Assembly: GCF_900218015.1 (NCBI RefSeq)
Contig: NZ_UFQQ01000008.1
Coordinates: forward strand, 124,001-188,000
DNA from: Rhodopseudomonas pentothenatexigens
GTDB lineage: Bacteria > Pseudomonadota > Alphaproteobacteria > Rhizobiales > Xanthobacteraceae
Reading direction: 5' to 3'
DNA: 64,000 nt
This document shows positions 1-64,000 of this stretch, piece after piece; the stretch's first letter is position 1, and each line of letters opens with the position of its first letter. The notes beneath the pieces were generated by a model. The model saw nothing but the letters and a program-made list of their open reading frames with translations. It did no database searches and was not told the DNA's origin. The position numbers and the translations under genes are program-made.

Positions 1-1030
<1,030 letters not shown>

Positions 1031-1175
1031 GCCGATTCCCGCTGATTTGCCGTGGAATTATACGGCAGGAGCGCCGCCCGTGGCAAAAGCGTGGAATTTG
1101 AGGCGATTTCATGGGCGACGACGCCGGCGGGCGATCGTGACGTCCGCCGGCGCGCCGAATCGGCCAAAAACCGGC

Positions 1176-1463
1176 TTACCAGCCTTGGCCGTAGGTGCGG
1201 TAGTCGCGGTGCCGCGGCTCGCGGAACGCGGCACGCGGATTGACGATGCAATCGGCGAGCCGGCCGGACGCCGCGGTGCGGCACTGCCGGTACGACGCAT
1301 AGCTGCAATCGCCAGGGTAGCCGTAGCCCGGCGAGGTCAGGCAGTACGCATAGGTGCGCGCCTCGGCCGGGCTGCCGGCGAACAATCCGACCGTCGCCAC
1401 GACCGCAGCGCCCGCGAGCGCGGCAAGCCGCGGGGCCGTGACGCTCTTCAAAATCGATAGCAT
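1176..1463 (-). CDS. Small secreted DUF3551-like protein
   Basis: A 95-aa protein starting at an ATG preceded by CAGGAG. An earlier in-frame ATG at 1499 would add 12 residues without a good ribosome site. It has a Sec signal peptide (hydrophobic LAALAGAAVVATVGLF, cleavage probably after AEA), then a short Cys-containing domain with PGYGYPGDCSYASYRQC and CIVNP. That spacing is what I associate with the DUF3551 family, abundant in Bradyrhizobium and Rhodopseudomonas and of unknown function. Predicted periplasmic or exported. A GGAAC-N16-GGTT element lies directly upstream, suggesting general-stress (EcfG) expression. Confidence 0.75.
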   Translation of the reverse strand: MLSILKSVTAPRLAALAGAAVVATVGLFAGSPAEARTYAYCLTSPGYGYPGDCSYASYRQCRTAASGRLADCIVNPRAAFREPRHRDYRTYGQGW

Positions 1464-1492
1464 TGCATGCTCCTGTTGTGATCTGCCGAAAC

Positions 1493-1517
1493 AACCCATT
1501 GTGACGTATGTCGTTCC
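1493..1517 (-). promoter_or_regulatory. Predicted EcfG-type promoter of the DUF3551 gene
   Basis: On the minus strand GGAAC (1517-1513) is followed by exactly 16 bases and GGTT (1496-1493). This matches the general-stress sigma factor consensus GGAAC-N16/17-CGTT of Rhizobiales, with one -10 mismatch. The implied start near 1486 would give a leader of about 23 nt before the ATG at 1463. Expression was not tested. Confidence 0.5.
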
Positions 1518-1625
1518 TGACCCGCAGCGGGTCCGGAACGCAGCGCGGCGCGCCGGAGTGGCGCCCGCAGATCACGAATTGATACCTGGCGACTGCTGAA
1601 GTTATCGCATTTGCCGCGCAACACC

Positions 1626-1650
1626 GGAACGGCGGCGTCGGGCGCTGGTT
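1626..1650 (+). promoter_or_regulatory. Predicted EcfG-type promoter of the 1696 gene
   Basis: GGAAC (1626-1630), 16 bases, then GGTT (1647-1650). The spacing is identical to the element on the opposite strand 110 bp away, and it lies about 46 bp before the ATG at 1696. Two divergent secreted-protein genes carrying the same uncommon element support a shared sigma factor. Confidence 0.5.
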
Positions 1651-1695
1651 GGAGGCTCACTGGTGCGAAAGCACCCTTTCATCAATGGAGGTCCC

Positions 1696-1986
1696 ATGAA
1701 ATCCCGACTGACCCGAATGACCGGTGTCGCCGCTGCTGCGCTGCTCGCCACCACGATGGCCGCCGCGGCTCAGAGCCAAACCGATTCCCGCGGCAATGCG
1801 ATGGGATCGCAGAACGTCGGAAACGGCGCGCCGCATACCGGCACGATGGCGCCCGGCACCACCACCGGCATGGGCGGCAAGCGTATGAACGGCGCCAATG
1901 ATCCGGCCCCGTCCGCGAACCAGGGCATGGGTACCCGCGGCGGCAGCAACAGCACCGGTGCGCCGAGCGGCAGCGTCGGCCGCTGA
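1696..1986 (+). CDS. Small secreted Gly/Asn/Met-rich protein
   Basis: A 96-aa protein whose start is fixed by GGAGGT just upstream of the ATG; an in-frame ATG at 1663 has no ribosome site. Residues 1-25 form a signal peptide (GVAAAALLATTMAAAAQ). The mature part is low complexity, rich in Gly, Asn, Thr, Ser and Met (MGSQNVGNGAPHTG, MGGKRMNGANDPAPSANQ), with no Cys and no recognisable fold. I do not recognise a named family. It has its own predicted EcfG promoter and a strong terminator, so it is probably a monocistronic stress-expressed envelope or exported protein. Confidence 0.7.
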   Translation: MKSRLTRMTGVAAAALLATTMAAAAQSQTDSRGNAMGSQNVGNGAPHTGTMAPGTTTGMGGKRMNGANDPAPSANQGMGTRGGSNSTGAPSGSVGR

Positions 1987-2007
1987 GGCACGTCGGCCCA
2001 CGACAGC

Positions 2008-2038
2008 AGAGCCCCGGTTTCGGCCGGGGCTCTTTTTT
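2008..2038 (+). terminator. Rho-independent terminator
   Basis: A perfect 10-bp stem (AGAGCCCCGG / CCGGGGCTCT) with a 6-nt loop, followed by a run of six T. It ends the 1696-1986 transcript and points toward the convergent gene ending at 2045. Confidence 0.9.
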
Positions 2039-2044
2039 GCGGCG

Positions 2045-3739
2045 TCAGACGGCCAGATAGCCGTGCAACGCGGCGACCACCTGGGCTCCCTCGCCGATCG
2101 CGCCGCCGACCCGCTTGACCGAGCCGGAGCGGACGTCGCCGACCGCGAACACGCCCGGCACCGAGGTCTCCAGCGCCTGCGTCGGCCGCTGGCCGTCATC
2201 GGCAGGCCGCGCCCCGGTGACCACGAAGCCGGCGCGATCGAGCGCGACGCCGCAGCCTTCGAGCCAGCCGGTCGCCGGATCGGCCCCGACGAACAAGAAC
2301 ACATTGCTGACCGCCATGGTCCGATCCTCGCCTGACAGCCGGCTGCGCAGCGTCGCCCGCTCGAGGCCGCGATCGGCCGAACCGTCCAGCGCCACCACCT
2401 CGGTGTTGAACACCAGCTCGATGTTCGGCGTCGATTCGATCCGCTCGATCAGGTAGCGCGACATGCTGGCGGCAAGCCCGCCGCCGCGGACCACCATGTG
2501 GACCCGCTCCGCGTGACCCGACAGGAACACCGCCGCCTGCCCGGCCGAATTGCCGCCGCCGACCAGGATAATGTCCTGCTGCCTGCACAGCCGCGCTTCG
2601 ATCGGCGAGGCCCAGTAATACACGCCCCGTCCTTCGAATTCGGCGAGCCGCTCGATCTGCGGCCGGCGATAGCGCGCGCCGCTGGCGACCACGATGGCCC
2701 GAGCCCGCAGTTCGCCGCCGTCGTCGAGTGTCAGCTTGAATTGGCCGTCGTCGCAGCCGCAGACCAGCGACTTCACTTCCGTGGGAATCAGGATGTCGGC
2801 GCCGAACTTCTGCGCCTGATTGTAGGCGCGCGCGGTCAGCGCCATGCCGGAGATGCCGGTCGGGAAGCCGAGATAGTTCTCGATCCGCGCGCTGGCACCG
2901 GCCTGGCCGCCGAACGCGCGCTGATCGCACACCGCGACAGCGAGGCCTTCCGACGCCGCATACACCGCGGTCGACAGCCCCGCCGGGCCGCAACCGACGA
3001 TCGCGACATCGTACAGTTTGGAGCGATCGACGTGGCCGTTCATGCCCATCGCCCGCGCCAGCTCGGATTCGCTGGGGTTGCGCAGCACTGTGCCATCCGG
3101 CGTCACCACCAGCGGCAGATCGCGCGGGGCCGGCGAATAGCGCGCCACCAGCTCGGCGGCGTCGTGGTCGGTCGCAGGGTCGAGCAGATGGTGAGGCCAG
3201 CCGTTGCGGGTGAGAAAGCCCATCAGCCGCACCGCGTCCGAGGCAGTGACCAAGCCGATCAGCACCGGACCGCCGACGCCGCCCTGGATCAGATTGACCC
3301 GGCGCAGGATCAGCGCCCGCATGATCCGCTCGCCGAGATCGGCCTCGGCGACCAGCAGGCCGCGCAGTCGCTCCGGCGGGATCAGCAGGCATTCGACCTC
3401 GCCCTCGGCGATGCCGTCGACCAGCGCGACCCGGCCGGACAATTGGCCGATCTCGGCCAGAAACTGCCCGGGCCCCTGCTCGGCCACCGGGGTGACGTGG
3501 CCGAGCCCGTCGCGCTGGCTGACCGCAACGTGGCCGGACAGCACCACGAACATCCCGGGTCCCGGCTGCCCGGTCTCGAACAGCCGCGCGCCGTCGGCAT
3601 AGCGCCGGACCTCGCCGAACCGGCGGATTCGCTCGATCTCGGCTGCCGACAACACCGGGAAGGTCTGATCATGACGGGGCAGGAGCCGCCCGCCCGGGGC
3701 GCTCGCGGCCTGATCCGCCGTGCCTGAATCGGCCGCCAT
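2045..3739 (-). CDS. cNMP-binding domain fused to thioredoxin-reductase-like FAD oxidoreductase
   Basis: A 564-aa cytosolic protein. Residues about 30-150 form a cyclic-nucleotide-binding (CAP-type) fold (RRYADGARLFETGQPGPGMF, GQFLAEIGQLSG). A linker near 160-240 looks thioredoxin-like (GFLTRNGWPHHLLD). Residues 243-560 are a class II pyridine nucleotide-disulfide reductase with VAIVGCGPAGLS for FAD, VGGGNSAGQAA for NADPH and GVFAVGDVR near the C terminus. At the position of the thioredoxin reductase disulfide (Y-C-A-x-C-D) the sequence is YYWASPIE: both Cys are absent, so it cannot be a classical thioredoxin reductase. The ATG is preceded by GGAGG; an upstream in-frame ATG at 3772 is less likely. 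Its substrate is unknown. Confidence 0.9.
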   Translation of the reverse strand: MAADSGTADQAASAPGGRLLPRHDQTFPVLSAAEIERIRRFGEVRRYADGARLFETGQPGPGMFVVLSGHVAVSQRDGLGHVTPVAEQGPGQFLAEIGQLSGRVALVDGIAEGEVECLLIPPERLRGLLVAEADLGERIMRALILRRVNLIQGGVGGPVLIGLVTASDAVRLMGFLTRNGWPHHLLDPATDHDAAELVARYSPAPRDLPLVVTPDGTVLRNPSESELARAMGMNGHVDRSKLYDVAIVGCGPAGLSTAVYAASEGLAVAVCDQRAFGGQAGASARIENYLGFPTGISGMALTARAYNQAQKFGADILIPTEVKSLVCGCDDGQFKLTLDDGGELRARAIVVASGARYRRPQIERLAEFEGRGVYYWASPIEARLCRQQDIILVGGGNSAGQAAVFLSGHAERVHMVVRGGGLAASMSRYLIERIESTPNIELVFNTEVVALDGSADRGLERATLRSRLSGEDRTMAVSNVFLFVGADPATGWLEGCGVALDRAGFVVTGARPADDGQRPTQALETSVPGVFAVGDVRSGSVKRVGGAIGEGAQVVAALHGYLAV

Positions 3740-3768
3740 CGATCGCCTCCGGTTTGGTTGATCCGGCG

Positions 3769-3978
3769 TCACGCACCATTGCCGCCGTCTTGGCCGGGCA
3801 CAGGATGACCGCCAGGCGCGGCGCCGTCTTGCACGTTTCTGTCAATTCCATCCGGCTCAGCCGTGGCGCGACCCCGGACCTGTGCCTTGCGGCGCTTCAG
3901 GTTGGCGCGCAGCGCTTCGGCCAGCCGTTGATCGCGGCTGGGGCGGCGCGGGGGCGACGAATTGTCGATCTCGACCAT
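3769..3978 (-). CDS. Short basic conserved-looking protein
   Basis: A 69-aa ORF 29 bp upstream of, and on the same strand as, the cNMP/reductase gene. It begins MVEIDNSSPPRRPSRDQRLA and continues with a strongly basic helix (LRANLKRRKAQVRGRA). I believe that core recurs in many short Rhizobiales proteins of unknown function (memory, not searched). The C-terminal third is low complexity. The Shine-Dalgarno sequence is weak, so the start is uncertain. It could be translated together with the downstream reductase. Confidence 0.5.
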   Translation of the reverse strand: MVEIDNSSPPRRPSRDQRLAEALRANLKRRKAQVRGRATAEPDGIDRNVQDGAAPGGHPVPGQDGGNGA

Positions 3979-4053
3979 GGCGAATACCGCTGAACTGTCG
4001 GTGTCGAGGCACGACATAATGGTTTCGGCACGACATCGCGAGCGGGAGCGAAG

Positions 4054-4500
4054 ATGACGGCGTTTCCTTCGGCATTGGCCCCGGGGCCGCAGCGAACCCT
4101 GGCGGTGTGGCACGAGGTGTTCGTCAGCCAGGATCGCGACCGGATGCGCCCTTTGCTCGCCGAGACCGTGGCGCTGCATTCGCCGGTAGTGCAGTCGACC
4201 ATCCACGGCCCGGAGGCGACGATTCTGGTTCTGACCACGGTGGCCGGGATCTTCCGCCGGTTCCAGTACCGCCGGACCTACCTCGGCAGCCCGCTCGAGG
4301 TTGCGCTGGAATTCAGCGGGGCGATCGAGGGCTGGGACCTCAAGGGCGTCGACCTGATGCGATTCAACCAGAACGGCGAGATCGTCGAATTCGAAGTGCT
4401 GATCCGCCCGCTGCGGGCGCTGTCGGCGCTCGGCGAGGAGATCGGCCGCCGCATCGGCCCGCAGCTGATGCAGTTGAAGCGCACCGACGCCTTTGGCTGA
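4054..4500 (+). CDS. NTF2-like / SnoaL-fold protein
   Basis: A 148-aa cytosolic protein with an NTF2-like cone fold: helix (LAVWHEVFVSQDRDRMRPLL), strand VALHSPVV, then the sheet elements EFSGAIEGWDLKGVDLMRFN and IVEFEVLIRPLRAL typical of SnoaL/polyketide-cyclase-like proteins. These range from isomerases and hydrolases to non-catalytic subunits, so substrate and reaction cannot be assigned. A GAGCGGGAGCGAAG tract precedes the ATG as ribosome site. It is the last gene before the tRNA and the element. Confidence 0.8.
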   Translation: MTAFPSALAPGPQRTLAVWHEVFVSQDRDRMRPLLAETVALHSPVVQSTIHGPEATILVLTTVAGIFRRFQYRRTYLGSPLEVALEFSGAIEGWDLKGVDLMRFNQNGEIVEFEVLIRPLRALSALGEEIGRRIGPQLMQLKRTDAFG

Positions 4501-4678
4501 CACCGGCGCCCAGCCGCCCCTCCACTCGTCGCCGACCTGTGGATGCGACCGCTTCGCGCCGCGGACCGGGGATTTTCCCGATCGGCCGTCGTGATCCGCT
4601 TGCGCCCGCGGATGCCCTGTGGCAAGGAACGGCCGCGCCGCGCGGGAGCCCCACTGGCTGATTCCCCGCCCGGTCGAT

Positions 4679-4753
<75 letters not shown>

Positions 4754-4801
4754 TTGAAAATCAAGCACTTAAGCCAGATCAATGAAACGCTGCTTTCCGA
4801 G

Positions 4802-4823
4802 CCGGAAGCACCGCGGAAGCACG
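4802..4823 (+). repeat. 22-bp end repeat, left copy (possible integrase arm site)
   Basis: Two CGGAAGCAC-type units two bases apart, 48 bp inside the left attachment site. An identical 22-bp copy in the same orientation lies at 24319-24340, just inside the right end. Internally repeated short sites at both ends fit integrase or excisionase arm-binding sites. Confidence 0.6.
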
Positions 4824-4848
4824 CCGCACAAATGCGGGTCTTCGACCA

Positions 4849-5106
4849 TCAACCTGATACCTGCCCTACGGCGCCCGCTCTTAGCTTCGTGACGCCTTCG
4901 CCCCGATCGTAGGTGAACTCGATCCCTGCGTCGGCGAACGCGGTTTCGATCGCCTGCGCCGTGGCGTTCCGGCCAGGTATCGGGCCGGGCTCTTTCTCGA
5001 TGCGCTTGACCGTTGGCAGAGACACGCCGGCCTCTGCGGCCAAATCGGCTTGCTCCCAGCGCAGCAGTGCGCGGGCCGCTCGGATCATTTCGCTTGTGAG
5101 CTTCAT
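4849..5106 (-). CDS. XRE-family HTH transcriptional regulator
   Basis: An 85-aa DNA-binding protein. Residues 1-60 are a lambda-repressor-like helix-turn-helix (IRAARALLRWEQADLAAEAG, VSLPTVKRIEKEPG), followed by a short C-terminal strand region (AFADAGIEFTYDRGEGVTKL) seen in many short XRE proteins. The chosen ATG has AGAGGA nine bases upstream; a GTG at 5130 is an alternative. It is transcribed divergently from the 5239 gene across a dyad-symmetric double promoter and probably represses itself and that neighbour. As the first gene inside the left end it may control the element. Confidence 0.85.
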   Translation of the reverse strand: MKLTSEMIRAARALLRWEQADLAAEAGVSLPTVKRIEKEPGPIPGRNATAQAIETAFADAGIEFTYDRGEGVTKLRAGAVGQVSG

Positions 5107-5123
5107 TTTAGGCAAATCCTCTA

Positions 5124-5164
5124 TTGACACTTCAAGTATAAATTTATGATACTCAGGGTGTCAA
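5124..5164. promoter_or_regulatory. Overlapping divergent promoters with dyad symmetry (XRE operator candidate)
   Basis: Minus strand: TTGACA (5164-5159), 18 bp, TATACT (5140-5135), a near-consensus sigma-70 promoter for the XRE gene. Plus strand: TTGACA (5124-5129), 18 bp, GATACT (5148-5153) toward the 5239 gene. The two halves form an imperfect inverted repeat centred near 5144 in AT-rich DNA. A regulator bound at the centre would cover both promoters. Confidence 0.65.
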
Positions 5165-5238
5165 TAGCGACGCGGGCCGAGTCGGGGCGGCAACCCCGAA
5201 CCCGGCCCTTCCACCAGCAGAGAATGAGGGCTCTACCG

Positions 5239-5520
5239 ATGACCAGCCAAACTAACACCCGCCGCGCTTCCCGCAACGCCGACGCTGTCCTGGCCGCCTT
5301 CGGCCGAATGGACGCCGCCAAGAGCGACAACGCATTCCGCCGCGCATTCGACGCGATGACCCGGGCCGTTCCGACCACCGCGGAGGGCATCGCCCGGGCG
5401 GCGGAGCAGCACCGCAACATGCTGGCGGACTTCCGCGCCGGCGATACGGTCGACCTTCTGGCGCTGGTCCGGATCGAAACCAACATCCGCCGCGGCACCG
5501 ATCTGCTTCTCGCCGCGTAA
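5239..5520 (+). CDS. Small helical hypothetical protein of the element
   Basis: A 93-aa, mostly helical, Ala/Arg-rich cytosolic protein without membrane segment or metal ligands. It starts MTSQTNTRRASRNADAVLAA and contains AEGIARAAEQHRNMLADFRA. I do not recognise a family. Starts at 5224 (MRALP) or 5146 are possible; 5239 is preferred because a GAGGG tract precedes it. It is transcribed from the promoter opposite the XRE regulator, so it probably belongs to the regulatory (early) part of the element. Confidence 0.6.
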   Translation: MTSQTNTRRASRNADAVLAAFGRMDAAKSDNAFRRAFDAMTRAVPTTAEGIARAAEQHRNMLADFRAGDTVDLLALVRIETNIRRGTDLLLAA

Positions 5521-5836
5521 CCCGCAGCAACGGTAGCAACGGCCGCAGGGCTCGGGCTCTGCGGCCGCTTTGCGTTGCGGCATCGATCGCAGGCGCGCTG
5601 CGCCCGCAACCGTGCAGCCGAGCGACGGTGGATCTCGGCGCCAGGAGCCCAGCCGCAGGCGCTCGATCGCTGGGAAGCAGGGTGGCGGTCGAGCGGTGAA
5701 GCGGGGCGACGGTGAAGCGTGGAAGGCCGACCCCACCCCCACCCGGGTATCCACCCCTCGGGGGGGCTCCGGCCGCTTGTTGTCCGAAGGCGTCAACCTG
5801 CTTCTACTAATTGGGAAGGGCGAAAATGCCTCGGGT
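5521..5836. other. Intergenic region, 316 bp
   Basis: No supported gene. It begins with the hairpin at 5540-5567 and continues with GC-rich sequence including runs of C and G near 5740-5775, ending at the convergent gene that stops at 5837. Confidence 0.6.
5540..5570 (+). terminator. Possible terminator hairpin
   Basis: A 9-bp stem CGGCCGCAG/CTGCGGCCG (5540-5548, 5559-5567) with a 10-nt loop, 20 bp after the 5239-5520 stop. Only a weak CTTTG follows, so termination efficiency is doubtful. Confidence 0.45.
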
Positions 5837-6244
5837 TCAATTATCCGCCGCGAGGTGGCCATACTTCGATCGCCACTCCAGCCAAGCCTCGTGTTGAACA
5901 GCGGCCTCGCTTCCCCGAAGTCCGTTGGGGCTGCCGCGTGGCGGCTCTGGTGGAACACCGGGGTGCTCGCGCCGCCAGCGATCAGCCTTCGTCGTTTCAA
6001 ACCATTCGTCGAACTCCTGCGGCAGCCGCGCCCACTTGGCCCGAGCCGCCGCTTGACGTTCGCGCGTCTCTTGGCGCTCAAGGGACCAACCTACGACCAT
6101 GATGCCAATGTAGATTGAGACAGCGACGCCGCCGCCGATGGCGGCCAACGTTGTCCACGTGATCACGTGATGCAGAGCAAGTAGCAGAAGTGTCGTCGCA
6201 ACGAAGTGCGCAGCGATAGCCAGCAAAATCACTAACGTTGCCAT
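5837..6244 (-). CDS. Two-TM membrane protein, unknown function
   Basis: A 135-aa protein with ATG preceded by TAGGAG. Two hydrophobic helices lie within residues 1-55 (TLVILLAIAAHFVATTLLLL and AAIGGGVAVSIYIGIMVVGW). A charged C-terminal domain follows (ERQETRERQAAARAKWARLP, then RWRREHPGVPPEPPRGSP). It is probably an inner-membrane protein with a cytosolic tail. It is not recognised as holin or spanin, though a small 2-TM protein next to tail genes leaves that possibility open. Confidence 0.65.
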   Translation of the reverse strand: MATLVILLAIAAHFVATTLLLLALHHVITWTTLAAIGGGVAVSIYIGIMVVGWSLERQETRERQAAARAKWARLPQEFDEWFETTKADRWRREHPGVPPEPPRGSPNGLRGSEAAVQHEAWLEWRSKYGHLAADN

Positions 6245-6477
6245 GGACTGAGCTCCTAGGCTTTTGCAAGGGGAAATTCCAACTACTCCCATTCAGCCGA
6301 AATCGCAAATGTGGCCGCTCCACAACGGCTTTGTCGCTAGACCAAGTCGACAAAACGCGATACTATCAACACCGTTTTTGGCGCCTAGCCGTCCCGCCGC
6401 CGGCAACCTTGCGACCGACAGCTTGCACTCCGCGTCTCGGATCCGCAGCTCGGTAGCTTAGCAAGTTTGCTCTATCG

Positions 6478-7617
6478 ATGGCGCAACCAACCCCCTACGA
6501 CCGGCAGACGAGCTTCGCGCAGTTCAGCGCGCAGTTTCCGAACAAGCAGCAGAACGGCGGCAGCCTCGACGCCGAGTTCGTCGCGATCAAGGTCTCGCTC
6601 GACGAGACTCAGGCCAACCTGAAGCGTATTCAGGCCGACGACGGCTCGCTGGCGAGGAACAGCGTCGGCCGCGCGCAGCTCGATTCCAGCCTCACGGTCG
6701 GGTTCAAGAGCCCGACGACGTGGCAGCCATCCACCGTCTACACGGCCAACTACGACACCGTGTTCAACGGCGGCAAGTTCTACGTCGCGCTGGTCGATCA
6801 CACGTCCGGCGCGTCTTTCGACGCGACCAAATGGGACATGATCGCGGATCTGAGCGTCGCGGCCGCGCTCGACGACGGCAGCGTGACCGATGCAAAGCTG
6901 GCCGATTCCGCCGTTCTCACGCAGAAAATCGCCGATCTCGCCATCACCACGCCGAAGCTCGCCACCGGCGCGGTCACGAACAACAAGGTCGCGACCGGGA
7001 CGCTGACGGCTGACCGCGCTACAGGTACCGCGTGGCGCGATCTAGTCATCCCGGCCGGCACCGTCTTCTCGTTCACCGGCTCCGCCGCGAATGTCCCCGC
7101 CGGTTTCGTTTTGGCCGGCGGCACGTATCTGCGCGCCGATTATCCGGCGCTGTGGGCGCTGGCGGCGGCGGAGATCGCCGCCGGCGGCAACAGCTGGTAC
7201 GGCGTCGGTGATGGCTCGACCACGTTCACCATCGCCAACCCGGCCGGGCAGGCGCTGGTCGGTGTTGACGTCGGCGGTTCGGTCATTCCCGGCGGCGTCA
7301 GCCTCGGCGCGGCGGCCGGATCCGCGACCAAAACGCTGATCACAGACAACCTGCCGCCGTACACGCCGAGTGGTTCGGTGGCGTCGTCGTTCTCGGGCTC
7401 CGTCAGCTACTCCCGATATACGACGCAAACTCAAATTGGCGCGGACTTCCGTTCTTTCACGCCGAGCCCCGGCGACACCTCGCTTGGCACGGGTGGGTGG
7501 ACTGTTTCAGGCACCGTTACGTCGACATTCACCGGATCTCCGCAAGGCGGCACCAGTACCCCGCTCAACGTCGTTCCGCCGGTCCGCGGTGTCAACTTCA
7601 TCGTGAAGGCTCACTGA
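6478..7617 (+). CDS. Phage tail fibre protein with collar-type domain
   Basis: A 379-aa virion protein. The N-terminal 60 residues (TSFAQFSAQFPNKQQNGGSL) resemble tail-fibre attachment segments. Residues 125-185 hold short fibre-like repeats (VTDAKLADSAVLTQKIADLA, ITTPKLATGAVTNNKVATG) expected of a trimeric beta-helical shaft. Residues 190-270 match the phage tail collar domain (VPAGFVLAGGTYLRADYPAL, GDGSTTFTIANPAGQ). The C terminus (VVPPVRGVNFIVKAH) is the conserved collar tail end. It would contact the receptor at the tail tip. No clear Shine-Dalgarno precedes the ATG. It heads a three-gene plus-strand block. Confidence 0.85.
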   Translation: MAQPTPYDRQTSFAQFSAQFPNKQQNGGSLDAEFVAIKVSLDETQANLKRIQADDGSLARNSVGRAQLDSSLTVGFKSPTTWQPSTVYTANYDTVFNGGKFYVALVDHTSGASFDATKWDMIADLSVAAALDDGSVTDAKLADSAVLTQKIADLAITTPKLATGAVTNNKVATGTLTADRATGTAWRDLVIPAGTVFSFTGSAANVPAGFVLAGGTYLRADYPALWALAAAEIAAGGNSWYGVGDGSTTFTIANPAGQALVGVDVGGSVIPGGVSLGAAAGSATKTLITDNLPPYTPSGSVASSFSGSVSYSRYTTQTQIGADFRSFTPSPGDTSLGTGGWTVSGTVTSTFTGSPQGGTSTPLNVVPPVRGVNFIVKAH

Positions 7618-7619
7618 TC

Positions 7620-7850
7620 ATGAAACCACTGTGGCACTATCTGCCAGACGTAACGACGGACCTGACGGCGGGGAAGCTTCACCGGCTCGATGACGGCTCG
7701 GTCGTCGCGTACTTCCCCAAGAAGTGGGAGAAGCTGGCCGACGCGTCGAAGCTTAAGGCGCTGTTGCCCGACGGCAGCGTCGTCGAGCACTTCCGGTACC
7801 GTGTGACCGAGTGGGACGTAGTCGAGATCAAGTCGGCGGAGGCGGTCTGA
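7620..7850 (+). CDS. Small tail-associated hypothetical protein
   Basis: A 76-aa soluble protein immediately after the tail-fibre stop, almost certainly co-translated with it. It reads MKPLWHYLPDVTTDLTAGKL and later ALLPDGSVVEHFRYRVTEWD, suggesting a small beta-rich domain; no cysteines and no signal peptide. Position between fibre and large phage-like protein suggests a fibre accessory or assembly role, by context only. Confidence 0.65.
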   Translation: MKPLWHYLPDVTTDLTAGKLHRLDDGSVVAYFPKKWEKLADASKLKALLPDGSVVEHFRYRVTEWDVVEIKSAEAV

Positions 7851-7864
7851 TCACAGGAGGCTAC

Positions 7865-10800
7865 ATGTCGAGTTACAATGCGCAGCCCATTCCCGCCCGT
7901 GTGGCCTTCGACCCTCGCAGTCTGGAAACTCTGCCACTCGATCCGTGGGACCGATTCCGAGACGCGCCGCCGCTTCAACTGGCTGAAGCCGAGCGGCCGG
8001 CGCGGCTCGATATGATTCAGATGCCGGGCGCCTCGGTGGCGATGCCGCAGGTTATCCCGCCGCTGCCTCCCGGGTACACGCTCGATCCGCCGCCGCAGCA
8101 AGTAATCCCGCCGCTGCCGCCGGGCTACACGCTCGATCCGTTGCCGCCGGGCTACAACATGGCTCCGCTGCAGAATCATCCGGAGGATGCGCCGGTGGCC
8201 AATGGCGCGCGGCCCGGCATGTTCGATGACCTGATTCCGCAGCCGCAGCAGGCGGCCCCCACCGGCGGCCGCCCTGGCATGTTCGACGACCTCATCCCGG
8301 CCAACAATCGCGGTCCGAAGCTGATCCCGGTGGATCACGACCCGTTCGCGCAGCCGCAGCCGGATAATCGAACCACGCTGCAGAAAGTGCGCGAGGCGAT
8401 CGACCCGGTGGCGCTTGCGTCCTCCGCCATCTCGTCGCTCTGGAACAACCGCCACGCGATCGCCGTCGGCGCGCAGGGCGTCGGCGCCGGTGTGCGAGAC
8501 CTGGCGCTGATGCCATTCGACCTTGCGGCGGGTGCGCAGAATGGCGTGACGGCTCTGACGAACAAGGCGTTCGGCACCGACATCCCCTACGCGGTCCCGG
8601 CGTCGAGAATGGCCGAGAAGGTGCTGGCTCCGTACTCGATACCGGAGAGCGAGATGTCGCCGGGGGAGAAGCTCGGCTACAACATCAACCGTTTCGGCAC
8701 GCAGGGCGTTGGCGGCGGCACCGCGCTGGCCATGCGGGCTCCGACGGTTGCGGCCGCGGTGATGCCGTCGGAGACGGCCGGCGCACGCATCCTCGACCGG
8801 CTGTCGCGGCCCTATATGGCTGCGCCTGCGCGCACGGTCGGCGGCGACGCGGTCGGTGGCGCCGGTGCGGGCGTCGGCGTGACCGCGGCCGAGGAGTATC
8901 TACCGAAGGAGCCGGCGACCACCACTGGCCAAATCGCCAATACGGTCGCCACGCTCGCCGCTCCGCTCATCGGCGGTGTCGGCGCGACCGCTGCACTCAG
9001 CAGCGCCGAAGGCTTGGGCGGCATGTTCCGAAATATCGCCGCTCGTTCGTTCGGCTCGACGCCGGAAATCCCGCTCAACCCCATCGCGAAGACACCTTAC
9101 AAGGAGCCGGAGATCGATCGCGCCGCAGCCACGCTGCAGAACCAGACCACCGGCGCGCCGCGCGCCGTGGCGCAGGACATCCGCGAGAACGCCGCCGAGT
9201 TCACGAATCCGCAGCGCCCCGGCGAAGCGGCGTTGCTGCCGTCGCAGATTCCGACAGCCGGGTTGCTGTCGCGCGACCCTGGCTTGATTTCGCAGGAGGG
9301 TGCGGCCCGCTCGAAGAACGCCCCGGACTTCATCGAGCGCGACCAGCGAGTGAAGGAAACCGCCGCCGGGCGCGTCAACAGCCTGCGCGATCCCGAGGCC
9401 GATCTCGGCAGCGTCTTCCGGCGCGCAGCGGAAGCGCGTGACGAGCGGCTGCAGGGCGCCAACGCCGCGGTCGACGAACGGGCAAGTGCGCTCAGCGCCT
9501 TGGATCAGGCGCGCCAGCACCAGGGGGCCGAGTTCGGCGTCGTGGCCAACGCAGGAGCGCGGGCCGGCGCCAGCCAACGGCTGGACCGCGCGGTTGTCGA
9601 CGAAGGCTACGTGCCGGCGCGTGCCGAGAAGAACCGGCAGTTCGAAACGTCGCCCGGCCGCGCGGAGCAATTGCCCGCGGACGAGGTGTTCACCGCAATC
9701 GATCGTGTGCGCGCGCAGAACAACATGCTGCGGCCCGACAATCAGGTCCCGGAGGATCTGATGCAGCGCCTCGAAGCGCTGCGGCCTCGCATCGAGATGC
9801 GCGACACTAACATTCTCGGCGCCGATGGCCGCCCGGTTCGTCAGGAGGTCAACGTCGGTGGCGCCGGTACTGCCACGGGTGCCGATCTGGCGGACCTGCG
9901 CAAATACATCGGCGCGGCGCAGCAGCGCGCGCAGGTGACGGGCAATTTCGATTTGGCCGACAGCCTGCGGAACCTTGGCGGCGCGGTGAATCGCGCCATC
10001 GAAGTGGCGCCGGGCTACGCCGAGGCCAACGCCAACTACCGCCAGTTCGCCGACCGGTGGCGGCCGAACCAAGCCGACGAGATGGCGAGGTTCACGCAAG
10101 AGCTCGACCGCAGCGGCAACACCGACGGTATGCCGAACCGCGGCAGCACGCCGCCGAGCGAGACCGCTGGCCGCTTCCTGTCGTCTCCGGAGAAGGCGCA
10201 GACGCTTCAGCGCGTACTGGCCGGCGCACCGAACGCGCAAGCTGGGCAATCGGCGGTTCGCGACTACATGCGCTCGGATTTCGCCATGTCGGCGATGAAC
10301 CCGGACGGCACCCTGCACCCGGCACGCGCCGCGGCATGGGAGCGCAATAACGCCGACGTGCTGCATCAATTCCCGGCGCTGCGCACCGAGTTTGACGGAT
10401 ACGTGCAGACTGCGCGCCGCGGCCAGGCGCTCAGCATCGAGGCGCGCAATGCACTCGACGAGGCCCGCGCCGCGCGCCGTGCAACGGAATTGGAGGTCGA
10501 TCGCTCGGCCATCGGCACGCTTCTGCGGGAAGATCCGCGCGACGTGGCCAAGTCCCTGCTCGGCGGCCGCTACGGGTCCGAGAAGCGGCTCGACGAGATC
10601 AGTGCGCTCGTGAAGAACGACGCGCAGGCAAAGCGTGGTTGGAAGGCCGCCGTTGCTGAGGTGCTGACCGACAAGGTCCGCGGTTCGAAGATGGTCGGCG
10701 AGACCCCCGAGGTGCAGTTCGCGCGGCTGGCGCGGGAGTTCCAGGACAACGAGGCGCTGCTGGCTAAGACGTTCACGCCCGAGGAAATGAATACGCTGCG

Positions 10801-11149
10801 GCAAGGCCACAAGCTGCTGGAGTATTTCAAGGAGGCGGAGAAGCGCGCCACAGTCGGGTCGGACACCGCCGACAAATGGAACGTGTCGCAGTGGGTTCAG
10901 CTTGCCATCCGCCACGTGAAAGGCGATCTCGCCGGAGGTGGCTTGGTGAAGCGTTTCAAGCTGTTCCTTGAGCTGCTGCCGACCAACAAGCAGGGCGCCG
11001 ACGAGATCGTGCGCCTAGCGTGGTTCAATCCTGATGTGGCGGCTTACTTGCTGGAGCGCCCGATCAAGAACCCGAACGTGCCGGAGTACAACATCGACCT
11101 GCGGCGGCTCGAAGCCGCGGCTCAGGGCGCTCGGGAGAGCGGCGACTAA
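7865..11149 (+). CDS. Very large phage-like protein (internal virion/tail candidate)
   Basis: A 1094-aa protein with start fixed by CAGGAGG before the ATG. Residues 60-150 are Pro-rich with two PPLPPGYTLDP copies and two RPGMFDDLIP motifs, linear elements I associate with large internal or ejected virion proteins of podoviruses. A Gly/Ala-rich stretch with several hydrophobic segments follows (about 200-420; VGGAGAGVGVTAAEEY, TVATLAAPLIGGVGATAAL). The remainder is a long charged helical region. No lysozyme or transglycosylase catalytic motif was recognised. Its size, tail-fibre linkage and helical build suggest an ejection or tape-measure-like protein; the exact role is inference. Confidence 0.75.
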   Translation: MSSYNAQPIPARVAFDPRSLETLPLDPWDRFRDAPPLQLAEAERPARLDMIQMPGASVAMPQVIPPLPPGYTLDPPPQQVIPPLPPGYTLDPLPPGYNMAPLQNHPEDAPVANGARPGMFDDLIPQPQQAAPTGGRPGMFDDLIPANNRGPKLIPVDHDPFAQPQPDNRTTLQKVREAIDPVALASSAISSLWNNRHAIAVGAQGVGAGVRDLALMPFDLAAGAQNGVTALTNKAFGTDIPYAVPASRMAEKVLAPYSIPESEMSPGEKLGYNINRFGTQGVGGGTALAMRAPTVAAAVMPSETAGARILDRLSRPYMAAPARTVGGDAVGGAGAGVGVTAAEEYLPKEPATTTGQIANTVATLAAPLIGGVGATAALSSAEGLGGMFRNIAARSFGSTPEIPLNPIAKTPYKEPEIDRAAATLQNQTTGAPRAVAQDIRENAAEFTNPQRPGEAALLPSQIPTAGLLSRDPGLISQEGAARSKNAPDFIERDQRVKETAAGRVNSLRDPEADLGSVFRRAAEARDERLQGANAAVDERASALSALDQARQHQGAEFGVVANAGARAGASQRLDRAVVDEGYVPARAEKNRQFETSPGRAEQLPADEVFTAIDRVRAQNNMLRPDNQVPEDLMQRLEALRPRIEMRDTNILGADGRPVRQEVNVGGAGTATGADLADLRKYIGAAQQRAQVTGNFDLADSLRNLGGAVNRAIEVAPGYAEANANYRQFADRWRPNQADEMARFTQELDRSGNTDGMPNRGSTPPSETAGRFLSSPEKAQTLQRVLAGAPNAQAGQSAVRDYMRSDFAMSAMNPDGTLHPARAAAWERNNADVLHQFPALRTEFDGYVQTARRGQALSIEARNALDEARAARRATELEVDRSAIGTLLREDPRDVAKSLLGGRYGSEKRLDEISALVKNDAQAKRGWKAAVAEVLTDKVRGSKMVGETPEVQFARLAREFQDNEALLAKTFTPEEMNTLRQGHKLLEYFKEAEKRATVGSDTADKWNVSQWVQLAIRHVKGDLAGGGLVKRFKLFLELLPTNKQGADEIVRLAWFNPDVAAYLLERPIKNPNVPEYNIDLRRLEAAAQGARESGD

Positions 11150-11388
11150 TACCGTGGCGTCCGGGTGCCATACGCTCCGGTGTTGGGGTTATAGTTGCCG
11201 CGGCTTGAGTAGTTATCCCTCTGCGTGTCATTCGGGTTCGTCGCGCTGTGGGGCCGGACGTACGTTCCATCGCTTCTGAAATGGCCATCGACACTGTGGC
11301 TGCGCGGGTTAGAACCATACCCGTACTGGGCTTGAGCCGCGCCGGTCAGAGACAGGACTGCTACGATGGCGATCACAATGCGCTTCAT
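11146..11388 (-). CDS. Small secreted repeat-containing protein
   Basis: An 80-aa protein with ATG preceded by GAGGG and signal peptide MKRIVIAIVAVLSLTGAAQA. The mature part contains SNPRSHSVDGHFRSDGTYVR, PHSATNPNDTQRDNYSSRGN and YNPNTGAYGTR. This Tyr/Asn/Gly pattern recurs in many short exported proteins of Rhizobiales, by my recollection, with unknown function. Its stop overlaps the convergent end of the large phage-like gene by 4 bp. It is probably accessory cargo rather than a virion component. Confidence 0.7.
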   Translation of the reverse strand: MKRIVIAIVAVLSLTGAAQAQYGYGSNPRSHSVDGHFRSDGTYVRPHSATNPNDTQRDNYSSRGNYNPNTGAYGTRTPRY

Positions 11389-11604
11389 GGCACCCTCTAG
11401 AACGTTAAGCTGCTCGCGCCACTCAACCATGGACTGCTGATCGCGTCGAGACGGTTGTTTCCGGTAATATATTCCATCAGAGGTGGTGCGGAAAAGACAC
11501 AGCAATCCCGTAAAAGTTGTAGTTTCCCGCAACCTCTATTGCTCTCGTGCTTGCTCGGGATTTGACTGGCCGCATTCGATTTTCTCTGCTGGGGAGTACA
11601 CGAC

Positions 11605-12300
11605 ATGCGGAAAATCCTGATGGCAGGCGTTGCCTTCGCTGCCTTGAACGTTGCATCGGCGCAAGCCGCCGACTTGGCCGCGCGTCCCTACACGAAAGCG
11701 CCGATCGCGCCGGCGGTGGTCGGCTACAATTGGTCGGGCTTCTACGCCGGTGTAATGGGCGGCTACGGTTGGTCCGATCGCGTCAGCGTCGGAGGCCTGA
11801 CGACCTCCAGCAGCGACCTGCAGGGGGGCTTTGGGGGCGGCCAGATCGGCTATAATTGGCAGGCTCCGGGCAGCCAATGGGTTTGGGGTCTCGAAGTCGA
11901 CGCCGCCGGATCCGACATCAAGTACAGCGAGACGGGCTTTATCGGGATCTTCCCGGTGTCTCTTGAAGATAAGGTCCGGTCGTTCGGCAGCGTCACGGGT
12001 CGCATCGGTTTCACAACCGGGCCGGCCCTGTTCTATGCTAAGGGCGGCTACGCCTGGGCCGACAATCGCATTTCCCTGACGGTCTTGGGGCTGAACTACA
12101 CCGAGAGCAAGGTGCTGTCTGGCTGGACGGTCGGCGCTGGTGTTGAGTACATGTTCGCGCCGAACTGGTCGGTCAAAGGCGAGTATATGTACGCCGACTA
12201 CGGCACTTCGACGTATCTGACGGGCGTCGTCGCGGGTGGTGTCGACCTCGGTGCTACGACGCACACGGTCAAGGGCGGCATCAACTACCACTTCCAATGA
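11605..12300 (+). CDS. Outer-membrane beta-barrel protein (Omp25/RopB-like)
   Basis: A 231-aa porin-like 8-stranded barrel of the alphaproteobacterial Omp25/Omp31 family: signal peptide to AQA, DLAARPYTKAP linker, then YNWSGFYAGVMGGYGW, GGGQIGYNWQ and paired Gly/aromatic strands, ending in INYHFQ with the terminal Phe-Gln expected for BAM recognition. The ATG follows CTGGGGAG. An outer-membrane protein inside the element is likely a lysogenic-conversion cargo gene that changes the host surface, for example masking a phage receptor. It has its own downstream terminator. Confidence 0.88.
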   Translation: MRKILMAGVAFAALNVASAQAADLAARPYTKAPIAPAVVGYNWSGFYAGVMGGYGWSDRVSVGGLTTSSSDLQGGFGGGQIGYNWQAPGSQWVWGLEVDAAGSDIKYSETGFIGIFPVSLEDKVRSFGSVTGRIGFTTGPALFYAKGGYAWADNRISLTVLGLNYTESKVLSGWTVGAGVEYMFAPNWSVKGEYMYADYGTSTYLTGVVAGGVDLGATTHTVKGGINYHFQ

Positions 12301-12313
12301 AGTAGCCGAGAAC

Positions 12314-12343
12314 GGAGGCCACGCTCAGGTAAGGCCTCCCTTT
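12314..12343 (+). terminator. Terminator after the outer-membrane protein gene
   Basis: Perfect 7-bp stem GGAGGCC/GGCCTCC (12314-12320 and 12333-12339) with a 12-nt loop and CTTT following, 13 bp after the stop codon. Confidence 0.6.
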
Positions 12344-12389
12344 GCCGTCCGGCCCCGCCGCTCGTTCTGAGCTGCGGGGCCGTCGCGTG

Positions 12390-12524
12390 TCAGGCGCAGT
12401 CGTTAGCTTCGATCACTGCCATTGCAAGCAGGAATCGAAGGTGGGCCAGTCCGAGTTCGTCAGCGAGTGCGATCGCTGCGGCGATGTGCTCCAGCAGGGC
12501 GGCAAGTCGATCTGAATCGGTCAT
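12390..12524 (-). CDS. 44-aa helical small protein
   Basis: ATG at 12524 preceded by GAAGGGGA, stop at 12390. The product begins MTDSDRLAALLEHIAAAIAL and ends AMAVIEANDCA: a single amphipathic helical protein rich in Leu and Ala, with no membrane helix of full length. The good ribosome site and sensible composition support it. Function unknown; it may be co-transcribed with the zinc-ribbon gene upstream on the same strand. Confidence 0.55.
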   Translation of the reverse strand: MTDSDRLAALLEHIAAAIALADELGLAHLRFLLAMAVIEANDCA

Positions 12525-12619
12525 GGCTGAAATCCCCTTCGCTGCAATGAGCTGCCGGATGGCAGCGTCCGCAGCTTGCGGGGAGACGGGAGGACGGCGG
12601 CGGTAAGCGCTCGGGGATT

Positions 12620-12752
12620 TCAGCGGCGCGCCGCCGCTTCACCGGGCCTAGGTAAGGTTTCGATGTAGGCCGCGGCCTCGTGCAGCGTGGTTAGCTCTCC
12701 GGCATCGGGCAGCAGGATCAGCGGATCGAAGCACTTCAGACAGCTGGAACTC
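12620..12752 (-). pseudogene. Possible remnant of a small-protein gene lacking a start codon
   Basis: An open frame overlapping the end of the zinc-ribbon gene reads CLKCFDPLILLPDAGELTTL then HEAAAYIETLPRPGEAAARR before a stop. Composition is protein-like and it has CxxC, but there is no ATG, GTG or TTG in frame after the preceding stop. I suspect a truncated copy of a short conserved Bradyrhizobiaceae protein; a sequencing error or unusual start is also possible. Confidence 0.35.
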
Positions 12753-13178
12753 TCACCTCTCGTTCCCTGGCCGATCCCAAGGATACGGATTGACCTCGCG
12801 CGCCTGCGTCAGCTTCACCAGCCGTACGGGCGGACGGTAACGCCGGGTCGCGCAGGATCTGCATCGCAGTGACGCCTCCAGCTTCCACACGGGTGTGTCC
12901 TGCGGCCGCCGGATGTGCTGGAGAGGCAGGCTGCCGCGCGTCTTGCAGCGCATGCACTCAACCTCCAGCCAGCCAAGGCCGCCGCTGATGCACTGCGCGA
13001 TCGTCGGCGACGGCTGCGCCGGCCCGCCGAACCCTTCCATGCGGACCGACCACTCCTCGGCAAGAGCGCGATGCGCCTTTTTGATCGCGGCGCGAGCTTC
13101 CTCGCGCGTGCTCTCGACGCGCGCCGTCCAGAAACGGAGCCGGCCGCCAAAAATGACCTCGCGCGATTTGGTCCCCAT
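12753..13178 (-). CDS. Zinc-ribbon hypothetical protein
   Basis: A 141-aa cytosolic protein. Residues 1-50 are basic and helical (VESTREEARAAIKKAHRALA). Residues 70-125 hold a four-Cys ribbon: VECMRCKTRGSLPL and then LRCRSCATRRY, spaced by IRRPQDTPVWKLEAS. Two CxxC pairs of this kind normally bind one zinc and often contact nucleic acid. The family is unknown to me by name, though the pattern is common in Rhizobiales elements. The ATG lies in GTGGGATG with a weak ribosome site. Confidence 0.7.
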   Translation of the reverse strand: MGTKSREVIFGGRLRFWTARVESTREEARAAIKKAHRALAEEWSVRMEGFGGPAQPSPTIAQCISGGLGWLEVECMRCKTRGSLPLQHIRRPQDTPVWKLEASLRCRSCATRRYRPPVRLVKLTQAREVNPYPWDRPGNER

Positions 13179-13254
13179 CCCACTATTTTGCCGGGTTGGA
13201 TGGGCTCCGCAATGCCACTAGCTTTTGGTGTTGAACAGGTAGGAGGGACACCAA

Positions 13255-13560
13255 ATGTCACCAGGATCGGGGCGGCGTCGACGGGCGCTCGGGAATCACC
13301 TGCTCGTCGTGCTGGCGCTGGCGGCGCCGAGCCTGGCATCTGCACAGGAACCGAAGCGCGTGCAGACGGTCAAGGTTCACGCGGAACCCGACGGTTCGGG
13401 CGTTCTCTACGAGATCAGGCCGGATGGTCAGGTGATAATCGATTGGGACGCGGCGGAGACCCTGGCCGTGTCGAAGGCGGACCGAATCCTGCTGCCCATC
13501 GCGACCGTGATGCTGGCCATTCGGGATGGGACGTGGAAGCCTGCTGCTCCGAAGAAGTAG
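13255..13560 (+). CDS. Small exported hypothetical protein
   Basis: A 101-aa protein with excellent ribosome site TAGGAGGGA. An Arg-rich N terminus ([10 protein letters not shown]) and hydrophobic core HLLVVLALAAPSLASAQ form a signal peptide cleaved near SAQ. The mature 70 residues include VQTVKVHAEPDGSGVLYEIR and DGQVIIDWDAAETLA, a small beta-rich domain. No known family recognised. It precedes the SRAP gene by 24 bp on the same strand, so the two may share a transcript. Confidence 0.7.
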   Translation: MSPGSGRRRRALGNHLLVVLALAAPSLASAQEPKRVQTVKVHAEPDGSGVLYEIRPDGQVIIDWDAAETLAVSKADRILLPIATVMLAIRDGTWKPAAPKK

Positions 13561-13584
13561 CTCGGACGGGAGTTCGCGCGCCCA

Positions 13585-14235
13585 ATGTGCAACCTCTACA
13601 GCATCACCAAGAATCAGGACGCAATACGCCGGCTGTTCGGGGTGATGAGCGACACCGCCGGGAACCTGCCGCCACTGCCGGCAGTGTTTCCGGACGGCTT
13701 GGCGCCGGTGGTGCGCGCCGATGGGGCCGGGCGCGAGCTCGCCATGATGCGGTGGGGCATGCCCGGGCCGCCGCAGTTCGGCGGCGCGCCGGTGACGAAC
13801 ATTCGCAACACCAAGTCACCGCACTGGCGGCGGTGGCTGAAGCCGGAAGCGCGCTGTCTGGTGCCGTTCACCTCATTCTGTGAATACGCCGACACCAAGC
13901 CGAAGAAGACGCCGACGTGGTTCGCGCTCGACGACGGCCGGCCGCTGCTCGCCTTCGCGGGGATCTGGACCGAATGGACCGGCACCCGCGGCACGAAGGC
14001 CAACCCGGTCGAAGGCCGGCACCTGCTCTACGGCTTCCTGACAACCGAGCCGAACGACGTCGTGGCGCCGATCCACCCGAAGGCAATGCCGGTGATCGTC
14101 ACTACGCCGGAGGAATTCGACACCTGGATGCGCGCGCCGTGGAGTGAGGCGGCAGCGCTGCAGCGTCCGCTACCGGATGGCGTATTGAAGATCGTGGCGC
14201 GCGGGGAGCGGAAGGACGACGCACCTTCTAGGTAG
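13585..14235 (+). CDS. SOS response-associated peptidase (SRAP/YedK-HMCES family)
   Basis: A 216-aa DNA-protein crosslinking protein that shields abasic sites in single-stranded DNA. Cys2 (MCNLYS) is the conserved nucleophile. N72 in [10 protein letters not shown]100 in FTSFCEY and H164 in IHPKAMPVI correspond to the other conserved active-site residues of YedK. MRWGMPG and [17 protein letters not shown] are family signatures. The full-length, intact active site suggests function. Inside a mobile element it may protect single-stranded replication intermediates of the Prim-pol system. Confidence 0.93.
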
Positions 14236-14240
14236 GTTGC

Positions 14241-15197
14241 TCATCGTCCCAAATCTACGCGGGACGCAGCACACCGCTCCCAGATTCGCTCGAATTCCAT
14301 GTGAAACAGATGGTAGAGACCGTCGTGATTACTGGTGCTCTCCAAGAGCCAAACCGGCGTTTCATCAACGTGCGGTCCACTTGGTAGATAGTACTGCACC
14401 CAAAGCGTCGAGTTGGTGATCATCAACTTCCAATTCGGCTTGCCGTCATAATAGCGGACCTCTATGGAATGACCAGCTTTCCGAAGCTCCTTCAACCGAC
14501 GCACCGAGGTAGAAATGGCTTTTTTGTAATCAGCAGCGTTTGTCCCTACCGCCGCCGCCCGCCTCTTCATCGGAGTCGTGCCCGGCTTACATAGGATGAC
14601 ATTTACGGTCCCTCGGAAGCTCTTTAAGACATCATACAGCGGCGCTCCCGGCCCGCCGAACGTATCGACGCCATTTGCACCTAAGATATAGAGATACTTA
14701 TTCTCTGGGCACAAAATATCATCACAAAGCGATCGCCACGGGGCACCGTCCTCGCTTTGTTTTGCATGCGGATATCGACCAATGATGCCAGCCTGCCGCA
14801 CAAGCGCATCGTTTGCATCGGCATTCTTCAGCACCTCACTTTGCCGATTCAGAACGTTATTAGCTCGAACCAGCAAAACGCCAAGTACAACCGTAGCGCC
14901 ACTGAGAATCAGTACAGCGGCTGTAATAAGAGGCCGCTGGACTATGAGTGAGTATGAGGGAGAAACGACCCACTGGTCGACGAGCGTCGGCAGGTCGACA
15001 AGCGACTTTATAAGCAGACTTCTTGCTTCATCCCAATCCGGGGTGTGATCGAGGCCGTAGACGTTTCTAACAATCGCGAGGGCGTAGACACTAAGTGCCG
15101 CGAGCAGGAAGGCGCGAACGTACTTCCACGCTTCGCCGAGACCGTCGGAGAGAGCAACGCCTGCAGCTGACTTGATTTTGCGTATTAACTTCAGCAA
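14241..15197 (-). CDS. Two-TM protein with C-terminal PLD-like/DUF5919-like domain
   Basis: A 318-aa predicted inner-membrane protein. TM1 spans about residues 27-46 and TM2 about 88-111, separated by a short loop, then a helical linker (RANNVLNRQSEVLKN). Residues about 155-310 form a cytosolic domain with YLYILGANGVDTFGG, GTVNVILCKPG, SVRRLKELRKAGHSIEVRYY, WVQYYLPSG and FHMEFERIWE. This strand/helix order reminds me of PLD-like folds lacking HKD (DUF5919-type), from memory. DNA here is visibly lower in GC than its neighbours. It follows the 62-aa membrane gene by 9 bp, so the two form a cassette. A membrane-effector or defence role is speculative. Confidence 0.75.
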   Translation of the reverse strand: MLKLIRKIKSAAGVALSDGLGEAWKYVRAFLLAALSVYALAIVRNVYGLDHTPDWDEARSLLIKSLVDLPTLVDQWVVSPSYSLIVQRPLITAAVLILSGATVVLGVLLVRANNVLNRQSEVLKNADANDALVRQAGIIGRYPHAKQSEDGAPWRSLCDDILCPENKYLYILGANGVDTFGGPGAPLYDVLKSFRGTVNVILCKPGTTPMKRRAAAVGTNAADYKKAISTSVRRLKELRKAGHSIEVRYYDGKPNWKLMITNSTLWVQYYLPSGPHVDETPVWLLESTSNHDGLYHLFHMEFERIWERCAASRVDLGR

Positions 15198-15206
15198 GCG
15201 TCACCC

Positions 15207-15395
15207 TTAGGCGACGCGATCGCTTCCAAGCTTGCCACGCAGTGATGACGGAGCGAGAATCGGCTGGTCCAATCTAACGTCTTTGTGCTCATAGCGCAGC
15301 TTGGCGTCCACATATCGGGACCCGATGGAAATTCCGCCCGCGACTGCAGCGACAACGCTTCCAGCCACCCCGAAAATGATTAGTAATTCATTCAT
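15207..15395 (-). CDS. 62-aa single-TM protein, partner of the 318-aa membrane protein
   Basis: ATG preceded by GGGGGAT. One transmembrane helix at about residues 4-24 (LLIIFGVAGSVVAAVAGGIS), then a basic cytosolic tail (KLRYEHKDVRLDQPILAP). It lies 9 bp upstream of the 318-aa gene on the same strand, implying co-expression. A 25-codon ORF upstream (ATG at 15469) ends in an ATGA overlap with this start and could be a leader peptide, but it lacks a ribosome site. No family recognised. Confidence 0.65.
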   Translation of the reverse strand: MNELLIIFGVAGSVVAAVAGGISIGSRYVDAKLRYEHKDVRLDQPILAPSSLRGKLGSDRVA

Positions 15396-15535
15396 CTGAA
15401 ATCCCCCGGGCCTAAGGCCATATCACCACGGGACGTGCGACTGAAGGGTGCGTCGAATCGCGTTAACATCTGTTTTACAAGTGTGGCAAAAATGCAACTA
15501 GCAGAATGTCAGCACCGTTTATCGCGACCTTGAAC

Positions 15536-15560
15536 AACGTTAGTGTGGGCTTTGCGTTCC
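15536..15560 (-). promoter_or_regulatory. Predicted EcfG-type promoter of the membrane cassette
   Basis: On the minus strand GGAAC (15560-15556), 16 bases, CGTT (15539-15536): an exact match to the general-stress consensus. It lies between the SNase stop (15571) and the 62-aa gene, giving a leader of roughly 130 nt. Confidence 0.5.
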
Positions 15561-15570
15561 GAGTTCAGGG

Positions 15571-16008
15571 CTAACGCCACGGCGCCCGCATCTTCGGGCA
15601 GCTCGTCGGACCGCACACGAACGGCACCGCCAACCGCTCCCGGATCAGTACCCTCCCCACGTCCACGCCATCGGCCTTCAGCACTCCACAGCGCCGGCCG
15701 AAGTTGCACGCCATCGTGCCCTCGGTGCCCGGCCGGCAGGAGCACGGCACGATGGCGTAGTCGAGCTTCCCGCCGCGGATGATCTCGCGCAGCCTGGCGG
15801 CGGCGCGGCCGCCGAGCTTGCGCTCCTTCTCGCTCTTTGCCCGCCGCGTCTCTGGTGCGTTGAAGCCGACGAGGCGGTGGTCGGGCTTCGTGCCATCGAT
15901 GCGGATGGTGTCGCCGTCGATCACCCGAATGCGGGAGGCGTCGATCGGCTCAGCCGCGGCCGCGCCGACGAATAACGCACCTACCAGCGCCAGGATCGTC
16001 CGCATCAT
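15571..16008 (-). CDS. Secreted staphylococcal-nuclease-like protein
   Basis: A 145-aa thermonuclease-family protein. Signal peptide RTILALVGALFVGAAAAE; then IRVIDGDTIRIDG (Asp/Thr calcium-site motif) and HRLVGFNAPETR (conserved Arg and Glu), followed by the helical LGGRAAARLREIIRGG. Four Cys in the C-terminal part suggest disulfides in the periplasm. It probably cleaves nucleic acid outside the cytosol. It overlaps the upstream 82-aa gene by ATGA, so the two are translationally coupled. Confidence 0.85.
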   Translation of the reverse strand: MMRTILALVGALFVGAAAAEPIDASRIRVIDGDTIRIDGTKPDHRLVGFNAPETRRAKSEKERKLGGRAAARLREIIRGGKLDYAIVPCSCRPGTEGTMACNFGRRCGVLKADGVDVGRVLIRERLAVPFVCGPTSCPKMRAPWR

Positions 16009-16253
16009 TTGTGCGCCCCTTCATCGGCGGTCTTCGAACCGCGGCCGCCGGTTTGGACGTTCTCGGCGACGCATCGCTTCTCTGGCGGCGTGCCGCAGAC
16101 GCGGCCGAATTCGGCCCAGCCGACGCATTTGCCGCTCGGCCCACGATAACCGGGCCCGCCCCGATCGCCGCAGTCGGCGGTCGCCGGCGCCGCCGCCACC
16201 ATGCTTGCGAGGACGAGCCAGGTGCCGGCGACTCGCGGCAGCCCCGCTCTCAC
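16005..16253 (-). CDS. Small Cys-rich secreted protein
   Basis: An 82-aa protein with signal peptide (RVAGTWLVLASMVAAAPATA) and a short mature domain CGDRGGPGYRGPSGKCVGW ... CGTPPEKRC with four Cys, likely two disulfides. The product is not recognised by name. Start overlaps nothing upstream, and its stop overlaps the SNase start by 4 bp, so it may be a partner or regulator of that nuclease (context inference). Confidence 0.7.
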   Translation of the reverse strand: MRAGLPRVAGTWLVLASMVAAAPATADCGDRGGPGYRGPSGKCVGWAEFGRVCGTPPEKRCVAENVQTGGRGSKTADEGAHK

Positions 16254-16256
16254 GGC

Positions 16257-16997
16257 TCAGATCGATCCGGCCGCACCTTGGGAAACGTCGACCACGTGCC
16301 GGTCGCTCCCCACGGTGATGACGATCGTGTAGTTCTTCGCTCCGCTGTCCGGCGTGACAGGCGGCGCGAGGTGGAGCTGCCCGCCGTACCACTCGCCGGG
16401 CAACAGCGTGTTGTCCTTGATGACCGCCCGCTCAAGCTGGGCCATATTGCGCTGCCCTTGCTCGATGGTGCCGGCGATCATCGCCTCGTTCTGGACGGCG
16501 GCGTTATTCTGCGCGATGACAGCGGCCGTCGGGCTGTAGAACGTGCCGGTGCGACCGCTCGGCGTCGTGTAGCTCCCGTACCCAGCTTGTGACGCGCTGT
16601 AGGCATTCGCGGCGCCAGCGACACCGACAAGGATCGCCGCCGCAACTTGCCGGTTCTTCTCTTCCTGCTGCAGCATCTCGAAGGTGACGACTTGCATCGG
16701 GTACTCGCCGCCGGCGACGCGCTGGTTGGCTTCGACCTGGGAGACGCGGAAATCGATCGGCGCCCGGCTCAGGTTGTTGATGCCGACCACGAAGACGGGG
16801 CGGCCGTTGGCCTGGATCTGCCGTGACGCGGGCCTCACGAGCACCAAGGAGTTCTTCTGGCGCGACACCAGCGCTGGCTGACCGTCCCGCATCAGCGATT
16901 GCTGGTTCGGATTTGATGCCTTCAGCGAAACCGTTTCGCCGGCGCTGACGCAGCCAGCCAGTGCGGCGCAAAGCACCGCGGGAATGAATTGACGCAT
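16257..16997 (-). CDS. Predicted lipoprotein, unknown function
   Basis: A 246-aa exported protein. The lipobox LCAALAGC places lipidated Cys at residue 16. Residues 20-110 form a beta-rich domain (SLVLVRPASRQIQANGRPVF, GINNLSRAPIDFRVSQVEAN). A small Ala/Gly-rich hydrophobic segment follows (AAAILVGVAGAANAYSASQA), then a C-terminal domain (WYGGQLHLAPPVTPD, YTIVITVGSDRHVVDV). The ATG follows AGGGGGCAACAGGT; a start at 17138 is rejected because it would lose the signal sequence. It is encoded 3 bp upstream of the 82-aa gene, making a lipoprotein/secreted/SNase run. Confidence 0.75.
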   Translation of the reverse strand: MRQFIPAVLCAALAGCVSAGETVSLKASNPNQQSLMRDGQPALVSRQKNSLVLVRPASRQIQANGRPVFVVGINNLSRAPIDFRVSQVEANQRVAGGEYPMQVVTFEMLQQEEKNRQVAAAILVGVAGAANAYSASQAGYGSYTTPSGRTGTFYSPTAAVIAQNNAAVQNEAMIAGTIEQGQRNMAQLERAVIKDNTLLPGEWYGGQLHLAPPVTPDSGAKNYTIVITVGSDRHVVDVSQGAAGSI

Positions 16998-17070
16998 ACC
17001 TGTTGCCCCCTGCAATTGGCAGCAGTTTGGACTCAGTTTACCGCCGCGTGCAAGTGGCGCCGTCGGCAAC

Positions 17071-17652
17071 TTAGGGACAATGCCGGGATGACTTCCAGCC
17101 GCCCGCCGAGTTCGCCGCGACGGCAACGCCGCAATCACGACAGACCGCCAGTAGAGTCGCAGTGGTCAGCGGCGTGCGCGCTGCGACCGCTTCCGCTCCG
17201 CTCAGCTGGATTTCCTCGGCCAGCTCTTGGCGCGACCGGCCGGTGAGGTGCCGCACTGCGGCTTCCCTGACATTCGCCACGTCATTAGCGGTCGCTTCGT
17301 CCAGCGCTCGGTGAGCCTTCGCATCGCGGTAGCGGTGGTCTTGGTCGTATCGCTTGTTCGTCGGCGGCGTGAACGCTTGGCTGCCGTGCTCGATCTGGAT
17401 CCGGGCAAGGAAGGCGGCGATCCGCTGCTCGACCGTTTCGCGCCGGCGGGGTCGGTCGGGCAGTTGACCGAGATGGCGCGCGACATTTGCGAGCTTGAAC
17501 CGATCGACATCGGCTCGCGAGAACCGCGCATGGCCGCCAAGCGTGAGGAATGCGGCCCGCAGCCCCTTCGACCGCATCCAACGGCGGACAGTGTTCCCGT
17601 CGACACCGAACTCCTCGGCCAAATCGCTCACTTTCAACCACTCGTCAGTCAT
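17071..17652 (-). CDS. MerR/excisionase-type HTH DNA-binding protein
   Basis: A 193-aa protein. Residues 1-50 are a winged-helix DNA-binding domain (WLKVSDLAEEFGVDGNTVRR, WMRSKGLRAAFLTLGGHARF). The middle and C-terminal part is helical (HRALDEATANDVANVREAAV) and contains VCRDCG, possibly half of a metal site. A GAGGGCC ribosome site precedes the ATG. It may control the lipoprotein-SNase genes downstream or act in excision. A 19-bp motif about 140 bp upstream is shared with the AlpA-like gene promoter. Confidence 0.75.
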   Translation of the reverse strand: MTDEWLKVSDLAEEFGVDGNTVRRWMRSKGLRAAFLTLGGHARFSRADVDRFKLANVARHLGQLPDRPRRRETVEQRIAAFLARIQIEHGSQAFTPPTNKRYDQDHRYRDAKAHRALDEATANDVANVREAAVRHLTGRSRQELAEEIQLSGAEAVAARTPLTTATLLAVCRDCGVAVAANSAGGWKSSRHCP

Positions 17653-17791
17653 TGGCCCTCGCTTTCAAGGCCGCTCCACTGGGGCACCTGTTACCGCTCG
17701 TCAATCTTGATTAGCGCGTACTTTGTCGGCTTTTCAGGCGTAGCGAATTGATGTCGGCGAAGCTTGGCGGCTCTGACGGGGCGTATTTCTG

Positions 17792-17810
17792 TGTCGCTTT
17801 TGTCGGCTTT
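17792..17810 (+). promoter_or_regulatory. 19-bp shared motif, copy 1 (candidate operator)
   Basis: TGTCGCTTTTGTCGGCTTT matches 22983-23001 (TGTCGCGTTTGTCGAGTTT) at 16 of 19 positions. The copies lie upstream of the 17652 and 22901 HTH genes respectively, suggesting one regulator for both promoters. Confidence 0.45.
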
Positions 17811-17908
17811 GGGTGTTGCGAAATGTCACGCGGTTACGAACGGGAAATATGGGGAAAAATGTCCGTCGTTCGCGGGGTACAGTGAAACTTGAGGCGTGCG
17901 ACTTGATG

Positions 17909-17928
17909 TTTGTACCGATCGGTACAAA
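17909..17928. promoter_or_regulatory. 20-bp perfect palindrome (candidate operator)
   Basis: TTTGTACCGATCGGTACAAA reads identically on both strands. The ACCGATCGGT centre resembles many TetR-family operators, but no TetR protein is encoded in this window. Confidence 0.5.
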
Positions 17929-17965
17929 ACACCCTAACCGCGCTGCCCCCTCGGTGCTCTGCACT

Positions 17966-17995
17966 CGTCATGCCCGGGTTCAGCCCGGGCATCGT
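17966..17995. repeat. Intergenic palindromic repeat unit
   Basis: ATGCCCGGG (17970-17978) and CCCGGGCAT (17984-17992) with a TTCAG loop. The CGTCATGCCCGGG...CCCGGGCATC type is a frequent intergenic repeat in Rhodopseudomonas/Bradyrhizobium by my recollection; compare 59912-60015. Confidence 0.5.
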
Positions 17996-18209
17996 TGCAG
18001 GCTGTTTAGTCCCGGGACCTCTGCCCGAGCATCCGACGATCGCGATCCTGCATCCGAAGATCACAGGAGCGCGGCGCCGAGCTCGGCCGGGTAGCGCCTT
18101 GAGATCGTCGGATGGTGTCGATGAACGGCGGTGATAGCAAGCCCTGCGCCGAGCGCGTGATGCGCCCGGCGTTCTAGGCGGATCGGCAGCGACGCTGCGG
18201 GGCTATCAG

Positions 18210-19223
18210 TTAGTCGAGGTACGAAGGTGTGGCTGCTTCGCACACCCGCCGGTGAGAGCCCGACCCAATAGGAGGCCCGTGGAGGAGTTTTTCGGGGGTG
18301 GGACGTCCACGTGCCGCGGCAGGGGGTCGAAAAACGAACCCAGCGGTCCGGCTGCCGGCCTGGCGGGGCTGCCCAACCTTGCCGGTTCGGGCCAGAATGG
18401 GGGCGGAGCTCGATCGCCGGTCTTTGGCCATGGCGTCGAGCAATGCCGGCACATCCTCAAGCCGTGCTGCTGCCAGCTGCCGCGACTGCTCGGGTGTCAG
18501 GTCTCGAAACTCAGGCCGGAACGCCTTGTCCCGCGGTGACAGGACCTCAGGCTCCCGCTTCTGCGATCGCCTCGCCTTGCGGGCCTCAGCGGCGGCAGCC
18601 AGCGCGGCGGCCTTTTCCGCCCTCGCGGCCGCCCGCGCCGCGCGGCGCTCCCCCGCGGCCTTCGCGTTCGCTGCTGCTTTGGCCTCCCGCTCTGCTCTGG
18701 CTTTCGCCCTGCGCTCCGCCTGGACCCGCGCGGCACGCTCGGCCGCTGCCTTGGCCTCGCGCCGCTCCCGCAACGCGCGCGGCCGGCTGGCCGGCTTCAG
18801 CACCTCCCGGCTGCGCTTCGCGGTGGCGCGCTTCTCGGCCCTTGCGCCCTTCGCCTCGGCGGCTGCGCGCTCCCGCTCCTTGGCCTTGGCGCGGCGCTTA
18901 GCCTCCGCCTTCGCGGCCTTCGCCCGCCACCGCTTGGCCGCAGGCGACTTGTCAGTCGGCGCAAACCATGTGGCCGGGGCTCCGGGGCGGCGGTGCTGCT
19001 CACACCGGCGAGTAATCCCTTGGCGCGAGTGGATCCGCCAGCGGGAGGCGACGGTTTCGAACCGCGCGCCGCAGTCCGCGCAGTACGACGTGCAGCCGAG
19101 CAGCGGATTGTCCGAGTCGTTGCGCTCGGTGAACACCCGACGGGTGACGGTGTAGGTCTGCTGGCCGATCCGGAAGCGATGGCCAATGTCGTAGCTCCAT
19201 GCGGGATGCTTTCGGTTGCTCAC
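18210..19223 (-). CDS. Zn-finger-like N terminus with long Ala/Arg/Lys coiled coil
   Basis: A 337-aa protein starting at GTG (GGGGGTGC upstream). Residues 10-80 contain YTVTRRVFTERNDSDNPLLG then CTSYCADCGARFETV and a further Cys, a likely zinc-binding domain. Residues 95-230 are an extreme Ala/Arg/Lys/Glu-rich heptad-like region (AEAKRRAKAKERERAAAEAK), predicted long coiled coil. The C terminus is disordered and basic. It lies directly beside the iteron cluster and downstream of the replication gene, so a DNA-binding or replication role is possible but unproven. Confidence 0.65.
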   Translation of the reverse strand: MSNRKHPAWSYDIGHRFRIGQQTYTVTRRVFTERNDSDNPLLGCTSYCADCGARFETVASRWRIHSRQGITRRCEQHRRPGAPATWFAPTDKSPAAKRWRAKAAKAEAKRRAKAKERERAAAEAKGARAEKRATAKRSREVLKPASRPRALRERREAKAAAERAARVQAERRAKARAEREAKAAANAKAAGERRAARAAARAEKAAALAAAAEARKARRSQKREPEVLSPRDKAFRPEFRDLTPEQSRQLAAARLEDVPALLDAMAKDRRSSSAPILARTGKVGQPRQAGSRTAGFVFRPPAAARGRPTPEKLLHGPPIGSGSHRRVCEAATPSYLD

Positions 19224-19372
19224 AGCGCACCCCCGGGTCGCGAGCCCGCGGGGCGCTGGCCTGCCGCGGTCCAGGCAGCGGTGGCGAAACCGCCAGCTGT
19301 GGATCGCCCACGGTGGGGATGTCGGTTTTGATCTTGAGTGCGGTTTCCCCGAAACACCTCAAGTCGCCGGCT

Positions 19373-19471
19373 GGTCCGGTGGTCCGCATGTATAGTCATG
19401 CGGACCAACCGGACCAAACACAGCCCTGGAGCACCGGACCGGACCGGACCAACACCGGACCAAAGCGGACC
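19373..19471. repeat. Iteron-like CGGACC cluster with inverted repeat (candidate replication origin)
   Basis: Directly after the Prim-pol/helicase stop there are seven CGGACC units at 19401, 19410, 19435, 19440, 19445, 19456 and 19466, and two inverted GGTCCG units at 19373 and 19381. They include a perfect 10-bp inverted repeat GGTCCGCATG/CATGCGGACC (19381-19390, 19397-19406) around AT-rich TATAGT. P4-type primases bind comparable iterons beside their own gene. Origin activity is inference. Confidence 0.6.
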
Positions 19472-19476
19472 TGCCC

Positions 19477-21894
19477 TCATGGTGATAACCTAACGTATTG
19501 GCCGTTCGCGGTTTTTGTGACCACGCCGCTGTCGATCAATGGCTGCAACGAGCGGTCCAGAGCCTGTTTCGCGCCGCTTACGCTGCCACGGGCGGATCGG
19601 ATGGCCTGGAGCTGGCCCGCCCACTCGCCGAATGTCGCTATTGTCGCTTTTACATTCGGGTCGGCCGTGCTCTTTCCAGCGAGGACCGCGTCCAACGCCG
19701 CCAGCGCTTCTTCCTGTGCGGGGGTGAGCTCGACCTTGAACTCCGCCTCCGCGCGGTCGACCCAATCGACCACGACCGAGGTGATCGCATCGCCCTCAGC
19801 GTCCTTTCCGAGCTCGACGACCTTGATACGGAATGCCAGCCGCTCGATCTCCGCATACTCCTTGACGCGCGGCGTGGTGACGGTGCGCAGCTTCGTCTTC
19901 TGGTCGATGTCGACTTTGATGAGAAGGTCGATGTCATTGAGCATGATCGACGAGCCGCGATAGTCGGATGACGCGTCCTTGGTCGGATGGTGCAACAGCA
20001 GGACCGTTGCGCCGGTCTTCCGCGTGATCATGGCGCAATTCTTCAGCACAGCGCGGACGTGTTCCGGGTTCGATTCGTCACCGCCGCCGAGCGCGTGCGA
20101 AAGCGTGTCGATGACGACCAGCCCGGCCGGCACTCCGAACCGTTCCGCACCGGCTATTACCGCCTCGACGATCGCGTTTGCGTCTCTGGCGGATGTTCGG
20201 AGGTCAAGGCTTCCCGCGACGAACTCGAACGGCACGCCCTCCGCGGCGCCGGAGAAGTGTTCTCGGCGCAGCGCCTCCATTCGGTTCGACAACCCGGTGA
20301 AACCCTCCGTCGAGCAGTGCAGCACGTAGGACCGCTTGACCTTTCGGCCTTGCCATTCCTTGCCAACCGCGACGTGGGCCGCAAGATCCAACGCCAGCGG
20401 GGATTTGCCGGCGTTCGATGGGCCGCTCATCATGGCCGTCATCCCGTAGTTCAGCAGGCCCCGCACCATGTAGTTTTGGCGGGTTGTCCAGCCGGGAGAG
20501 GTGATGTTGCGCACGTGGAAGCGTTGCGCGGCGGCGCCTCCGTTGGAGCCTTCCGGGTCGGCTTTGCGGCGCTCCGGAGGTGGTCGATCGACGATATGAG
20601 CGGTCTGATCGTCGAACTCGACGCCCGCTAGCTGTGTCGAGCGGGTGCCGAGCGGGTTCTGCGCGTAGGTGTAGGCGTGCTCGACCTTTTCCTCCAGCTC
20701 CTCGGCGGATTTCGTCGCGGCGTGCGGCCAATGCGCAGCCATCAGCTCGACGCACTTCTCCTGCGAGATGCCGAAGTCGTGGATTGCAGTGGCGACGACG
20801 TAGCTCCCGGTCTGAGGCGCCTCGGTCGTCAGGTACTGAATTGCGCGGGCGGTGTCGTCCGGATGGTCAAGCTCTGTCAGCAGACATCCGAACTTGCCGT
20901 CAGCCGCGGCGCGAGCCCTGTTGCGCCGCCGATGCGATCCAGTCCCGGCCCCCGTGTGGTCGACGACCCACGTCGGCAGATCCGCGATTGGCGCATCGTT
21001 CAACACGGTGTAGGCAGCGCCGTCGATCGTCGAGCCTGGCGCCACGACGTAGCCGCCCAGGCCTTTCAGGTCGATGTCCGTGCCGAGTACCTTCGGAAAG
21101 TCGTCGCTGATCCCGTCCACGCGGTAGTAGCGGTGTTCGCCACCACTGGCCGACCGGACGGTGTATGTTGGCGGGAGCTCGTCATACAGCGCTTCGAGCA
21201 GCCGTAGCGTCTCGAAACCCTGCTTCCCCTGCCTGCAGTCGATGTCCACGACGAGCAGATCGGCTCGTGGTGCAATCCCAATGTTGTAGTCGATCTCGGA
21301 ATCGAACGCCGGGTCGGTCCACATCTCGGCGACGCGCTGCGGGTCGGACGACGCAAGCTTACGCCAGTTCGCGCCTCGGATAGCAGGCTCTTTGCCATTC
21401 ATGGCGGCCGGGAAGACGTCGAAGCCCTTTGCCGCCAGCGCGACGGCTTGATCCCGCTTGCTTGCGGCGGGCGAAATTCCGAGGAGCGCAGCACCGGCTA
21501 CAGCCGGCGACACAACCCCCTTGGCGCTATCGTACAGCACCCGGTCGACCTGCCACTGGCGGGCGGCGGTATATCCGGCGAGATCGGTCACATCGGCGAT
21601 GTCGTCCTTGATGACGGCCAGCCGCTGCACCTCGCGCTTGATTGCCTCGGTGGCGGCTTTCGCTTCGGCCGGAGAACACCAGGGAAGATGCCACCTGACT
21701 AAAGTTGCAAAACCGCACTGTTCGATGAAGTCAGGCCGGGCAATGCCGCCCGGCCTGCCGAGCAAATGGCGCGCGGTGGCCTCGTGTGAGCTGTCGCCGT
21801 CGGCTCGAAACGCCGCGTTGAGCCAAACTGCGCCGTCGGCCGCTTGCAGCGCGACGAGGCCGTCGGCCGCTGTGATCAGTTGAGCCTCGCTCAT
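19477..21894 (-). CDS. Prim-pol/helicase replication protein
   Basis: An 805-aa protein that could prime and unwind DNA for the element. Residues about 145-315 are a bifunctional DNA primase/polymerase domain. They include the metal pair DID (D217, D219 in VVDIDCRQGKQG), H254 in SASGGEHRYY, and the third acidic region near D275 (GTDIDLKG). Residues from about 470 form a RecA/RepA-type ATPase with Walker A SGPSNAGKSPLALD, Walker B GLVVIDTLSHAL, and LLLHHPTKDASSDYRGSS. The N-terminal 140 residues are of unknown fold. It is translationally coupled (ATGA) to the 189-aa gene and followed by iteron-like repeats, as in satellite or plasmid replication modules. Confidence 0.88.
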   Translation of the reverse strand: MSEAQLITAADGLVALQAADGAVWLNAAFRADGDSSHEATARHLLGRPGGIARPDFIEQCGFATLVRWHLPWCSPAEAKAATEAIKREVQRLAVIKDDIADVTDLAGYTAARQWQVDRVLYDSAKGVVSPAVAGAALLGISPAASKRDQAVALAAKGFDVFPAAMNGKEPAIRGANWRKLASSDPQRVAEMWTDPAFDSEIDYNIGIAPRADLLVVDIDCRQGKQGFETLRLLEALYDELPPTYTVRSASGGEHRYYRVDGISDDFPKVLGTDIDLKGLGGYVVAPGSTIDGAAYTVLNDAPIADLPTWVVDHTGAGTGSHRRRNRARAAADGKFGCLLTELDHPDDTARAIQYLTTEAPQTGSYVVATAIHDFGISQEKCVELMAAHWPHAATKSAEELEEKVEHAYTYAQNPLGTRSTQLAGVEFDDQTAHIVDRPPPERRKADPEGSNGGAAAQRFHVRNITSPGWTTRQNYMVRGLLNYGMTAMMSGPSNAGKSPLALDLAAHVAVGKEWQGRKVKRSYVLHCSTEGFTGLSNRMEALRREHFSGAAEGVPFEFVAGSLDLRTSARDANAIVEAVIAGAERFGVPAGLVVIDTLSHALGGGDESNPEHVRAVLKNCAMITRKTGATVLLLHHPTKDASSDYRGSSIMLNDIDLLIKVDIDQKTKLRTVTTPRVKEYAEIERLAFRIKVVELGKDAEGDAITSVVVDWVDRAEAEFKVELTPAQEEALAALDAVLAGKSTADPNVKATIATFGEWAGQLQAIRSARGSVSGAKQALDRSLQPLIDSGVVTKTANGQYVRLSP

Positions 21895-22460
21895 CCCGCG
21901 GCCCCCTCCTTCGGAGCGCGGATCACAGCGACTGGCTGGTTAGCTCGCCGGCGGCGGTTGACGTAGTCGAGCCAGGCCGCGACTTGATCCTCCCGGCAAC
22001 GAATCGTCAGTTGCACCGGCAGGATTGGAAGCCGCGGTTCGACGCCGTCTTCACCGGTGACGGCGATCACGACGCTGTGTGACATGCACAGCAGCTTTTG
22101 CAGTGTGGCGGCGTGGTAGTCCTCGGGAAGTCCTTCGGCCGCCGCGTAACAGCCGGTGGGTAAGGTGCTGATCTCCACATCGACCAGATGGAAGGCGCAG
22201 CGCGGATCGCCGATGCAGCGCGCGTGGAGGTCGACCCACAATAGTTGATCGCTGGATAGTTGAAGCCCCGGGGAGACGAACAGCGAAAGGGTGTGAATCG
22301 CAGGGTTGATGTGGGAGTGCAGGGCGACAGGCTCTTTGGCGCGTGCCGCATCCCGTGACGCCGCTGCGGCTCTGTTGGTGAAAAGGCTTTCGAATTGAAG
22401 GGTTTCGTTCGGCTCCGACGATTGATCTGTGCCGCTCGGCGTGGTATCGTTCTCGTGCAT
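21891..22460 (-). CDS. Unknown protein coupled to the replication gene
   Basis: A 189-aa soluble protein. Its stop overlaps the Prim-pol start (ATGA at 21891-21894), so the two are translationally coupled. It contains a disordered acidic N terminus (SSEPNETLQFES) and a mixed alpha/beta region (LLWVDLHARCIGDPRCAFHL, VVIAVTGEDGVEPRLP), ending in a basic tail (YVNRRRRANQPVAVIR). No known family recognised. Position points to a replication accessory or copy-control role (inference). Confidence 0.65.
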   Translation of the reverse strand: MHENDTTPSGTDQSSEPNETLQFESLFTNRAAAASRDAARAKEPVALHSHINPAIHTLSLFVSPGLQLSSDQLLWVDLHARCIGDPRCAFHLVDVEISTLPTGCYAAAEGLPEDYHAATLQKLLCMSHSVVIAVTGEDGVEPRLPILPVQLTIRCREDQVAAWLDYVNRRRRANQPVAVIRAPKEGAAG

Positions 22461-22481
22461 TTTTCGGTTACTTCAAACTGA

Positions 22482-22520
22482 CCCGCCGACGCTCCCCTCG
22501 CGCCGGCGGGTTTGTCTTTA
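22482..22520. terminator. Stem-loop between the AlpA-like and 189-aa genes
   Basis: CCCGCCG (22482-22488) pairs with CGGCGGG (22504-22510) and is followed on the plus strand by TTTGTCTTT. Genes here run on the minus strand, so the hairpin could be a terminator, an attenuator in the replication-gene leader, or neither. Confidence 0.35.
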
Positions 22521-22628
22521 GACGGAGCGGTGCCCCCCGACAGCCGCTCCAGTGTGCCCCCGTAGTCACGACCCTCGGGGAAGACGCCGCGCGGTGGATC
22601 GGTGCCGTGCGGCGAAGTTCGGCGGCGC

Positions 22629-22901
22629 TTAGGCGGCAGCGGCGGGCTGGGACACGCCCGCGTAGGCGAGCACAGCCGCAGCCGTGTACGAGATGCGGCG
22701 AGGCCCGATCTTGCTGACGCGCGGCCCCTCACCAGTGGATCTCCAGCGCTGCAAAGTCCGCACGCTGACGCGCAAGACCTCGGCAACCTCGGCTTCTACC
22801 AGGAGGGTTTCCGGATCGAGACGCGCCACTTTTCCAAGCGTGAAGCGATCTGAGAGCGAGGCTTCAGACCGGGCCTCTGGATTTGAAGACGTCGTGTCCA
22901 C
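22629..22901 (-). CDS. AlpA-like HTH protein (excisionase/regulator)
   Basis: A 90-aa DNA-binding protein with a short disordered start, then DPETLLVEAEVAEVLRVSVR TLQRWRSTGEGPRVSKIG as the helix-turn-helix and wing, and a short tail. AlpA-like proteins of satellite phages activate the integrase or replication operon and may serve as the directionality factor. It sits next to the integrase and just upstream of the 189-aa/replication genes on the same strand, the usual satellite-phage arrangement. Confidence 0.82.
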   Translation of the reverse strand: MDTTSSNPEARSEASLSDRFTLGKVARLDPETLLVEAEVAEVLRVSVRTLQRWRSTGEGPRVSKIGPRRISYTAAAVLAYAGVSQPAAAA

Positions 22902-22982
22902 TGCGATCCCTTTCGCCAGCTAGTTTCTGGCGAGAGAATAGGACTCGCGGCAAATCGTGTCTCCCCTTGTCAATTTAAGGCA

Positions 22983-23001
22983 TGTCGCGTTTGTCGAGTT
23001 T
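22983..23001 (+). promoter_or_regulatory. 19-bp shared motif, copy 2 (candidate operator)
   Basis: TGTCGCGTTTGTCGAGTTT upstream of the AlpA-like start, followed by GCGACA (23003-23008) that makes a TGTCGC/GCGACA inverted repeat. See 17792-17810 for the matching copy. Confidence 0.45.
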
Positions 23002-23079
23002 AGCGACAATAGGCAAGCCGCCGCCACCAGCCCGCTTAGCGGGGTATAGACACCTCAAACATACTTACTTCACGAATTG

Positions 23080-24303
23080 TTACATCGCCTTTGCCGTTAA
23101 TTCTCGCACGGCTCCGCCTTCAGCTATTACCGTCTCAACATACGTTTCCCACAACGCCGCGGCTTGCAGCCGCTCCCGCCATCGCGGTTCACGGTCGTAG
23201 GTTTCGATCAGTTCCTCGCCTACGTGGTTGATCATCAGTTCGGCCAAGTCACGGTCAACGTGCAGCGCGGTCAGTCCCGACCGAAACGTGCGCCGGCAAT
23301 CGTGGAGCGTGAACGCAACGCCGCAGGCTTCCACCAACTTCGGGTGGCGCTTCGACCATCCCGTCATGGCAGCACCGCCAGCGCCTGCGAACACATAGGG
23401 GCTGCCAGCGAATTTCGGCTGCCTTTTGATGATGGCCAGAGCGAGCGGCGGCAGCGGCACGCGATGCACCCGGCCGTTCTTTGTGCTCGTTTCCGGGATG
23501 GTCCAGACGCCAGCCCCGAGGTCCACGTCGGCGCGCCGCATGAATGCGGTTTCCTTCCTTCGCTGGCCAAGCAGCAGGAGCACGCGAACATAGTCGCCGT
23601 ACGGCGCTGCCACGTTGCTGCAGCCGCGCCAGATAGCCTTGATCTCATCAGGCTCAAGCCGCCGGCCGGTTTGGGCGGTGCGTTGTGCCCGTGTCCGCCG
23701 ATCTCGACGCCAGCCGGCGAGCGGGTTAGAGCTCAGCAGCCCAGCGTTGACCATCCAGTTGAGAAACGTGGTTGCCTTGGCGCGCAGATCCTGGGCGGCG
23801 CCGGGCTTCTTCTGAGTCTCAAGCTTCGCGACGCGGTCAACGATGGTTTGACGGGTGATGGTTTGCGCGTCGACCTTGCCGAGTGGCTTCAGCAGTTCGC
23901 GCCGCAGCGTGGCAACGATCGTTTTCGCGTTCACCACGCCGCGCCCGGTCAGGTGCTTCTCGTAGGCGTCAATTGCCACGTCGAGCCGCGCCGCCTCCCG
24001 TTGGCGAATCTCTTTGCGCTCTGCCTGCGGATCACCGCCGGCCGCGATTTGGCCAAGGTAGCGCCGCGCCGCGGTGCGCGCGTCAGCCAGGCGGAGTGAA
24101 CCACACTCGCCAAGGTACAGGCGGCGTTGCGGCGCCTCCCGGCCGCTGCCGGCTCGGTAGAACAGGAAGTAATTCTTCTTGCCGGACGGCCAGCATCGAA
24201 CGCCAAAGCCGCCAACGTCCGCGTCCCAAAGCACCACCTCGCCCTTGGCCGGCGGCTGCAGCGTCCGAATCCGTTCTTCGGTCAAGTTCACTCGGTTGGC
24301 CAT
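23080..24303 (-). CDS. int: Tyrosine site-specific recombinase (integrase)
   Basis: A 407-aa phage-type integrase. An N-terminal arm-binding-like domain (VNLTEERIRTLQPPA, DADVGGFGVRCWPSG) resembles DUF4102 proteins. A central core-binding region follows, then the catalytic domain with R248 (GQRRKE), K275 (TSTKNGRVH), H334 and R337 (HDCR), H360 (INH) and nucleophile Y369 (IETYDRE). All five catalytic positions are present. The ATG at 24303 is chosen over 24339, whose extra residues would be encoded by the end repeat. It lies next to the right attachment site and ends the replication-side gene run. Confidence 0.95.
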   Translation of the reverse strand: MANRVNLTEERIRTLQPPAKGEVVLWDADVGGFGVRCWPSGKKNYFLFYRAGSGREAPQRRLYLGECGSLRLADARTAARRYLGQIAAGGDPQAERKEIRQREAARLDVAIDAYEKHLTGRGVVNAKTIVATLRRELLKPLGKVDAQTITRQTIVDRVAKLETQKKPGAAQDLRAKATTFLNWMVNAGLLSSNPLAGWRRDRRTRAQRTAQTGRRLEPDEIKAIWRGCSNVAAPYGDYVRVLLLLGQRRKETAFMRRADVDLGAGVWTIPETSTKNGRVHRVPLPPLALAIIKRQPKFAGSPYVFAGAGGAAMTGWSKRHPKLVEACGVAFTLHDCRRTFRSGLTALHVDRDLAELMINHVGEELIETYDREPRWRERLQAAALWETYVETVIAEGGAVRELTAKAM

Positions 24304-24318
24304 GGCCGCCGCTCCAGT

Positions 24319-24340
24319 CCGGAAGCACCGCGGAAGCACG
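24319..24340 (+). repeat. 22-bp end repeat, right copy (possible integrase arm site)
   Basis: Identical to 4802-4823 in the same orientation, 117 bp inside the right attachment site and just upstream of the integrase start, so it could also mediate integrase autoregulation. Confidence 0.6.
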
Positions 24341-24457
24341 GAGGTGCGAAACGGTGCGTAGTTGTGTCGTCAAGTTTCGCACAAAAACGTCGATTTATCG
24401 AGGCTTCTTGCGGCTGGCGCGAATTTGCGGCGACCCCGTCGAAATCGGAGCACACTT

Positions 24458-24502
24458 TTGGTAAGGGAGAGGTCGACAGTTCAATCCTGTCCGGCAGCAC
24501 CA
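24458..24502 (+). repeat. Right attachment site (45-bp tRNA-Thr 3' duplicate)
   Basis: Exact copy of 4709-4753 lacking the 5' half of a tRNA, so it is an integration scar and not a functional tRNA. It closes the element; the next host gene ends at 24612. Confidence 0.93.
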
Positions 24503-24611
24503 GCGCATTGGCCCCCGCCCCTCACCGAACCTGCGCGTCCTCTCGCGAATCGTGCAGGGAACTCCGCAGCAGCCAGTCGGCACGGCTGGCGCCGCCTCTG
24601 GCCTGATCGGA

Positions 24612-25778
24612 TCAGTACGACTTCGCCAGCCCGAGCACTTTCTCGGCGATGAAGCTGAGCGCGAGTTGCGGGCTGACCGGCGCGATGCGCGGGATCATCA
24701 CTTCGCGCAAGTAGCGCTCGACGTGATACTCCTTGGCGTAGCCGAAGCCGCCATGGGTCATCACCGCCTGCTCGCAGGCCGAAAAGCCCGCCTCGCCGGC
24801 CAGATACTTCGCCGCGTTGGCGGCGGCGCCGCACGCCATGCCCTGATCGTATTGCCACGCCGCCGACATCACCATCAGCCACGCCGCTTCCAGTTCGACC
24901 CAGTTCTTGGCGAGCGGATGCTGAATCCCCTGGTTCTGCCCGATCGGGCGGTTGAACACGATCCGGGTCTTGGCGTAGTCGGCCGCGCGCGACAGCGCCA
25001 GCTTGCCGAGCCCGACCGCTTCGGCGGCGATCAGGATGCGCTCCGGGTTCATGCCTTCGAGGATGTAGTGGAAGCCCTTGCCTTCCTCGCCGATCCGGTC
25101 CTCGACCGGGATCTCGAAATCCTCGAAGAACAATTCGTTGGAGTCGACGATCTTGCGGCCCATCTTCTCGATCTCGTGCACCTTGATCCTGGTGCGATCG
25201 AGATCCGCATAGAACAGGCTGAGGCCGTGGGTCGGTGACTTCACCTCCTCCAGCGGCGTGGTGCGCGCCAGTAGCAAAATCTTGTTCGCGACCTGCGCGG
25301 TCGAGATCCACACCTTCTGGCCGTTGACGACGTAGCGGTCGCCCTTCCGCACCGCACGGGTCTTGAGTTGCGTGGTGTTGAGGCCGGTGTTCGGCTCGGT
25401 CACGGCGAAGCAGGCCTTGTCGCGGCCCTCGACCATCGGCGGCAGCATGCGCCGGCGCTGCTCCTCGGTGCCGAACACCACCACCGGATTGAGCCCGAAC
25501 ACGTTGATATGCACCGCCGAGGCGCCCGACATGCCGGCGCCGGATTCGGCGATCGTGCGCATCATGATCGCGGCCTCGGTGATACCGAGGCCGGAGCCGC
25601 CATAGGCTTCCGGCACGCAGATGCCGAGCCAGCCGGCATCAGCCAGCGCCTTGTGGAAGTCGTGGGGGAAGCCGCCCTCGCGATCTTTCTTCAGCCAATA
25701 GGCGTCGTCGAAGCCGGCGCAGATCTTGGCGATGGCGTCGCGGATGGCTTCCTGCTGATCGGTGAGGGCGAAGTCCAT
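24612..25778 (-). CDS. Acyl-CoA dehydrogenase
   Basis: A 388-aa FAD-dependent enzyme of the acyl-CoA dehydrogenase superfamily: introduces a trans-2 double bond into acyl-CoA in the cytosol, passing electrons to ETF. Start MDFALTDQQEAIRDAIAKIC; GWLGICVPEAYGGSGLG, VTEPNTGLNTTQLKTRA and VNGQKVWIS are N-terminal and middle domain signatures. THGGFGYAKEYHVERYLREV is the C-terminal FAD/tetramer motif. Substrate chain or branch specificity cannot be read. It is divergent from the CitE-like gene. Confidence 0.92.
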   Translation of the reverse strand: MDFALTDQQEAIRDAIAKICAGFDDAYWLKKDREGGFPHDFHKALADAGWLGICVPEAYGGSGLGITEAAIMMRTIAESGAGMSGASAVHINVFGLNPVVVFGTEEQRRRMLPPMVEGRDKACFAVTEPNTGLNTTQLKTRAVRKGDRYVVNGQKVWISTAQVANKILLLARTTPLEEVKSPTHGLSLFYADLDRTRIKVHEIEKMGRKIVDSNELFFEDFEIPVEDRIGEEGKGFHYILEGMNPERILIAAEAVGLGKLALSRAADYAKTRIVFNRPIGQNQGIQHPLAKNWVELEAAWLMVMSAAWQYDQGMACGAAANAAKYLAGEAGFSACEQAVMTHGGFGYAKEYHVERYLREVMIPRIAPVSPQLALSFIAEKVLGLAKSY

Positions 25779-25985
25779 GGTGAGGTGATGTCCTTGAGTG
25801 CCGACAGAGCCGTTCAGCGAATGCGCGACGACAGATTCCGTCGCACGGAACGGCGTTACCTGGAGCGGCGCCTTCCGGAAGGGCGCCATCATTGTTGTTT
25901 GTGCGGCAAAACGTTCCTATAGGTCGAATCCACTGTCAACAATCGCATCCGCAATGCGATGCGCCGGAATCGCGGAGCACGCCCG

Positions 25986-26843
25986 ATGCGTTCGATGTTG
26001 TTCGTTCCGGGCGACAGCCCGCGCAAATTCGACAAAGCGGCGCAGGGCGCGGCCGACGCGCTGATCCTCGACCTGGAAGACTCGGTCGCGCCCGAGAAGA
26101 AGGACGAGGCTCGCGCGCTGACGCGCACGATGCTGCAGGCGCCGCGCACTGCGCAGCGGCGCTACGTCCGCGTCAACGCGCTCGACAGCGACCGCACCCT
26201 CGGCGATCTCGCGGCGGTGATGCCGGCGGCGCCGGACGGCGTCGTGCTGCCGAAGTCGCGCGGCGGCGAGGATGTACGCCGATTGGGGCTGTGGCTCGAT
26301 GCGTTCGAAGCCGCGGCCGGGCTTGCGGCGGGCACAACCCGGATCGTGGTGGTAGCGACCGAAACCGCCGGCGCGATCTTCGGCCTCGCCAGCTATCAGG
26401 ATTGCTCGCCGCGGCTCGAGGGACTGATGTGGGGCGCGGAAGATCTCGCCGCATCGCTCGGCGCCAGCGAGAACCGCGGTGGCGGCGCGCTGCACAGTCC
26501 GTATCGGCTGGCGCGCGACCTGTGCCTGATGGGCGCCGCCGCGGCGGGCGTCACCGCGATCGACGCGGTCTACACCGACATCGACGATCTCGCCGGGCTG
26601 GAGCAGGACACACGCGCCGCGCGGCGCGACGGCTTCGGCGCCAAGGCGCTGATCCACCCTAAGCAGGTCGAGATCGTCAACGCCGCGTTTACGCCGACCG
26701 CCGAGGAGCGCGCGTGGGCGGGAAAAGTCGTCGCCGCGTTCGCGGCCAATCCCGATGCCGGCGTGCTGCGGCTCGACGGCCGCATGATCGACCGGCCGCA
26801 TCTGCGCGCGGCCGAGACCATCCTCGGCCGGCTCGCGCGCTGA
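25986..26843 (+). CDS. HpcH/HpaI-type lyase (CitE-like CoA ester lyase)
   Basis: A 285-aa TIM-barrel enzyme of the malyl-CoA/citrate lyase beta family that cleaves 3-hydroxyacyl-CoA esters or hydrolyses malyl-CoA. MRSMLFVPGDSPRKFDKAAQ is the usual N terminus; LILDLEDSVAPEKK, YVRVNALDS, VVVATETAGAIFG and WGAEDLAASLG hold the conserved Arg, Glu and Asp of the Mg site. IHPKQVEIVNAAF is characteristic of the family. The start at 25986 has GGAGCAC upstream. Next to an acyl-CoA dehydrogenase, suggesting organic-acid or CoA-ester catabolism. Confidence 0.9.
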   Translation: MRSMLFVPGDSPRKFDKAAQGAADALILDLEDSVAPEKKDEARALTRTMLQAPRTAQRRYVRVNALDSDRTLGDLAAVMPAAPDGVVLPKSRGGEDVRRLGLWLDAFEAAAGLAAGTTRIVVVATETAGAIFGLASYQDCSPRLEGLMWGAEDLAASLGASENRGGGALHSPYRLARDLCLMGAAAAGVTAIDAVYTDIDDLAGLEQDTRAARRDGFGAKALIHPKQVEIVNAAFTPTAEERAWAGKVVAAFAANPDAGVLRLDGRMIDRPHLRAAETILGRLAR

Positions 26844-26858
26844 TGCCCGCGACGACGC

Positions 26859-27923
26859 TCAGCGGTCGAACACCGTATTGCGCTGGGCGTTCACCAGGAT
26901 GAACGTCGTCCGCTTCGGGATCTCCTTCAGGTTTTCGGCGCCGATGTAGGTCATCGCCGAGCGCAGGCCACCGGAGATCTTCTCGACCGTGGCGCGGACG
27001 TCGCCGCGATACGGCACCTCGACGGTCTTGCCTTCGGCCGCGCGATAATCGGCCACGCCGCCGTGATACTTGTTCATCGCGGTCTCCGACGACATGCCGT
27101 AGAACACCATGCTGGTCGGGGTTTTCTGCCCGTCCTGATCGGCGTACTTCAATTCGCCGCCGCATTCGTCGTGGCCCGCCAGCATGCCGCCGAGCATCAC
27201 GAAGTCGGCGCCGCCGCCATACGCCTTGGCGAGATCGCCGGGGACGACACAGCCGCCGTCCGAGCAGACGTGGCCTTTCAGCCCGTGCGCCGCGTCGGCG
27301 CATTCGATCACCGCGGAGAGCTGCGGATAGCCGACGCCGGTGAGATCGCGCGTGGTACACACCGAGCCGGAGCCGATGCCTACTCGGACGATATCGGCGC
27401 CGGCGATCACCAGCGCCTCGGTCATCTCGGCGGTGACGACGGTGCCGGCCATGATGATCGCGTCCGGATTTTCCTCGCGCAGCTTGGCCACCGCGCGCAC
27501 GAACGCCTCGGTGTAGCCGTTGGCGACGTCGATGTTCAGCATCGGCACCTTGACCTTGGCCTTCACCGCTGCGAGCCGGTCCCAATCGGCCGAGCCGGTG
27601 CCGACGGTGACGAACACGTTGGGGTCCTCGTCGCCGGCGAGATACTCCGCCAGCCGGTCGGGATGATGGAACTTGTGCAGGGCGACCAACGCGCCGAACG
27701 GCTTGAAAGCCTTCGCCATCTCCAGCGTACCGATGGTGTCCATGTTGGAGGCGATCAGCGGAAATCCTGTCCAGGCGCGGCTGGAATGGCGGAAGCGGAA
27801 GCTGCGGGTGATGTTGGCTTCGAACCGCGACGACAGCACCGAGCGCTTGGGCCGGATCAGCACGTCGCGAAAGTCGAGCTTGGGGTTCAAATCGATGTGC
27901 ACGCACGCCACTCCCGGTTTCAT
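26859..27923 (-). CDS. guaC: GMP reductase
   Basis: A 354-aa NADPH-dependent enzyme that deaminates GMP to IMP in purine salvage. The IMPDH-like barrel includes DFRDVLIRPKRSVLSSR, PLIASNMDTIGTLEMAKAF, the catalytic loop GIGSGSVCTTR (Cys189) and GYPQLSAVIECADAAHGLKG. GGADFVMLGGMLAGHDECGG and MSSETAMNKYHGGVADYRAA distinguish it from IMP dehydrogenase, and there is no CBS insert. Length is normal. It converges with the CitE-like gene and is divergent from panE. Confidence 0.96.
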   Translation of the reverse strand: MKPGVACVHIDLNPKLDFRDVLIRPKRSVLSSRFEANITRSFRFRHSSRAWTGFPLIASNMDTIGTLEMAKAFKPFGALVALHKFHHPDRLAEYLAGDEDPNVFVTVGTGSADWDRLAAVKAKVKVPMLNIDVANGYTEAFVRAVAKLREENPDAIIMAGTVVTAEMTEALVIAGADIVRVGIGSGSVCTTRDLTGVGYPQLSAVIECADAAHGLKGHVCSDGGCVVPGDLAKAYGGGADFVMLGGMLAGHDECGGELKYADQDGQKTPTSMVFYGMSSETAMNKYHGGVADYRAAEGKTVEVPYRGDVRATVEKISGGLRSAMTYIGAENLKEIPKRTTFILVNAQRNTVFDR

Positions 27924-27989
27924 CGGCCGAACGCCGACCTTAAAAAGGAATCATTGCGCATTGCTTGGCGCACGGGAAGGGAGAACGGA

Positions 27990-28895
27990 ATGCAAGTGGC
28001 GGTGATGGGGGCCGGCGCGGTCGGGTGCTATTTCGGCGGATTGCTGTCGCTGGCCGGCCACGACGTGACGCTGATCGGGCGGCAGACCCATGTCGATGCG
28101 ATCGAGGCGAACGGCCTGCTGCTCGACACCAAGGACGGCATCCAGCCCATCCCGGTGCGCGCCGTCACCGAACCCGGCGCCATCGCGCCGCCCGATCTGG
28201 TGCTGTTGTGCGTCAAATCGGCCGACACCGAGAGCGCGGGCCGCGCGCTGCAGCCTCGGTTGAAGCCGGACAGCGTGATCCTCAGCCTGCAGAACGGCGT
28301 CGACAACGCGTCCCGGCTGCAGGCCGCGATCGGCCATCCGGTGATCGCTTCGGTGGTGTATGTCGGCACCGAGATGGCGGGACCTGGCCATGTCCGGCAT
28401 CACGGCCGCGGCGAGTTGCTGATCGGCGCCTCGGCGCAGAGCGATGCGATCGCCTCGGCGCTCAGCGCGGCGAAGATCCCGACCACGGTCGCGGCCGACA
28501 TCGATCAGGCGCTGTGGTCGAAGCTGATGCTGAACTGCGCCTACAATGCGCTGTCGGCCGTCGCCGATCTGCCCTATGGCGCACTGCTCGCGGTCGACGG
28601 CACCGAGCAGGTCGTCCGCAACGTGATCGACGAATGCATCGCGGTGGCGCGCGCCTGCGGCGTCGGCATTCCGGACGACGCGATGGCCAAGGCGTTGGCG
28701 CTGCCGGGGGCGATGCCGAGCCAGAAATCGTCGACCGCACAGGACCTGGCGCGCGGCAAGCCGACCGAGATCGATTTTCTCAACGGCACCGTGGCGCGGC
28801 TCGGCGCCGCGCACGGCGTGCCGACGCCGACCAATCTGGCGCTGACCGTGGTGGTCAAGCTGATCGAAACCAGCCGCGGCAGCGGCGCGCGCTGA
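27990..28895 (+). CDS. panE: 2-dehydropantoate 2-reductase
   Basis: A 301-aa NADPH enzyme of pantothenate (CoA) synthesis, reducing 2-dehydropantoate to pantoate. GAGAVGCYFGGLLSLAG is the Rossmann motif, and LLCVKSADTES, SLQNGVDNA and SVVYVGTEM are family signatures. LWSKLMLNCAYNALSAV holds the catalytic Lys and Asn. The ATG follows GGAAGGGAGAA. Some paralogues of this family act on other 2-oxoacids; a second copy elsewhere would weaken the panE name. Confidence 0.85.
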   Translation: MQVAVMGAGAVGCYFGGLLSLAGHDVTLIGRQTHVDAIEANGLLLDTKDGIQPIPVRAVTEPGAIAPPDLVLLCVKSADTESAGRALQPRLKPDSVILSLQNGVDNASRLQAAIGHPVIASVVYVGTEMAGPGHVRHHGRGELLIGASAQSDAIASALSAAKIPTTVAADIDQALWSKLMLNCAYNALSAVADLPYGALLAVDGTEQVVRNVIDECIAVARACGVGIPDDAMAKALALPGAMPSQKSSTAQDLARGKPTEIDFLNGTVARLGAAHGVPTPTNLALTVVVKLIETSRGSGAR

Positions 28896-28896
28896 G

Positions 28897-29649
28897 TTAC
28901 GGCGCCGCCTTGATCCGGCAGTTGTAGGCTTTGCGGAAGCCGGCGGCGCGGGCGTCGTCCTCCGAGCAGAACCAGCGGTTCGGCTTAGTCAGGCTGGCAT
29001 AGCTCGGGCAGCCGCGGATCTGGTATACGCCGACATTGCCGGTGATGCGGGCCCGCTTGGCGAGCTTGCCCTTGATGGTGCAGCCCTGCAGCATCGCCGG
29101 GGTGTCGGGAAACATTACTTCGACCAGTTCGGCATGCTTGTCGTCGCGGCAGGCGGCGCCGCGCAGTGTCGCGGCCTTGTCCCAGCGTCGGAAATCGATG
29201 GGGGCGACGAAGCAGCCCTGCCACAATCCCTTGCGTTCGTCCCGCGCCCTGGTCTCGTCGCCCGCGAACCGGTCCTTGCCGCCGCTGGCCGCGTTGAGGG
29301 CGAAGCCATCCTGCACCAGGCGGCGGCTGAGGCTCTCGGTGTCGCCGGCGATCGCACAGGTGCCCAGCCGGCGGCCCTTGAACACCGGGTCGGGCCCGAG
29401 ATCGCGGCAGGTGACGCTGCGGCCGCCGATCAGTCTGACCAGCGCGTCACGGGCCTCGAGCCCGCAAGCCGAAGGATCGGCGAATTGGCTGACGCAGCGC
29501 TGATCGAGCTCCGGCGCGTCGATCCCCTCCAGCCGGAAGGTCTTGTCGCCGAGCTGCAGGGTATCGCCATCCTTCACCACCGCCTCGGCGGCAAGCGCCG
29601 GCGACACCATCATCACCAGCCCCAGCACTGTCACGATCAGTCGACGCAT
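28897..29649 (-). CDS. Exported thermonuclease-family protein
   Basis: A 250-aa protein with signal peptide RRLIVTVLGLVMMVSPALAA followed by a staphylococcal-nuclease fold: VVKDGDTLQLGDKTFRLEGI, DAPELDQRC, LVQDGFALN. Multiple Cys suggest disulfide bonds in the periplasm. The catalytic Arg is expected in RLGTC/GRRLGT. The C-terminal 100 residues with RITGNVGVYQIRGC resemble a small extra domain (excalibur-like pattern CPSYASL...NRWFCSEDDARAAGFRKA). It converges with panE and is divergent from the MCP. Confidence 0.85.
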   Translation of the reverse strand: MRRLIVTVLGLVMMVSPALAAEAVVKDGDTLQLGDKTFRLEGIDAPELDQRCVSQFADPSACGLEARDALVRLIGGRSVTCRDLGPDPVFKGRRLGTCAIAGDTESLSRRLVQDGFALNAASGGKDRFAGDETRARDERKGLWQGCFVAPIDFRRWDKAATLRGAACRDDKHAELVEVMFPDTPAMLQGCTIKGKLAKRARITGNVGVYQIRGCPSYASLTKPNRWFCSEDDARAAGFRKAYNCRIKAAP

Positions 29650-30048
29650 GTCCGGAAATCCTCGTCCACCCTCTGGTTGCCACGCCGGTCGCCCCGGCGC
29701 GACTCGTATTTGTACGGGCGCCGAAATTAACCTGTCGTCGAACACCCTTCGCTAGTCTTGATTCGATTCTCTTTGCGAAAATCTTCGGAAAGCCGGAGAC
29801 CGCGAGATGCAAAGACGCATCGACTGCGCCCCGCCCGCCGAGGCCACTCGCGGCGGGCCGGAGCTGCGCTCCGTCGCTCGCCGTCGCGGCAATCCAACCC
29901 CACCGCGTCGCGCGGCCGGCGACGGCCGCCCCTCGTTTCTGATCCTCGATCCGATCGCCGGCCTCCGTCGTCCCGCATCTGCATCCGTCGCGGCGGAGCC
30001 GGTAGCGGGCGCACGTGCCGCCGGGATCCATTGACCGGACCCTCGACC
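29650..30048. other. Divergent intergenic region, 399 bp
   Basis: Lies between the SNase and MCP starts. It has a relatively AT-rich stretch around 29725-29785, the best place for promoters, and GC-rich sequence after that. No gene or repeat is supported in it. Confidence 0.6.
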
Positions 30049-32010
30049 ATGCGTTTGCGCACCCGCATCACCCTCGCTCTGATCGGCGCCTCGGTCCTCA
30101 CCGCCGCAGTGCTGCTGGTCGGCCTGGTCCACACCATCGACGACGTCATCCGCCGGGCGGACGATCGAGAATTGCGCGGCCATTACGACGCGGTGATCTC
30201 GCGGTTGGCGCAGGAATCGCAGCAGGCAGCGGCGATGAGCGCGGTGGTGGCGTCGATGCCGGTGGCCCAGGCGGCGCTGGCGAAGGGCGACCGCGAGGCG
30301 CTGTTCAAGCTGTTCGAGCCCGGCTTCGCCTTCCTGCAGTCGCAATACGGCGTCGACCAGTTCCAATTCCACGTCCCGCCGGCGACCTCGTTCGCTCGCC
30401 TGCATCAGCCGAAGAAGTTCGGCGACGATCTGTCCGGGTTCCGCAAAACCGTGGTCGACGCCAACCGCCGAAGCCAGCCGATCGTCGGACTGGAATCCGG
30501 CGTCGCCGGTCTCGGCGTGCGCGGCGTGGTGCCGGTGGCGTTCGAGGGCAAGCACGCCGGCACGGTCGAATTCGGACTCAGCTTCGGCAAGCCGTTCTTC
30601 GCCGAGATCAAGGCCGAGCGCGGCGTCGACGTCACGCTGCATCCGCGCAAGCCCGACGGCACCGTCGGACAGCCGGTCGGCACCGGCCTGAGCAACAGCT
30701 TCTTCTCGCCCGGCGAGCTGCAGCAGGCTGCGACCGGCACGATCGTCACCCGCCAGGGTAGCGACGCGACCGGCAAGCCGCTGGCGATGATGATCGGGCC
30801 GGTGAAGGATTTCTCCGGACAACCGGTCGGCGCAATCGAGATCGCGATGGACAACAGCGACTACGCGGCCGCCAGCACCAGCGCCTATCTGCTGGCCGCG
30901 GTGGTGTCGGTGATCGCATTGGTGGTGGCGGCGATCGCCGGCTTTTTCATCGCGCACGGCGTCTCCGGCCCGATCCTGGCGCTGTCGAAGGTGATGCGCG
31001 CGCTGGCCGGCGGCGATCTGACGGTGGCGCTGCCGACCCGCAAGCGCAACGACGAAGTCGGCGAGATGGCCGAGGCGGTCGGCGTGTTCCGCGAAAGCAT
31101 GATCGAGACCGAGCGGCTGCGCGGCGAGCAGGCCGCCCAGGCACAGCGCCAGGCGGCGCAGCGCCGCCACGAGATGCACGCGCTCGCCGAAGAGTTCGAA
31201 GCCGCGGTCGGCCGCATCGTCGAGACCGTGTCGTCGGCGGCCGGCGAACTCGAAGCGGCCGCCGCCGGCCTCGCCTCCACCGCCGATCGATCGCTCGGTA
31301 TCGCCACCACGGTCGCCGCCGCCTCCGAACAGGCTTCGGCCAACGTCCATTCGGTGGCGACCGCGACCGAACAAATGACCGCGTCGGTGCAGGAGATCGG
31401 CCGTCAGGTCCATGAATCCGCACGGATCGCCCACGAAGCGGTGAGCCAGGCCGAAACCACCAACGCCCATGTCGGCGAATTGTCGCGCGCGGCGGCGCAG
31501 ATCGAAAACGTGGTCGAACTGATCAACAGCATCGCCTCGCAGACCAACCTGCTGGCGCTCAACGCCACGATCGAGGCGGCACGGGCCGGCGAGGCGGGCC
31601 GCGGATTCGCCGTTGTGGCCGCCGAGGTCAAGGCGCTGGCCGAGCAGACCGCCAAGGCCACCGGCGAGATCGCCCAATATGTCGGCAGCATCCAGGCCGC
31701 GACCGGCGAGTCGGTGGGGTCGATCGCCACCATCGGCCAGACCATCGACCGTCTGTCGGAAATCTCCGCGACCATCGCTTCCGCGGTCGAGCAGCAAGGC
31801 GTCGCCACGCAGGAAATCTCCCGCAACGTCCATCAGGCGGCGCTCGGCACCGAACAGGTCACCGCCAATGTCGACGAGGTGCAGCGCGGCGCCACCGATA
31901 CCGAGCACGCCTCCAGCAAGGTGCTGGCGTCGGCGCATTCTCTGTCCGAGGACAGCAACCGGCTGAAGACCGAAGTGGCGAAATTCCTCCGCCAGGTGCG
32001 CGCCGCATAG
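30049..32010 (+). CDS. Methyl-accepting chemotaxis protein, dCache_3-like sensor
   Basis: A 653-aa inner-membrane chemoreceptor. TM1 is residues 8-27. The periplasmic sensor (about 28-278) contains [19 protein letters not shown] and [20 protein letters not shown], as in dCache_3 sensors. TM2 is 279-303 ([20 protein letters not shown]), HAMP follows to about 365, and the signalling hairpin has [33 protein letters not shown] near 490-525. It signals through CheA/CheW, none of which lies in this window. The ligand is unknown. Confidence 0.93.
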
Positions 32011-32093
32011 CCCGGCGCAGCAGGGCTGCCCCCCATCGACCGGGACGCCGAAGCGCTTTGCGGCTTCGCAGGCGCTTGCTAGATACCGATCCC

Positions 32094-33005
32094 ATGTCAG
32101 ATCAATCGATCCCCGATCCGGCGCTGTCGTTCGACGACAAGGCGCGGATGATCCAGAGCCGCCGCTCGATTCATGGCGCCATCATCGGCCTGCAGCTCGA
32201 CCGCTATGCGCCGGCGGAGGCGTGGAGCAGCCTGCCCTATCACCCGGTGTTCGTCGGCGACGTCTCGACCGGGGTGATCCACGGCGGGGTCGTCACGACG
32301 ATGCTCGACGAGAGCTGCGGCATGGCGGCGCAGCTCGCACTGCCCGGGACCGCCGCGATCGCCACGCTCGACCTGCGGATCGATTACCTGCGGCCGGCGA
32401 CGCCCGGACAGGTGATGCGGGCGCACGCGCATTGCTATCACATCACCCGCTCGATCGCGTTCGTGCGCGCCACCGCCTATCAGGACGCCGAAGACGTCCC
32501 GATCGCCACCGCGACCGCGATGTTCATGGTCGGCGCCAATCGCACCGACATGCTGCGACAGACGCCGAAGGTGACGTTCGACTCGCTGCCGCCGCTGGTG
32601 GTGCCGGACGAAGCCGGCGGCCCGCTGGCGATCAGCCCGTATCCGCGCTTTCTCGGCATCCGGGTCGGCGACGACGCGCAGGCGATGATGCCGTACGATC
32701 CGAAGCTGGTCGGCAACCCGATCCTCCCCGCGCTGCACGGCGGCGTGATCGGCGCATTCCTCGAGACCGCGGCGATCGTCAGCGTGCGGCGCGAGATGGA
32801 CCTCGCCACCGCACCGAAGCCGATCGGGCTGACGGTGAACTACTTGCGCTCCGGCCGGCCGCTCGACACCTTCGCCAAGGTCTCGATCGTCAAACAGGGC
32901 CGCCGCGTGGTGGCGTTCGAAGCGCAGGCGTATCAGCGCGATCCGGCCGAGCCGATCGCATCGTGCTACGGCCACTTCAAGCTGCGCTCCGGCACAGCGG
33001 ACTGA
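32094..33005 (+). CDS. Double-hotdog PaaI-like thioesterase
   Basis: A 303-aa cytosolic protein with two fused hotdog domains. The first has VIHGGVVTTMLDESCGMAAQ and the second LHGGVIGAFLETAAIV, each with the HGG-x7-E/D active-site pattern of PaaI-type thioesterases. A single-domain member has about 140 aa. Each hydrolyses acyl-CoA thioesters; a tandem fusion forms the dimer within one chain and may allow asymmetric sites. The start at MSDQSIPDPA is chosen over 32058. Next to an MCP and cyclase, without operonic linkage. Confidence 0.85.
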   Translation: MSDQSIPDPALSFDDKARMIQSRRSIHGAIIGLQLDRYAPAEAWSSLPYHPVFVGDVSTGVIHGGVVTTMLDESCGMAAQLALPGTAAIATLDLRIDYLRPATPGQVMRAHAHCYHITRSIAFVRATAYQDAEDVPIATATAMFMVGANRTDMLRQTPKVTFDSLPPLVVPDEAGGPLAISPYPRFLGIRVGDDAQAMMPYDPKLVGNPILPALHGGVIGAFLETAAIVSVRREMDLATAPKPIGLTVNYLRSGRPLDTFAKVSIVKQGRRVVAFEAQAYQRDPAEPIASCYGHFKLRSGTAD

Positions 33006-33186
33006 ACCGCCGCCGGCGTCTCGAGAATTCGTCGTCCCCGTCTCTGCGATTAAGCGCCGATTCACCAAGCTTCGCCTAGCGGAACAGGTTTCATCCTGGA
33101 TTCAGGATTGCGGGAATAGGTGTCGCGCTGTCGCAGCGGGGCTTGTCGCCTCATGCGGCACACTGCTGCGAGATCGACACCCTCCG

Positions 33187-34389
33187 ATGACCGCGAACAG
33201 CAAGATCGCGAACGCCGTCTACATCGAATTCGTTCGGTTGCTGTACACCGCACGCTGGCCGATCGTGGTTGTCGGCAGCGCGATGCTGATCACCGGCCTC
33301 GCCGTCGCCTGGCAGACCCGCGACGTGGTGATGGTGGTGATCAGCGTCACCGGCATGGCGGTGACGCTCGCCCGGCTGGCGCTGTGCTTCGCGTTCGACC
33401 GTGCCGTGGCGCGGCGTCCGCTCGATGTCGGAACAGCGAAACAGTGGGAGCGCCGGCTCGCCGCCGGAGTGATCTCGACCGGGGTCTGCGTCGGCGCCTT
33501 TGCGACGCGCTGCTTCCTGCTGCCCGACCTCGCCGCGCACATGATCGCCGGGGGACTGGTGTTCGGCTATTGCGCCGGCACCACCACGCGGTTCTCGATC
33601 CGGCCGTGGATCGTGCAGACTTCGCTGGTGGTCTCGGTGACACCGGCGATCGCGGCTGCGCTGTGGAATTTCGATCTGCTGCACACAGCCCAGGCGCTGC
33701 TGTTCGTGATCTTCGCGTTGGGCGGCCTCGAACTGATCGACTACATCCACGCCACCACCGCCGAGCAATTGACGCTACGCGCCGAAGCGACGCGGCTGGC
33801 GCGAGCCGACGCGCTGACCAATCTGCCGAACCGGCGGCATCTGGTCGAGCATTTCAACGAGCTCGCCAAGCGGCTGGCCCGCCACGGCGAAGGCTTCGCC
33901 GTGATCAGCCTCGATCTCGATTTCTTCAAGGAGGCCAACGACCGGTTCGGCCATGCCGCAGGCGACGAGATCTTGCGGATCGTTGCCGGACGCATGACCG
34001 AACTACTCGACGACGAGGACCTCGCGGCCCGGATCGGCGGCGACGAATTCGTCGTGGTGCAGGCCAACGTGTCAGATGAGGCGGAAGCCGACGACCTCGG
34101 ACGCCGGATCGTCGCGGCGCTGTCGGAGCCCTATGCGATCGCCGGCGAGGCGGTGATGCTCGGCGCCAGCTTCGGCAGCGCGCTGGCACCGACCGACGGC
34201 GTCACGCTCGACGAATTACTGCGCAAGGCCGACGAGGCGCTGTATGCGGTGAAGCGTAACCGGCCGAGCCGGGTACGCGAGATCTCGGCCTGCGCCGACG
34301 ACGCGCCGCTGGCGCCGGAGCTCGCCGCGATCTCGGAACACGGCGGGCCCGCCGCACCGATACGCGCGATCAACGCCGACGTCGCCTGA
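33187..34389 (+). CDS. Membrane diguanylate cyclase
   Basis: A 400-aa GGDEF enzyme making cyclic di-GMP from GTP. Six hydrophobic helices occupy about residues 20-185 (MASE-like integral sensor), then a linker and GGDEF domain (205-370) with the RIGGDEFVV signature at 284-288 and the metal Asp region in VISLDLDFFKEANDRFGHAA. The product-inhibition I-site RxxD is absent: the positions read DDED (275-278). It should be active and not feedback-inhibited through that site. The C terminus is a disordered tail. Confidence 0.92.
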   Translation: MTANSKIANAVYIEFVRLLYTARWPIVVVGSAMLITGLAVAWQTRDVVMVVISVTGMAVTLARLALCFAFDRAVARRPLDVGTAKQWERRLAAGVISTGVCVGAFATRCFLLPDLAAHMIAGGLVFGYCAGTTTRFSIRPWIVQTSLVVSVTPAIAAALWNFDLLHTAQALLFVIFALGGLELIDYIHATTAEQLTLRAEATRLARADALTNLPNRRHLVEHFNELAKRLARHGEGFAVISLDLDFFKEANDRFGHAAGDEILRIVAGRMTELLDDEDLAARIGGDEFVVVQANVSDEAEADDLGRRIVAALSEPYAIAGEAVMLGASFGSALAPTDGVTLDELLRKADEALYAVKRNRPSRVREISACADDAPLAPELAAISEHGGPAAPIRAINADVA

Positions 34390-35586
34390 TCAGCGTCCGC
34401 CGTCGGCGAGTCGCCAGACGTGACGGGCGATCATCAGATCCTCGTCGGTCGGGATCGCCCAGGCCGAGACCTTGCTGTCCGGCTGGGTGATCCGCCCCGC
34501 GCCGGACAGGCGGGTGTTGGCCTCGTCATCGAGCGCGACTCCGAGCCAGACCGCCTGCTCGCACACCCGTCGGCGGATTTCGGCGGCGTGCTCGCCGATG
34601 CCGCCGGTGAACACCAGCGCGTCGAGCCCACCGAGCGACGCCGCCAGCGAACCGAGCTCGCGTGCGACCCGATACACGAACAGTTCGACCGCCTCGCACG
34701 CCCTGGGATCGTCGCTCGCGAGTAGCGTGCGCATATCGTCGCTGATCCCCGAGACGCCGAGCAGGCCGGACCTGCGATACAGCAGGTCTTCGATCTCGCG
34801 CGCCGCCATGCCTTTCTCTTCGAGCAGATACAGCACCACGCCGGGATCGAGCTCGCCGCAGCGGCTGCCCATCATCAGGCCGTCGAGCGCGGTGAATCCC
34901 ATTGTGGTGGCGACGCTCCGGCATCGCTGCATCGCGCACATGCTGGCACCGGCACCGAGATGCGCGACCACCACCCGGCCGTCGGCAACCGCCTGCCCGG
35001 CGACCGCCGGCAATCGGCCGGCGATGTATTCGTAGGACAGGCCGTGAAAGCCGTAGCGGCGAACACCCTGCTCGGTCAGGCAGCGCGGCAGCGCGAACGC
35101 GGTGGCGAGCTCCGGCAGGTGATGATGGAAGGCGGTGTCGAAACAGGCGACCTGCGCCAGGTTCGGATGCAGTCGCGCCAGCACTTCGATCGCTGCGACG
35201 TTGTGCGGCTGATGCAGCGGCGCCAGCCTGTCGAAACCGCGGAGCTGAGCGATCACCTCCGGCGTGACGTGCACCGGGCCGTCGAACAGCGATCCGCCGT
35301 GAACCACGCGATGGCCGACCGCGGCGAGGTGCTGATCGGGAAACGCCGTTTCGACCCAGTCGATCAGCGCCGTCATGGCGTCGTCGTGGCTGGTGCCCTC
35401 GGCCAGATAGACGTCGTGCCGCGTCTGGCCGTCGCTGTTCACCACCTTGAAATGCGGCCGATGGCCGAGGCTGCCGATGCCGCCCTCGCAGATCAGGTGC
35501 TCGGCGGTCGGCTCGGCGTGGGCTTCGTACAACGCGAATTTGATGCTCGAAGAGCCGGCGTTCAGGACCAGCAGGACATCGCTCAA
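34390..35586 (-). CDS. ackA: Acetate kinase
   Basis: A 398-aa cytosolic kinase of the acetokinase family, interconverting acetate + ATP and acetyl phosphate. N terminus LLVLNAGSSSIKFAL, GHRVVHGGSLFDGPV, FDTAFHHHLPE, YGFHGLSYEYIAGRL, AHLGAGASMCAM, GGLDALVFTGGIGEHA: all canonical. Its start overlaps the stop of the MaoC/Pta gene (ATGA), so it is translationally coupled with it. Propionate or other short acyl substrates are possible. Confidence 0.96.
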   Translation of the reverse strand: MSDVLLVLNAGSSSIKFALYEAHAEPTAEHLICEGGIGSLGHRPHFKVVNSDGQTRHDVYLAEGTSHDDAMTALIDWVETAFPDQHLAAVGHRVVHGGSLFDGPVHVTPEVIAQLRGFDRLAPLHQPHNVAAIEVLARLHPNLAQVACFDTAFHHHLPELATAFALPRCLTEQGVRRYGFHGLSYEYIAGRLPAVAGQAVADGRVVVAHLGAGASMCAMQRCRSVATTMGFTALDGLMMGSRCGELDPGVVLYLLEEKGMAAREIEDLLYRRSGLLGVSGISDDMRTLLASDDPRACEAVELFVYRVARELGSLAASLGGLDALVFTGGIGEHAAEIRRRVCEQAVWLGVALDDEANTRLSGAGRITQPDSKVSAWAIPTDEDLMIARHVWRLADGGR

Positions 35587-36998
35587 GCGGCACCTCCGGA
35601 CAGGCTCGGCAGCGCCGCGGTCTTGTGCCGGGCGAGCAGCAGCGCGATGGCGCAGGAGCCGAGCCGCGCCAGCGTCTTGTCGGCCCGGCTGGTGAGGATG
35701 ATCGGCACCCGCGCCCCGAGTACGATCCCCGCGACGCGGGCGTGCGCCAGATATTCGAGCTGCTTGGCCAGCATGTTACCCGCCTCGAGATCCGGCACCA
35801 CGAAAATATCGGCACGGCCGGCGACCAGCGAGACGATGCCCTTGGTCTTGGCCGCCTCCTCCGACACCGCGTTGTCGAACGCCAGCGGCCCGTCGAGGAT
35901 GCCGCCTTTGATCTGGCCGCGCTCGGCCATCTTGCACAGCGCGGCGGCGTCGAGCGTCGAGCGGATGCTCTCGGTGACGGTCTCGACCGCCGACAGGATC
36001 GCCACCCGCGGCTCGGCGATGCCCAGCGCATGCGCCAGATCGATCGCGTTCTGGATGATGTCGCGCTTGTCGGCGAGCGTCGGATAGATGTTGATCGCGG
36101 CGTCGGTGACCAGCAGCGCGCGCGGATAGTCCGGCGCGTCGATCGCGTAGACGTGGCTGATCCGCCGCGCGGTGCGCAGGCCGCGGGCGCCGTCGACCAC
36201 CGCATGCATCAGCTCGTCGGTGTGCAACGCGCCCTTCATCAGCGCCTCGACCTCGCCGGACCGCGCCATCGCCACCGCGGCGGCCGCGGCCGCCTCGCTG
36301 TGCTCGACCGCGACGATGCGATGCGACGACAGATCGATGTCGGCCTGTGCCGCAGCCGCGCGGATCTTGGCCTCCGGCCCGACCAGCACCGGAACGATCA
36401 GCCCCTCGCGCGCCGCCTCGACCGCACCCAGCAGCGAGGCGGTGTCGACCGGATGCACCACCGCGGTGCGGATCGGCTCCAGCCCGCGGGTCATTTCGAT
36501 CAGCCGTTCATAACGCTGCGCGGTGCGATTGAGGTCGATTTCCGGCAGCAGCACCCGCGGCCGCGAGATCTTCTCGACCGGCGCGATCACCTCGGCGAGG
36601 CCGGTGATCACCTCCTCGCCGCGCTGATTGGTGGCGCGGCAATCGAGCAGCAGCCGCTTCTTCGCCGCGTTCTTCTCGTTGACCTTCACCGTGACGGTGA
36701 CGGTGTCACCGAGCAGCACCGGTTTGACGAAACGCAGCGACTGGTCGAGATAGATCGTGCCGGGACCGGGCAACTGGGTGCCGAGCAGCGTCGAGATCAG
36801 CGATCCGCCCCACATGCCGTGCGCCACCACCTGGTGGAAGTGGTCGCTCTTGGCGAAGGCGGCGTCGACATGCATCGGATTGACGTCGCCCGACATCACC
36901 GCGAACAGCTCGATGTCGCGGTAGGTCAGCGTCCGCACCAGGCTGGCACTGTCACCGACCTCGATCTCGTCGAAGGTACGGTTCTGAATCTGCTCCAT
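35583..36998 (-). CDS. MaoC-like hydratase fused to phosphate acetyltransferase
   Basis: A 471-aa two-domain enzyme. Residues 1-150 are a MaoC hotdog (NRTFDEIEVGDSASLVRTLT, DVNPMHVDAAFAKSDHFH, HGMWGGSLISTLLGTQLPGP) with Asp/His typical of R-specific enoyl-CoA hydratases. Residues 160-471 are a phosphate acetyl/butyryltransferase (VHPVDTASLLGAVEAAREGL, GLRTARRISHVYAIDAPDYP, NIYPTLADKRDIIQNAIDLA), converting acyl-CoA to acyl phosphate. The ATG follows GGAGAG. It lies between fabI and ackA, so acyl-CoA turnover, acyl phosphate and kinase are one operon; chain-length preference is unknown. Confidence 0.93.
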   Translation of the reverse strand: MEQIQNRTFDEIEVGDSASLVRTLTYRDIELFAVMSGDVNPMHVDAAFAKSDHFHQVVAHGMWGGSLISTLLGTQLPGPGTIYLDQSLRFVKPVLLGDTVTVTVKVNEKNAAKKRLLLDCRATNQRGEEVITGLAEVIAPVEKISRPRVLLPEIDLNRTAQRYERLIEMTRGLEPIRTAVVHPVDTASLLGAVEAAREGLIVPVLVGPEAKIRAAAAQADIDLSSHRIVAVEHSEAAAAAAVAMARSGEVEALMKGALHTDELMHAVVDGARGLRTARRISHVYAIDAPDYPRALLVTDAAINIYPTLADKRDIIQNAIDLAHALGIAEPRVAILSAVETVTESIRSTLDAAALCKMAERGQIKGGILDGPLAFDNAVSEEAAKTKGIVSLVAGRADIFVVPDLEAGNMLAKQLEYLAHARVAGIVLGARVPIILTSRADKTLARLGSCAIALLLARHKTAALPSLSGGAA

Positions 36999-37023
36999 CA
37001 CACTCTCCAGCCGGGGCGGCCGA

Positions 37024-37785
37024 TCAGCCGATCACATGATAGCCGGCGTCGATGTATTCGATATTTCCGGTGAGCGACCGCGCGGCGTCACCGACCAGAA
37101 ACGCGGCGACCGCGCCCACGTCCTCGATGCTGACGAGCTGATGCGCCGGCAGCCGGGCGCGCGTGCGCTCCAGGAGTTCGTCGAACCGGGCGATGCCGGA
37201 GGCGGCCCGGGTCTTCAGCGGCCCCGGCGACAGCGCGTGGACGCGGATCCGTTTCGGCGCCAGTTCGGCCGCCATGTAGCGCACCGAGCTTTCCAGCGCC
37301 GCCTTCACCGGCCCCATCAGATTGTAGTCTTCGACCACTTTCTCCGAGCCGTAGAAGGACACGGTGAGCAGGCAGCCGCCGTCCGGCATCAGCGGCTCGG
37401 CCAGCTTCGCCATCCGGATGAAGGAATGGCACGACACATCCATCGCCATCGCGAAGCCGGCCCGCGAGCAATCGACCACGCGGCCATGCAGATCCTCCTT
37501 CGGCGCAAACGCGATCGAGTGCAGCAGGAAGTCGAGCCGCCCCCATTGCGCGGCGATCCGCTCGAACACCGCCTCGAGCTGACCAGGCTCGCGCACGTCG
37601 CACGGCACCACGATCGGACAGCCGAGCTGCTCGGCGAGCGGAGCGACGTGAGGGGCGGCTTTGTCGTTGAGATAGGTGACGGCGAGGTCGGCGCCGGCGT
37701 CGCGAAACGCGCGCGCGCAGCCGAACGCGATACTCTGATCGTTGGCGATGCCGACGATCAGGCCTTTCTTACCCTGCAGGTTCAT
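37024..37785 (-). CDS. fabI: Enoyl-ACP reductase FabI-type
   Basis: A 253-aa SDR enzyme reducing trans-2-enoyl-ACP (or -CoA) with NADH/NADPH. GLIVGIANDQSIAFGCARAF is the FabI nucleotide motif; LLHSIAFAPKEDLHGRVVDC, SFYGSEKVVEDYNLMGPVKA (Tyr-x6-Lys) and VRYMAAELAPKRIRVHALSP GPLKTRAASGI are diagnostic. Normal length for FabI is about 260. As the first gene of the operon with MaoC/Pta and AckA it may work on short acyl chains rather than general fatty-acid synthesis; a housekeeping FabI may exist elsewhere. Confidence 0.92.
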   Translation of the reverse strand: MNLQGKKGLIVGIANDQSIAFGCARAFRDAGADLAVTYLNDKAAPHVAPLAEQLGCPIVVPCDVREPGQLEAVFERIAAQWGRLDFLLHSIAFAPKEDLHGRVVDCSRAGFAMAMDVSCHSFIRMAKLAEPLMPDGGCLLTVSFYGSEKVVEDYNLMGPVKAALESSVRYMAAELAPKRIRVHALSPGPLKTRAASGIARFDELLERTRARLPAHQLVSIEDVGAVAAFLVGDAARSLTGNIEYIDAGYHVIG

Positions 37786-37867
37786 TCGCTCTCCGTACCC
37801 TCATCACCGTGTCATCACAATGACGGGCGGATGCGACCAAACGCCGACGCGGCTCGGCGCGCACGCC

Positions 37868-38737
37868 TCACTTCAGCAGTTGCCGCCGCAATCGCAGCAG
37901 CTCTTTGCGCCGTGCGAGCGTGGTTTCCGGATAGCTCATTTTGAGCGATTCCATGGTTTCCACGATCACCTGCGAGACGATCAGCCGGGCGTTCTCCTTG
38001 TCGTCGGCCGGAACGGCGTACCACGGCGAATCCTCGCTGGAAGTCTCGCTCAGGCACTTCGCATAGGCCTCCATGTAGTCATCCCAGTATTTGCGCTCCT
38101 CGAGGTCGGCGGCACTGAACTTCCAGTTTTTCTCCGGCTCGTCGATCCGCGCCAGGAAGCGCTTGCGTTGCTCCTCCTTGGACAGGTGCAGGAAGAACTT
38201 CACGATCCGGGTGCCGTTGGCGTGCAGGTGCTGTTCGAGGTTACGGATCGAACGATAGCGCTTGTGCCAGAACGTCTTGCCGAAGCTCGCGCCGTTTGGC
38301 ACTGCCTCGCTCTGCAGGATGTTCGGATGGACCCGGACGATCAGCACCTCCTCGTAATACGAGCGGTTGAAGATGCCGATCCGACCGCGCTCGGGCAGGT
38401 CGCGGGTGGTGCGCCACAGGAAGTCGTGCTGCAGCTCGGTCGCGCTCGGGTGCTTGAAGCTGAACACCTGGCAACCCTGCGGATTGACCCCGGACATCAC
38501 GTGCCGGATCACCCCGTCCTTGCCGGCGGCGTCCATCGCCTGAAAGATCAGCAGGATGGCGTGCCGGTTGCTGGCGTAGAGCAGTTGCTGCAGATCGCTC
38601 AGCCGCTCGACCTGGTTGCGGAGCATTTCATGATAGTGCTCCTTGGATTCGTAGAACGGCTCGACCTCGGTCGGCCATTTGCCGAGGTCGACACTGGCGC
38701 CCTCCTCGACCCGGAATTGCTTGGTCTTGATCTTCAT
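37868..38737 (-). CDS. ppk2: Polyphosphate kinase 2 family protein
   Basis: A 289-aa cytosolic PPK2: transfers phosphate between polyphosphate and nucleotides (ADP or GDP class I). Walker [20 protein letters not shown] (residues 66-84), Walker B-like [20 protein letters not shown], lid [19 protein letters not shown], and [20 protein letters not shown] are canonical. The ATG follows AAAGGATAGGA; a start at 38818 is rejected. Single gene, not overlapping its neighbours. Confidence 0.93.
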
Positions 38738-39110
38738 TCCTATCCTTTCGAGGCGTCGGGCGGACGGCTGCCGGCCGCCGGCCGCCGAGGGGCGCGCCGG
38801 GCCGCCGATTATAACCATCCCGGCGAGGCTGCGACCACCGGGTCTCCGAGCGCTCGGTCAGTCATGCTTCGTTCATCATCAGTTCCTTAAGGTTGCAGCC
38901 GGTGTACCAGGGAGGCCGCAAGGTGCACCGCCGACATAAAGCAACCTCATTTGTACTTCATCTGCGCCGGCCGACGGTCTCGTAAAGCCCCGAAGCGCTT
39001 GTGTAGTCTAAGGAAATCAATATGGTGCGGGCCGCCGCGGACGCTGTGGGATGCCGGATTGACGGCCCCTCCACGCCTCACGGTCCACAGCGCTGACAAG
39101 AGCGGTCGAG
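38738..39110. other. Divergent intergenic region, 373 bp
   Basis: Between the ppk2 and membrane-protein starts. The left part is very GC-rich with repeated GCCGG units; 38870-39030 is richer in A/T and is the likely promoter area. I see no gene, tRNA or structured RNA in it. Confidence 0.6.
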
Positions 39111-40496
39111 ATGGAAACGTCTATTCCCGGTAAGGTCCTCACGGCGCAGGCGCGCCGGAGCAATGCGGCGCGGCTGGCGCTGTTCGTGCTGCCGCTGCTG
39201 CTGCTGGCGCCGGCGATCTGGAACGGCTATCCGCTGCTGCAATACGACACCGGCGGCTACCTCGCCCGCTGGTACGAGGGCTATCTGGTCATCAACCGGG
39301 CGACCTCCTACGGCATCTACCTGCATTTCGGCGAGCAGACCCAGTTCTGGCTCAACCTGGCCTTCCAGGCGATCGCCACGCTGTGGATCATGCAACTGAC
39401 GCTGCGGGTTTTCGGTATTACCGGACCGTTTCGGCTTGCGGCGATCGGCGTCGGCCTGATCGCCACCACGGCGCTGCCGTGGATCACCAGCATGCTGCTC
39501 ACCGATATCTTCGCCGGCCTGTCGCTGCTGTCGCTGTTCCTGCTGATCGCTCACCGCGACCGGACCACCACGCTGGAGAAGGTCCTGCTGTTCGCCTTCA
39601 CGGCGTTCGCGGCCTCGACCCACAGCGCCACCCTCGCGGTACTCGGCGGGGTCTGCGGCGCCGGCTGGCTGCTGCTGCCCTGGCTGCGCGGCCGCGTCAG
39701 CGCCGCCGGCCTCGCTCAGGCCAGCGCGGCGCTGGTGGTCAGTGCGTTGCTGGTATTCGCCTGCAATTACGCGCTGTCCGGCAAGCTGACCTGGACCCCG
39801 GGCGGCTCCGGAGTGGCGTTCGGCCGGATGCTTCAGGATGGCATCGTCAAGCGCTACCTCGACGATCACTGCCCGCGGCAACAGCTCAAACTGTGCCCCT
39901 ACAAGGACGAGCTGCCGCCGACCGGTGACGACTTCCTGTGGGGCGGCAACAATATGTTCGACAAGCTCGGCCGCTTCGAGGGCATGAGCAACGAGATGGA
40001 GTTCATCTCGCGCCAGGCGTTAACCGCCTATCCCTGGATGCAGGCCAGGGCTGCCGCCAAGGCGACCTGGGACCAGCTCGTGCACGTCGCCACCGGTGAA
40101 GGCACCAACGGCTGGCTGCCGCACACCTACGGCATCATCGAGCGTTACCTGCCCGAGCAGAGCAAGGCGATGCGCGCCGCCAAGCAGCAGCATTGGGATA
40201 TCAATTTCGACGCGGTCAATCTGGTGCACGTCCCGGTGGCGCTGGGATCGATGCTGCTGCTGCTGGCGATCCTCGGCCGTGCGGCGTGGCAGCGCCGCCT
40301 CGACGACGTGACGCTGCTCGCCGGCACCGTGGCGCTGGCGCTGTTCGGCAACGCGCTGGTCTGCGGCATCATCTCCGGTCCGCACGACCGCTACGGCTCG
40401 CGGATCGTCTGGACCGCGACTTTCGCGGTGATGATCGCGGCAGTGGTGTATTTCAGAACCGGCCGTCGCAGCCTCGACGACGACGCCGTGGACTGA
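39111..40496 (+). CDS. Polytopic membrane protein, GT-C-like appearance
   Basis: A 461-aa inner-membrane protein with about ten hydrophobic segments. The first periplasmic loop includes NGYPLLQYDTGGYLARWYEG, and a large loop (GGSGVAFGRMLQDGIVKRYL to ARAAAKATWDQLVHVATGEG) is exposed. The acidic first loop and topology recall GT-C membrane glycosyltransferases, but no motif is decisive. No operon partner; the convergent CDF gene begins 10 bp after its stop. Confidence 0.65.
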   Translation: METSIPGKVLTAQARRSNAARLALFVLPLLLLAPAIWNGYPLLQYDTGGYLARWYEGYLVINRATSYGIYLHFGEQTQFWLNLAFQAIATLWIMQLTLRVFGITGPFRLAAIGVGLIATTALPWITSMLLTDIFAGLSLLSLFLLIAHRDRTTTLEKVLLFAFTAFAASTHSATLAVLGGVCGAGWLLLPWLRGRVSAAGLAQASAALVVSALLVFACNYALSGKLTWTPGGSGVAFGRMLQDGIVKRYLDDHCPRQQLKLCPYKDELPPTGDDFLWGGNNMFDKLGRFEGMSNEMEFISRQALTAYPWMQARAAAKATWDQLVHVATGEGTNGWLPHTYGIIERYLPEQSKAMRAAKQQHWDINFDAVNLVHVPVALGSMLLLLAILGRAAWQRRLDDVTLLAGTVALALFGNALVCGIISGPHDRYGSRIVWTATFAVMIAAVVYFRTGRRSLDDDAVD

Positions 40497-40506
40497 TCGC
40501 TTCCAG

Positions 40507-41433
40507 CTAGCGCTGCAATTGCGGTCGGATGAATACGCCGACCACTTGCGGACAGCTGCGTTTGATCTCGGCCTCCAGCGAGGCGAAGCTGCGCTCGATG
40601 TCGGCCGCGCGGCTGTCGTCCGGGAAATCCAACGTCAGCGCCACGACCACCTGCCACGGCGCGAGATGCACCGTGAACAGCGGTTCTGCGCCGACGATGC
40701 GGCCGTGGCTGCGGGCGATCTGCAGGATGCGGTCCCGCAGCGCCGGATCGGCGGCCTCGCCCATCAGCAGCCCCTTGCTCTCGCGCGCCAGAAACGCGCC
40801 GGTCAGCCCGAGCAGCAGCCCGATCGCGATCGAGGCGACGCCGTCGAGCACCGGCATCTGCAGCCAGTCGGCGGCGGCGGTGCCGACCAGCGCGATTACG
40901 ATGCCGATCAGCGCGGCGCTGTCCTCGAACAGCACCATGAACGAGGTCGGATCCTTGCTGCGGGTCGCCGCCTCGATGTAGCCGGCATCCGGGACGTAAC
41001 CGAGCGCCGGAGCGACCGCGCGGAATCCCTTCCAAGCCACGTACCAGGAGCCGAGTTCGAAAACGAAGGCAAGACCGAGTACGATATAGCTGATCCGAAC
41101 GTCGGTGATCGGCGTCGGATTGAGAACGTGAATCACGCCCTCGTAGAACGACACGCCGGCGCCGATCGAAAAGATCAGCAGCGCCACGATGAAGCTCCAG
41201 AAATACAGCTCGCGCCCGTGACCGAGCGGGTGAGCGGCGTCGGCCGGCTTCTCCGCCCGGCGCAATCCGTACAGCAACAACACTTCGTTGCCGGTATCCA
41301 CCAGCGAGTGCACGCCCTCGCTGAGCATGGCGGAGCTGCCGGTCCAGGCCGCCGCGGCCATCTTGGTGACCGCGATCGCCAGATTGCCGCCGAGCGCAGC
41401 GTAGATCACCTTCTTCGACGACGCGTGCGACAT
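40507..41433 (-). CDS. Cation diffusion facilitator (CDF) transporter
   Basis: A 308-aa inner-membrane divalent-cation/proton antiporter, six TM helices. GGNLAIAVTKMAAAAWTGSS, SEGVHSLVDTGNEVLLLYGL and EDSAALIGIVIALVGTAAAD hold the HxxxD and DxxxD-type metal sites of the CDF family. A cytosolic C-terminal domain follows (SLEAEIKRSCPQVVGVFIRP). Metal (Zn, Mn, Co or Fe) cannot be told. Resembles the ZNT9/SLC30A9-like branch. Start at MSHASSKK follows AAGGACAG. Confidence 0.88.
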   Translation of the reverse strand: MSHASSKKVIYAALGGNLAIAVTKMAAAAWTGSSAMLSEGVHSLVDTGNEVLLLYGLRRAEKPADAAHPLGHGRELYFWSFIVALLIFSIGAGVSFYEGVIHVLNPTPITDVRISYIVLGLAFVFELGSWYVAWKGFRAVAPALGYVPDAGYIEAATRSKDPTSFMVLFEDSAALIGIVIALVGTAAADWLQMPVLDGVASIAIGLLLGLTGAFLARESKGLLMGEAADPALRDRILQIARSHGRIVGAEPLFTVHLAPWQVVVALTLDFPDDSRAADIERSFASLEAEIKRSCPQVVGVFIRPQLQR

Positions 41434-41610
41434 GCCGCTGTCCTTCCCTCTCGCCGTCGGCATCGCCGGTGCGCCGGGATGACGACGCAGGCCACGGCTT
41501 GTTCCCATCCGGGGACCTCGAATTCGGGAACGCGGTCCAGACTACGAATTTGTCGTCGCAAATCCTGGCGATGGCGTTACACAGGGGCACAAGGCGCAAT
41601 TGGAGCTGCG

Positions 41611-42879
41611 ATGCTATCTCTGTTCGAAATCGTCGCGGTCTTGCTGGCGCTGACGGCGGCGTTCGCCTGGCTCAACCACGTGTTGTTCGGCCTGCCCAAC
41701 CAAATCGGCCTGTTGATCATGGCGCTGGCGGCGTCGCTGGTGCTGGTCGGTTTCGAACTGCTGTTTCCGAACTCGCCGATCTTCCACGAGATTTCCGACC
41801 TGCTGCGGCGGATCGACTTTTCCGAGACGCCGCTCAACGGCATGCTCGGCTTCCTGCTGTTCGCCGGCGCGCTGCAGATCGACCTGTCGCGGCTGAGGGC
41901 GCGCAAATGGATCGTCGCCACCATGGCGACGGTGGGCGTCTTCATCTCCACCGTCCTGATCGCCGCCGGCTTCTGGTACGCCGCCCGCCTGTTCGACGTG
42001 CCGATGCCGTTCGCCTGGGCGCTGGTGTTCGGCGCGCTGATCAGCCCGACCGACCCGATCGCGGTGCTGTCGACGCTGAAGACGATCAGCATCCCGGAAA
42101 CGCTGGAGATGGATATCTCCGGCGAATCGCTGTTCAACGACGGCGTCGGTGTGGTGCTGTTCACGCTGCTGCTGACCGCCGCGACGACTGCAAGCGGCGA
42201 GTTCGAACTGGTGCATTTCGGCGAGCTGTTCGTGGTGGAAGCCGGCGGCGGCGCACTGCTCGGACTGGTCACGGGTTACGTCGCCTACCGGGCCATGCGG
42301 GCGATCGACGACTATCCGATCGAGGTCCTGATCTCGATCGCGCTGGCGACCGGGACCTACGCGCTTGCGCTGCGCCTGCACGTCAGCGGTCCGATCGCGG
42401 TGGTGGTGTCCGGCGTGCTGATCGGAAATCGCGGCGCCAAGCTGGCGATGAGCGAGCAGACCCGGCGCTATCTGTTCGGGTTCTGGACGCTGATCGACGA
42501 GATCCTGAACTCGGTGCTGTTTCTCCTGATCGGCATCGAGGTGCTGGTGCTGAGCTTCGATCCGACGCTGGCGCCGCTGGCGCTGGCGGCGATCCCGATC
42601 GTGATGATGGCGCGGCTGATCTCGGTCGCGGCGCCGATCGGGCTACTGAGTCTCCGCTATCACTTCGAACGCGGCACGGTGACGATCCTGACCTGGGGCG
42701 GCGTGTGCGGCGGCATCTCGGTGGCGCTGGTACTGGCGATCTCGGATAACGAGCACAGATCTGCGCTCGCCGCGGCGACCTATACGGTGGCGTTGTTCAC
42801 CATCGTGGTGCAGGGGCTCAGCCTCGGCTGGGTTGCGCGCCGCCTCGGCGTCGGGCAGCCGAAGCCGTCGCCGAAGTGA
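41611..42879 (+). CDS. CPA1-family Na+/H+ antiporter
   Basis: A 422-aa polytopic antiporter, about 12 TM helices. FGALISPTDPIAVLSTLKTI and ISGESLFNDGVGVVLFTLLL (Asn-Asp pair) are the signature sequences of NhaP/NHE-type exchangers, and GVLIGNRGAK and GFWTLIDEILNSVLFLLIGI follow. It would expel Na+ or K+ in exchange for protons. The ATG at 41611 has TTGGAG upstream. It converges with the gcd gene 8 bp apart. Confidence 0.9.
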   Translation: MLSLFEIVAVLLALTAAFAWLNHVLFGLPNQIGLLIMALAASLVLVGFELLFPNSPIFHEISDLLRRIDFSETPLNGMLGFLLFAGALQIDLSRLRARKWIVATMATVGVFISTVLIAAGFWYAARLFDVPMPFAWALVFGALISPTDPIAVLSTLKTISIPETLEMDISGESLFNDGVGVVLFTLLLTAATTASGEFELVHFGELFVVEAGGGALLGLVTGYVAYRAMRAIDDYPIEVLISIALATGTYALALRLHVSGPIAVVVSGVLIGNRGAKLAMSEQTRRYLFGFWTLIDEILNSVLFLLIGIEVLVLSFDPTLAPLALAAIPIVMMARLISVAAPIGLLSLRYHFERGTVTILTWGGVCGGISVALVLAISDNEHRSALAAATYTVALFTIVVQGLSLGWVARRLGVGQPKPSPK

Positions 42880-42886
42880 CTCGGGC

Positions 42887-45319
42887 TCAGCGCGAGGCGA
42901 CGGCGGAGTCCGGCAGGGCATAGACGACCAGCTCGTCACCGATCGGAGTCTCCATGAAGTGATGCCCGCCGGCCATGATCGCCAGGTACTGCTTGCCGGC
43001 GACCTCGTAGGTCATCGGCGTCGCCTGGCCGCCGGCCGGCAGCACGTCCGTCCACACCGTCTTGCCGGTCGCCAGATCGACGGCGCGGATCAGATTGTCG
43101 GTCGTCGCGGCGATGAAGATCAGTCCGCCGGCGGTCACCACCGGACCGCCATTGTTCGGCGTGCCGATGGTCAGCGGCAGCATCGACGGAATGCCGAACG
43201 GCCCATTGGTGCGGGCTTGACCGAGTGGCCGGTCCCAGACCGTCTCGCCGCTCCTCAGATCGATTGCGCGCAGGCCCCCATACGGCGGCTGCTTGCACAG
43301 CAACCCGGTGCCGGGCAGACGCCAGCCGGCGTTGACATTGATGGCGAACGGCGTGCCGGCCTGCGGATCGCCCGCGCCCTCCGCGCCGCCGATCTCGCCG
43401 CGCGCCTGGTTGCGCGGCGCCCAACCGCGGCGGTCCGCCTCGGCGCGCGGGACCAGCCTGTTGTAGTTCGGCATGTCGTTGTAGTTGGCGACGATCAGGC
43501 CGCGAGTCGGATCGACCGCGATGCCGCCCCAATCGGAGCCGCCATTGTAGCCGGGATATTCGATCCAGTGCCGATCGGTGGTCGGCGGCGTGAAGATGCC
43601 CTCGTAGCTCGCCATCCGGAATTGGATGCGGCATACCATCTGATCGATCGGCGACATGCCCCACATGTCGGCTTCGACCAGATCGGGTTTCTGCAGCGTG
43701 GCGTAGAGCGAGAACGGCTGCGTCTTGGCGCGCTGTTCGGGCTCGACCCCGCCCTGCGGCACCTTGCGCTCCTCGACACCGGTCAGCGGCGTGCCGGTGC
43801 GACGATCGAGCACGAACAGATCCCCGCGTTTGCTCGGCAGGATCAGCGCCGGCACCGATCCGTTCGGCCCCGGAAAATCCACCAGCGTCGCCTGCGAGCC
43901 GAGATCGTAGTCCCAGACGTCGTTGCGCACCGTCTGGAAGTGCCACGCCGGCTTGCCGGTGGTGACGTCGAGGGCGACCAGCGAGGTCGCAAACTCCTTG
44001 CCGCGTTCAGTGCGGGTGCTGCTCCAATAGTCCACCGCGGAGACGCCGAGCGGCAGATACACCAGCCCGAGCTGCTCGTCGCCCGAGGCGATGGTCCACA
44101 TGTTCGGGGTGCCGCGGGTGAAGGTCTCGCCCGGCGGCGGCAGCCCAGTGAGCTCCGGCTTCACCATATCCCAGGCCCAGCGCAGCTCGCCGGTGACGGC
44201 GTCGTAGCCGAGAATCACCCCGGACGGCGCATCGCGCTTCTGCCCGTCGAGCACCTGATGACCGACAACCACCACGCCGCGCACGACCGTCGGCGGCGAG
44301 GTGATCGAATACATCCCGGGGACGTTCTGGCCGATGCCCACCGCGGTGTCGACGGCGCCGTTGCGGCCGAAATCGGCGCACGGCTCGCCGCTGCGGGCGT
44401 CGACGGCGATCAGGCGCGCATCGAGCGTACCCTCGATGATCCGCGTGGCGCAGGCCGACTGCGGGTCGGCGTCGGGAACGGTGTAGTAGACGACGCCGCG
44501 GCATGCCGCGGTGTACGGGATGTACTTGTCGGACACCTCCGGATCGTAGCGCCAGCGCTCCTTGCCGCTCGCCGCGTCAAGCGCGATCATGATGTTCTTC
44601 GGCGTGCACAAATACAGCGTTTCGCCGATCTTCAGCGGGGTGGTCTCTGCGCCGTACGTCCCCTTGGCGGCCTCGCTCGGCAGATCGCCGGTATGGTAGG
44701 TCCAGACCTTGCGCAGTTCGGCGACGTTGCCGGGCTTGATCTGGTCGAGCGGCGAATAGCGTCGCGCCGCGTAGCTGCCGCCGTAGGCCGGCCAGTCAGC
44801 GCCGGTGTGAATCCGCGATGGATCCGCCATGCTGCCCGAAGGCGGCGCGATCGTCGCCAGGGCAGCGGTGCTCGGCTGGCTGATCAGCGCGATCGCCCCC
44901 GCTCCCGCCGCAATGATGACAATGCAGGCGGTCGCCCAGCCCAACGCGGTGCCGGGCCGATGGCGGAACGGCGCCAGCCACGGCGTCGCGGCGACGACGA
45001 GGACCAACAGCACCAGCGGCCCGACCAGCCGCGGCACCAGGGCCCAGCCGTTCGGCCCGACTTCCCACAAGGCCCAGGCGACGGTGCCGGCCACCACAAC
45101 GCCGTACAGATACAACGCCTCGGCTCTCCGCATCCACAGCAGGATCGCGGTGGCGAGCAGTCCGATGCCGGCAACGACGTAGTAAAGAGAACCGCCTAGC
45201 GCCGCCAGCCAGACGCCGCCAACGGCGAGCACCGCTCCGCACAAGAAGAACAGCACGCCGAGCGCGGCTACGAACCAGACACCTGCGCCGTGACGGCGGC
45301 GATCAATGCGGTCGGTCAT
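42887..45319 (-). CDS. gcd: Membrane-bound PQQ-dependent glucose dehydrogenase
   Basis: An 810-aa quinoprotein: five N-terminal TM helices (residues about 10-140), then a periplasmic eight-bladed beta propeller binding PQQ and Ca2+. It oxidises glucose (or other aldoses) to the lactone, feeding ubiquinone. WPAYGGSYAARRYSPLDQI, VWDYDLGSQATLVDFPG (conserved Asp), LYLCTPKNIMIALDAASGKE, AINVNAGWRLPGTGLLC and NGPFGIPSMLPLTIGTPNNG are family signatures. The ATG follows CAGGAG. Activity needs PQQ synthesis genes, not in this window. Confidence 0.95.
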   Translation of the reverse strand: MTDRIDRRRHGAGVWFVAALGVLFFLCGAVLAVGGVWLAALGGSLYYVVAGIGLLATAILLWMRRAEALYLYGVVVAGTVAWALWEVGPNGWALVPRLVGPLVLLVLVVAATPWLAPFRHRPGTALGWATACIVIIAAGAGAIALISQPSTAALATIAPPSGSMADPSRIHTGADWPAYGGSYAARRYSPLDQIKPGNVAELRKVWTYHTGDLPSEAAKGTYGAETTPLKIGETLYLCTPKNIMIALDAASGKERWRYDPEVSDKYIPYTAACRGVVYYTVPDADPQSACATRIIEGTLDARLIAVDARSGEPCADFGRNGAVDTAVGIGQNVPGMYSITSPPTVVRGVVVVGHQVLDGQKRDAPSGVILGYDAVTGELRWAWDMVKPELTGLPPPGETFTRGTPNMWTIASGDEQLGLVYLPLGVSAVDYWSSTRTERGKEFATSLVALDVTTGKPAWHFQTVRNDVWDYDLGSQATLVDFPGPNGSVPALILPSKRGDLFVLDRRTGTPLTGVEERKVPQGGVEPEQRAKTQPFSLYATLQKPDLVEADMWGMSPIDQMVCRIQFRMASYEGIFTPPTTDRHWIEYPGYNGGSDWGGIAVDPTRGLIVANYNDMPNYNRLVPRAEADRRGWAPRNQARGEIGGAEGAGDPQAGTPFAINVNAGWRLPGTGLLCKQPPYGGLRAIDLRSGETVWDRPLGQARTNGPFGIPSMLPLTIGTPNNGGPVVTAGGLIFIAATTDNLIRAVDLATGKTVWTDVLPAGGQATPMTYEVAGKQYLAIMAGGHHFMETPIGDELVVYALPDSAVASR

Positions 45320-45420
45320 GGCGCGCGCTCCTGGTTTCACCGAATGAACCGAGCAACGCCCCTCGTCATGCGCCGTTCCTCCGCTGCGCCGCCCGGCATT
45401 GTACTGTGGCAGACCTACAC

Positions 45421-45451
45421 AAAAGAGCCGCGCGGGGGTTCCGCGCGGCTC
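45421..45451 (-). terminator. Rho-independent terminator of the BA14K gene
   Basis: A perfect 11-bp stem GAGCCGCGCGG/CCGCGCGGCTC with a 5-nt loop, followed by TTTT on the minus strand, about 30 bp after the BA14K stop. It separates that transcript from the downstream gcd gene. Confidence 0.88.
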
Positions 45452-45480
45452 GTTCATATCGTCGAGTCGTGGATTGCTAG

Positions 45481-45888
45481 TTACGGGCAGGGGTGCCGCT
45501 GACCGTCGTAGCCCAGATACGTGCCGGACGACGGATCATAGGACTTGAACCGCTGCGAGCAGTACGCGTCGGCGTCTGCGCCGCGCGCCTGCGCCTGGCT
45601 GTTGGCGATCGCGCCGCCGATGATCGCCCCGGCCGCGAGGCCGCCGATCGCAGGACCCCAGCCATAGCCGCCGTGGCGGTAATATCCACCGCGATGTCCC
45701 CAGCCACGGTGACCCCAGCCGCGGTGGCCGTGCCAACCGTGATGCCGCCACTGCACCTGTTGCGCGGCGGACGTCGTTTGATGCGTGGCCGCACCCGACA
45801 TCATCGGAGCAGCAGCCGCCGGAGCGGATGCCACCGCCAGCGAACCCATCACCAACGCGGCTGCGGGTAGCATACGCGAAATCTTCAT
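45481..45888 (-). CDS. BA14K-family secreted protein
   Basis: A 135-aa exported protein. Signal peptide RMLPAAALVMGSLAVASAPA, a Gly/His/Trp/Arg-rich middle (HHGWHGHRGWGHRGWGHRGG), a Gly/Ala hydrophobic segment (PAIGGLAAGAIIGGAIA) and the conserved BA14K C terminus YCSQRFKSYDPSSGTYLGYD GQRHPCP. The family includes the immunoreactive Brucella 14-kDa protein and appears associated with the envelope. A consensus EcfG promoter is upstream, so it is probably stress-induced. Confidence 0.9.
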   Translation of the reverse strand: MKISRMLPAAALVMGSLAVASAPAAAAPMMSGAATHQTTSAAQQVQWRHHGWHGHRGWGHRGWGHRGGYYRHGGYGWGPAIGGLAAGAIIGGAIANSQAQARGADADAYCSQRFKSYDPSSGTYLGYDGQRHPCP

Positions 45889-45962
45889 CGACATTCTCCC
45901 TGTTGTCGTTAGCACTCGACCTCGTCCGCGCAGACTCGCGCCGGCAGACGGTCCGCTGCGAC

Positions 45963-45987
45963 AACGGGCGATACCATCGACCGTTCC
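45963..45987 (-). promoter_or_regulatory. Predicted EcfG-type promoter of the BA14K gene
   Basis: GGAAC (45987-45983), 16 bases, CGTT (45966-45963): an exact consensus match about 75 bp upstream of the BA14K ATG. Confidence 0.55.
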
Positions 45988-46165
45988 GTGTCTCGGGGTG
46001 CGACGCGGTGCTCGGTCGGCCAGCGCACGCTTCCGGGTTCCCAAACACAATAATTGCGGCGCCCTCGGACTGCCGCTCACATCCGTCGGGAACCAACCTC
46101 TACCGCAAGGCATCAAGATTGATGCGCCTGGCGCGCAGCCCGTCGTCAATCAGCGAGGTCCACCC

Positions 46166-47311
46166 TTGTTCGAACGCGTGATCGCCGATCTCACCGCACA
46201 ATTCAGCTTGATGCCGGCATGGCTGACGGTGACGCTGATTGTCGCAGCCGCTGCGTTCGTCGCGCTGTTGCTGCATCGGCTGATGTATTCGCTGTTCGAA
46301 CGCCGGCTGAAACGTGCCAAGCGATTCGCATGGCTGCTGATCCTGCAGAAATCCCGCGGTCCCTCCGCCCTCGCAGTGACGCTGTTCGTCGCCGTGGCCG
46401 TGCTGCGGCTGATGCCGCTCGAAGCCGATCTCGCGCAAACGCTGATCCGGATTCTTCAGATCACGGTGATCGCGTTGCTGACCTGGATCGCGACCCGGAT
46501 GACCGACATCTTCGGCGCGGTGTATCTGCGCCGATTCCACAAAGAATCCACCGACGATTTCCTCGCCCGCAAGCAGGTAACGCAGATCCGCATCCTGAAA
46601 CGGGCAGCCGCGACGTTGATCACGGTGGTCGGCATTGCGGCGGCGCTGATGACATTCGAATCGGTGCGACAATACGGAGTCAGCCTGTTCGCATCTGCCG
46701 GCGTCGCCGGCCTCGCGATCGGCCTCGCCGCGCGACCGCTGCTGTCGAGCATGATCGCCGGCATCCAGATTGCGCTGACCCAGCCGATCCGGCTGCAGGA
46801 CGTGGTGATCGTCGAGGGGGAATACGGCACGGTCGAAGAGATCACCTCGACCTATGTGGTTGTCAAGCTGTGGGACTGGCGGCGGATGGTGATTCCGCTC
46901 AGCTACTTCATCGAGAAGCCGTTCCAGAACTGGACGCGCGACAGCGCGGCGCTGATCGGCGCCGTCACTTTCAACGTCGACTATTCGGCTGACGTCGGCC
47001 GGATCAGAACGAAGCTCAACGAGATCGTCGAGTCTCATCCGCTGTGGGACAAGAAAGTGGTGAATCTCCAGGTGACCGACGCGACCGAGCGGTCGATCGA
47101 ACTGCGCGCACTGGTGAGCGCAGGCTCGGCCGCCACTCTGTGGGACTTGCGCTGTGCGGTTCGCGAGCAACTGATCGCATTCGTGCGCGAGGAAATGGCG
47201 CGCGCTCTGCCGCGGAGCCGGCAGCAGGTAGTGGAGACGAAGCCGGTGGCGATTCGCGCGGCCGACGCCGGCGTCAAGATCAGCGCCATGCCGCAGCACG
47301 CCGCGGAATGA
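46166..47311 (+). CDS. MscS-family mechanosensitive channel
   Basis: About 381 aa. TM helices at residues about 18-40, 60-80, 90-110 and 150-175, the pore-lining helix GVSLFASAGVAGLAIGLAAR and RPLLSSMIAGIQIALTQPI, then the beta domain (LQDVVIVEGEYGTVEEITST) and alpha/beta C-terminal domain (WTRDSAALIGAVTF). It opens under membrane tension to release solutes. A TTG start with GAGGTCCACCC upstream gives MFERVIADLTAQFSLMPAWL; an ATG at 46211 or longer upstream starts are alternatives. It is followed by a trehalose-synthase gene on the same strand. Confidence 0.85.
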   Translation: MFERVIADLTAQFSLMPAWLTVTLIVAAAAFVALLLHRLMYSLFERRLKRAKRFAWLLILQKSRGPSALAVTLFVAVAVLRLMPLEADLAQTLIRILQITVIALLTWIATRMTDIFGAVYLRRFHKESTDDFLARKQVTQIRILKRAAATLITVVGIAAALMTFESVRQYGVSLFASAGVAGLAIGLAARPLLSSMIAGIQIALTQPIRLQDVVIVEGEYGTVEEITSTYVVVKLWDWRRMVIPLSYFIEKPFQNWTRDSAALIGAVTFNVDYSADVGRIRTKLNEIVESHPLWDKKVVNLQVTDATERSIELRALVSAGSAATLWDLRCAVREQLIAFVREEMARALPRSRQQVVETKPVAIRAADAGVKISAMPQHAAE

Positions 47312-47438
47312 AGCGGCGCTTGGCCGAATTCCAGCCCGGGCGCAACTCACAGTTTCCCCAAGCCTTGTAGAAACGGCCTGACGCCCCGTGCGCGGTGGTG
47401 TAAACAGCCTGCGGACCGCGAAGGGAGATCGGCCGCAG

Positions 47439-49661
47439 ATGCAGCGTACCAAGACCGCCCTGAAATATCTCGGACTCGGAATCGCCGTGACCGTGATGCT
47501 CGGGCTCGCGATCGCCCCGTTCTCGAAACGACTGATCGAGCAGTGGTCCCGCAACGACGTCGAGGCACGGTCGAGGCTGGTGTACAATGCGGTACAGAGC
47601 CAGATCGTGGCCGCGATGGCCGATGGCGACAACGTGCAGCTCTCACTGCTGTTCAGCGCCATCGCGCTCGATCAACGCATTCTTGCGGTCGGCCTGTGCG
47701 CGCCTCAGGGCGGGCTGATCGCACCGACCAAGATGATGCCGGCGGCGTTCTCCTGTGAGAAGGTCGCGCGCTCCGACGCCGAGAGTTTTTCGACGATCGC
47801 GATCGACGGCCACCGCATCATGGTCGGCGCGTTTCCCGTGTCGTCCGGCACCACCAGATCCTATCTGGTGATCCTGCACGATCTCAGCTTCATCGACAAA
47901 CGCTCCGGGGAGGCCCGCGCGTTCATCATCGCGGTGCTGTTCGGCGTCGCCGTGGCGATGGCCGGCGGCGCGATGATCTTCGTATTCGTGACGCTGCGCG
48001 GCTGGATGGAGTCGCTACGCCGCGCCGTCGAGGACGTCCGCACCGGTACCAGCTCGCTCGCGGCGACGCGCGATCAGAGCGCGATCGACGTGCAGATCAA
48101 GAAGCTGCTCAGCGAAGTCGAGGTTGGCCGCAGCGCGATCAATGCCACGCAGATCGAATGGTCGCCGACCACGCTGCAGCAATTGTTGCGCGACTCGCTG
48201 CCCGAAGCGGAGGTGCTGATCGTCTCCAACCGCGAGCCCTATATCCACAACCGCGACGGCGACACCGTCTCGGTGCAGGTGCCCGCGAGCGGCCTGGTGT
48301 CGGCGCTGGAGCCGGTGATCCGTGCCTGCGGCGGCACCTGGATCGCGCACGGCAGCGGCAGCGCCGACCGCGAGACGGTCGACCGTCACGACCGGATCGA
48401 CGTGCCGCCGGATCGTCCCGCCTACAGCCTGCGGCGGATCTGGATCAGCGACGAGGAGCAGGAAGGCTTCTACTACGGCTTCGCCAACGAAGGGCTCTGG
48501 CCGCTGTGCCACATTGCGTTCGTGCGCCCGACCTTCCGCGAGAACGACTGGCGGCTGTATCAGGCGATCAACGAACGTTTCGCCGATGCCGTGGTGCAGG
48601 AGGCGAAGACCGACGACCCGATCGTCCTGGTCCAGGACTATCATTTTGCACTGGCGCCGCGGATGATCCGCAACAAGCTGCCGAAGGCGACGATCATCAC
48701 CTTCTGGCACATTCCGTGGCCGAATGCCGAGACCTTCAGCATCTGTCCTTGGAAGGAACAGATCATCGACGGCATGCTCGGCTCGACCATCCTCGGCTTC
48801 CACACCCAGTTCCACTGCAACAATTTCTTCGAAACCGTCGACCGCTTCATCGAGAGCCGGATCGACCGCGAGCACGCCACCGTCACGCTGGGCGGCCACG
48901 AGACCATGGTGCGCGCCTATCCGATCTCGATCGAATGGCCGCCGGCGGCGCTCGAAGGCCAGCCGCCGGTCGAGGTCTGCCGCGCCGAGGTGCGCGCGGC
49001 GCTCGGCCTTGCACCGGACACCCGGATCGCAGTCGGCATCGAGCGGTTCGACTACACCAAAGGCATTCTCGACCGGATGCGCGCGGTCGACGACCTGTTG
49101 ACCCGCCAGCCGGACTGGAAGGGTCGACTGGTGTTCGTGCAGGTGGCGGCGCCAACCCGCAGCAAGCTGTCGAGCTATTCGTCGCTGCAGGACGACGCGG
49201 TGGCGCTCGCCGACGAAATCAACGCGCGCCACGGCTCGGCGGACTACACGCCGATCCGGCTGCTGATCCGCCACCACGGCGCCGCCGAAGTGTTCAAGCT
49301 GTTTCGCGCCGCCGATTGCTGCGTCGTCTCCAGCCTGCACGACGGCATGAATCTGGTCGCGAAGGAATTCGCGGCTGCGCGCGACGACGAGCGAGGCGTG
49401 CTGGTGCTGTCGAGCTTCACCGGCGCCTCGCGTGAACTTGCCGCGGCGCTGATCGTCAACCCGTATCATCTGCACGAAATGGCCACTGCGCTCGACACCG
49501 CGCTGCGGATGCCGGATCGCGAGCAGCAGGAACGGATGCGGGCGATGCGCCAGCAGATCCGGGAATGGAACGTGTATCGCTGGGCGGCGCGGATGCTGAT
49601 CGACGCCGCGGCGTCTCGTCGCCGCCAGCGAATCTTCGACCTCGCCGGGGGTGCGCGCTAA
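47439..49661 (+). CDS. Membrane-anchored trehalose-6-phosphate synthase with sensor-like N terminus
   Basis: A 740-aa protein with an unusual layout. TM1 (residues 8-28) and TM2 (161-184) enclose a periplasmic domain of about 130 aa, a HAMP-like linker follows, and residues 255-735 are a GT20 trehalose-6-phosphate synthase. Conserved elements: [80 protein letters not shown] and [13 protein letters not shown]. It makes trehalose 6-phosphate from UDP- or GDP-glucose and glucose 6-phosphate. No phosphatase domain is fused. Next to MscS, it could couple envelope sensing to osmolyte synthesis (inference). It overlaps the convergent gene by 4 bp. Confidence 0.88.
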
Positions 49662-50965
49662 ATCGCATCGAGCGTGCCGTCGGGCCCTCCGGCGATCATA
49701 TCGGCGAAAGCGCGGTGGCGGACTCGGATGTCGCTGAGGTCGCTCGGTGATGCCACGTCACGTTCGGCATCGCGCATCACCAAGTCGGCATGCTTGCGCA
49801 CCGCTTCCATCCGCGCCGGATCCCGCTCGCAGCTCACCACCCAGGTCATCACTTCCATCATCCGGATCAGCACGGACGGCTTGCCGGCGGCGTTCTGGCG
49901 GATCATGTGAAACATCGCGCCGACCAGCTCGTCGTAGCGGACATGCGGCACCACCAGCACCGTGCGGTCGTCCTTGATCGACACCCCGGTCTGCAGCCGC
50001 AGCGGCTTCATCTCGCACAACGCCGAGCCCAGCCGGTCGAGCACGCTGATTGCAGTGTGCGGGTCGTTGATGCCGGGCGACAGCGCCCGCACCCCGACCT
50101 CGACGAGTTGCCGGACTGCGAACAGCAGATCTGTCGAGGTGGAGCGCTGCGGACTCAGCGCGGTCGCGTTGCGAATCGCTTCGGCCGCGCCGTCGCGGAG
50201 CGGTTTGATCATCGCGATCGGCGCGCCGGGGAAAACGTAGTCGCCGGGCCTCACCAGCATCTTGATCGCGGTGTCGTGTTCGCACGCCCATGTCGCCAGC
50301 CCGTTTTCGTCGAGCTGATGCAGATAGCCGCGGCGATCGTCCGCGATCGGCTCCGCGCCGCGCCAGAACGCGGGGGGCGGCGCCGCCGGCTGCCGGTCAT
50401 CGGTGGCGAGCGTCCGCATCACGTCGCGAACATCCTCGCTGACTAGGCCGATCACGGTGTCGACGTTGATCCGGCCCGACATGTGGCCGACGAAATACAC
50501 CAGGGTGGCGACGCAGACGAAGGCGAGCGCGATGCCGACGCTGACCGCGAGATGCGGGATGAAGGCGCCCTCGTCGGGCAGTCGGACGCTGCGCAGCACC
50601 ACCAGCGCATAGCAAAAGGTACCGAGAAAGACGCCGAGCGTGATCTGGTTGCCGCGATCGCGGGTGAAGTTGCGCAGCAGCCTCGGTCCCATCTGCCCTG
50701 CCGCCAGCGACAGCGCCGCGATGGTGATCGAGAACACCGTGCCGGCGACGCCGATGGTCGAGGAGGCGACGGCTCCGAGCAGGGTCCGCGCCCCGGTCGC
50801 GCCGCCGTTGTACAGCCACTCCTCCGCCCAATCAGGGACGATGCCCTCGCGGTCGACCGCCACCAGTGCCCAGGCCGAGATCACGCCGAACGCCACCAGC
50901 AGCGCCGGGAGCAGCCAGAACGATTCGGCGAGATCGTCGATCAGTTTGCGAAGGCGTGCGGTCAA
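49658..50965 (-). CDS. DUF2254 membrane protein
   Basis: A 435-aa inner-membrane protein of unknown function. Four hydrophobic helices in the first 190 residues (FWLLPALLVAFGVISAWALV, STIGVAGTVFSITIAALSLA, GVFLGTFCYALVVL, ALAFVCVATLVYFVGHMSGR), then a cytosolic domain (INVDTVIGLVSEDVRDVM, YLHQLDENGL, LSPGINDPHTAISVLDRLGS). This matches the DUF2254 pattern. A TTG start with GAGGAA is preferred; longer upstream extensions read as low-complexity non-homologous residues. Confidence 0.82.
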   Translation of the reverse strand: MTARLRKLIDDLAESFWLLPALLVAFGVISAWALVAVDREGIVPDWAEEWLYNGGATGARTLLGAVASSTIGVAGTVFSITIAALSLAAGQMGPRLLRNFTRDRGNQITLGVFLGTFCYALVVLRSVRLPDEGAFIPHLAVSVGIALAFVCVATLVYFVGHMSGRINVDTVIGLVSEDVRDVMRTLATDDRQPAAPPPAFWRGAEPIADDRRGYLHQLDENGLATWACEHDTAIKMLVRPGDYVFPGAPIAMIKPLRDGAAEAIRNATALSPQRSTSTDLLFAVRQLVEVGVRALSPGINDPHTAISVLDRLGSALCEMKPLRLQTGVSIKDDRTVLVVPHVRYDELVGAMFHMIRQNAAGKPSVLIRMMEVMTWVVSCERDPARMEAVRKHADLVMRDAERDVASPSDLSDIRVRHRAFADMIAGGPDGTLDAI

Positions 50966-51077
50966 TCCAATTCCTCGCTGGGCCTCCGCACGCTCTCGAG
51001 GGCGGCGAGGCGAAGGCGGGGGGCTCCAAACGTAAACCGAGACGGCCGCAAAGGTTCCCGTCGCGGAACAGGAACGA

Positions 51078-52121
51078 CTAACGCGGCGGGGAGAGAGGCC
51101 TGGGCGCGCGCTGACGCCCATGCTCCGTTCGCACCGCGGCAAACAACAACGCCAACCCAGCCGCCACCGCGCCGACCGCAACGCCGGCCCGCAGCAGGTC
51201 CGGGTTGAATGGAAACGCGGAGGTGGAGGAAAGCCGGTCGAAGCGTCCGTGGGCGCCGGGATCACCGCGCCCGGCGTCGAACAGATTGTCGGGGCGGTGC
51301 GGCGCTTCCGGCTCGTCGCTGGTCTCGTTGTCGACGCCGGCCCGGGCCAGGATCCGGTCCACTACCGGAGGCATCAGCATCTGCCCCAGGATCGCCTTCA
51401 CCGCCGAGGCGCCGACCCAGTATTCGCGCGGCGCGCGCTCGGCGGCGCGTATCACCGCCGCAGCGATTGCTTCCGGCTGATAGATCGGCGGCACCGGCGC
51501 CGCCTTGCGGTCGAACTTGTTACGCGCCCAATCGAACTGTGGGGTGTTCACCGCCGGCAGATGCACCATGGTGAGGGTGATCGCGCTGTGCTCGGCCATC
51601 AGTTCGCTGCGCAGCGAATCGATGAAGCCGCGGGTCGCGGCCTTGGCGGCGCAATACGGTGCCTGGAACGGGATCGAACGATACGCCAGCGCCGAGCCGA
51701 TCGAGATGATCGCGCCGCGGTTGCGCGGCCGCATCTGGCGCAGCGCTGCCAGCGTACCGTGCACCTGGCCGAGGTAACTGACTCGGGTGACCTGGTGGAA
51801 TTCTTCCGGGGAAATGTCGACGCTCGCGCCGTAGACCGTGACCATGGCGTTGTTGACCCACAGGTCGATCGGCCCGAGCTCGGCTTCGACTTGGTCCGCA
51901 GCGACCATCATCGCTTCCGCGTCGCCGACGTCGGCCTCGATCACCAGCGCCTCGCCGCCGAGGCGGATGATCTCGCGCATTGTGCTCTCCAGTCCCTCGC
52001 GCCCGCGAGCGATCAGGCCGACTTTGCAGCCGCGACGACCGAACGCCACAGCGATCGCCCGGCCGACGCCCGCACTGGCACCGGTCACCACGACGGTTTC
52101 GATGACGTCGCGCCTGGTCAT
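51078..52121 (-). CDS. SDR family oxidoreductase with C-terminal TM helix
   Basis: A 347-aa short-chain dehydrogenase. VVVTGASAGVGRAIAVAFGR binds NAD(P), LWVNNAMVTVYG, ISIGSALAYRSIPFQAPYCA AKAATRGF gives Ser, Tyr and Lys of the catalytic triad, and VHLPAVNTPQF follows. After residue 280 there is a disordered linker and a C-terminal hydrophobic segment (LLRAGVAVGAVAAGLALLFA), unusual for SDRs and suggesting a membrane tether. Substrate unknown. The ATG follows AAGGGAATC. Confidence 0.88.
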   Translation of the reverse strand: MTRRDVIETVVVTGASAGVGRAIAVAFGRRGCKVGLIARGREGLESTMREIIRLGGEALVIEADVGDAEAMMVAADQVEAELGPIDLWVNNAMVTVYGASVDISPEEFHQVTRVSYLGQVHGTLAALRQMRPRNRGAIISIGSALAYRSIPFQAPYCAAKAATRGFIDSLRSELMAEHSAITLTMVHLPAVNTPQFDWARNKFDRKAAPVPPIYQPEAIAAAVIRAAERAPREYWVGASAVKAILGQMLMPPVVDRILARAGVDNETSDEPEAPHRPDNLFDAGRGDPGAHGRFDRLSSTSAFPFNPDLLRAGVAVGAVAAGLALLFAAVRTEHGRQRAPRPLSPPR

Positions 52122-52239
52122 CAGGATTCCCTTTGCTATTGGACACATGCGATTTATGCCGACAACGCGGGGGCAGCATTCCAGGTTGCTCTGCCGAAGG
52201 TGAAATCTCGGTCAGGCGTCTCGCAGCAAAGGCGCAAAC

Positions 52240-52272
52240 GAATGAGGGCCGACGCGGAGCCGCCCCTCATTC
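52240..52272 (-). terminator. Probable terminator after the degP-like gene
   Basis: A 9-bp stem GAATGAGGG/CCCTCATTC (52240-52248 with 52264-52272), about 25 bp after the protease stop on the minus strand, followed only by GTTTG. Termination strength is uncertain. Confidence 0.5.
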
Positions 52273-52297
52273 AACGGGTTCGGGATGGGCCGTTCGC

Positions 52298-53854
52298 TCA
52301 GCCCTTGGCGATCGGCACCGCGATGAAGCGCGCCGCCGCGTCTGCGGTCTTCACCCGGATCAGCACGCTCTTCTTGCCGTCCTTGCTGGCTGCCGCCAGC
52401 GCGCTGCGGACGTCGCCGGTGTTGGCCACCGCCTTGCCGCCGACGTCGAGGATGACATCGCCGGTGCGCAACCCTTTGTCGGCGGCGGGTCCGCTCGGAT
52501 CGACGCCCGTGACCACGACACCATTCCGGCCGGCACCGTCGACTTCGCTCGCCGGCGCGACCCGCAGGCCGAGATAGGGTCGGCCGGCGTCGCGATCGCC
52601 GCCGCCATTGTCCGCGACCTTGTGGCGATCACCCGGCATTTCGGCGAGCGTCAGATCGATGGTCTTGGACTGGCCGTTGTGCAGCACGTCGAGCTTCACC
52701 GAAGAGCCCGGCGCCAGCGTGCTGATGGTGCGCGCCAGCGCACGGGAATCCTTGACCTCCCTGCCGTCGACCGCGGTGATCACGTCGCCGGCCTTGATCC
52801 CCGCCTTCGCGGCCGGGCTGCCGTCCTGCGGACTGTCGACCAGTGCGCCGCGGGCCTGCTTCATGCCGAGGCTGTCGGCGATCTCGGCGGTCACCGGCTG
52901 CACCTGCACGCCGAGCCAGCCGCGGGTGACGTAGCCCTTGTCCTTGAGCTGAGCCACCACCAGCTTGGCCGTCCCCGCCGGGATGTCGAAGCCGATGCCG
53001 ACCGAACCGCCGGACGGCGAATAGATCGCGGTGTTGACGCCGATGACGTTGCCGTTGGTGTCGAACGCGGGGCCGCCGGAATTGCCCTTGTTGATCGGTG
53101 CGTCGATCTGCACGTAGTCGTCATACGGGCCCGAGCCGATATCACGGCCGCGCGCCGAGACGATGCCGGCCGTCACCGTGCCGCCGAGACCGAACGGATT
53201 GCCGACCGCGATCACCCAATCGCCGACTCGCGCCGGCGCCTCGGCAAAATTGACGTGCGGGAAATCGGTCTTGCCGTCGACCTTGATCAGCGCCAGGTCG
53301 GTCTTGGGATCGGTGCCGACGACCTTGGCGGTGTAGACGGTGCCGTCATCGGTCGTCACCTGCACCGACTTGGCGTGATCGACCACGTGATTATTGGTGA
53401 CCGCATAGCCGTCGGCGGTGATGAAGAAGCCGGAGCCTTCGCCGGTGATCATCTGATGCCGCTTCGGCATGCCGTCGGGACTGCGGAAGCCGAACTGGCG
53501 CTCGAACTGCTGGAAACCCGGCGGCAACTGCATCTGGTCACCGTCACCATCGTCGCGCACCAGCGGCGTGACCTGGCGGTCATCGTCGATCTTGACCCGC
53601 ACCGAAATCACCGCCGGCTTCACCCTCTCGACCAGGTCGCCGAATCCGGCGGGCGCAGGTTTGCCGGCCTCGGCCGCGTAGGCCGGCGAAGTCAGCGACG
53701 GCATCTCGCGGCTGAGAAAGCCGGCACCGCCGAGCGCCACCACCATGCTCAAGCCCGCAACGGAGGCCAGCAGCGAAAGCCGCCGCGGCCTCAACACTTT
53801 TCGGATGTGAGCATCGTTTTGAACTGATAGGTGGTCGAAGTGGTCGCCTTCCAT
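52298..53854 (-). CDS. DegP/HtrA-type periplasmic serine protease
   Basis: A 518-aa envelope quality-control protease/chaperone. N-terminal signal anchor (LSLLASVAGLSMVVALGGAG), trypsin-like domain with the triad H156 (TNNHVV), D186 (KTDLALIKV) and S259 (NKGNSGGPAF), then two PDZ domains (about 285-390 and 420-515: AGIKAGDVITAVDG, KGLRTGDVILDVGGKAVA). The start MEGDHFDHLS is preceded by GGAGAC. Probably regulated by envelope stress. A second, inactive-looking relative is encoded at 60078-61043. Confidence 0.94.
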   Translation of the reverse strand: MEGDHFDHLSVQNDAHIRKVLRPRRLSLLASVAGLSMVVALGGAGFLSREMPSLTSPAYAAEAGKPAPAGFGDLVERVKPAVISVRVKIDDDRQVTPLVRDDGDGDQMQLPPGFQQFERQFGFRSPDGMPKRHQMITGEGSGFFITADGYAVTNNHVVDHAKSVQVTTDDGTVYTAKVVGTDPKTDLALIKVDGKTDFPHVNFAEAPARVGDWVIAVGNPFGLGGTVTAGIVSARGRDIGSGPYDDYVQIDAPINKGNSGGPAFDTNGNVIGVNTAIYSPSGGSVGIGFDIPAGTAKLVVAQLKDKGYVTRGWLGVQVQPVTAEIADSLGMKQARGALVDSPQDGSPAAKAGIKAGDVITAVDGREVKDSRALARTISTLAPGSSVKLDVLHNGQSKTIDLTLAEMPGDRHKVADNGGGDRDAGRPYLGLRVAPASEVDGAGRNGVVVTGVDPSGPAADKGLRTGDVILDVGGKAVANTGDVRSALAAASKDGKKSVLIRVKTADAAARFIAVPIAKG

Positions 53855-54089
53855 GACATGGTCTCCATCTGATCGATCGTGAGCGATGCGACCGAATATA
53901 GGAGGGCGACCTTACGGCGAGCTGTTCCGGATATTAATCTTCGGCAAGCTGCTATCACACGCACGCGAGCAAGCGACGGGAGACTTGTGCGGAGAGACGC
54001 TGAGAGAGCGACGATGACTTCGCTTCTGTCCGACAGATCACACGCGAGGCTGACGGCGCATGCGCTGGCACACGCCGCCTTCGGTTCGC

Positions 54090-54572
54090 TCAGCGGCGCT
54101 TCATCGAGACCGCAATCTGCCGCACGTCATTGCCTTGCGGCACGATCGTGACCGATTGCGACGCGCCGCGGGTCGCGACCGACAACGAGGCATTGAAGCC
54201 CGGTCCCGCCACCTGAGCCGAGATGCCTCCACCGCGGACCGTGCCCGAGACGCTGCCGGTGACGTTGCGCGTGGCCTCGCTCCAGGTGCCGGAAATGCGA
54301 CCACCGGTTTCTTCGACGTTACTCGAAATGTCGAACTTGTAGCTGTCGCTGGCGCAGGTCAGCTTCTGCTGCATCAGACGGCCACCGCCGCCGACCGCAT
54401 AGGAGGCACGGCAGCGAATCCGCTCGGCCGAGCCGTCCGACATCTGCACGCGTCCGGAGCCTGACCAATAGCCGGCAAGGCCGTCGAAGGCACCAGCGGC
54501 GTTGCCCACCGTCGGAGCGAGCACCGTGCATGCGAGTGCAGCGGCGAAAGGTGCAGCGTAGCGAATGGTCAT
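54090..54572 (-). CDS. Secreted conserved hypothetical protein
   Basis: A 160-aa protein with signal peptide to GNAAGA and GGAGGCCTGAC ribosome site. The mature part is beta-rich (FDGLAGYWSGSGRVQMSD, RISGTWSEATRNVTGSVSGT, SQSVTIVPQGNDVRQIAVSM), with two Cys. The AGYWSGSG start is common among Bradyrhizobiaceae exported proteins of unknown function. No catalytic motif. Single transcriptional unit near DegP. Confidence 0.75.
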   Translation of the reverse strand: MTIRYAAPFAAALACTVLAPTVGNAAGAFDGLAGYWSGSGRVQMSDGSAERIRCRASYAVGGGGRLMQQKLTCASDSYKFDISSNVEETGGRISGTWSEATRNVTGSVSGTVRGGGISAQVAGPGFNASLSVATRGASQSVTIVPQGNDVRQIAVSMKRR

Positions 54573-54694
54573 GTCAGGCCTCCGGAGAACGGACGATGGA
54601 AAAATGCTGTGTGAATCGGACATCGGCCAGCACGCGAGCGGAGAGAACACTCTTCAAGGCGACCGGTTTCATAACTTCCCGGTGAGCCGGTTCA

Positions 54695-54979
54695 TTATCC
54701 CAGCGAGAGGGCGATCACCGTGCCGACGATCACACCAGCGCAGGCGCCCGACAACACAAAAACCGAACCCCACAGCAGGAAATAACCGATCACTGCTCCC
54801 AACGTCTTGTCGAGATGGTCACCGAACATCCAGAACGAGGCTGCGCATCCGACCAGGACGATCGAGGCGATCGCCACCCTGACCCACAGCGCCCGGCGCG
54901 ACGCACGCACGACGAACCACGCGCCCCACGCCACGACGACGGCGAGCAGCACCCAAGCGATGATCAGACGGACAGCCAT
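54695..54979 (-). CDS. Three-TM small membrane protein
   Basis: A 94-aa hydrophobic protein with three helices (LIIAWVLLAVVVAWGAWFVV, VAIASIVLVGCAASFWMFGD, VIGYFLLWGSVFVLSGACAG VIVGT). No charged pore or known family seen. It lies between the secreted protein and the ABC importer, which is transcribed away from it. Confidence 0.6.
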   Translation of the reverse strand: MAVRLIIAWVLLAVVVAWGAWFVVRASRRALWVRVAIASIVLVGCAASFWMFGDHLDKTLGAVIGYFLLWGSVFVLSGACAGVIVGTVIALSLG

Positions 54980-55137
54980 GACGGTTTTCCAAGGTACAGA
55001 AGACGACCTATCCGGCGCAGTCGACGAACCGATGACGGATCGCCGCCGCAGCGGATTTGCACTACATTATCGCGTCATGGGCGCGCTGTGACGGCTTTTG
55101 TTGCTTACCGAATTACCCCTCCGCGATGTGATGGTGC

Positions 55138-56706
55138 ATGGTCTCGCTATCTGATCCCGCTCTGCCGACTCGGCCGGTGCCACTGTTTCGGGGCCGCAGG
55201 CTGTCCAAGCGATTCGGCGGCTTCACTGCCAACGAGGAGATCGATCTCGATGTTGCCGGCGGCGAGATTCACGCGCTGCTCGGCGAGAACGGCGCCGGCA
55301 AATCGACCCTGGTGAAGCTGATCACCGGCCTCTTGCAGCCGGACGAAGGTGAGATGACCTGGCGCGGCGCCCGCCTCATTTTTTCAGGTCCGGCGGAGGC
55401 GCGGGCGCGCGGCATTGCGGCGGTGTCGCAGCATTTCGCGCTGTTCGACAATCTCACGGTCGCCGAGAACGTCGCGCTCGGGCTCGATCGCCGGGTCTCG
55501 GTCGGCAAGCTGGCGGCGGAGCTGGGTCAGATCGCGCAGCGCTACGGCCTGCCGCTCGATCCCAAGCGCGAGGTATGGCGGCTGTCGGTCGGCGAGCGGC
55601 AGCGGATCGAGATCGTCCGCGCGCTGCTGCAAGACCCGCAGCTTCTGATCCTCGACGAGCCGACCGCCGTGCTGACGCCGGCCGAAGCCGACCGGCTGTT
55701 CGACGTGTTGGAACGCCTGAAGGCCGACGGCCGGGCGCTGCTGTACATCTCGCACAAGCTCGACGAGGTGAAGCGGCTCGCCGGCACGGCCACCATCCTG
55801 CGCGGCGGCCGCGTCGTCGGCCGCTGCGATCCGCGCCAAGAAAGCGCCGCCTCGATGGCGCGGATGATGGTCGGCAGCGACGTGGCGACACCAAAGCAGG
55901 CCCGTCATCCGATCGGCGACCCATCGCTGAGAGTCAGCGATCTGACGCTGCGGCCCGACGATCCGCACGGCGTGGCGCTGCGCGATCTTTGCTTCGATGT
56001 CCGTAGCGGCGAGATCGTCGGCATCGCAGGAGTTGCCGGCAACGGTCAGGACGAACTGTTCTCGGCGCTGTCCGGCGAGACGCCGATCGAACGGGCGGAC
56101 GCCATCACGATGGTCGGCGAAGTCGCCGGCGGACTGTCGATCAACCAGCGGCGGCGGCTCGGCGTCGCGTTCGTGCCGGAACAGCGGCTCGGCCATGCCA
56201 CGGTGCCGACGATGCCGCTCTCCGCCAACGCGCTGCTGACCGGCCATGCGACCGGCGGCCTGGTGCGGTTCGGGCTGATCGATCGCCGGGCCACGCAGGC
56301 ACTGGTCGACCGCGTCAGCGAAGCCTTCGACGTGCGCAAACCCGGCCGCGATCCGGAGGCGGCGCGGCTGTCCGGCGGCAATCTGCAGAAGTTCATCCTG
56401 GGCCGCGAGATCCTGCGGCAGCCGAAGCTGCTGATCGTCGATCAGCCGAGCTGGGGACTGGACGCTGGCGCGGCCAGCGCGATCCGCCAGGCACTACTCG
56501 ATCTCGCAGCGCGCGGCGCCGCGGTGCTGGTGATCAGCCAAGATCTCGACGAGTTGATCGAGATCGCCGATCGCATCGGGGTGATGTTTCACGGCCGGCT
56601 ATCGCCGCCGCGCGCCATCAGCGAGATCGGCCGCGATCAGCTCGGGCTGTTGATGGGTGGCTCCGGCTGGCCGCGGACGGAGGCACGCGATGCCGCTGGT
56701 GCTTGA
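55138..56706 (+). CDS. BMP-type ABC importer ATPase (double NBD)
   Basis: A 522-aa ATPase with two nucleotide-binding domains for a nucleoside/simple sugar-type importer. NBD1 has Walker A LLGENGAGKSTLVKLITGLL, Q-loop VSQHFALFDN, signature LSVGERQRIEIVRAL and Walker B LLILDEPTAVLTPAEA. NBD2 has a degenerate Walker A (GVAGNGQDELF) and LSGGNLQKFILGREI, as expected for this subfamily. It overlaps the permease start by 17 bp. Substrate is probably purine nucleoside or similar. Confidence 0.94.
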   Translation: MVSLSDPALPTRPVPLFRGRRLSKRFGGFTANEEIDLDVAGGEIHALLGENGAGKSTLVKLITGLLQPDEGEMTWRGARLIFSGPAEARARGIAAVSQHFALFDNLTVAENVALGLDRRVSVGKLAAELGQIAQRYGLPLDPKREVWRLSVGERQRIEIVRALLQDPQLLILDEPTAVLTPAEADRLFDVLERLKADGRALLYISHKLDEVKRLAGTATILRGGRVVGRCDPRQESAASMARMMVGSDVATPKQARHPIGDPSLRVSDLTLRPDDPHGVALRDLCFDVRSGEIVGIAGVAGNGQDELFSALSGETPIERADAITMVGEVAGGLSINQRRRLGVAFVPEQRLGHATVPTMPLSANALLTGHATGGLVRFGLIDRRATQALVDRVSEAFDVRKPGRDPEAARLSGGNLQKFILGREILRQPKLLIVDQPSWGLDAGAASAIRQALLDLAARGAAVLVISQDLDELIEIADRIGVMFHGRLSPPRAISEIGRDQLGLLMGGSGWPRTEARDAAGA

Positions 56707-57781
56707 GAGGCGCAGCGAGCGATCGGTGGCGATCGCGCTGCTGTCGCCGCTTCTGGCGATCGCGTTGACGCTGCTGACGCTGACGATCATCTTCTCCGCG
56801 CTCGGCAAGAACCCGGCCGCGGCGCTGACAGTGTATTTCATCACGCCGCTGACCGACGGCTATTCGCTTCAGGAGATCGCGGTCAAGGCTTCGCCGCTGG
56901 TGATGATCGCGGTCGGGCTGGCGCTGTGCTACCGCGCCAATGCCTGGAACATCGGTGCCGAAGGCCAATTGCTGGTCGGCGCGATCGCCGGCAGCGCACT
57001 GGCGGTGATGACGCACGGGACTGATCCCGGACCCTGGCTGCTGCCGGCGATGCTGCTGACGGGAGCGCTCGCCGGTGCCGGCTACGCCCTGATCCCGGCG
57101 CTGTGCAAGGTGAGGTTTGGCGCGTCGGAGATCCTGATCAGCCTGATGCTGGTCTATGTCGCCGGCCTGCTGCTCGATTATCTGGTGCGTGGGCCGTGGC
57201 GCGACCCCGCCGGCTTCAACTTTCCAACCACCGCCGAGTTCGATCCCGCCGCGACGCTGCCGCTGCTGATCGGCGGCAGCCGCGTCCACGCCGGCCTGAT
57301 CCTGACGCTGGTCGCGGTCGCGGCGGCAGCCGTGCTGCTCGGCCGCACCCTGAAAGGCTTCGAAATTCGCGTGGTCGGCACTGCCCCACGCGCGGCGCGG
57401 TTCGCCGGCTTCAATGCCGACCGCCTGGTGCTGACGACGTTTGCGATCTCCGGCGCCCTGGCCGGCCTCGCCGGTATCCTCGAGGTCGCCGGCCCGATCG
57501 GCCATCTGCAGCCGGACATCTCGCCGGGCTACGGCTTCACCGCGATCATCGTGGCGTTTCTCGGCCGCCTCAATCCGCTGGGCATTCTCGCCAGCGGCCT
57601 GTTCCTCGCCTTGACCTTCATCGGCGGCGAGCAGGCGCAGATTGCGCTCAAACTGCCGCAGGACATGACCGGCGTGATCCAGGGCATCCTGCTGTTCTAC
57701 GTGCTCGCCTGCGACTCGCTGATTCTGTACCGGATCCGTTGGCGCACGCCGCAACGAAAGGCGCCCCATGGGCCTCGTTGA
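56690..57781 (+). CDS. BMP-type ABC importer permease 1
   Basis: A 363-aa inner-membrane permease with about ten TM helices (VAIALLSPLLAIALTLLTLT, ASPLVMIAVGLALCYRANAW). YRANAWNIGAEGQLLVGAIA and the later SPGYGFTAIIVAFLGRLNPL are diagnostic of nucleoside/branched-chain importers. GGAGGCACGCG precedes the ATG, which overlaps the ATPase gene; the downstream permease overlaps it by 14 bp. It forms the heterodimeric channel with the 57768 product. Confidence 0.93.
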   Translation: MPLVLERRSERSVAIALLSPLLAIALTLLTLTIIFSALGKNPAAALTVYFITPLTDGYSLQEIAVKASPLVMIAVGLALCYRANAWNIGAEGQLLVGAIAGSALAVMTHGTDPGPWLLPAMLLTGALAGAGYALIPALCKVRFGASEILISLMLVYVAGLLLDYLVRGPWRDPAGFNFPTTAEFDPAATLPLLIGGSRVHAGLILTLVAVAAAAVLLGRTLKGFEIRVVGTAPRAARFAGFNADRLVLTTFAISGALAGLAGILEVAGPIGHLQPDISPGYGFTAIIVAFLGRLNPLGILASGLFLALTFIGGEQAQIALKLPQDMTGVIQGILLFYVLACDSLILYRIRWRTPQRKAPHGPR

Positions 57782-58685
57782 AGCGATTCTGCTGTCGATC
57801 GTCACCGCGTCGACGCCGCTGTTGCTCGCCGCGAGCGGCGAGCTCGTTGCCGAGCGCGCCGGGGTGCTCAATCTCGGCGTCGAAGGCATGATGCTGATCG
57901 GCGCGGTGTGCGGCTTCGCCGGTGCCTGGGCGACCGGCTCGACTGCGATCGGCGCGGTGTGCGGGATCACAGCCGGCGTAGCGCTCGCGGCGCTGTTCGC
58001 GATGGGGACGATCGGGCTGGCAATCAATCAGGTCGCCGCCGGCCTGGCGCTGACGATCCTCGGCACCGGCCTCGCGGGACTGATCGGCGCGCCATTCGTC
58101 GGAGAGCGCATCGCGGCTGCGCCGCATCTATGGCTGCCGTGGCTCACGGACCTGCCGCTGATCGGCAAGCTGCTGTTCGGCCAGGACGCCCTGGTCTATC
58201 TGGCGGTCGGGCTGATCACTACAATCGCCTTTTTGCTCGCCCGCAGCAGGACCGGGCTGATCCTGCGCGCGGTCGGCGATGATCCGGCTTCGGCGCATGC
58301 GCTCGGCTACAACGTCGCCGCGATCCGGACACTCGCGGTGCTGTTCGGCGGCGGCTGTGCCGGGCTCGCCGGCGCGTATCTGACGCTGGCCTATACGCCG
58401 TTCTACGCGCCCGGCATGACAGCGGGCCGCGGCTGGATCGCGCTGGCGCTGGTGGTGTTCGCCTCGTGGCGGCCGGGCCGGCTGGTGGCCGGCGCAGCGC
58501 TGTTCGGTGCGGTCTCGATCCTGCAACTTCACGTCCAGGCGTTCGGGCTCGGGTTGCCGTCGCAATTGATGTCTGCGCTGCCCTATCTTGCCACGGTGCT
58601 GGTGTTGGTGCTGATCTCGCGGGTCCGCCGCGGCGGCTCGGTGGCGCCGGCGGCGCTCGGAACAACGTTCGTGCCGGAGCGATAG
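57768..58685 (+). CDS. BMP-type ABC importer permease 2
   Basis: A 305-aa permease with eight to ten TM helices: EAILLSIVTASTPLLLAASG, ERAGVLNLGVEGMMLIGAVC, GDDPASAHALGYNVAAIRTL and PGMTAGRGWIALALVVFASW. The ERAG-LNLG-EG motif is the counterpart of the first permease. It overlaps that gene by 14 bp and is followed by the binding protein 80 bp later. Confidence 0.94.
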   Translation: MGLVEAILLSIVTASTPLLLAASGELVAERAGVLNLGVEGMMLIGAVCGFAGAWATGSTAIGAVCGITAGVALAALFAMGTIGLAINQVAAGLALTILGTGLAGLIGAPFVGERIAAAPHLWLPWLTDLPLIGKLLFGQDALVYLAVGLITTIAFLLARSRTGLILRAVGDDPASAHALGYNVAAIRTLAVLFGGGCAGLAGAYLTLAYTPFYAPGMTAGRGWIALALVVFASWRPGRLVAGAALFGAVSILQLHVQAFGLGLPSQLMSALPYLATVLVLVLISRVRRGGSVAPAALGTTFVPER

Positions 58686-58765
58686 ACGCTATCCACGAGA
58701 GTCGCGCGGCCGGGGCGCGGGGCTCGGAAACACGACGGTCCCCGACGGTGAAGCGGAGAATCGGG

Positions 58766-59866
58766 ATGAACAAGGCGATCATGACGGCGGCGCTGGTGCT
58801 GACGGCGAGCTGCGCCGGTCTGTCGCAGGCGGCCGCCCAGGACAAGCCGGACACCAAGCCGGGCAAGCTGAAGATCGGCTTCGTCTATGTCGGGCTGGTC
58901 GGCGATTTCGGCTGGTCCTATCAGCACGACCAGGCGCGGCAGGCGATCGTCAAGGAGTTCGGCGATCGGGTCGAGACCACGTTCCTCGAAAAGGTCGGCG
59001 AAGGCCCGGACGCCGAGCGCTCGATCGAACAGCTCGCCCGCGCCGGCAACAAGCTGATTTTCGCCACCTCGTTCGGCTACATGGATTCGGTGATCAAGGT
59101 CGCCAAGAAGTATCCCGACGTGAAGTTCGAGCACGCCACCGGCTACAAGCGCGAGGCCAACGTCGCGACCTATTCCGGTCGGTTCTACGAAGGCCGCTAT
59201 GTGCAGGGTACGATCGCGGCGAAAATGTCCAAGAAGGGCGTGCTCGGCTATATCGGCTCGTTCCCGGTGCCGGAAGTGATCTCAGGCATCAACGCCACGA
59301 TGCTGGCGGCGCAGAAGATCAACCCGGACATCAAGGTCAAGATCGTCTGGGTCAACTCCTGGTTCAATCCCGGCAAGGAAGCCGACGCCGCCAAGGCGCT
59401 GATCGACCAGGGCGTCGACGTCATCATGCAGAACACCGACAGCGCCGCGGCGATGCAGATCGCCAACGAGCGCGGCATCCGCGCCTTCGGGCAGGATTCC
59501 GACATGATCAAATTCGGTCCCAAGGCGCAGCTTACCGCGATCGTCAACAACTGGACACCGTACTACGTCTCACGCGTCAAGGCGGTGATCGACGGCAGCT
59601 GGGCGTCCCAGGATGTCTGGGAGGGCCTCAAGGACAAGATGATCCAGATGGCGCCCTACACCAATATGCCAGGCGACGTGAAGCAGCTCGCCGCCGACAC
59701 CGAGGCTGGCATCATCGCCGGCACCATCAAGCCGTTCGCCTGCCCGATCCTCGATCAGGACGGCAAGGAGGTCGAGTGCAAGGGCGGTGACCAGCTCGAC
59801 GACGGCCAGATCCGCGGCATGAACTTCTACGTCAAGGGTATCGACGACAAGATTCCGGGGAAGTAA
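58766..59866 (+). CDS. BMP-family ABC importer substrate-binding protein
   Basis: A 366-aa periplasmic binding protein. Signal peptide KAIMTAALVLTASCAGLSQA AAQ (a Cys in TASCAG leaves a lipoprotein possible). The body has LKIGFVYVGLVGDFGWSYQH, VGEGPDAERSIEQLARAGNK, TYSGRFYEGRYVQGTIAAKM and AFGQDSDMIKFGPKAQLTAI, the PnrA/Bmp fold. Aromatic residues in the cleft suggest a nucleoside ligand. Start follows CGGAGAA. It is the last gene of the importer operon. Confidence 0.93.
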   Translation: MNKAIMTAALVLTASCAGLSQAAAQDKPDTKPGKLKIGFVYVGLVGDFGWSYQHDQARQAIVKEFGDRVETTFLEKVGEGPDAERSIEQLARAGNKLIFATSFGYMDSVIKVAKKYPDVKFEHATGYKREANVATYSGRFYEGRYVQGTIAAKMSKKGVLGYIGSFPVPEVISGINATMLAAQKINPDIKVKIVWVNSWFNPGKEADAAKALIDQGVDVIMQNTDSAAAMQIANERGIRAFGQDSDMIKFGPKAQLTAIVNNWTPYYVSRVKAVIDGSWASQDVWEGLKDKMIQMAPYTNMPGDVKQLAADTEAGIIAGTIKPFACPILDQDGKEVECKGGDQLDDGQIRGMNFYVKGIDDKIPGK

Positions 59867-59911
59867 CGGCGCGAGGCGCGGGTGCGCAGAGCACAAGCGT
59901 TGCCCGAGATG

Positions 59912-60015
59912 AACGTCATACGAGGGCTTGATCCGCGTATCCATCGCGCGCGAAGCGGGCTTGCTACGACTTTGCGAAGACGATGGATTGCCGGATCAAG
60001 TCCGGCAATGACGTT
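59912..60015. repeat. 104-bp intergenic palindromic repeat element
   Basis: Bounded by AACGTCA (59912-59918) and TGACGTT (60009-60015), with an internal hairpin ATTGCCGGA/TCCGGCAAT (59987-59995, 60001-60009). This is the form of a multi-copy intergenic repeat I associate with Rhodopseudomonas and Bradyrhizobium genomes. It sits between two convergent genes and may serve as terminator or nuclease barrier. Confidence 0.6.
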
Positions 60016-60077
60016 GATGGAGACTGATGACACGCCTGTCCATCTGACACGCCTGCCCAACGTGCAGGCCTGCTCGC

Positions 60078-61043
60078 TCAATGCAGCCGCGGTGCCTTGA
60101 GAAACTTGGCGCGGTCGGAGGAATGCAGCACGACGTCGAAAGTCGCGCCGCCGCTGAACAGCGTCAGCGGCACCTCGACGCCGGCGGAGCCGAGCGACCA
60201 GACCTTGCGATAGAACTCGGCCTCGCATTTCACCTTGTCGCCAGCGACCGCAAGGATGACGTCGCCGGTCTTCAGCTCCGCCCGTGCCGCCGGTCCCTTC
60301 GGGGCGATACCGACGACCACGACCTTGTCCTCGATCTCGGTGGAATACAGCCCGAGCCACGGCCGCACTGGCTTGTTGGGACGACCGAACTTGCGCATGT
60401 CGTCGAGAACCGGCGGCAGCAGGTCGATCGGCACGCTCATATTGTAATGATCATTCGAGCCGCTGCGCTCGATTTGCAGTGAGCCAACGCCGATCAGTTC
60501 ACCGGTCGCGGACAGCAGCGCGGTGCCACCCCAATTCGGATGCGACGGCTCGGTGAAAATCGCGTCGTCGAGCAGGTATTCCCAATAGCCGGCGAATTCC
60601 TGACGCGCGGCGATGCGGCCGGCGACCGAGCGGGTGCGGCCGCCGACGCCGCCGATGATGACGCGATCCCCGGCTCTGGCGAGAGCGGAACGACCGAGCG
60701 GCAGCGGCGGCAGGTCGATCGGGCCAAGCGCCTGCACCAGGCCGAAGCCGCTCTCCGGATCGAAGCCGAGAGCGTGGCCCTCGACGACACGGCCGTCCCC
60801 GAGATGCAGCCACACGGTTTCGGCTTCGGTGATCAGATAGCCGATCGTCAGCACCAGGCCATCGTCGATCAGCACGCCGTTGCCGGCGCGCTCGGTGCCG
60901 AGCGTGCCGGCCGTATAGGCGTCGGCTGGAATGATCGCGTGCAACCCGACCACCGCCGACAGCGCGCGATCGAGATCGAAGCCGAAATCGGCCGAGCGTG
61001 GCCGGATCGCGGCCGGGACGTTCCATTCGGGGAGCGAAGGCAT
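60078..61043 (-). CDS. DegP-like protein with lost protease triad, plus PDZ domain
   Basis: A 321-aa S1C-type trypsin fold with one PDZ domain (about 230-315: GIAPKGPAARAELKTGDVIL). The active-site positions are replaced: TIGYLI has Tyr69 for His, PESGFGLVQ has Gly99 for Asp, and NWGGTALL has Trp171 for the nucleophilic Ser. It is therefore almost certainly not a protease. No signal peptide is obvious from the AGGAGACG-preceded ATG at 61043, so its location is uncertain. It may act as a scaffold, chaperone or peptide sensor. Confidence 0.88.
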   Translation of the reverse strand: MPSLPEWNVPAAIRPRSADFGFDLDRALSAVVGLHAIIPADAYTAGTLGTERAGNGVLIDDGLVLTIGYLITEAETVWLHLGDGRVVEGHALGFDPESGFGLVQALGPIDLPPLPLGRSALARAGDRVIIGGVGGRTRSVAGRIAARQEFAGYWEYLLDDAIFTEPSHPNWGGTALLSATGELIGVGSLQIERSGSNDHYNMSVPIDLLPPVLDDMRKFGRPNKPVRPWLGLYSTEIEDKVVVVGIAPKGPAARAELKTGDVILAVAGDKVKCEAEFYRKVWSLGSAGVEVPLTLFSGGATFDVVLHSSDRAKFLKAPRLH

Positions 61044-61397
61044 CCGGCGTCTCCTATTGCGCAACACCGCGTGCGACCGGAAATATCGGGGCCGGCCCTG
61101 CGATTTGCAAGCCGGCGCCCGTGCGCCGCAGGGACAGCGCAACACCGGACGTTGGAACCGTCGCCGTTTCGTCACCGCCGAAGTCCGATCCTGCTCCGTG
61201 CCGAACTGTCAGACAATCGCGCGTCGCGTGTCGCCGATCGGCAGCGCCCCAGCGATAAGTCGTCGTTAATTCCGCGGCTTCATAGTCGGCCCAGGCGCGG
61301 ACCGCGCCCGCCGGGTGTTGGGCCAGAAGCGGCGGACCGCTGCCAGCGGCAAAGGTTAACGGGACCTTTCCAGACCGGACGACGCAAGGTTGAACCG
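61044..61397. other. Divergent intergenic region, 354 bp
   Basis: Between the pseudoprotease and O-antigen ligase-like starts. The AT-richer segment near 61255-61290 and around 61355 (AAAGGTTAACGG) are the likely promoters. No gene is supported. Confidence 0.6.
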
Positions 61398-62657
61398 ATG
61401 ACCGACTTTGCCTTCGCGCCGTCCGCCGGCATCCAATCGAGCCATGCCCCCCGCCTCAAGGCGCTGCAGCTCGGCCTGCTGTGGCTGGTCGGGGCCAGCG
61501 GCGCGATCGTGTTCATCGAGCCAAGCCCCTATGAGATCGTCATCGTGCTGGCGCTGGCGGTGTTCGCCGTCACCGGCGGCCTGCTCATGGCTCCGGCACT
61601 GATCGTGCCGATCGGCCTGCTTCTGGGAATCGAGCTGGGCTACAGCATCGGTGCGGTCGAATTGATGAACGACCCCGTCATCCTGAATTGGATCCTGACA
61701 TCCTGGTATATGGCGGTGACCGCCGTGTTCTTCGCTATGGTGTGCCTCCAGGACACTCAGCAGCGCGCCGAAGCGATCGCCAACGGCTACCTGATTGGCG
61801 GCATCATCGCATCCTTGGCCGGCATCGCCGGCTACTTCAACCTGCTGCCGGGCGGCCAGGACCTGCTCACCTACGCCGGCCGCGCCCGTGGCACTTTCAA
61901 GGATCCGAACGTGCTCGGCGCGTTCCTGATCTTTCCGGCGATCTACAGCCTGCAGCGGGCGATCGAAGGCTCGTTCTGGCGCATGATGCGCAACGGCGCC
62001 GCGTTCGGCATCATCTCGCTGGCGATCTTCCTGGCGTTCTCGCGCGCCGCCTGGGGCATGCTGGCCGGCGCCTCGCTGCTGACCGTGGCGCTGATGTTCA
62101 TCACCGCACCGACGCAGCAGCGGCGGCTGCGGATCGTCGTTCTCGCTGCGCTCGCGCTCGGCGTGCTCGGCGCGACGATCGCGGTACTGCTGTCGTTCGA
62201 CCAGATCGACGCGCTGTTCAAGGAACGCGCCAGCCTGGCGCAGCCCTACGACAGCGGCAGGTTCGGCCGGTTCGGGCGACATCTGCTCGGCGCCGCGATG
62301 GCCTTGGACTATCCGACCGGAATCGGTCCGCTGCAATTCCGACGGTTCTTCCCGGAAGACACCCACAATTCGTTTCTCAACGCCTTCATGTCCGGCGGCT
62401 GGATCAGCGGCACATTGTATCCCGCTCTGGTGTTCGTGACCGCGGCCTATGGTCTACGACACGTCTTCGTGCGCACGCCGTGGCAGCGGATCACCATCGT
62501 GGTGGTGACCGCGATGGTGGTGACGCTGCTGGAGAGCTTCATCATCGACACCGACCACTGGCGGCATTATTTCATGCTACTGGGCTTGACCTGGAGCCTG
62601 GCGATCGCCAGCACACGGCTGCGAATTCGCCAGCCCGACGCGCCCGGCATCGGCTGA
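61398..62657 (+). CDS. O-antigen ligase-like polytopic membrane protein
   Basis: A 419-aa protein with 10-12 TM helices and a large periplasmic loop around residues 275-320 (FKERASLAQPYDSGRFGRFG and GIGPLQFRRFFPEDTHNSFL). The loop pattern GRFGR...GIGPLQF....HNSFLN is the Wzy_C signature of O-antigen ligases (WaaL) and polysaccharide polymerases. It would transfer or polymerise a lipid-linked glycan in the periplasm. It is followed 37 bp later by galE, which supports an extracellular polysaccharide locus; ligase versus polymerase is not resolved. Confidence 0.85.
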   Translation: MTDFAFAPSAGIQSSHAPRLKALQLGLLWLVGASGAIVFIEPSPYEIVIVLALAVFAVTGGLLMAPALIVPIGLLLGIELGYSIGAVELMNDPVILNWILTSWYMAVTAVFFAMVCLQDTQQRAEAIANGYLIGGIIASLAGIAGYFNLLPGGQDLLTYAGRARGTFKDPNVLGAFLIFPAIYSLQRAIEGSFWRMMRNGAAFGIISLAIFLAFSRAAWGMLAGASLLTVALMFITAPTQQRRLRIVVLAALALGVLGATIAVLLSFDQIDALFKERASLAQPYDSGRFGRFGRHLLGAAMALDYPTGIGPLQFRRFFPEDTHNSFLNAFMSGGWISGTLYPALVFVTAAYGLRHVFVRTPWQRITIVVVTAMVVTLLESFIIDTDHWRHYFMLLGLTWSLAIASTRLRIRQPDAPGIG

Positions 62658-62694
62658 CCGCCACGCTCGCTCCTCGGAACCGATCGAACGCCGC

Positions 62695-63678
62695 ATGGAC
62701 AAACGTCACATCCTCGTCACCGGCGGCGCCGGCTACATCGGCAGCCACATGACCCTGGCCCTGCTCGGCGCCGGCGAGCGCCCGCTGGTGATCGACAATC
62801 TCTCCACCGGCTCGCGTGCCGTGGTGCCCGCCGAGGTGCCGCTGTTCGAGGGCAATGTCGGCGACGCCGAGTTCGTCGGCCGGATCATGGATGCGCATCC
62901 AATCGAGGCGATCATCCACTTCGCCGCCAGCATCGTGGTGCCGGAATCGGTCGCCAAGCCGCTCGCCTACTACGGCAACAACACCGCCAACGCGCGTACG
63001 CTGCTCGACTGCGCGATCAAGCGCGGCGTGCCGCACGTGGTGTTCTCGTCGACCGCCGCCGTATACGGCGAACCCGACCGTACGCCGGTCGAGGAGGACG
63101 ATCCGACCCGGCCGATCAACCCTTACGGCCGCTCCAAGCTGATGGTCGAATGGATGTTAGCAGACGTGGCGCAGGCGTATCCGTTCAGTTACGCGGCGCT
63201 GCGCTACTTCAACGTCGCCGGTGCCGACCCGCAGGGCCGCACCGGACAATCGACGCCGAACGCCACTCATCTGATCAAGCTGGCGGTGCAGGCGGCGCTC
63301 GGCAAGCGGCCGGGGCTCGACGTCTACGGCACCGACTACCCGACCTCCGACGGCTCGTGTATCCGCGACTACGTGCACGTGTCCGACCTTGCGCAGGCGC
63401 ATCTCGACGCACTTCACTATCTGCGCGCGGGCAAGCCCAGCCTCACCTGCAACATCGGTTATGCGAGCGGTTACTCCGTGCTCGATGTGATCGAGGTGGT
63501 GAAGCGTGTGTCGGGCACCGACTTCGACGTCCGGATCGAGGGGCGCCGCGCCGGCGACCCGGCGGCGCTGGTTGCCGCCAATCGGCGTGCCCGCACCATG
63601 CTCGGCTGGACGCCGCGTTACGACGATCTCAAGACCATCGTACGTCACGCGCTCGACTGGGAACGTCGGCTCGGCTGA
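62695..63678 (+). CDS. galE: UDP-glucose 4-epimerase
   Basis: A 327-aa SDR-type epimerase interconverting UDP-glucose and UDP-galactose. ILVTGGAGYIGSHMTLALLG binds NAD; SSTAAVYG and Y144/K148 in INPYGRSKLM form the catalytic triad; FNVAGADPQGRTGQSTPNAT and YGTDYPTSDGSCIRDYVHVS DLAQAHLDAL are GalE-specific. Normal length. Next to the O-antigen ligase-like gene, it likely feeds polysaccharide synthesis. Confidence 0.95.
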   Translation: MDKRHILVTGGAGYIGSHMTLALLGAGERPLVIDNLSTGSRAVVPAEVPLFEGNVGDAEFVGRIMDAHPIEAIIHFAASIVVPESVAKPLAYYGNNTANARTLLDCAIKRGVPHVVFSSTAAVYGEPDRTPVEEDDPTRPINPYGRSKLMVEWMLADVAQAYPFSYAALRYFNVAGADPQGRTGQSTPNATHLIKLAVQAALGKRPGLDVYGTDYPTSDGSCIRDYVHVSDLAQAHLDALHYLRAGKPSLTCNIGYASGYSVLDVIEVVKRVSGTDFDVRIEGRRAGDPAALVAANRRARTMLGWTPRYDDLKTIVRHALDWERRLG

Positions 63679-63903
63679 CGGTCACCTTGGCCGGCACTGT
63701 CTCAGCTCGGCACGGCGCGCCAAATCGGCACAGCGGCGATCGTTTGCTGGACAGCTACCGCCGCCTTTCCGCGGTCGCGGCGATGGCGCCTTAACCACTT
63801 TACCTTGTTGCACGGAGGAAGTTCGCCAAAGGTTGCTTCCATTGCTCAATTGATCGATTGTTCTGCCGCAACGTCGATCGACCGATGGTCGCGAGGAAGT
63901 GGA

Positions 63904-64000
63904 ATGTCCAACGCGCAAAATAGCGGCGACACGCCGGCTGCGACGACGGGCGCCGATCGGCGCGAGTCGGATCGCAGGAAGGCTGCGTTTTGGATTCCGT
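63904..64000 (+). CDS. N-terminal fragment of a downstream gene
   Basis: ATG preceded by GAGGAAGTGGA, reading MSNAQNSGDTPAATTGADRR then ESDRRKAAFWIP to the window edge. It is hydrophilic and disordered so far. Position after galE suggests a polysaccharide-related product; no function can be assigned from 32 codons. Confidence 0.65.
   Translation, partial: MSNAQNSGDTPAATTGADRRESDRRKAAFWIP

What the first reader, a model, noticed from the sequence alone, without database searches (positions are those of the whole stretch)
19373..21894. Prim-pol/helicase gene followed by a CGGACC iteron cluster: candidate replication origin
Seven CGGACC units plus a perfect inverted repeat lie within 100 bp of the replication gene's stop, with an AT-rich centre. 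Iterons beside the primase gene are how P4-type alpha proteins recognise their origins, but the repeat sequence here appears unlike P4's. This could be an undescribed self-replicating satellite origin.
Basis: partly seen in the sequence, partly recalled or inferred. Interest (0 to 1): 0.75.

Follow-up and report, generated by a model that had tools for sequence, protein, structure and literature searches.

The report
Island origin read by its helicase
A mobile DNA island in a bacterium carries a replication protein followed directly by a cluster of short DNA repeats that the same protein most likely recognises to start copying the island, a layout found in the same place, with matching protein and DNA changes, in many phages and phage satellites.

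Summary
The cluster is real: nine CGGACC copies (not seven) in 99 bp directly 3' of a Prim-Pol/AAA_25 (RepA-type) helicase gene, ending in an 11-bp perfect inverted repeat. No other hexamer cluster in the 64 kb is as dense. The gene sits in a 19.8-kb island in tRNA-Thr, with a 45-bp direct repeat at its ends and an empty site in one relative.
The repeat sequence is not conserved, but its place is. Of 186 distinct helicase C-termini, 137 have a 3' array that no shuffle matched. In the closest relative (61% identical helicase) every copy changed from GTCCG to CTCCG, with a similar layout.
Across 76 non-redundant relatives (the window's protein is outside this set), repeat bases track two neighbouring C-terminal residues best of 334 columns.
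Best reading: a one-protein replicon, with primase, RepA-type helicase and iteron reader in one polypeptide and its origin immediately 3'. That plan is known for PICI/SaPI, SCCmec and pRN1 with other helicase types; no paper listed by my searches described it for RepA-type helicases. Replication was not shown, and structure prediction never ran.

The parts
4679..4753 (+). tRNA-Thr (GGT), integration target; its last 45 bp (4709-4753) are the left end repeat
   Evidence: ARAGORN; Rfam; repeat extent
24458..24502 (+). right end repeat, 45 bp identical to the 3' part of tRNA-Thr
   Evidence: empty site in relative G108 (L292)
23080..24339 (-). tyrosine integrase
   Evidence: Pfam Arm-DNA-bind_3, Phage_int_M, Phage_integrase; phrog_1
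22629..22901 (-). AlpA-like/excisionase-type HTH protein
   Evidence: HTH_17, phrog_66
21891..22460 (-). 189-aa protein overlapping the start of the replicase gene, no family
19477..21894 (-). 805-aa replicase: Prim-Pol (aa 150-309), AAA_25/RepA-type helicase (aa 470-641), C-terminal domain
19537..19578 (-). aa 773-786, SGAKQALDRSLQPL: stretch aligned with the presumed DNA-recognition helix of relatives
   Evidence: alignment A1; covariation in relatives
19373..19471 (.). iteron array: nine CGGACC units (two on -, seven on +)
19380..19407 (.). perfect inverted repeat, 11-bp arms, loop TATAGT; outer TGGTCCGG (19372-19379) / CCGGACCA (19409-19416)
18210..19223 (-). 337-aa protein just beyond the array; a homologue follows the array in the closest relative (aa 19-83, 37%, E 1.4e-4)

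Best explanation
The array is the replication origin of the island and the binding site of the protein encoded beside it. Shown here: the array; its fixed place directly 3' of RepA-type (AAA_25) helicase genes in many elements; and, in relatives, the tight match between repeat bases and a short stretch of the helicase's C-terminal domain. Inferred: after excision by the integrase, the C-terminal domain binds the iterons; the helicase assembles as a ring on its own origin and opens the DNA, perhaps at the AT loop of the inverted repeat; the Prim-Pol domain lays primers; and the host polymerase extends them. What RSF1010 does with three proteins (RepC at oriV, RepA helicase, RepB' primase; the RepB' part recalled) would be done by one polypeptide. 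Because all copies in an array change together with the protein, each element would replicate only from its own origin.
For: Position: of 186 distinct C-termini (from 290 loci fetched by replicase similarity, not by repeats), 137 have a 3' array that none of 200 shuffles reached, 148 at <=2/200. In the first 80 viral loci, 59 of the 77 with >=300 nt downstream (53 of 66 distinct C-termini) have their densest repeat window, ties counted, at the helicase 3' end; windows with >=7 copies are 235 of 547 at the stop and 50 of 23,281 more than 400 nt away. Closest relative L002 (61% helicase identity): 9+2 CTCCG against 7+2 GTCCG here, no mixed copies, similar spacing, inverted pair last. Covariation: of 334 columns one residue is first for repeat bases -1 and -2 and its neighbour first for base -3. 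K/R at the first residue: 36 of 43 proteins with G at -2 against 4 of 33 with other bases; Q: 7 of 26 with A/T, 0 of 50 with G/C. Nearest-neighbour prediction of the motif: 12 helix columns 0.64 (n 66), whole helicase 0.23, best of 52 other 12-column blocks 0.33, best of 60 random 12-column sets 0.39; with neighbours <45% identical (n 58) 0.53, 0.09, 0.30, 0.32; chance 0.12. Named elements: Rhizobium phages 16-3 and RHph_X2_25, Roseobacter phage CRP-811, E. coli and Klebsiella satellite-like elements. The primase module varies (of 41 array-bearing members, Prim-Pol hits in 24, Toprim_2 in 4, AAA_25 in 41), so the array goes with the helicase. Precedents: PICI (PMC6092414), SaPI/SCCmec (PMC7581432), pRN1 (PMC4234260), all seen as passages.
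Against: No replication, binding or read-depth data. The window's own motif (CGGACC) is not of the NNNACA type, so its protein is outside the covariation set; for it there is only the two-way comparison with L002, whose array partly overlaps the coding end. By the test used, 38 of 186 distinct C-termini have no array, among them one conserved phage clade (L095, L106, L108, L109, L115, L117, L119, L120, L122). The residue-base rule has exceptions (7 of 43 and 4 of 33). For base -2 the second-best column (z 7.8, against 8.4) lies in the same stretch, but for base -1 a helicase column comes second (z 7.1 against 11.7), so shared descent adds to the signal. The C-terminal domain matches no Pfam family and no solved structure by sequence, and structure prediction was busy at every try, so 'winged helix' is a guess from the sequence pattern. 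GC skew shows no turn.
Confidence: 0.78

Rival explanations
1. The array is an operator: the replicase binds it to regulate itself or the next gene, and replication starts elsewhere.
For: It would also give repeat-protein covariation; the array lies between two genes.
Against: It is 3' of the replicase, not at its promoter; the following gene differs between the named elements looked at; in PICI elements the same place is a tested origin and in SCCmec a binding-tested one (passages).
Confidence: 0.12
2. The inverted repeats are a transcription terminator of the replicase gene and the direct repeats are by-products.
For: Hairpins are common: median best arm 9 bp in 137 arrays against 7 in 38 loci without; arms longer than in 20 shuffles in 87 of 137 against 8 of 38; CCC(T/A)GGG-type core in 47 of 137 against 6 of 38. 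In phage 16-3 the last hairpin is followed by TTTT.
Against: Many copies are direct repeats outside the hairpin, and a terminator does not explain covariation with a protein residue. A hairpin may be a terminator in addition.
Confidence: 0.05
3. The repeats are bound by another protein (host or repressor), and the match to the helicase is shared ancestry only.
For: Related sequences share both protein and repeats.
Against: At 65-75% helicase identity, same-motif pairs (n 45) share 60% of the helix against 35% for different-motif pairs (n 128), while the rest of the domain differs less (43% against 34%); whole-helicase similarity predicts the motif poorly.
Confidence: 0.04
4. Chance low-complexity or simple tandem repeat.
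For: Three units are 5-bp tandem (19435-19450).
Against: 0 of 300 shuffles; both orientations; similar layout in the relative with a concerted base change; arrays at the same place in 137 of 186 C-termini.
Confidence: 0.01

Closest known systems
PICI / SaPI replicon (pri-rep-ori)
   Same: Integrated island; [quoted passage not shown] ori deletion tested for EcCICFT073 (PMC6092414, passages). SaPI Rep reads its iterons with the C-terminal domain (PMC7581432, passages).
   Different: SaPI5 Rep is the closest homologue of Cch2, which that paper places with the D5-type helicases (AAA+ is recalled); here the motor is a RepA-type AAA_25 domain. No packaging or interference gene was recognised in the ORFs scanned. 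[quoted passage not shown] the arrays reported here in phages suggest otherwise.
SCCmec cch2 replicon
   Same: Cch2 binds and unwinds repeats immediately downstream of its own gene; its C-terminal domain was tested on them (PMC7581432, passages).
   Different: Separate primase-polymerase (CCPol-MP), other helicase family, three iterons.
pRN1 (ORF904)
   Same: Prim-Pol plus helicase plus winged-helix DNA-binding domain in one protein; origin within 166 bp 3' of the gene; a stem-loop is required (PMC4234260, passages).
   Different: SF3 helicase; its authors found no iterons.
RSF1010/IncQ RepA-RepB-RepC
   Same: Same helicase family: RepA of RSF1010 is the only solved relative by sequence (E 1.8e-4).
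   Different: There the helicase is separate and is loaded at an oriV melted by RepC (PMC8965321, passage); here iteron reading appears to be built into the helicase.
P4 alpha / crr
   Same: Primase, helicase and iteron binding in one protein (recalled).
   Different: Alpha has an SF3 helicase (recalled); the window protein gave only Prim-Pol and AAA_25 in Pfam.

Membership tests
Replicon with self-reading initiator and 3' iteron origin (SaPI/PICI/Cch2 type) | repeated short sites immediately 3' of the initiator gene | tested here: met
[quoted passage not shown]
   Two sets are present with a 25-bp step between them, and a 6-base AT loop inside the inverted repeat, but no long AT-rich stretch
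Replicon with self-reading initiator and 3' iteron origin (SaPI/PICI/Cch2 type) | initiator reads the iterons with its C-terminal domain | tested here: inconclusive
   Strong covariation in relatives; the window protein itself only by the L001/L002 comparison; no binding assay
Replicon with self-reading initiator and 3' iteron origin (SaPI/PICI/Cch2 type) | gene plus array maintains a plasmid | not testable with these tools
   needs a cloning experiment
PICI / cf-PICI | integrase, AlpA-type regulator, replication module, specific att site | tested here: met
PICI / cf-PICI | packaging, capsid or phage-interference genes; helper-phage induction | tested here: inconclusive
   None recognised in the ORFs scanned; a 1112-aa ORF has no family; helper induction not testable
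P4-type satellite | alpha-type replicase with SF3 helicase | tested here: not met
   helicase is AAA_25, RepA-like
RSF1010-type RepA helicase family | RepA-like helicase domain | tested here: met
   AAA_25; 1g8y/1nlf/1olo by sequence
RSF1010-type replicon | separate iteron-binding protein RepC | tested here: inconclusive
   No RepC-type hit among the nine ORFs scanned; absence not searched further

The most novel reading that the evidence does not exclude
RepA-type (AAA_25) replicases of phages, phage satellites and islands form a broad class of one-protein replicons. Each ends in an undescribed DNA-reading domain that recognises an origin placed directly 3' of its own gene, with a residue-to-base code that can be read from sequence. 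The origin, and the elements it would be incompatible with, could then be predicted for many unannotated elements.
Probability: 0.65. Interest if true: 0.75.

Novelty: new variant of a known kind. Interest (0 to 1): 0.62.

Why it matters
If this is right, the origin of a phage or satellite of this kind can be located from the replicase gene alone, in elements as different as Rhizobium phage 16-3, a Roseobacter phage from seawater and E. coli satellite-like elements. The matched change of protein residues and repeat bases gives a natural recognition code for a domain that has no Pfam family, and a simple hypothesis for why related elements can coexist: each reads only its own repeats. It would also suggest (inference) that the 'origin directly behind a self-reading helicase' plan arose with at least two different helicase folds.

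Tried and rejected
P4-alpha membership was rejected because the helicase family differs. GC skew showed no turn at the array. A search for the same DNA repeat in 276 family genomes gave only one unrelated place besides the own one. Scans with the window protein alone in genome contigs and viral contigs found no relative, so alignments were used instead. The C-terminal domain gave nothing convincing in PDB sequences or Pfam. Examples of the 38 C-termini without an array by the test: L006, L014, L017-L019, L021, L032, Microcystis phage Mae-JY30 (L038) and the clade L095/L106/L108/L109/L115/L117/L119/L120/L122. By eye some are short frames or have the next gene abutting, and some (L023, L031) show a few repeats that miss the threshold. 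L041 (pSM30-2) matched only in Prim-Pol and shows no array.

Rows dropped before counting: 5 of 290 loci without a scored ORF (L042, a duplicate record, was left out on purpose) and 3 without a stop or 150 nt downstream; then identical C-terminal 130 aa were collapsed (282 to 186). For covariation, 40 of 148 arrays without an NNNACA motif, the window's among them, were left out, then an 80% identity filter was applied (108 to 76). For one search the 11 loci with 1-2 of 200 shuffles were left out. Later E. coli loci (L307-L311) were looked at by eye only and are in none of these counts. The covariation rows are related by descent and not independent; the control used is that all other columns share that descent. 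The 'shuffles' are Markov resamplings that keep dinucleotide frequencies on average.

Literature: ten searches returned results, several with capped lists (for example 20 of 3,554, 10 of 168, 25 of 300). No listed title or abstract start described a 3' iteron array for AAA_25/RepA-type phage or satellite replicases. Subscription journals are mostly not held and preprints of bioRxiv not at all. Six papers were opened, each as passages only.

Full report
What is there. The replicase gene (19477-21894, minus strand, 805 aa) encodes a Prim-Pol domain and an AAA_25 helicase domain. The only relative among solved structures found by sequence is RepA of plasmid RSF1010. Five bases beyond the stop codon begins an array of nine CGGACC units in 99 bp. 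It is the densest hexamer cluster in the window, and none of 300 shuffles of the region reached nine. The far end of the array is a perfect 11-bp inverted repeat with loop TATAGT, extended by a second inverted pair of units. As single-stranded DNA the region folds far better than 200 shuffles (z -4.9).

Where it is. The gene lies in an island. An intact tRNA-Thr (4679-4753) and a 45-bp copy of its 3' part (24458-24502) bound 19.8 kb with an integrase and an AlpA-like gene at one end. In the related genome G108 the same tRNA is followed, about 160 bp on, by the gene that flanks the island on the right (left flank with tRNA 77.5% over 913 bp, right flank 94.8% over 1391 bp), with no island between. 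This is 1 of the 11 relative loci inspected (15 relatives matched, loci were taken for 11); in the other 10 the tRNA core was not found near that gene. The island also carries a tail-fibre-like ORF, an outer-membrane-barrel ORF and a SRAP ORF, but no capsid or terminase gene was recognised in the ORFs scanned.

Are the repeats conserved? The exact tandem sequence is not: it occurs in 2 of 276 family genomes, the own one and a place without this gene. The position is. Relatives of the replicase were found in 19 of 296 family genomes (own included, E <= 1e-30), 16 of 397 of the order (own included) and 11 of 385 of the class (own included, profile search, E <= 1e-20), and in viral contigs through three alignment scans that kept the best 80 loci each. 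From 290 loci, 282 had the stop and enough downstream DNA, giving 186 distinct C-termini; 137 of these have a 3' array that none of 200 shuffles reached, and 148 at <=2 of 200. The repeat differs: CGGGACA, CCGGACA, CGTGACA, CGTAACA, GTACCA, AATCGTA, CTACAAA and more. As an unbiased check on the first 80 viral loci, in 59 of the 77 with enough downstream DNA the densest repeat window of the whole locus (ties counted) lies at the helicase 3' end; windows with seven or more copies are 235 of 547 there and 50 of 23,281 more than 400 nt away.

The closest relative (L002, 61% identity over the helicase) is telling. Its array has nine CTCCG and two inverted CGGAG, where the window has seven GTCCG and two inverted CGGAC, with no mixed copies. 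The layout is similar: single units about 10 bp apart, a 5-bp tandem run, a step of 23-25 bp, further direct units, then 18-19 bp to an inverted pair 8 bp apart. All copies have changed together by one base. The protein stretch aligned with the presumed recognition helix differs too (AKQALDRSL against EDQALHRSL). In L002 part of the array lies inside the coding end.

Who reads the repeats? For 76 non-redundant proteins with an NNNACA-type array (the window's protein is not among them), mutual information between each of 334 protein columns and each variable repeat base was compared with shuffles. One column, in a short basic stretch of the C-terminal domain, ranks first for bases -1 and -2 (z 11.7 and 8.4), and the column next to it first for base -3 (z 9.2). 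Runners-up are a helicase column for -1 (7.1), another column of the same stretch for -2 (7.8) and a column elsewhere in the protein for -3 (6.1), so descent contributes. At the first column K/R goes with G at base -2 (36 of 43, against 4 of 33 for other bases), and Q is seen only with A or T there (7 of 26 against 0 of 50). Twelve columns around it predict the exact motif of a protein from its nearest neighbour in 0.64 of 66 cases; the whole helicase gives 0.23, the rest of the C-terminal domain 0.29, the best of 52 other 12-column blocks 0.33, the best of 60 random 12-column sets 0.39, chance 0.12. With neighbours under 45% identical in the helicase (58 cases) the values are 0.53, 0.09, 0.24, 0.30 and 0.32. 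A small within-species example: of six E. coli satellite-type alleles looked at, five have AAGTGGG arrays; the sixth, L310, has AAGTGAG copies and carries N where the other five have H in the helix (by eye).

Which elements use it. Arrays in the same place follow the RepA-type replicase of Rhizobium phages 16-3 and RHph_X2_25, Roseobacter phage CRP-811, a satellite-like element on an E. coli plasmid and a 17-kb circular Klebsiella record with integrase, capsid and terminase genes. Microcystis phage Mae-JY30 has none. The N-terminal primase module varies among 41 array-bearing members (Prim-Pol hits in 24, Toprim_2 in 4) while AAA_25 is in all 41, so the array belongs to the helicase with its C-terminal domain.

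Mechanism and precedent. [quoted passage not shown] SaPI Rep and SCCmec Cch2 read repeats directly downstream of their genes with the C-terminal domain (PMC7581432, passages). pRN1's Prim-Pol/SF3 replicase has its origin in a stem-loop within 166 bp 3' of its gene (PMC4234260, passages). RSF1010 RepA, by contrast, is loaded at an origin melted by a separate protein, RepC (PMC8965321, passage). The window's system therefore looks like the PICI plan built on the RSF1010-type motor. Binding by the C-terminal domain is strongly inferred for the family and less directly for this member; origin function is inferred from precedent; replication and packaging of this island are untested.

Limits. No structure could be predicted because the service was busy at every try; the C-terminal domain has no Pfam or PDB sequence match, so calling it a winged helix is a guess. 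The window's motif is outside the NNNACA class used for statistics. Thirty-eight of 186 distinct C-termini have no array by the test used.

Noticed in passing
L039, hits H51-H64 (E. coli): Parts of the first ~390 bases of the E. coli RepA-type replicase gene match genes annotated as P4-family or other primases (DUF927, DUF5906) at 70-88% identity, which suggests exchange of N-terminal modules between replicases with different helicases.
   Followed up: no
L042 (CP018459): A 17-kb circular Klebsiella record filed as a plasmid (typed non-mobilizable) carries integrase, DNA-binding protein, capsid, terminase and tape-measure genes; it looks like an excised capsid-forming satellite.
   Followed up: partly
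3' arrays of relatives, e.g. L011, L035, L185: A palindromic core of the type CCC(TTTA/TAAA/TTAA)GGG recurs in 47 of 137 arrays and 6 of 38 loci without array, against about 1% in shuffles; its role is unknown.
   Followed up: partly
L095, L106, L108, L109, L115, L117, L119, L120, L122: A phage clade with the same replicase family and a closely conserved C-terminus has no 3' array by the test used; its origin must lie elsewhere or be of another kind.
   Followed up: no
window 7811-11149 (+): A 1112-aa ORF in the island without any Pfam or PHROG match, next to a tail-fibre-like ORF (6478-7617).
   Followed up: no
window 17071-17652 (-): HTH_17/MerR-type protein of the island, possible regulator.
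   Followed up: no
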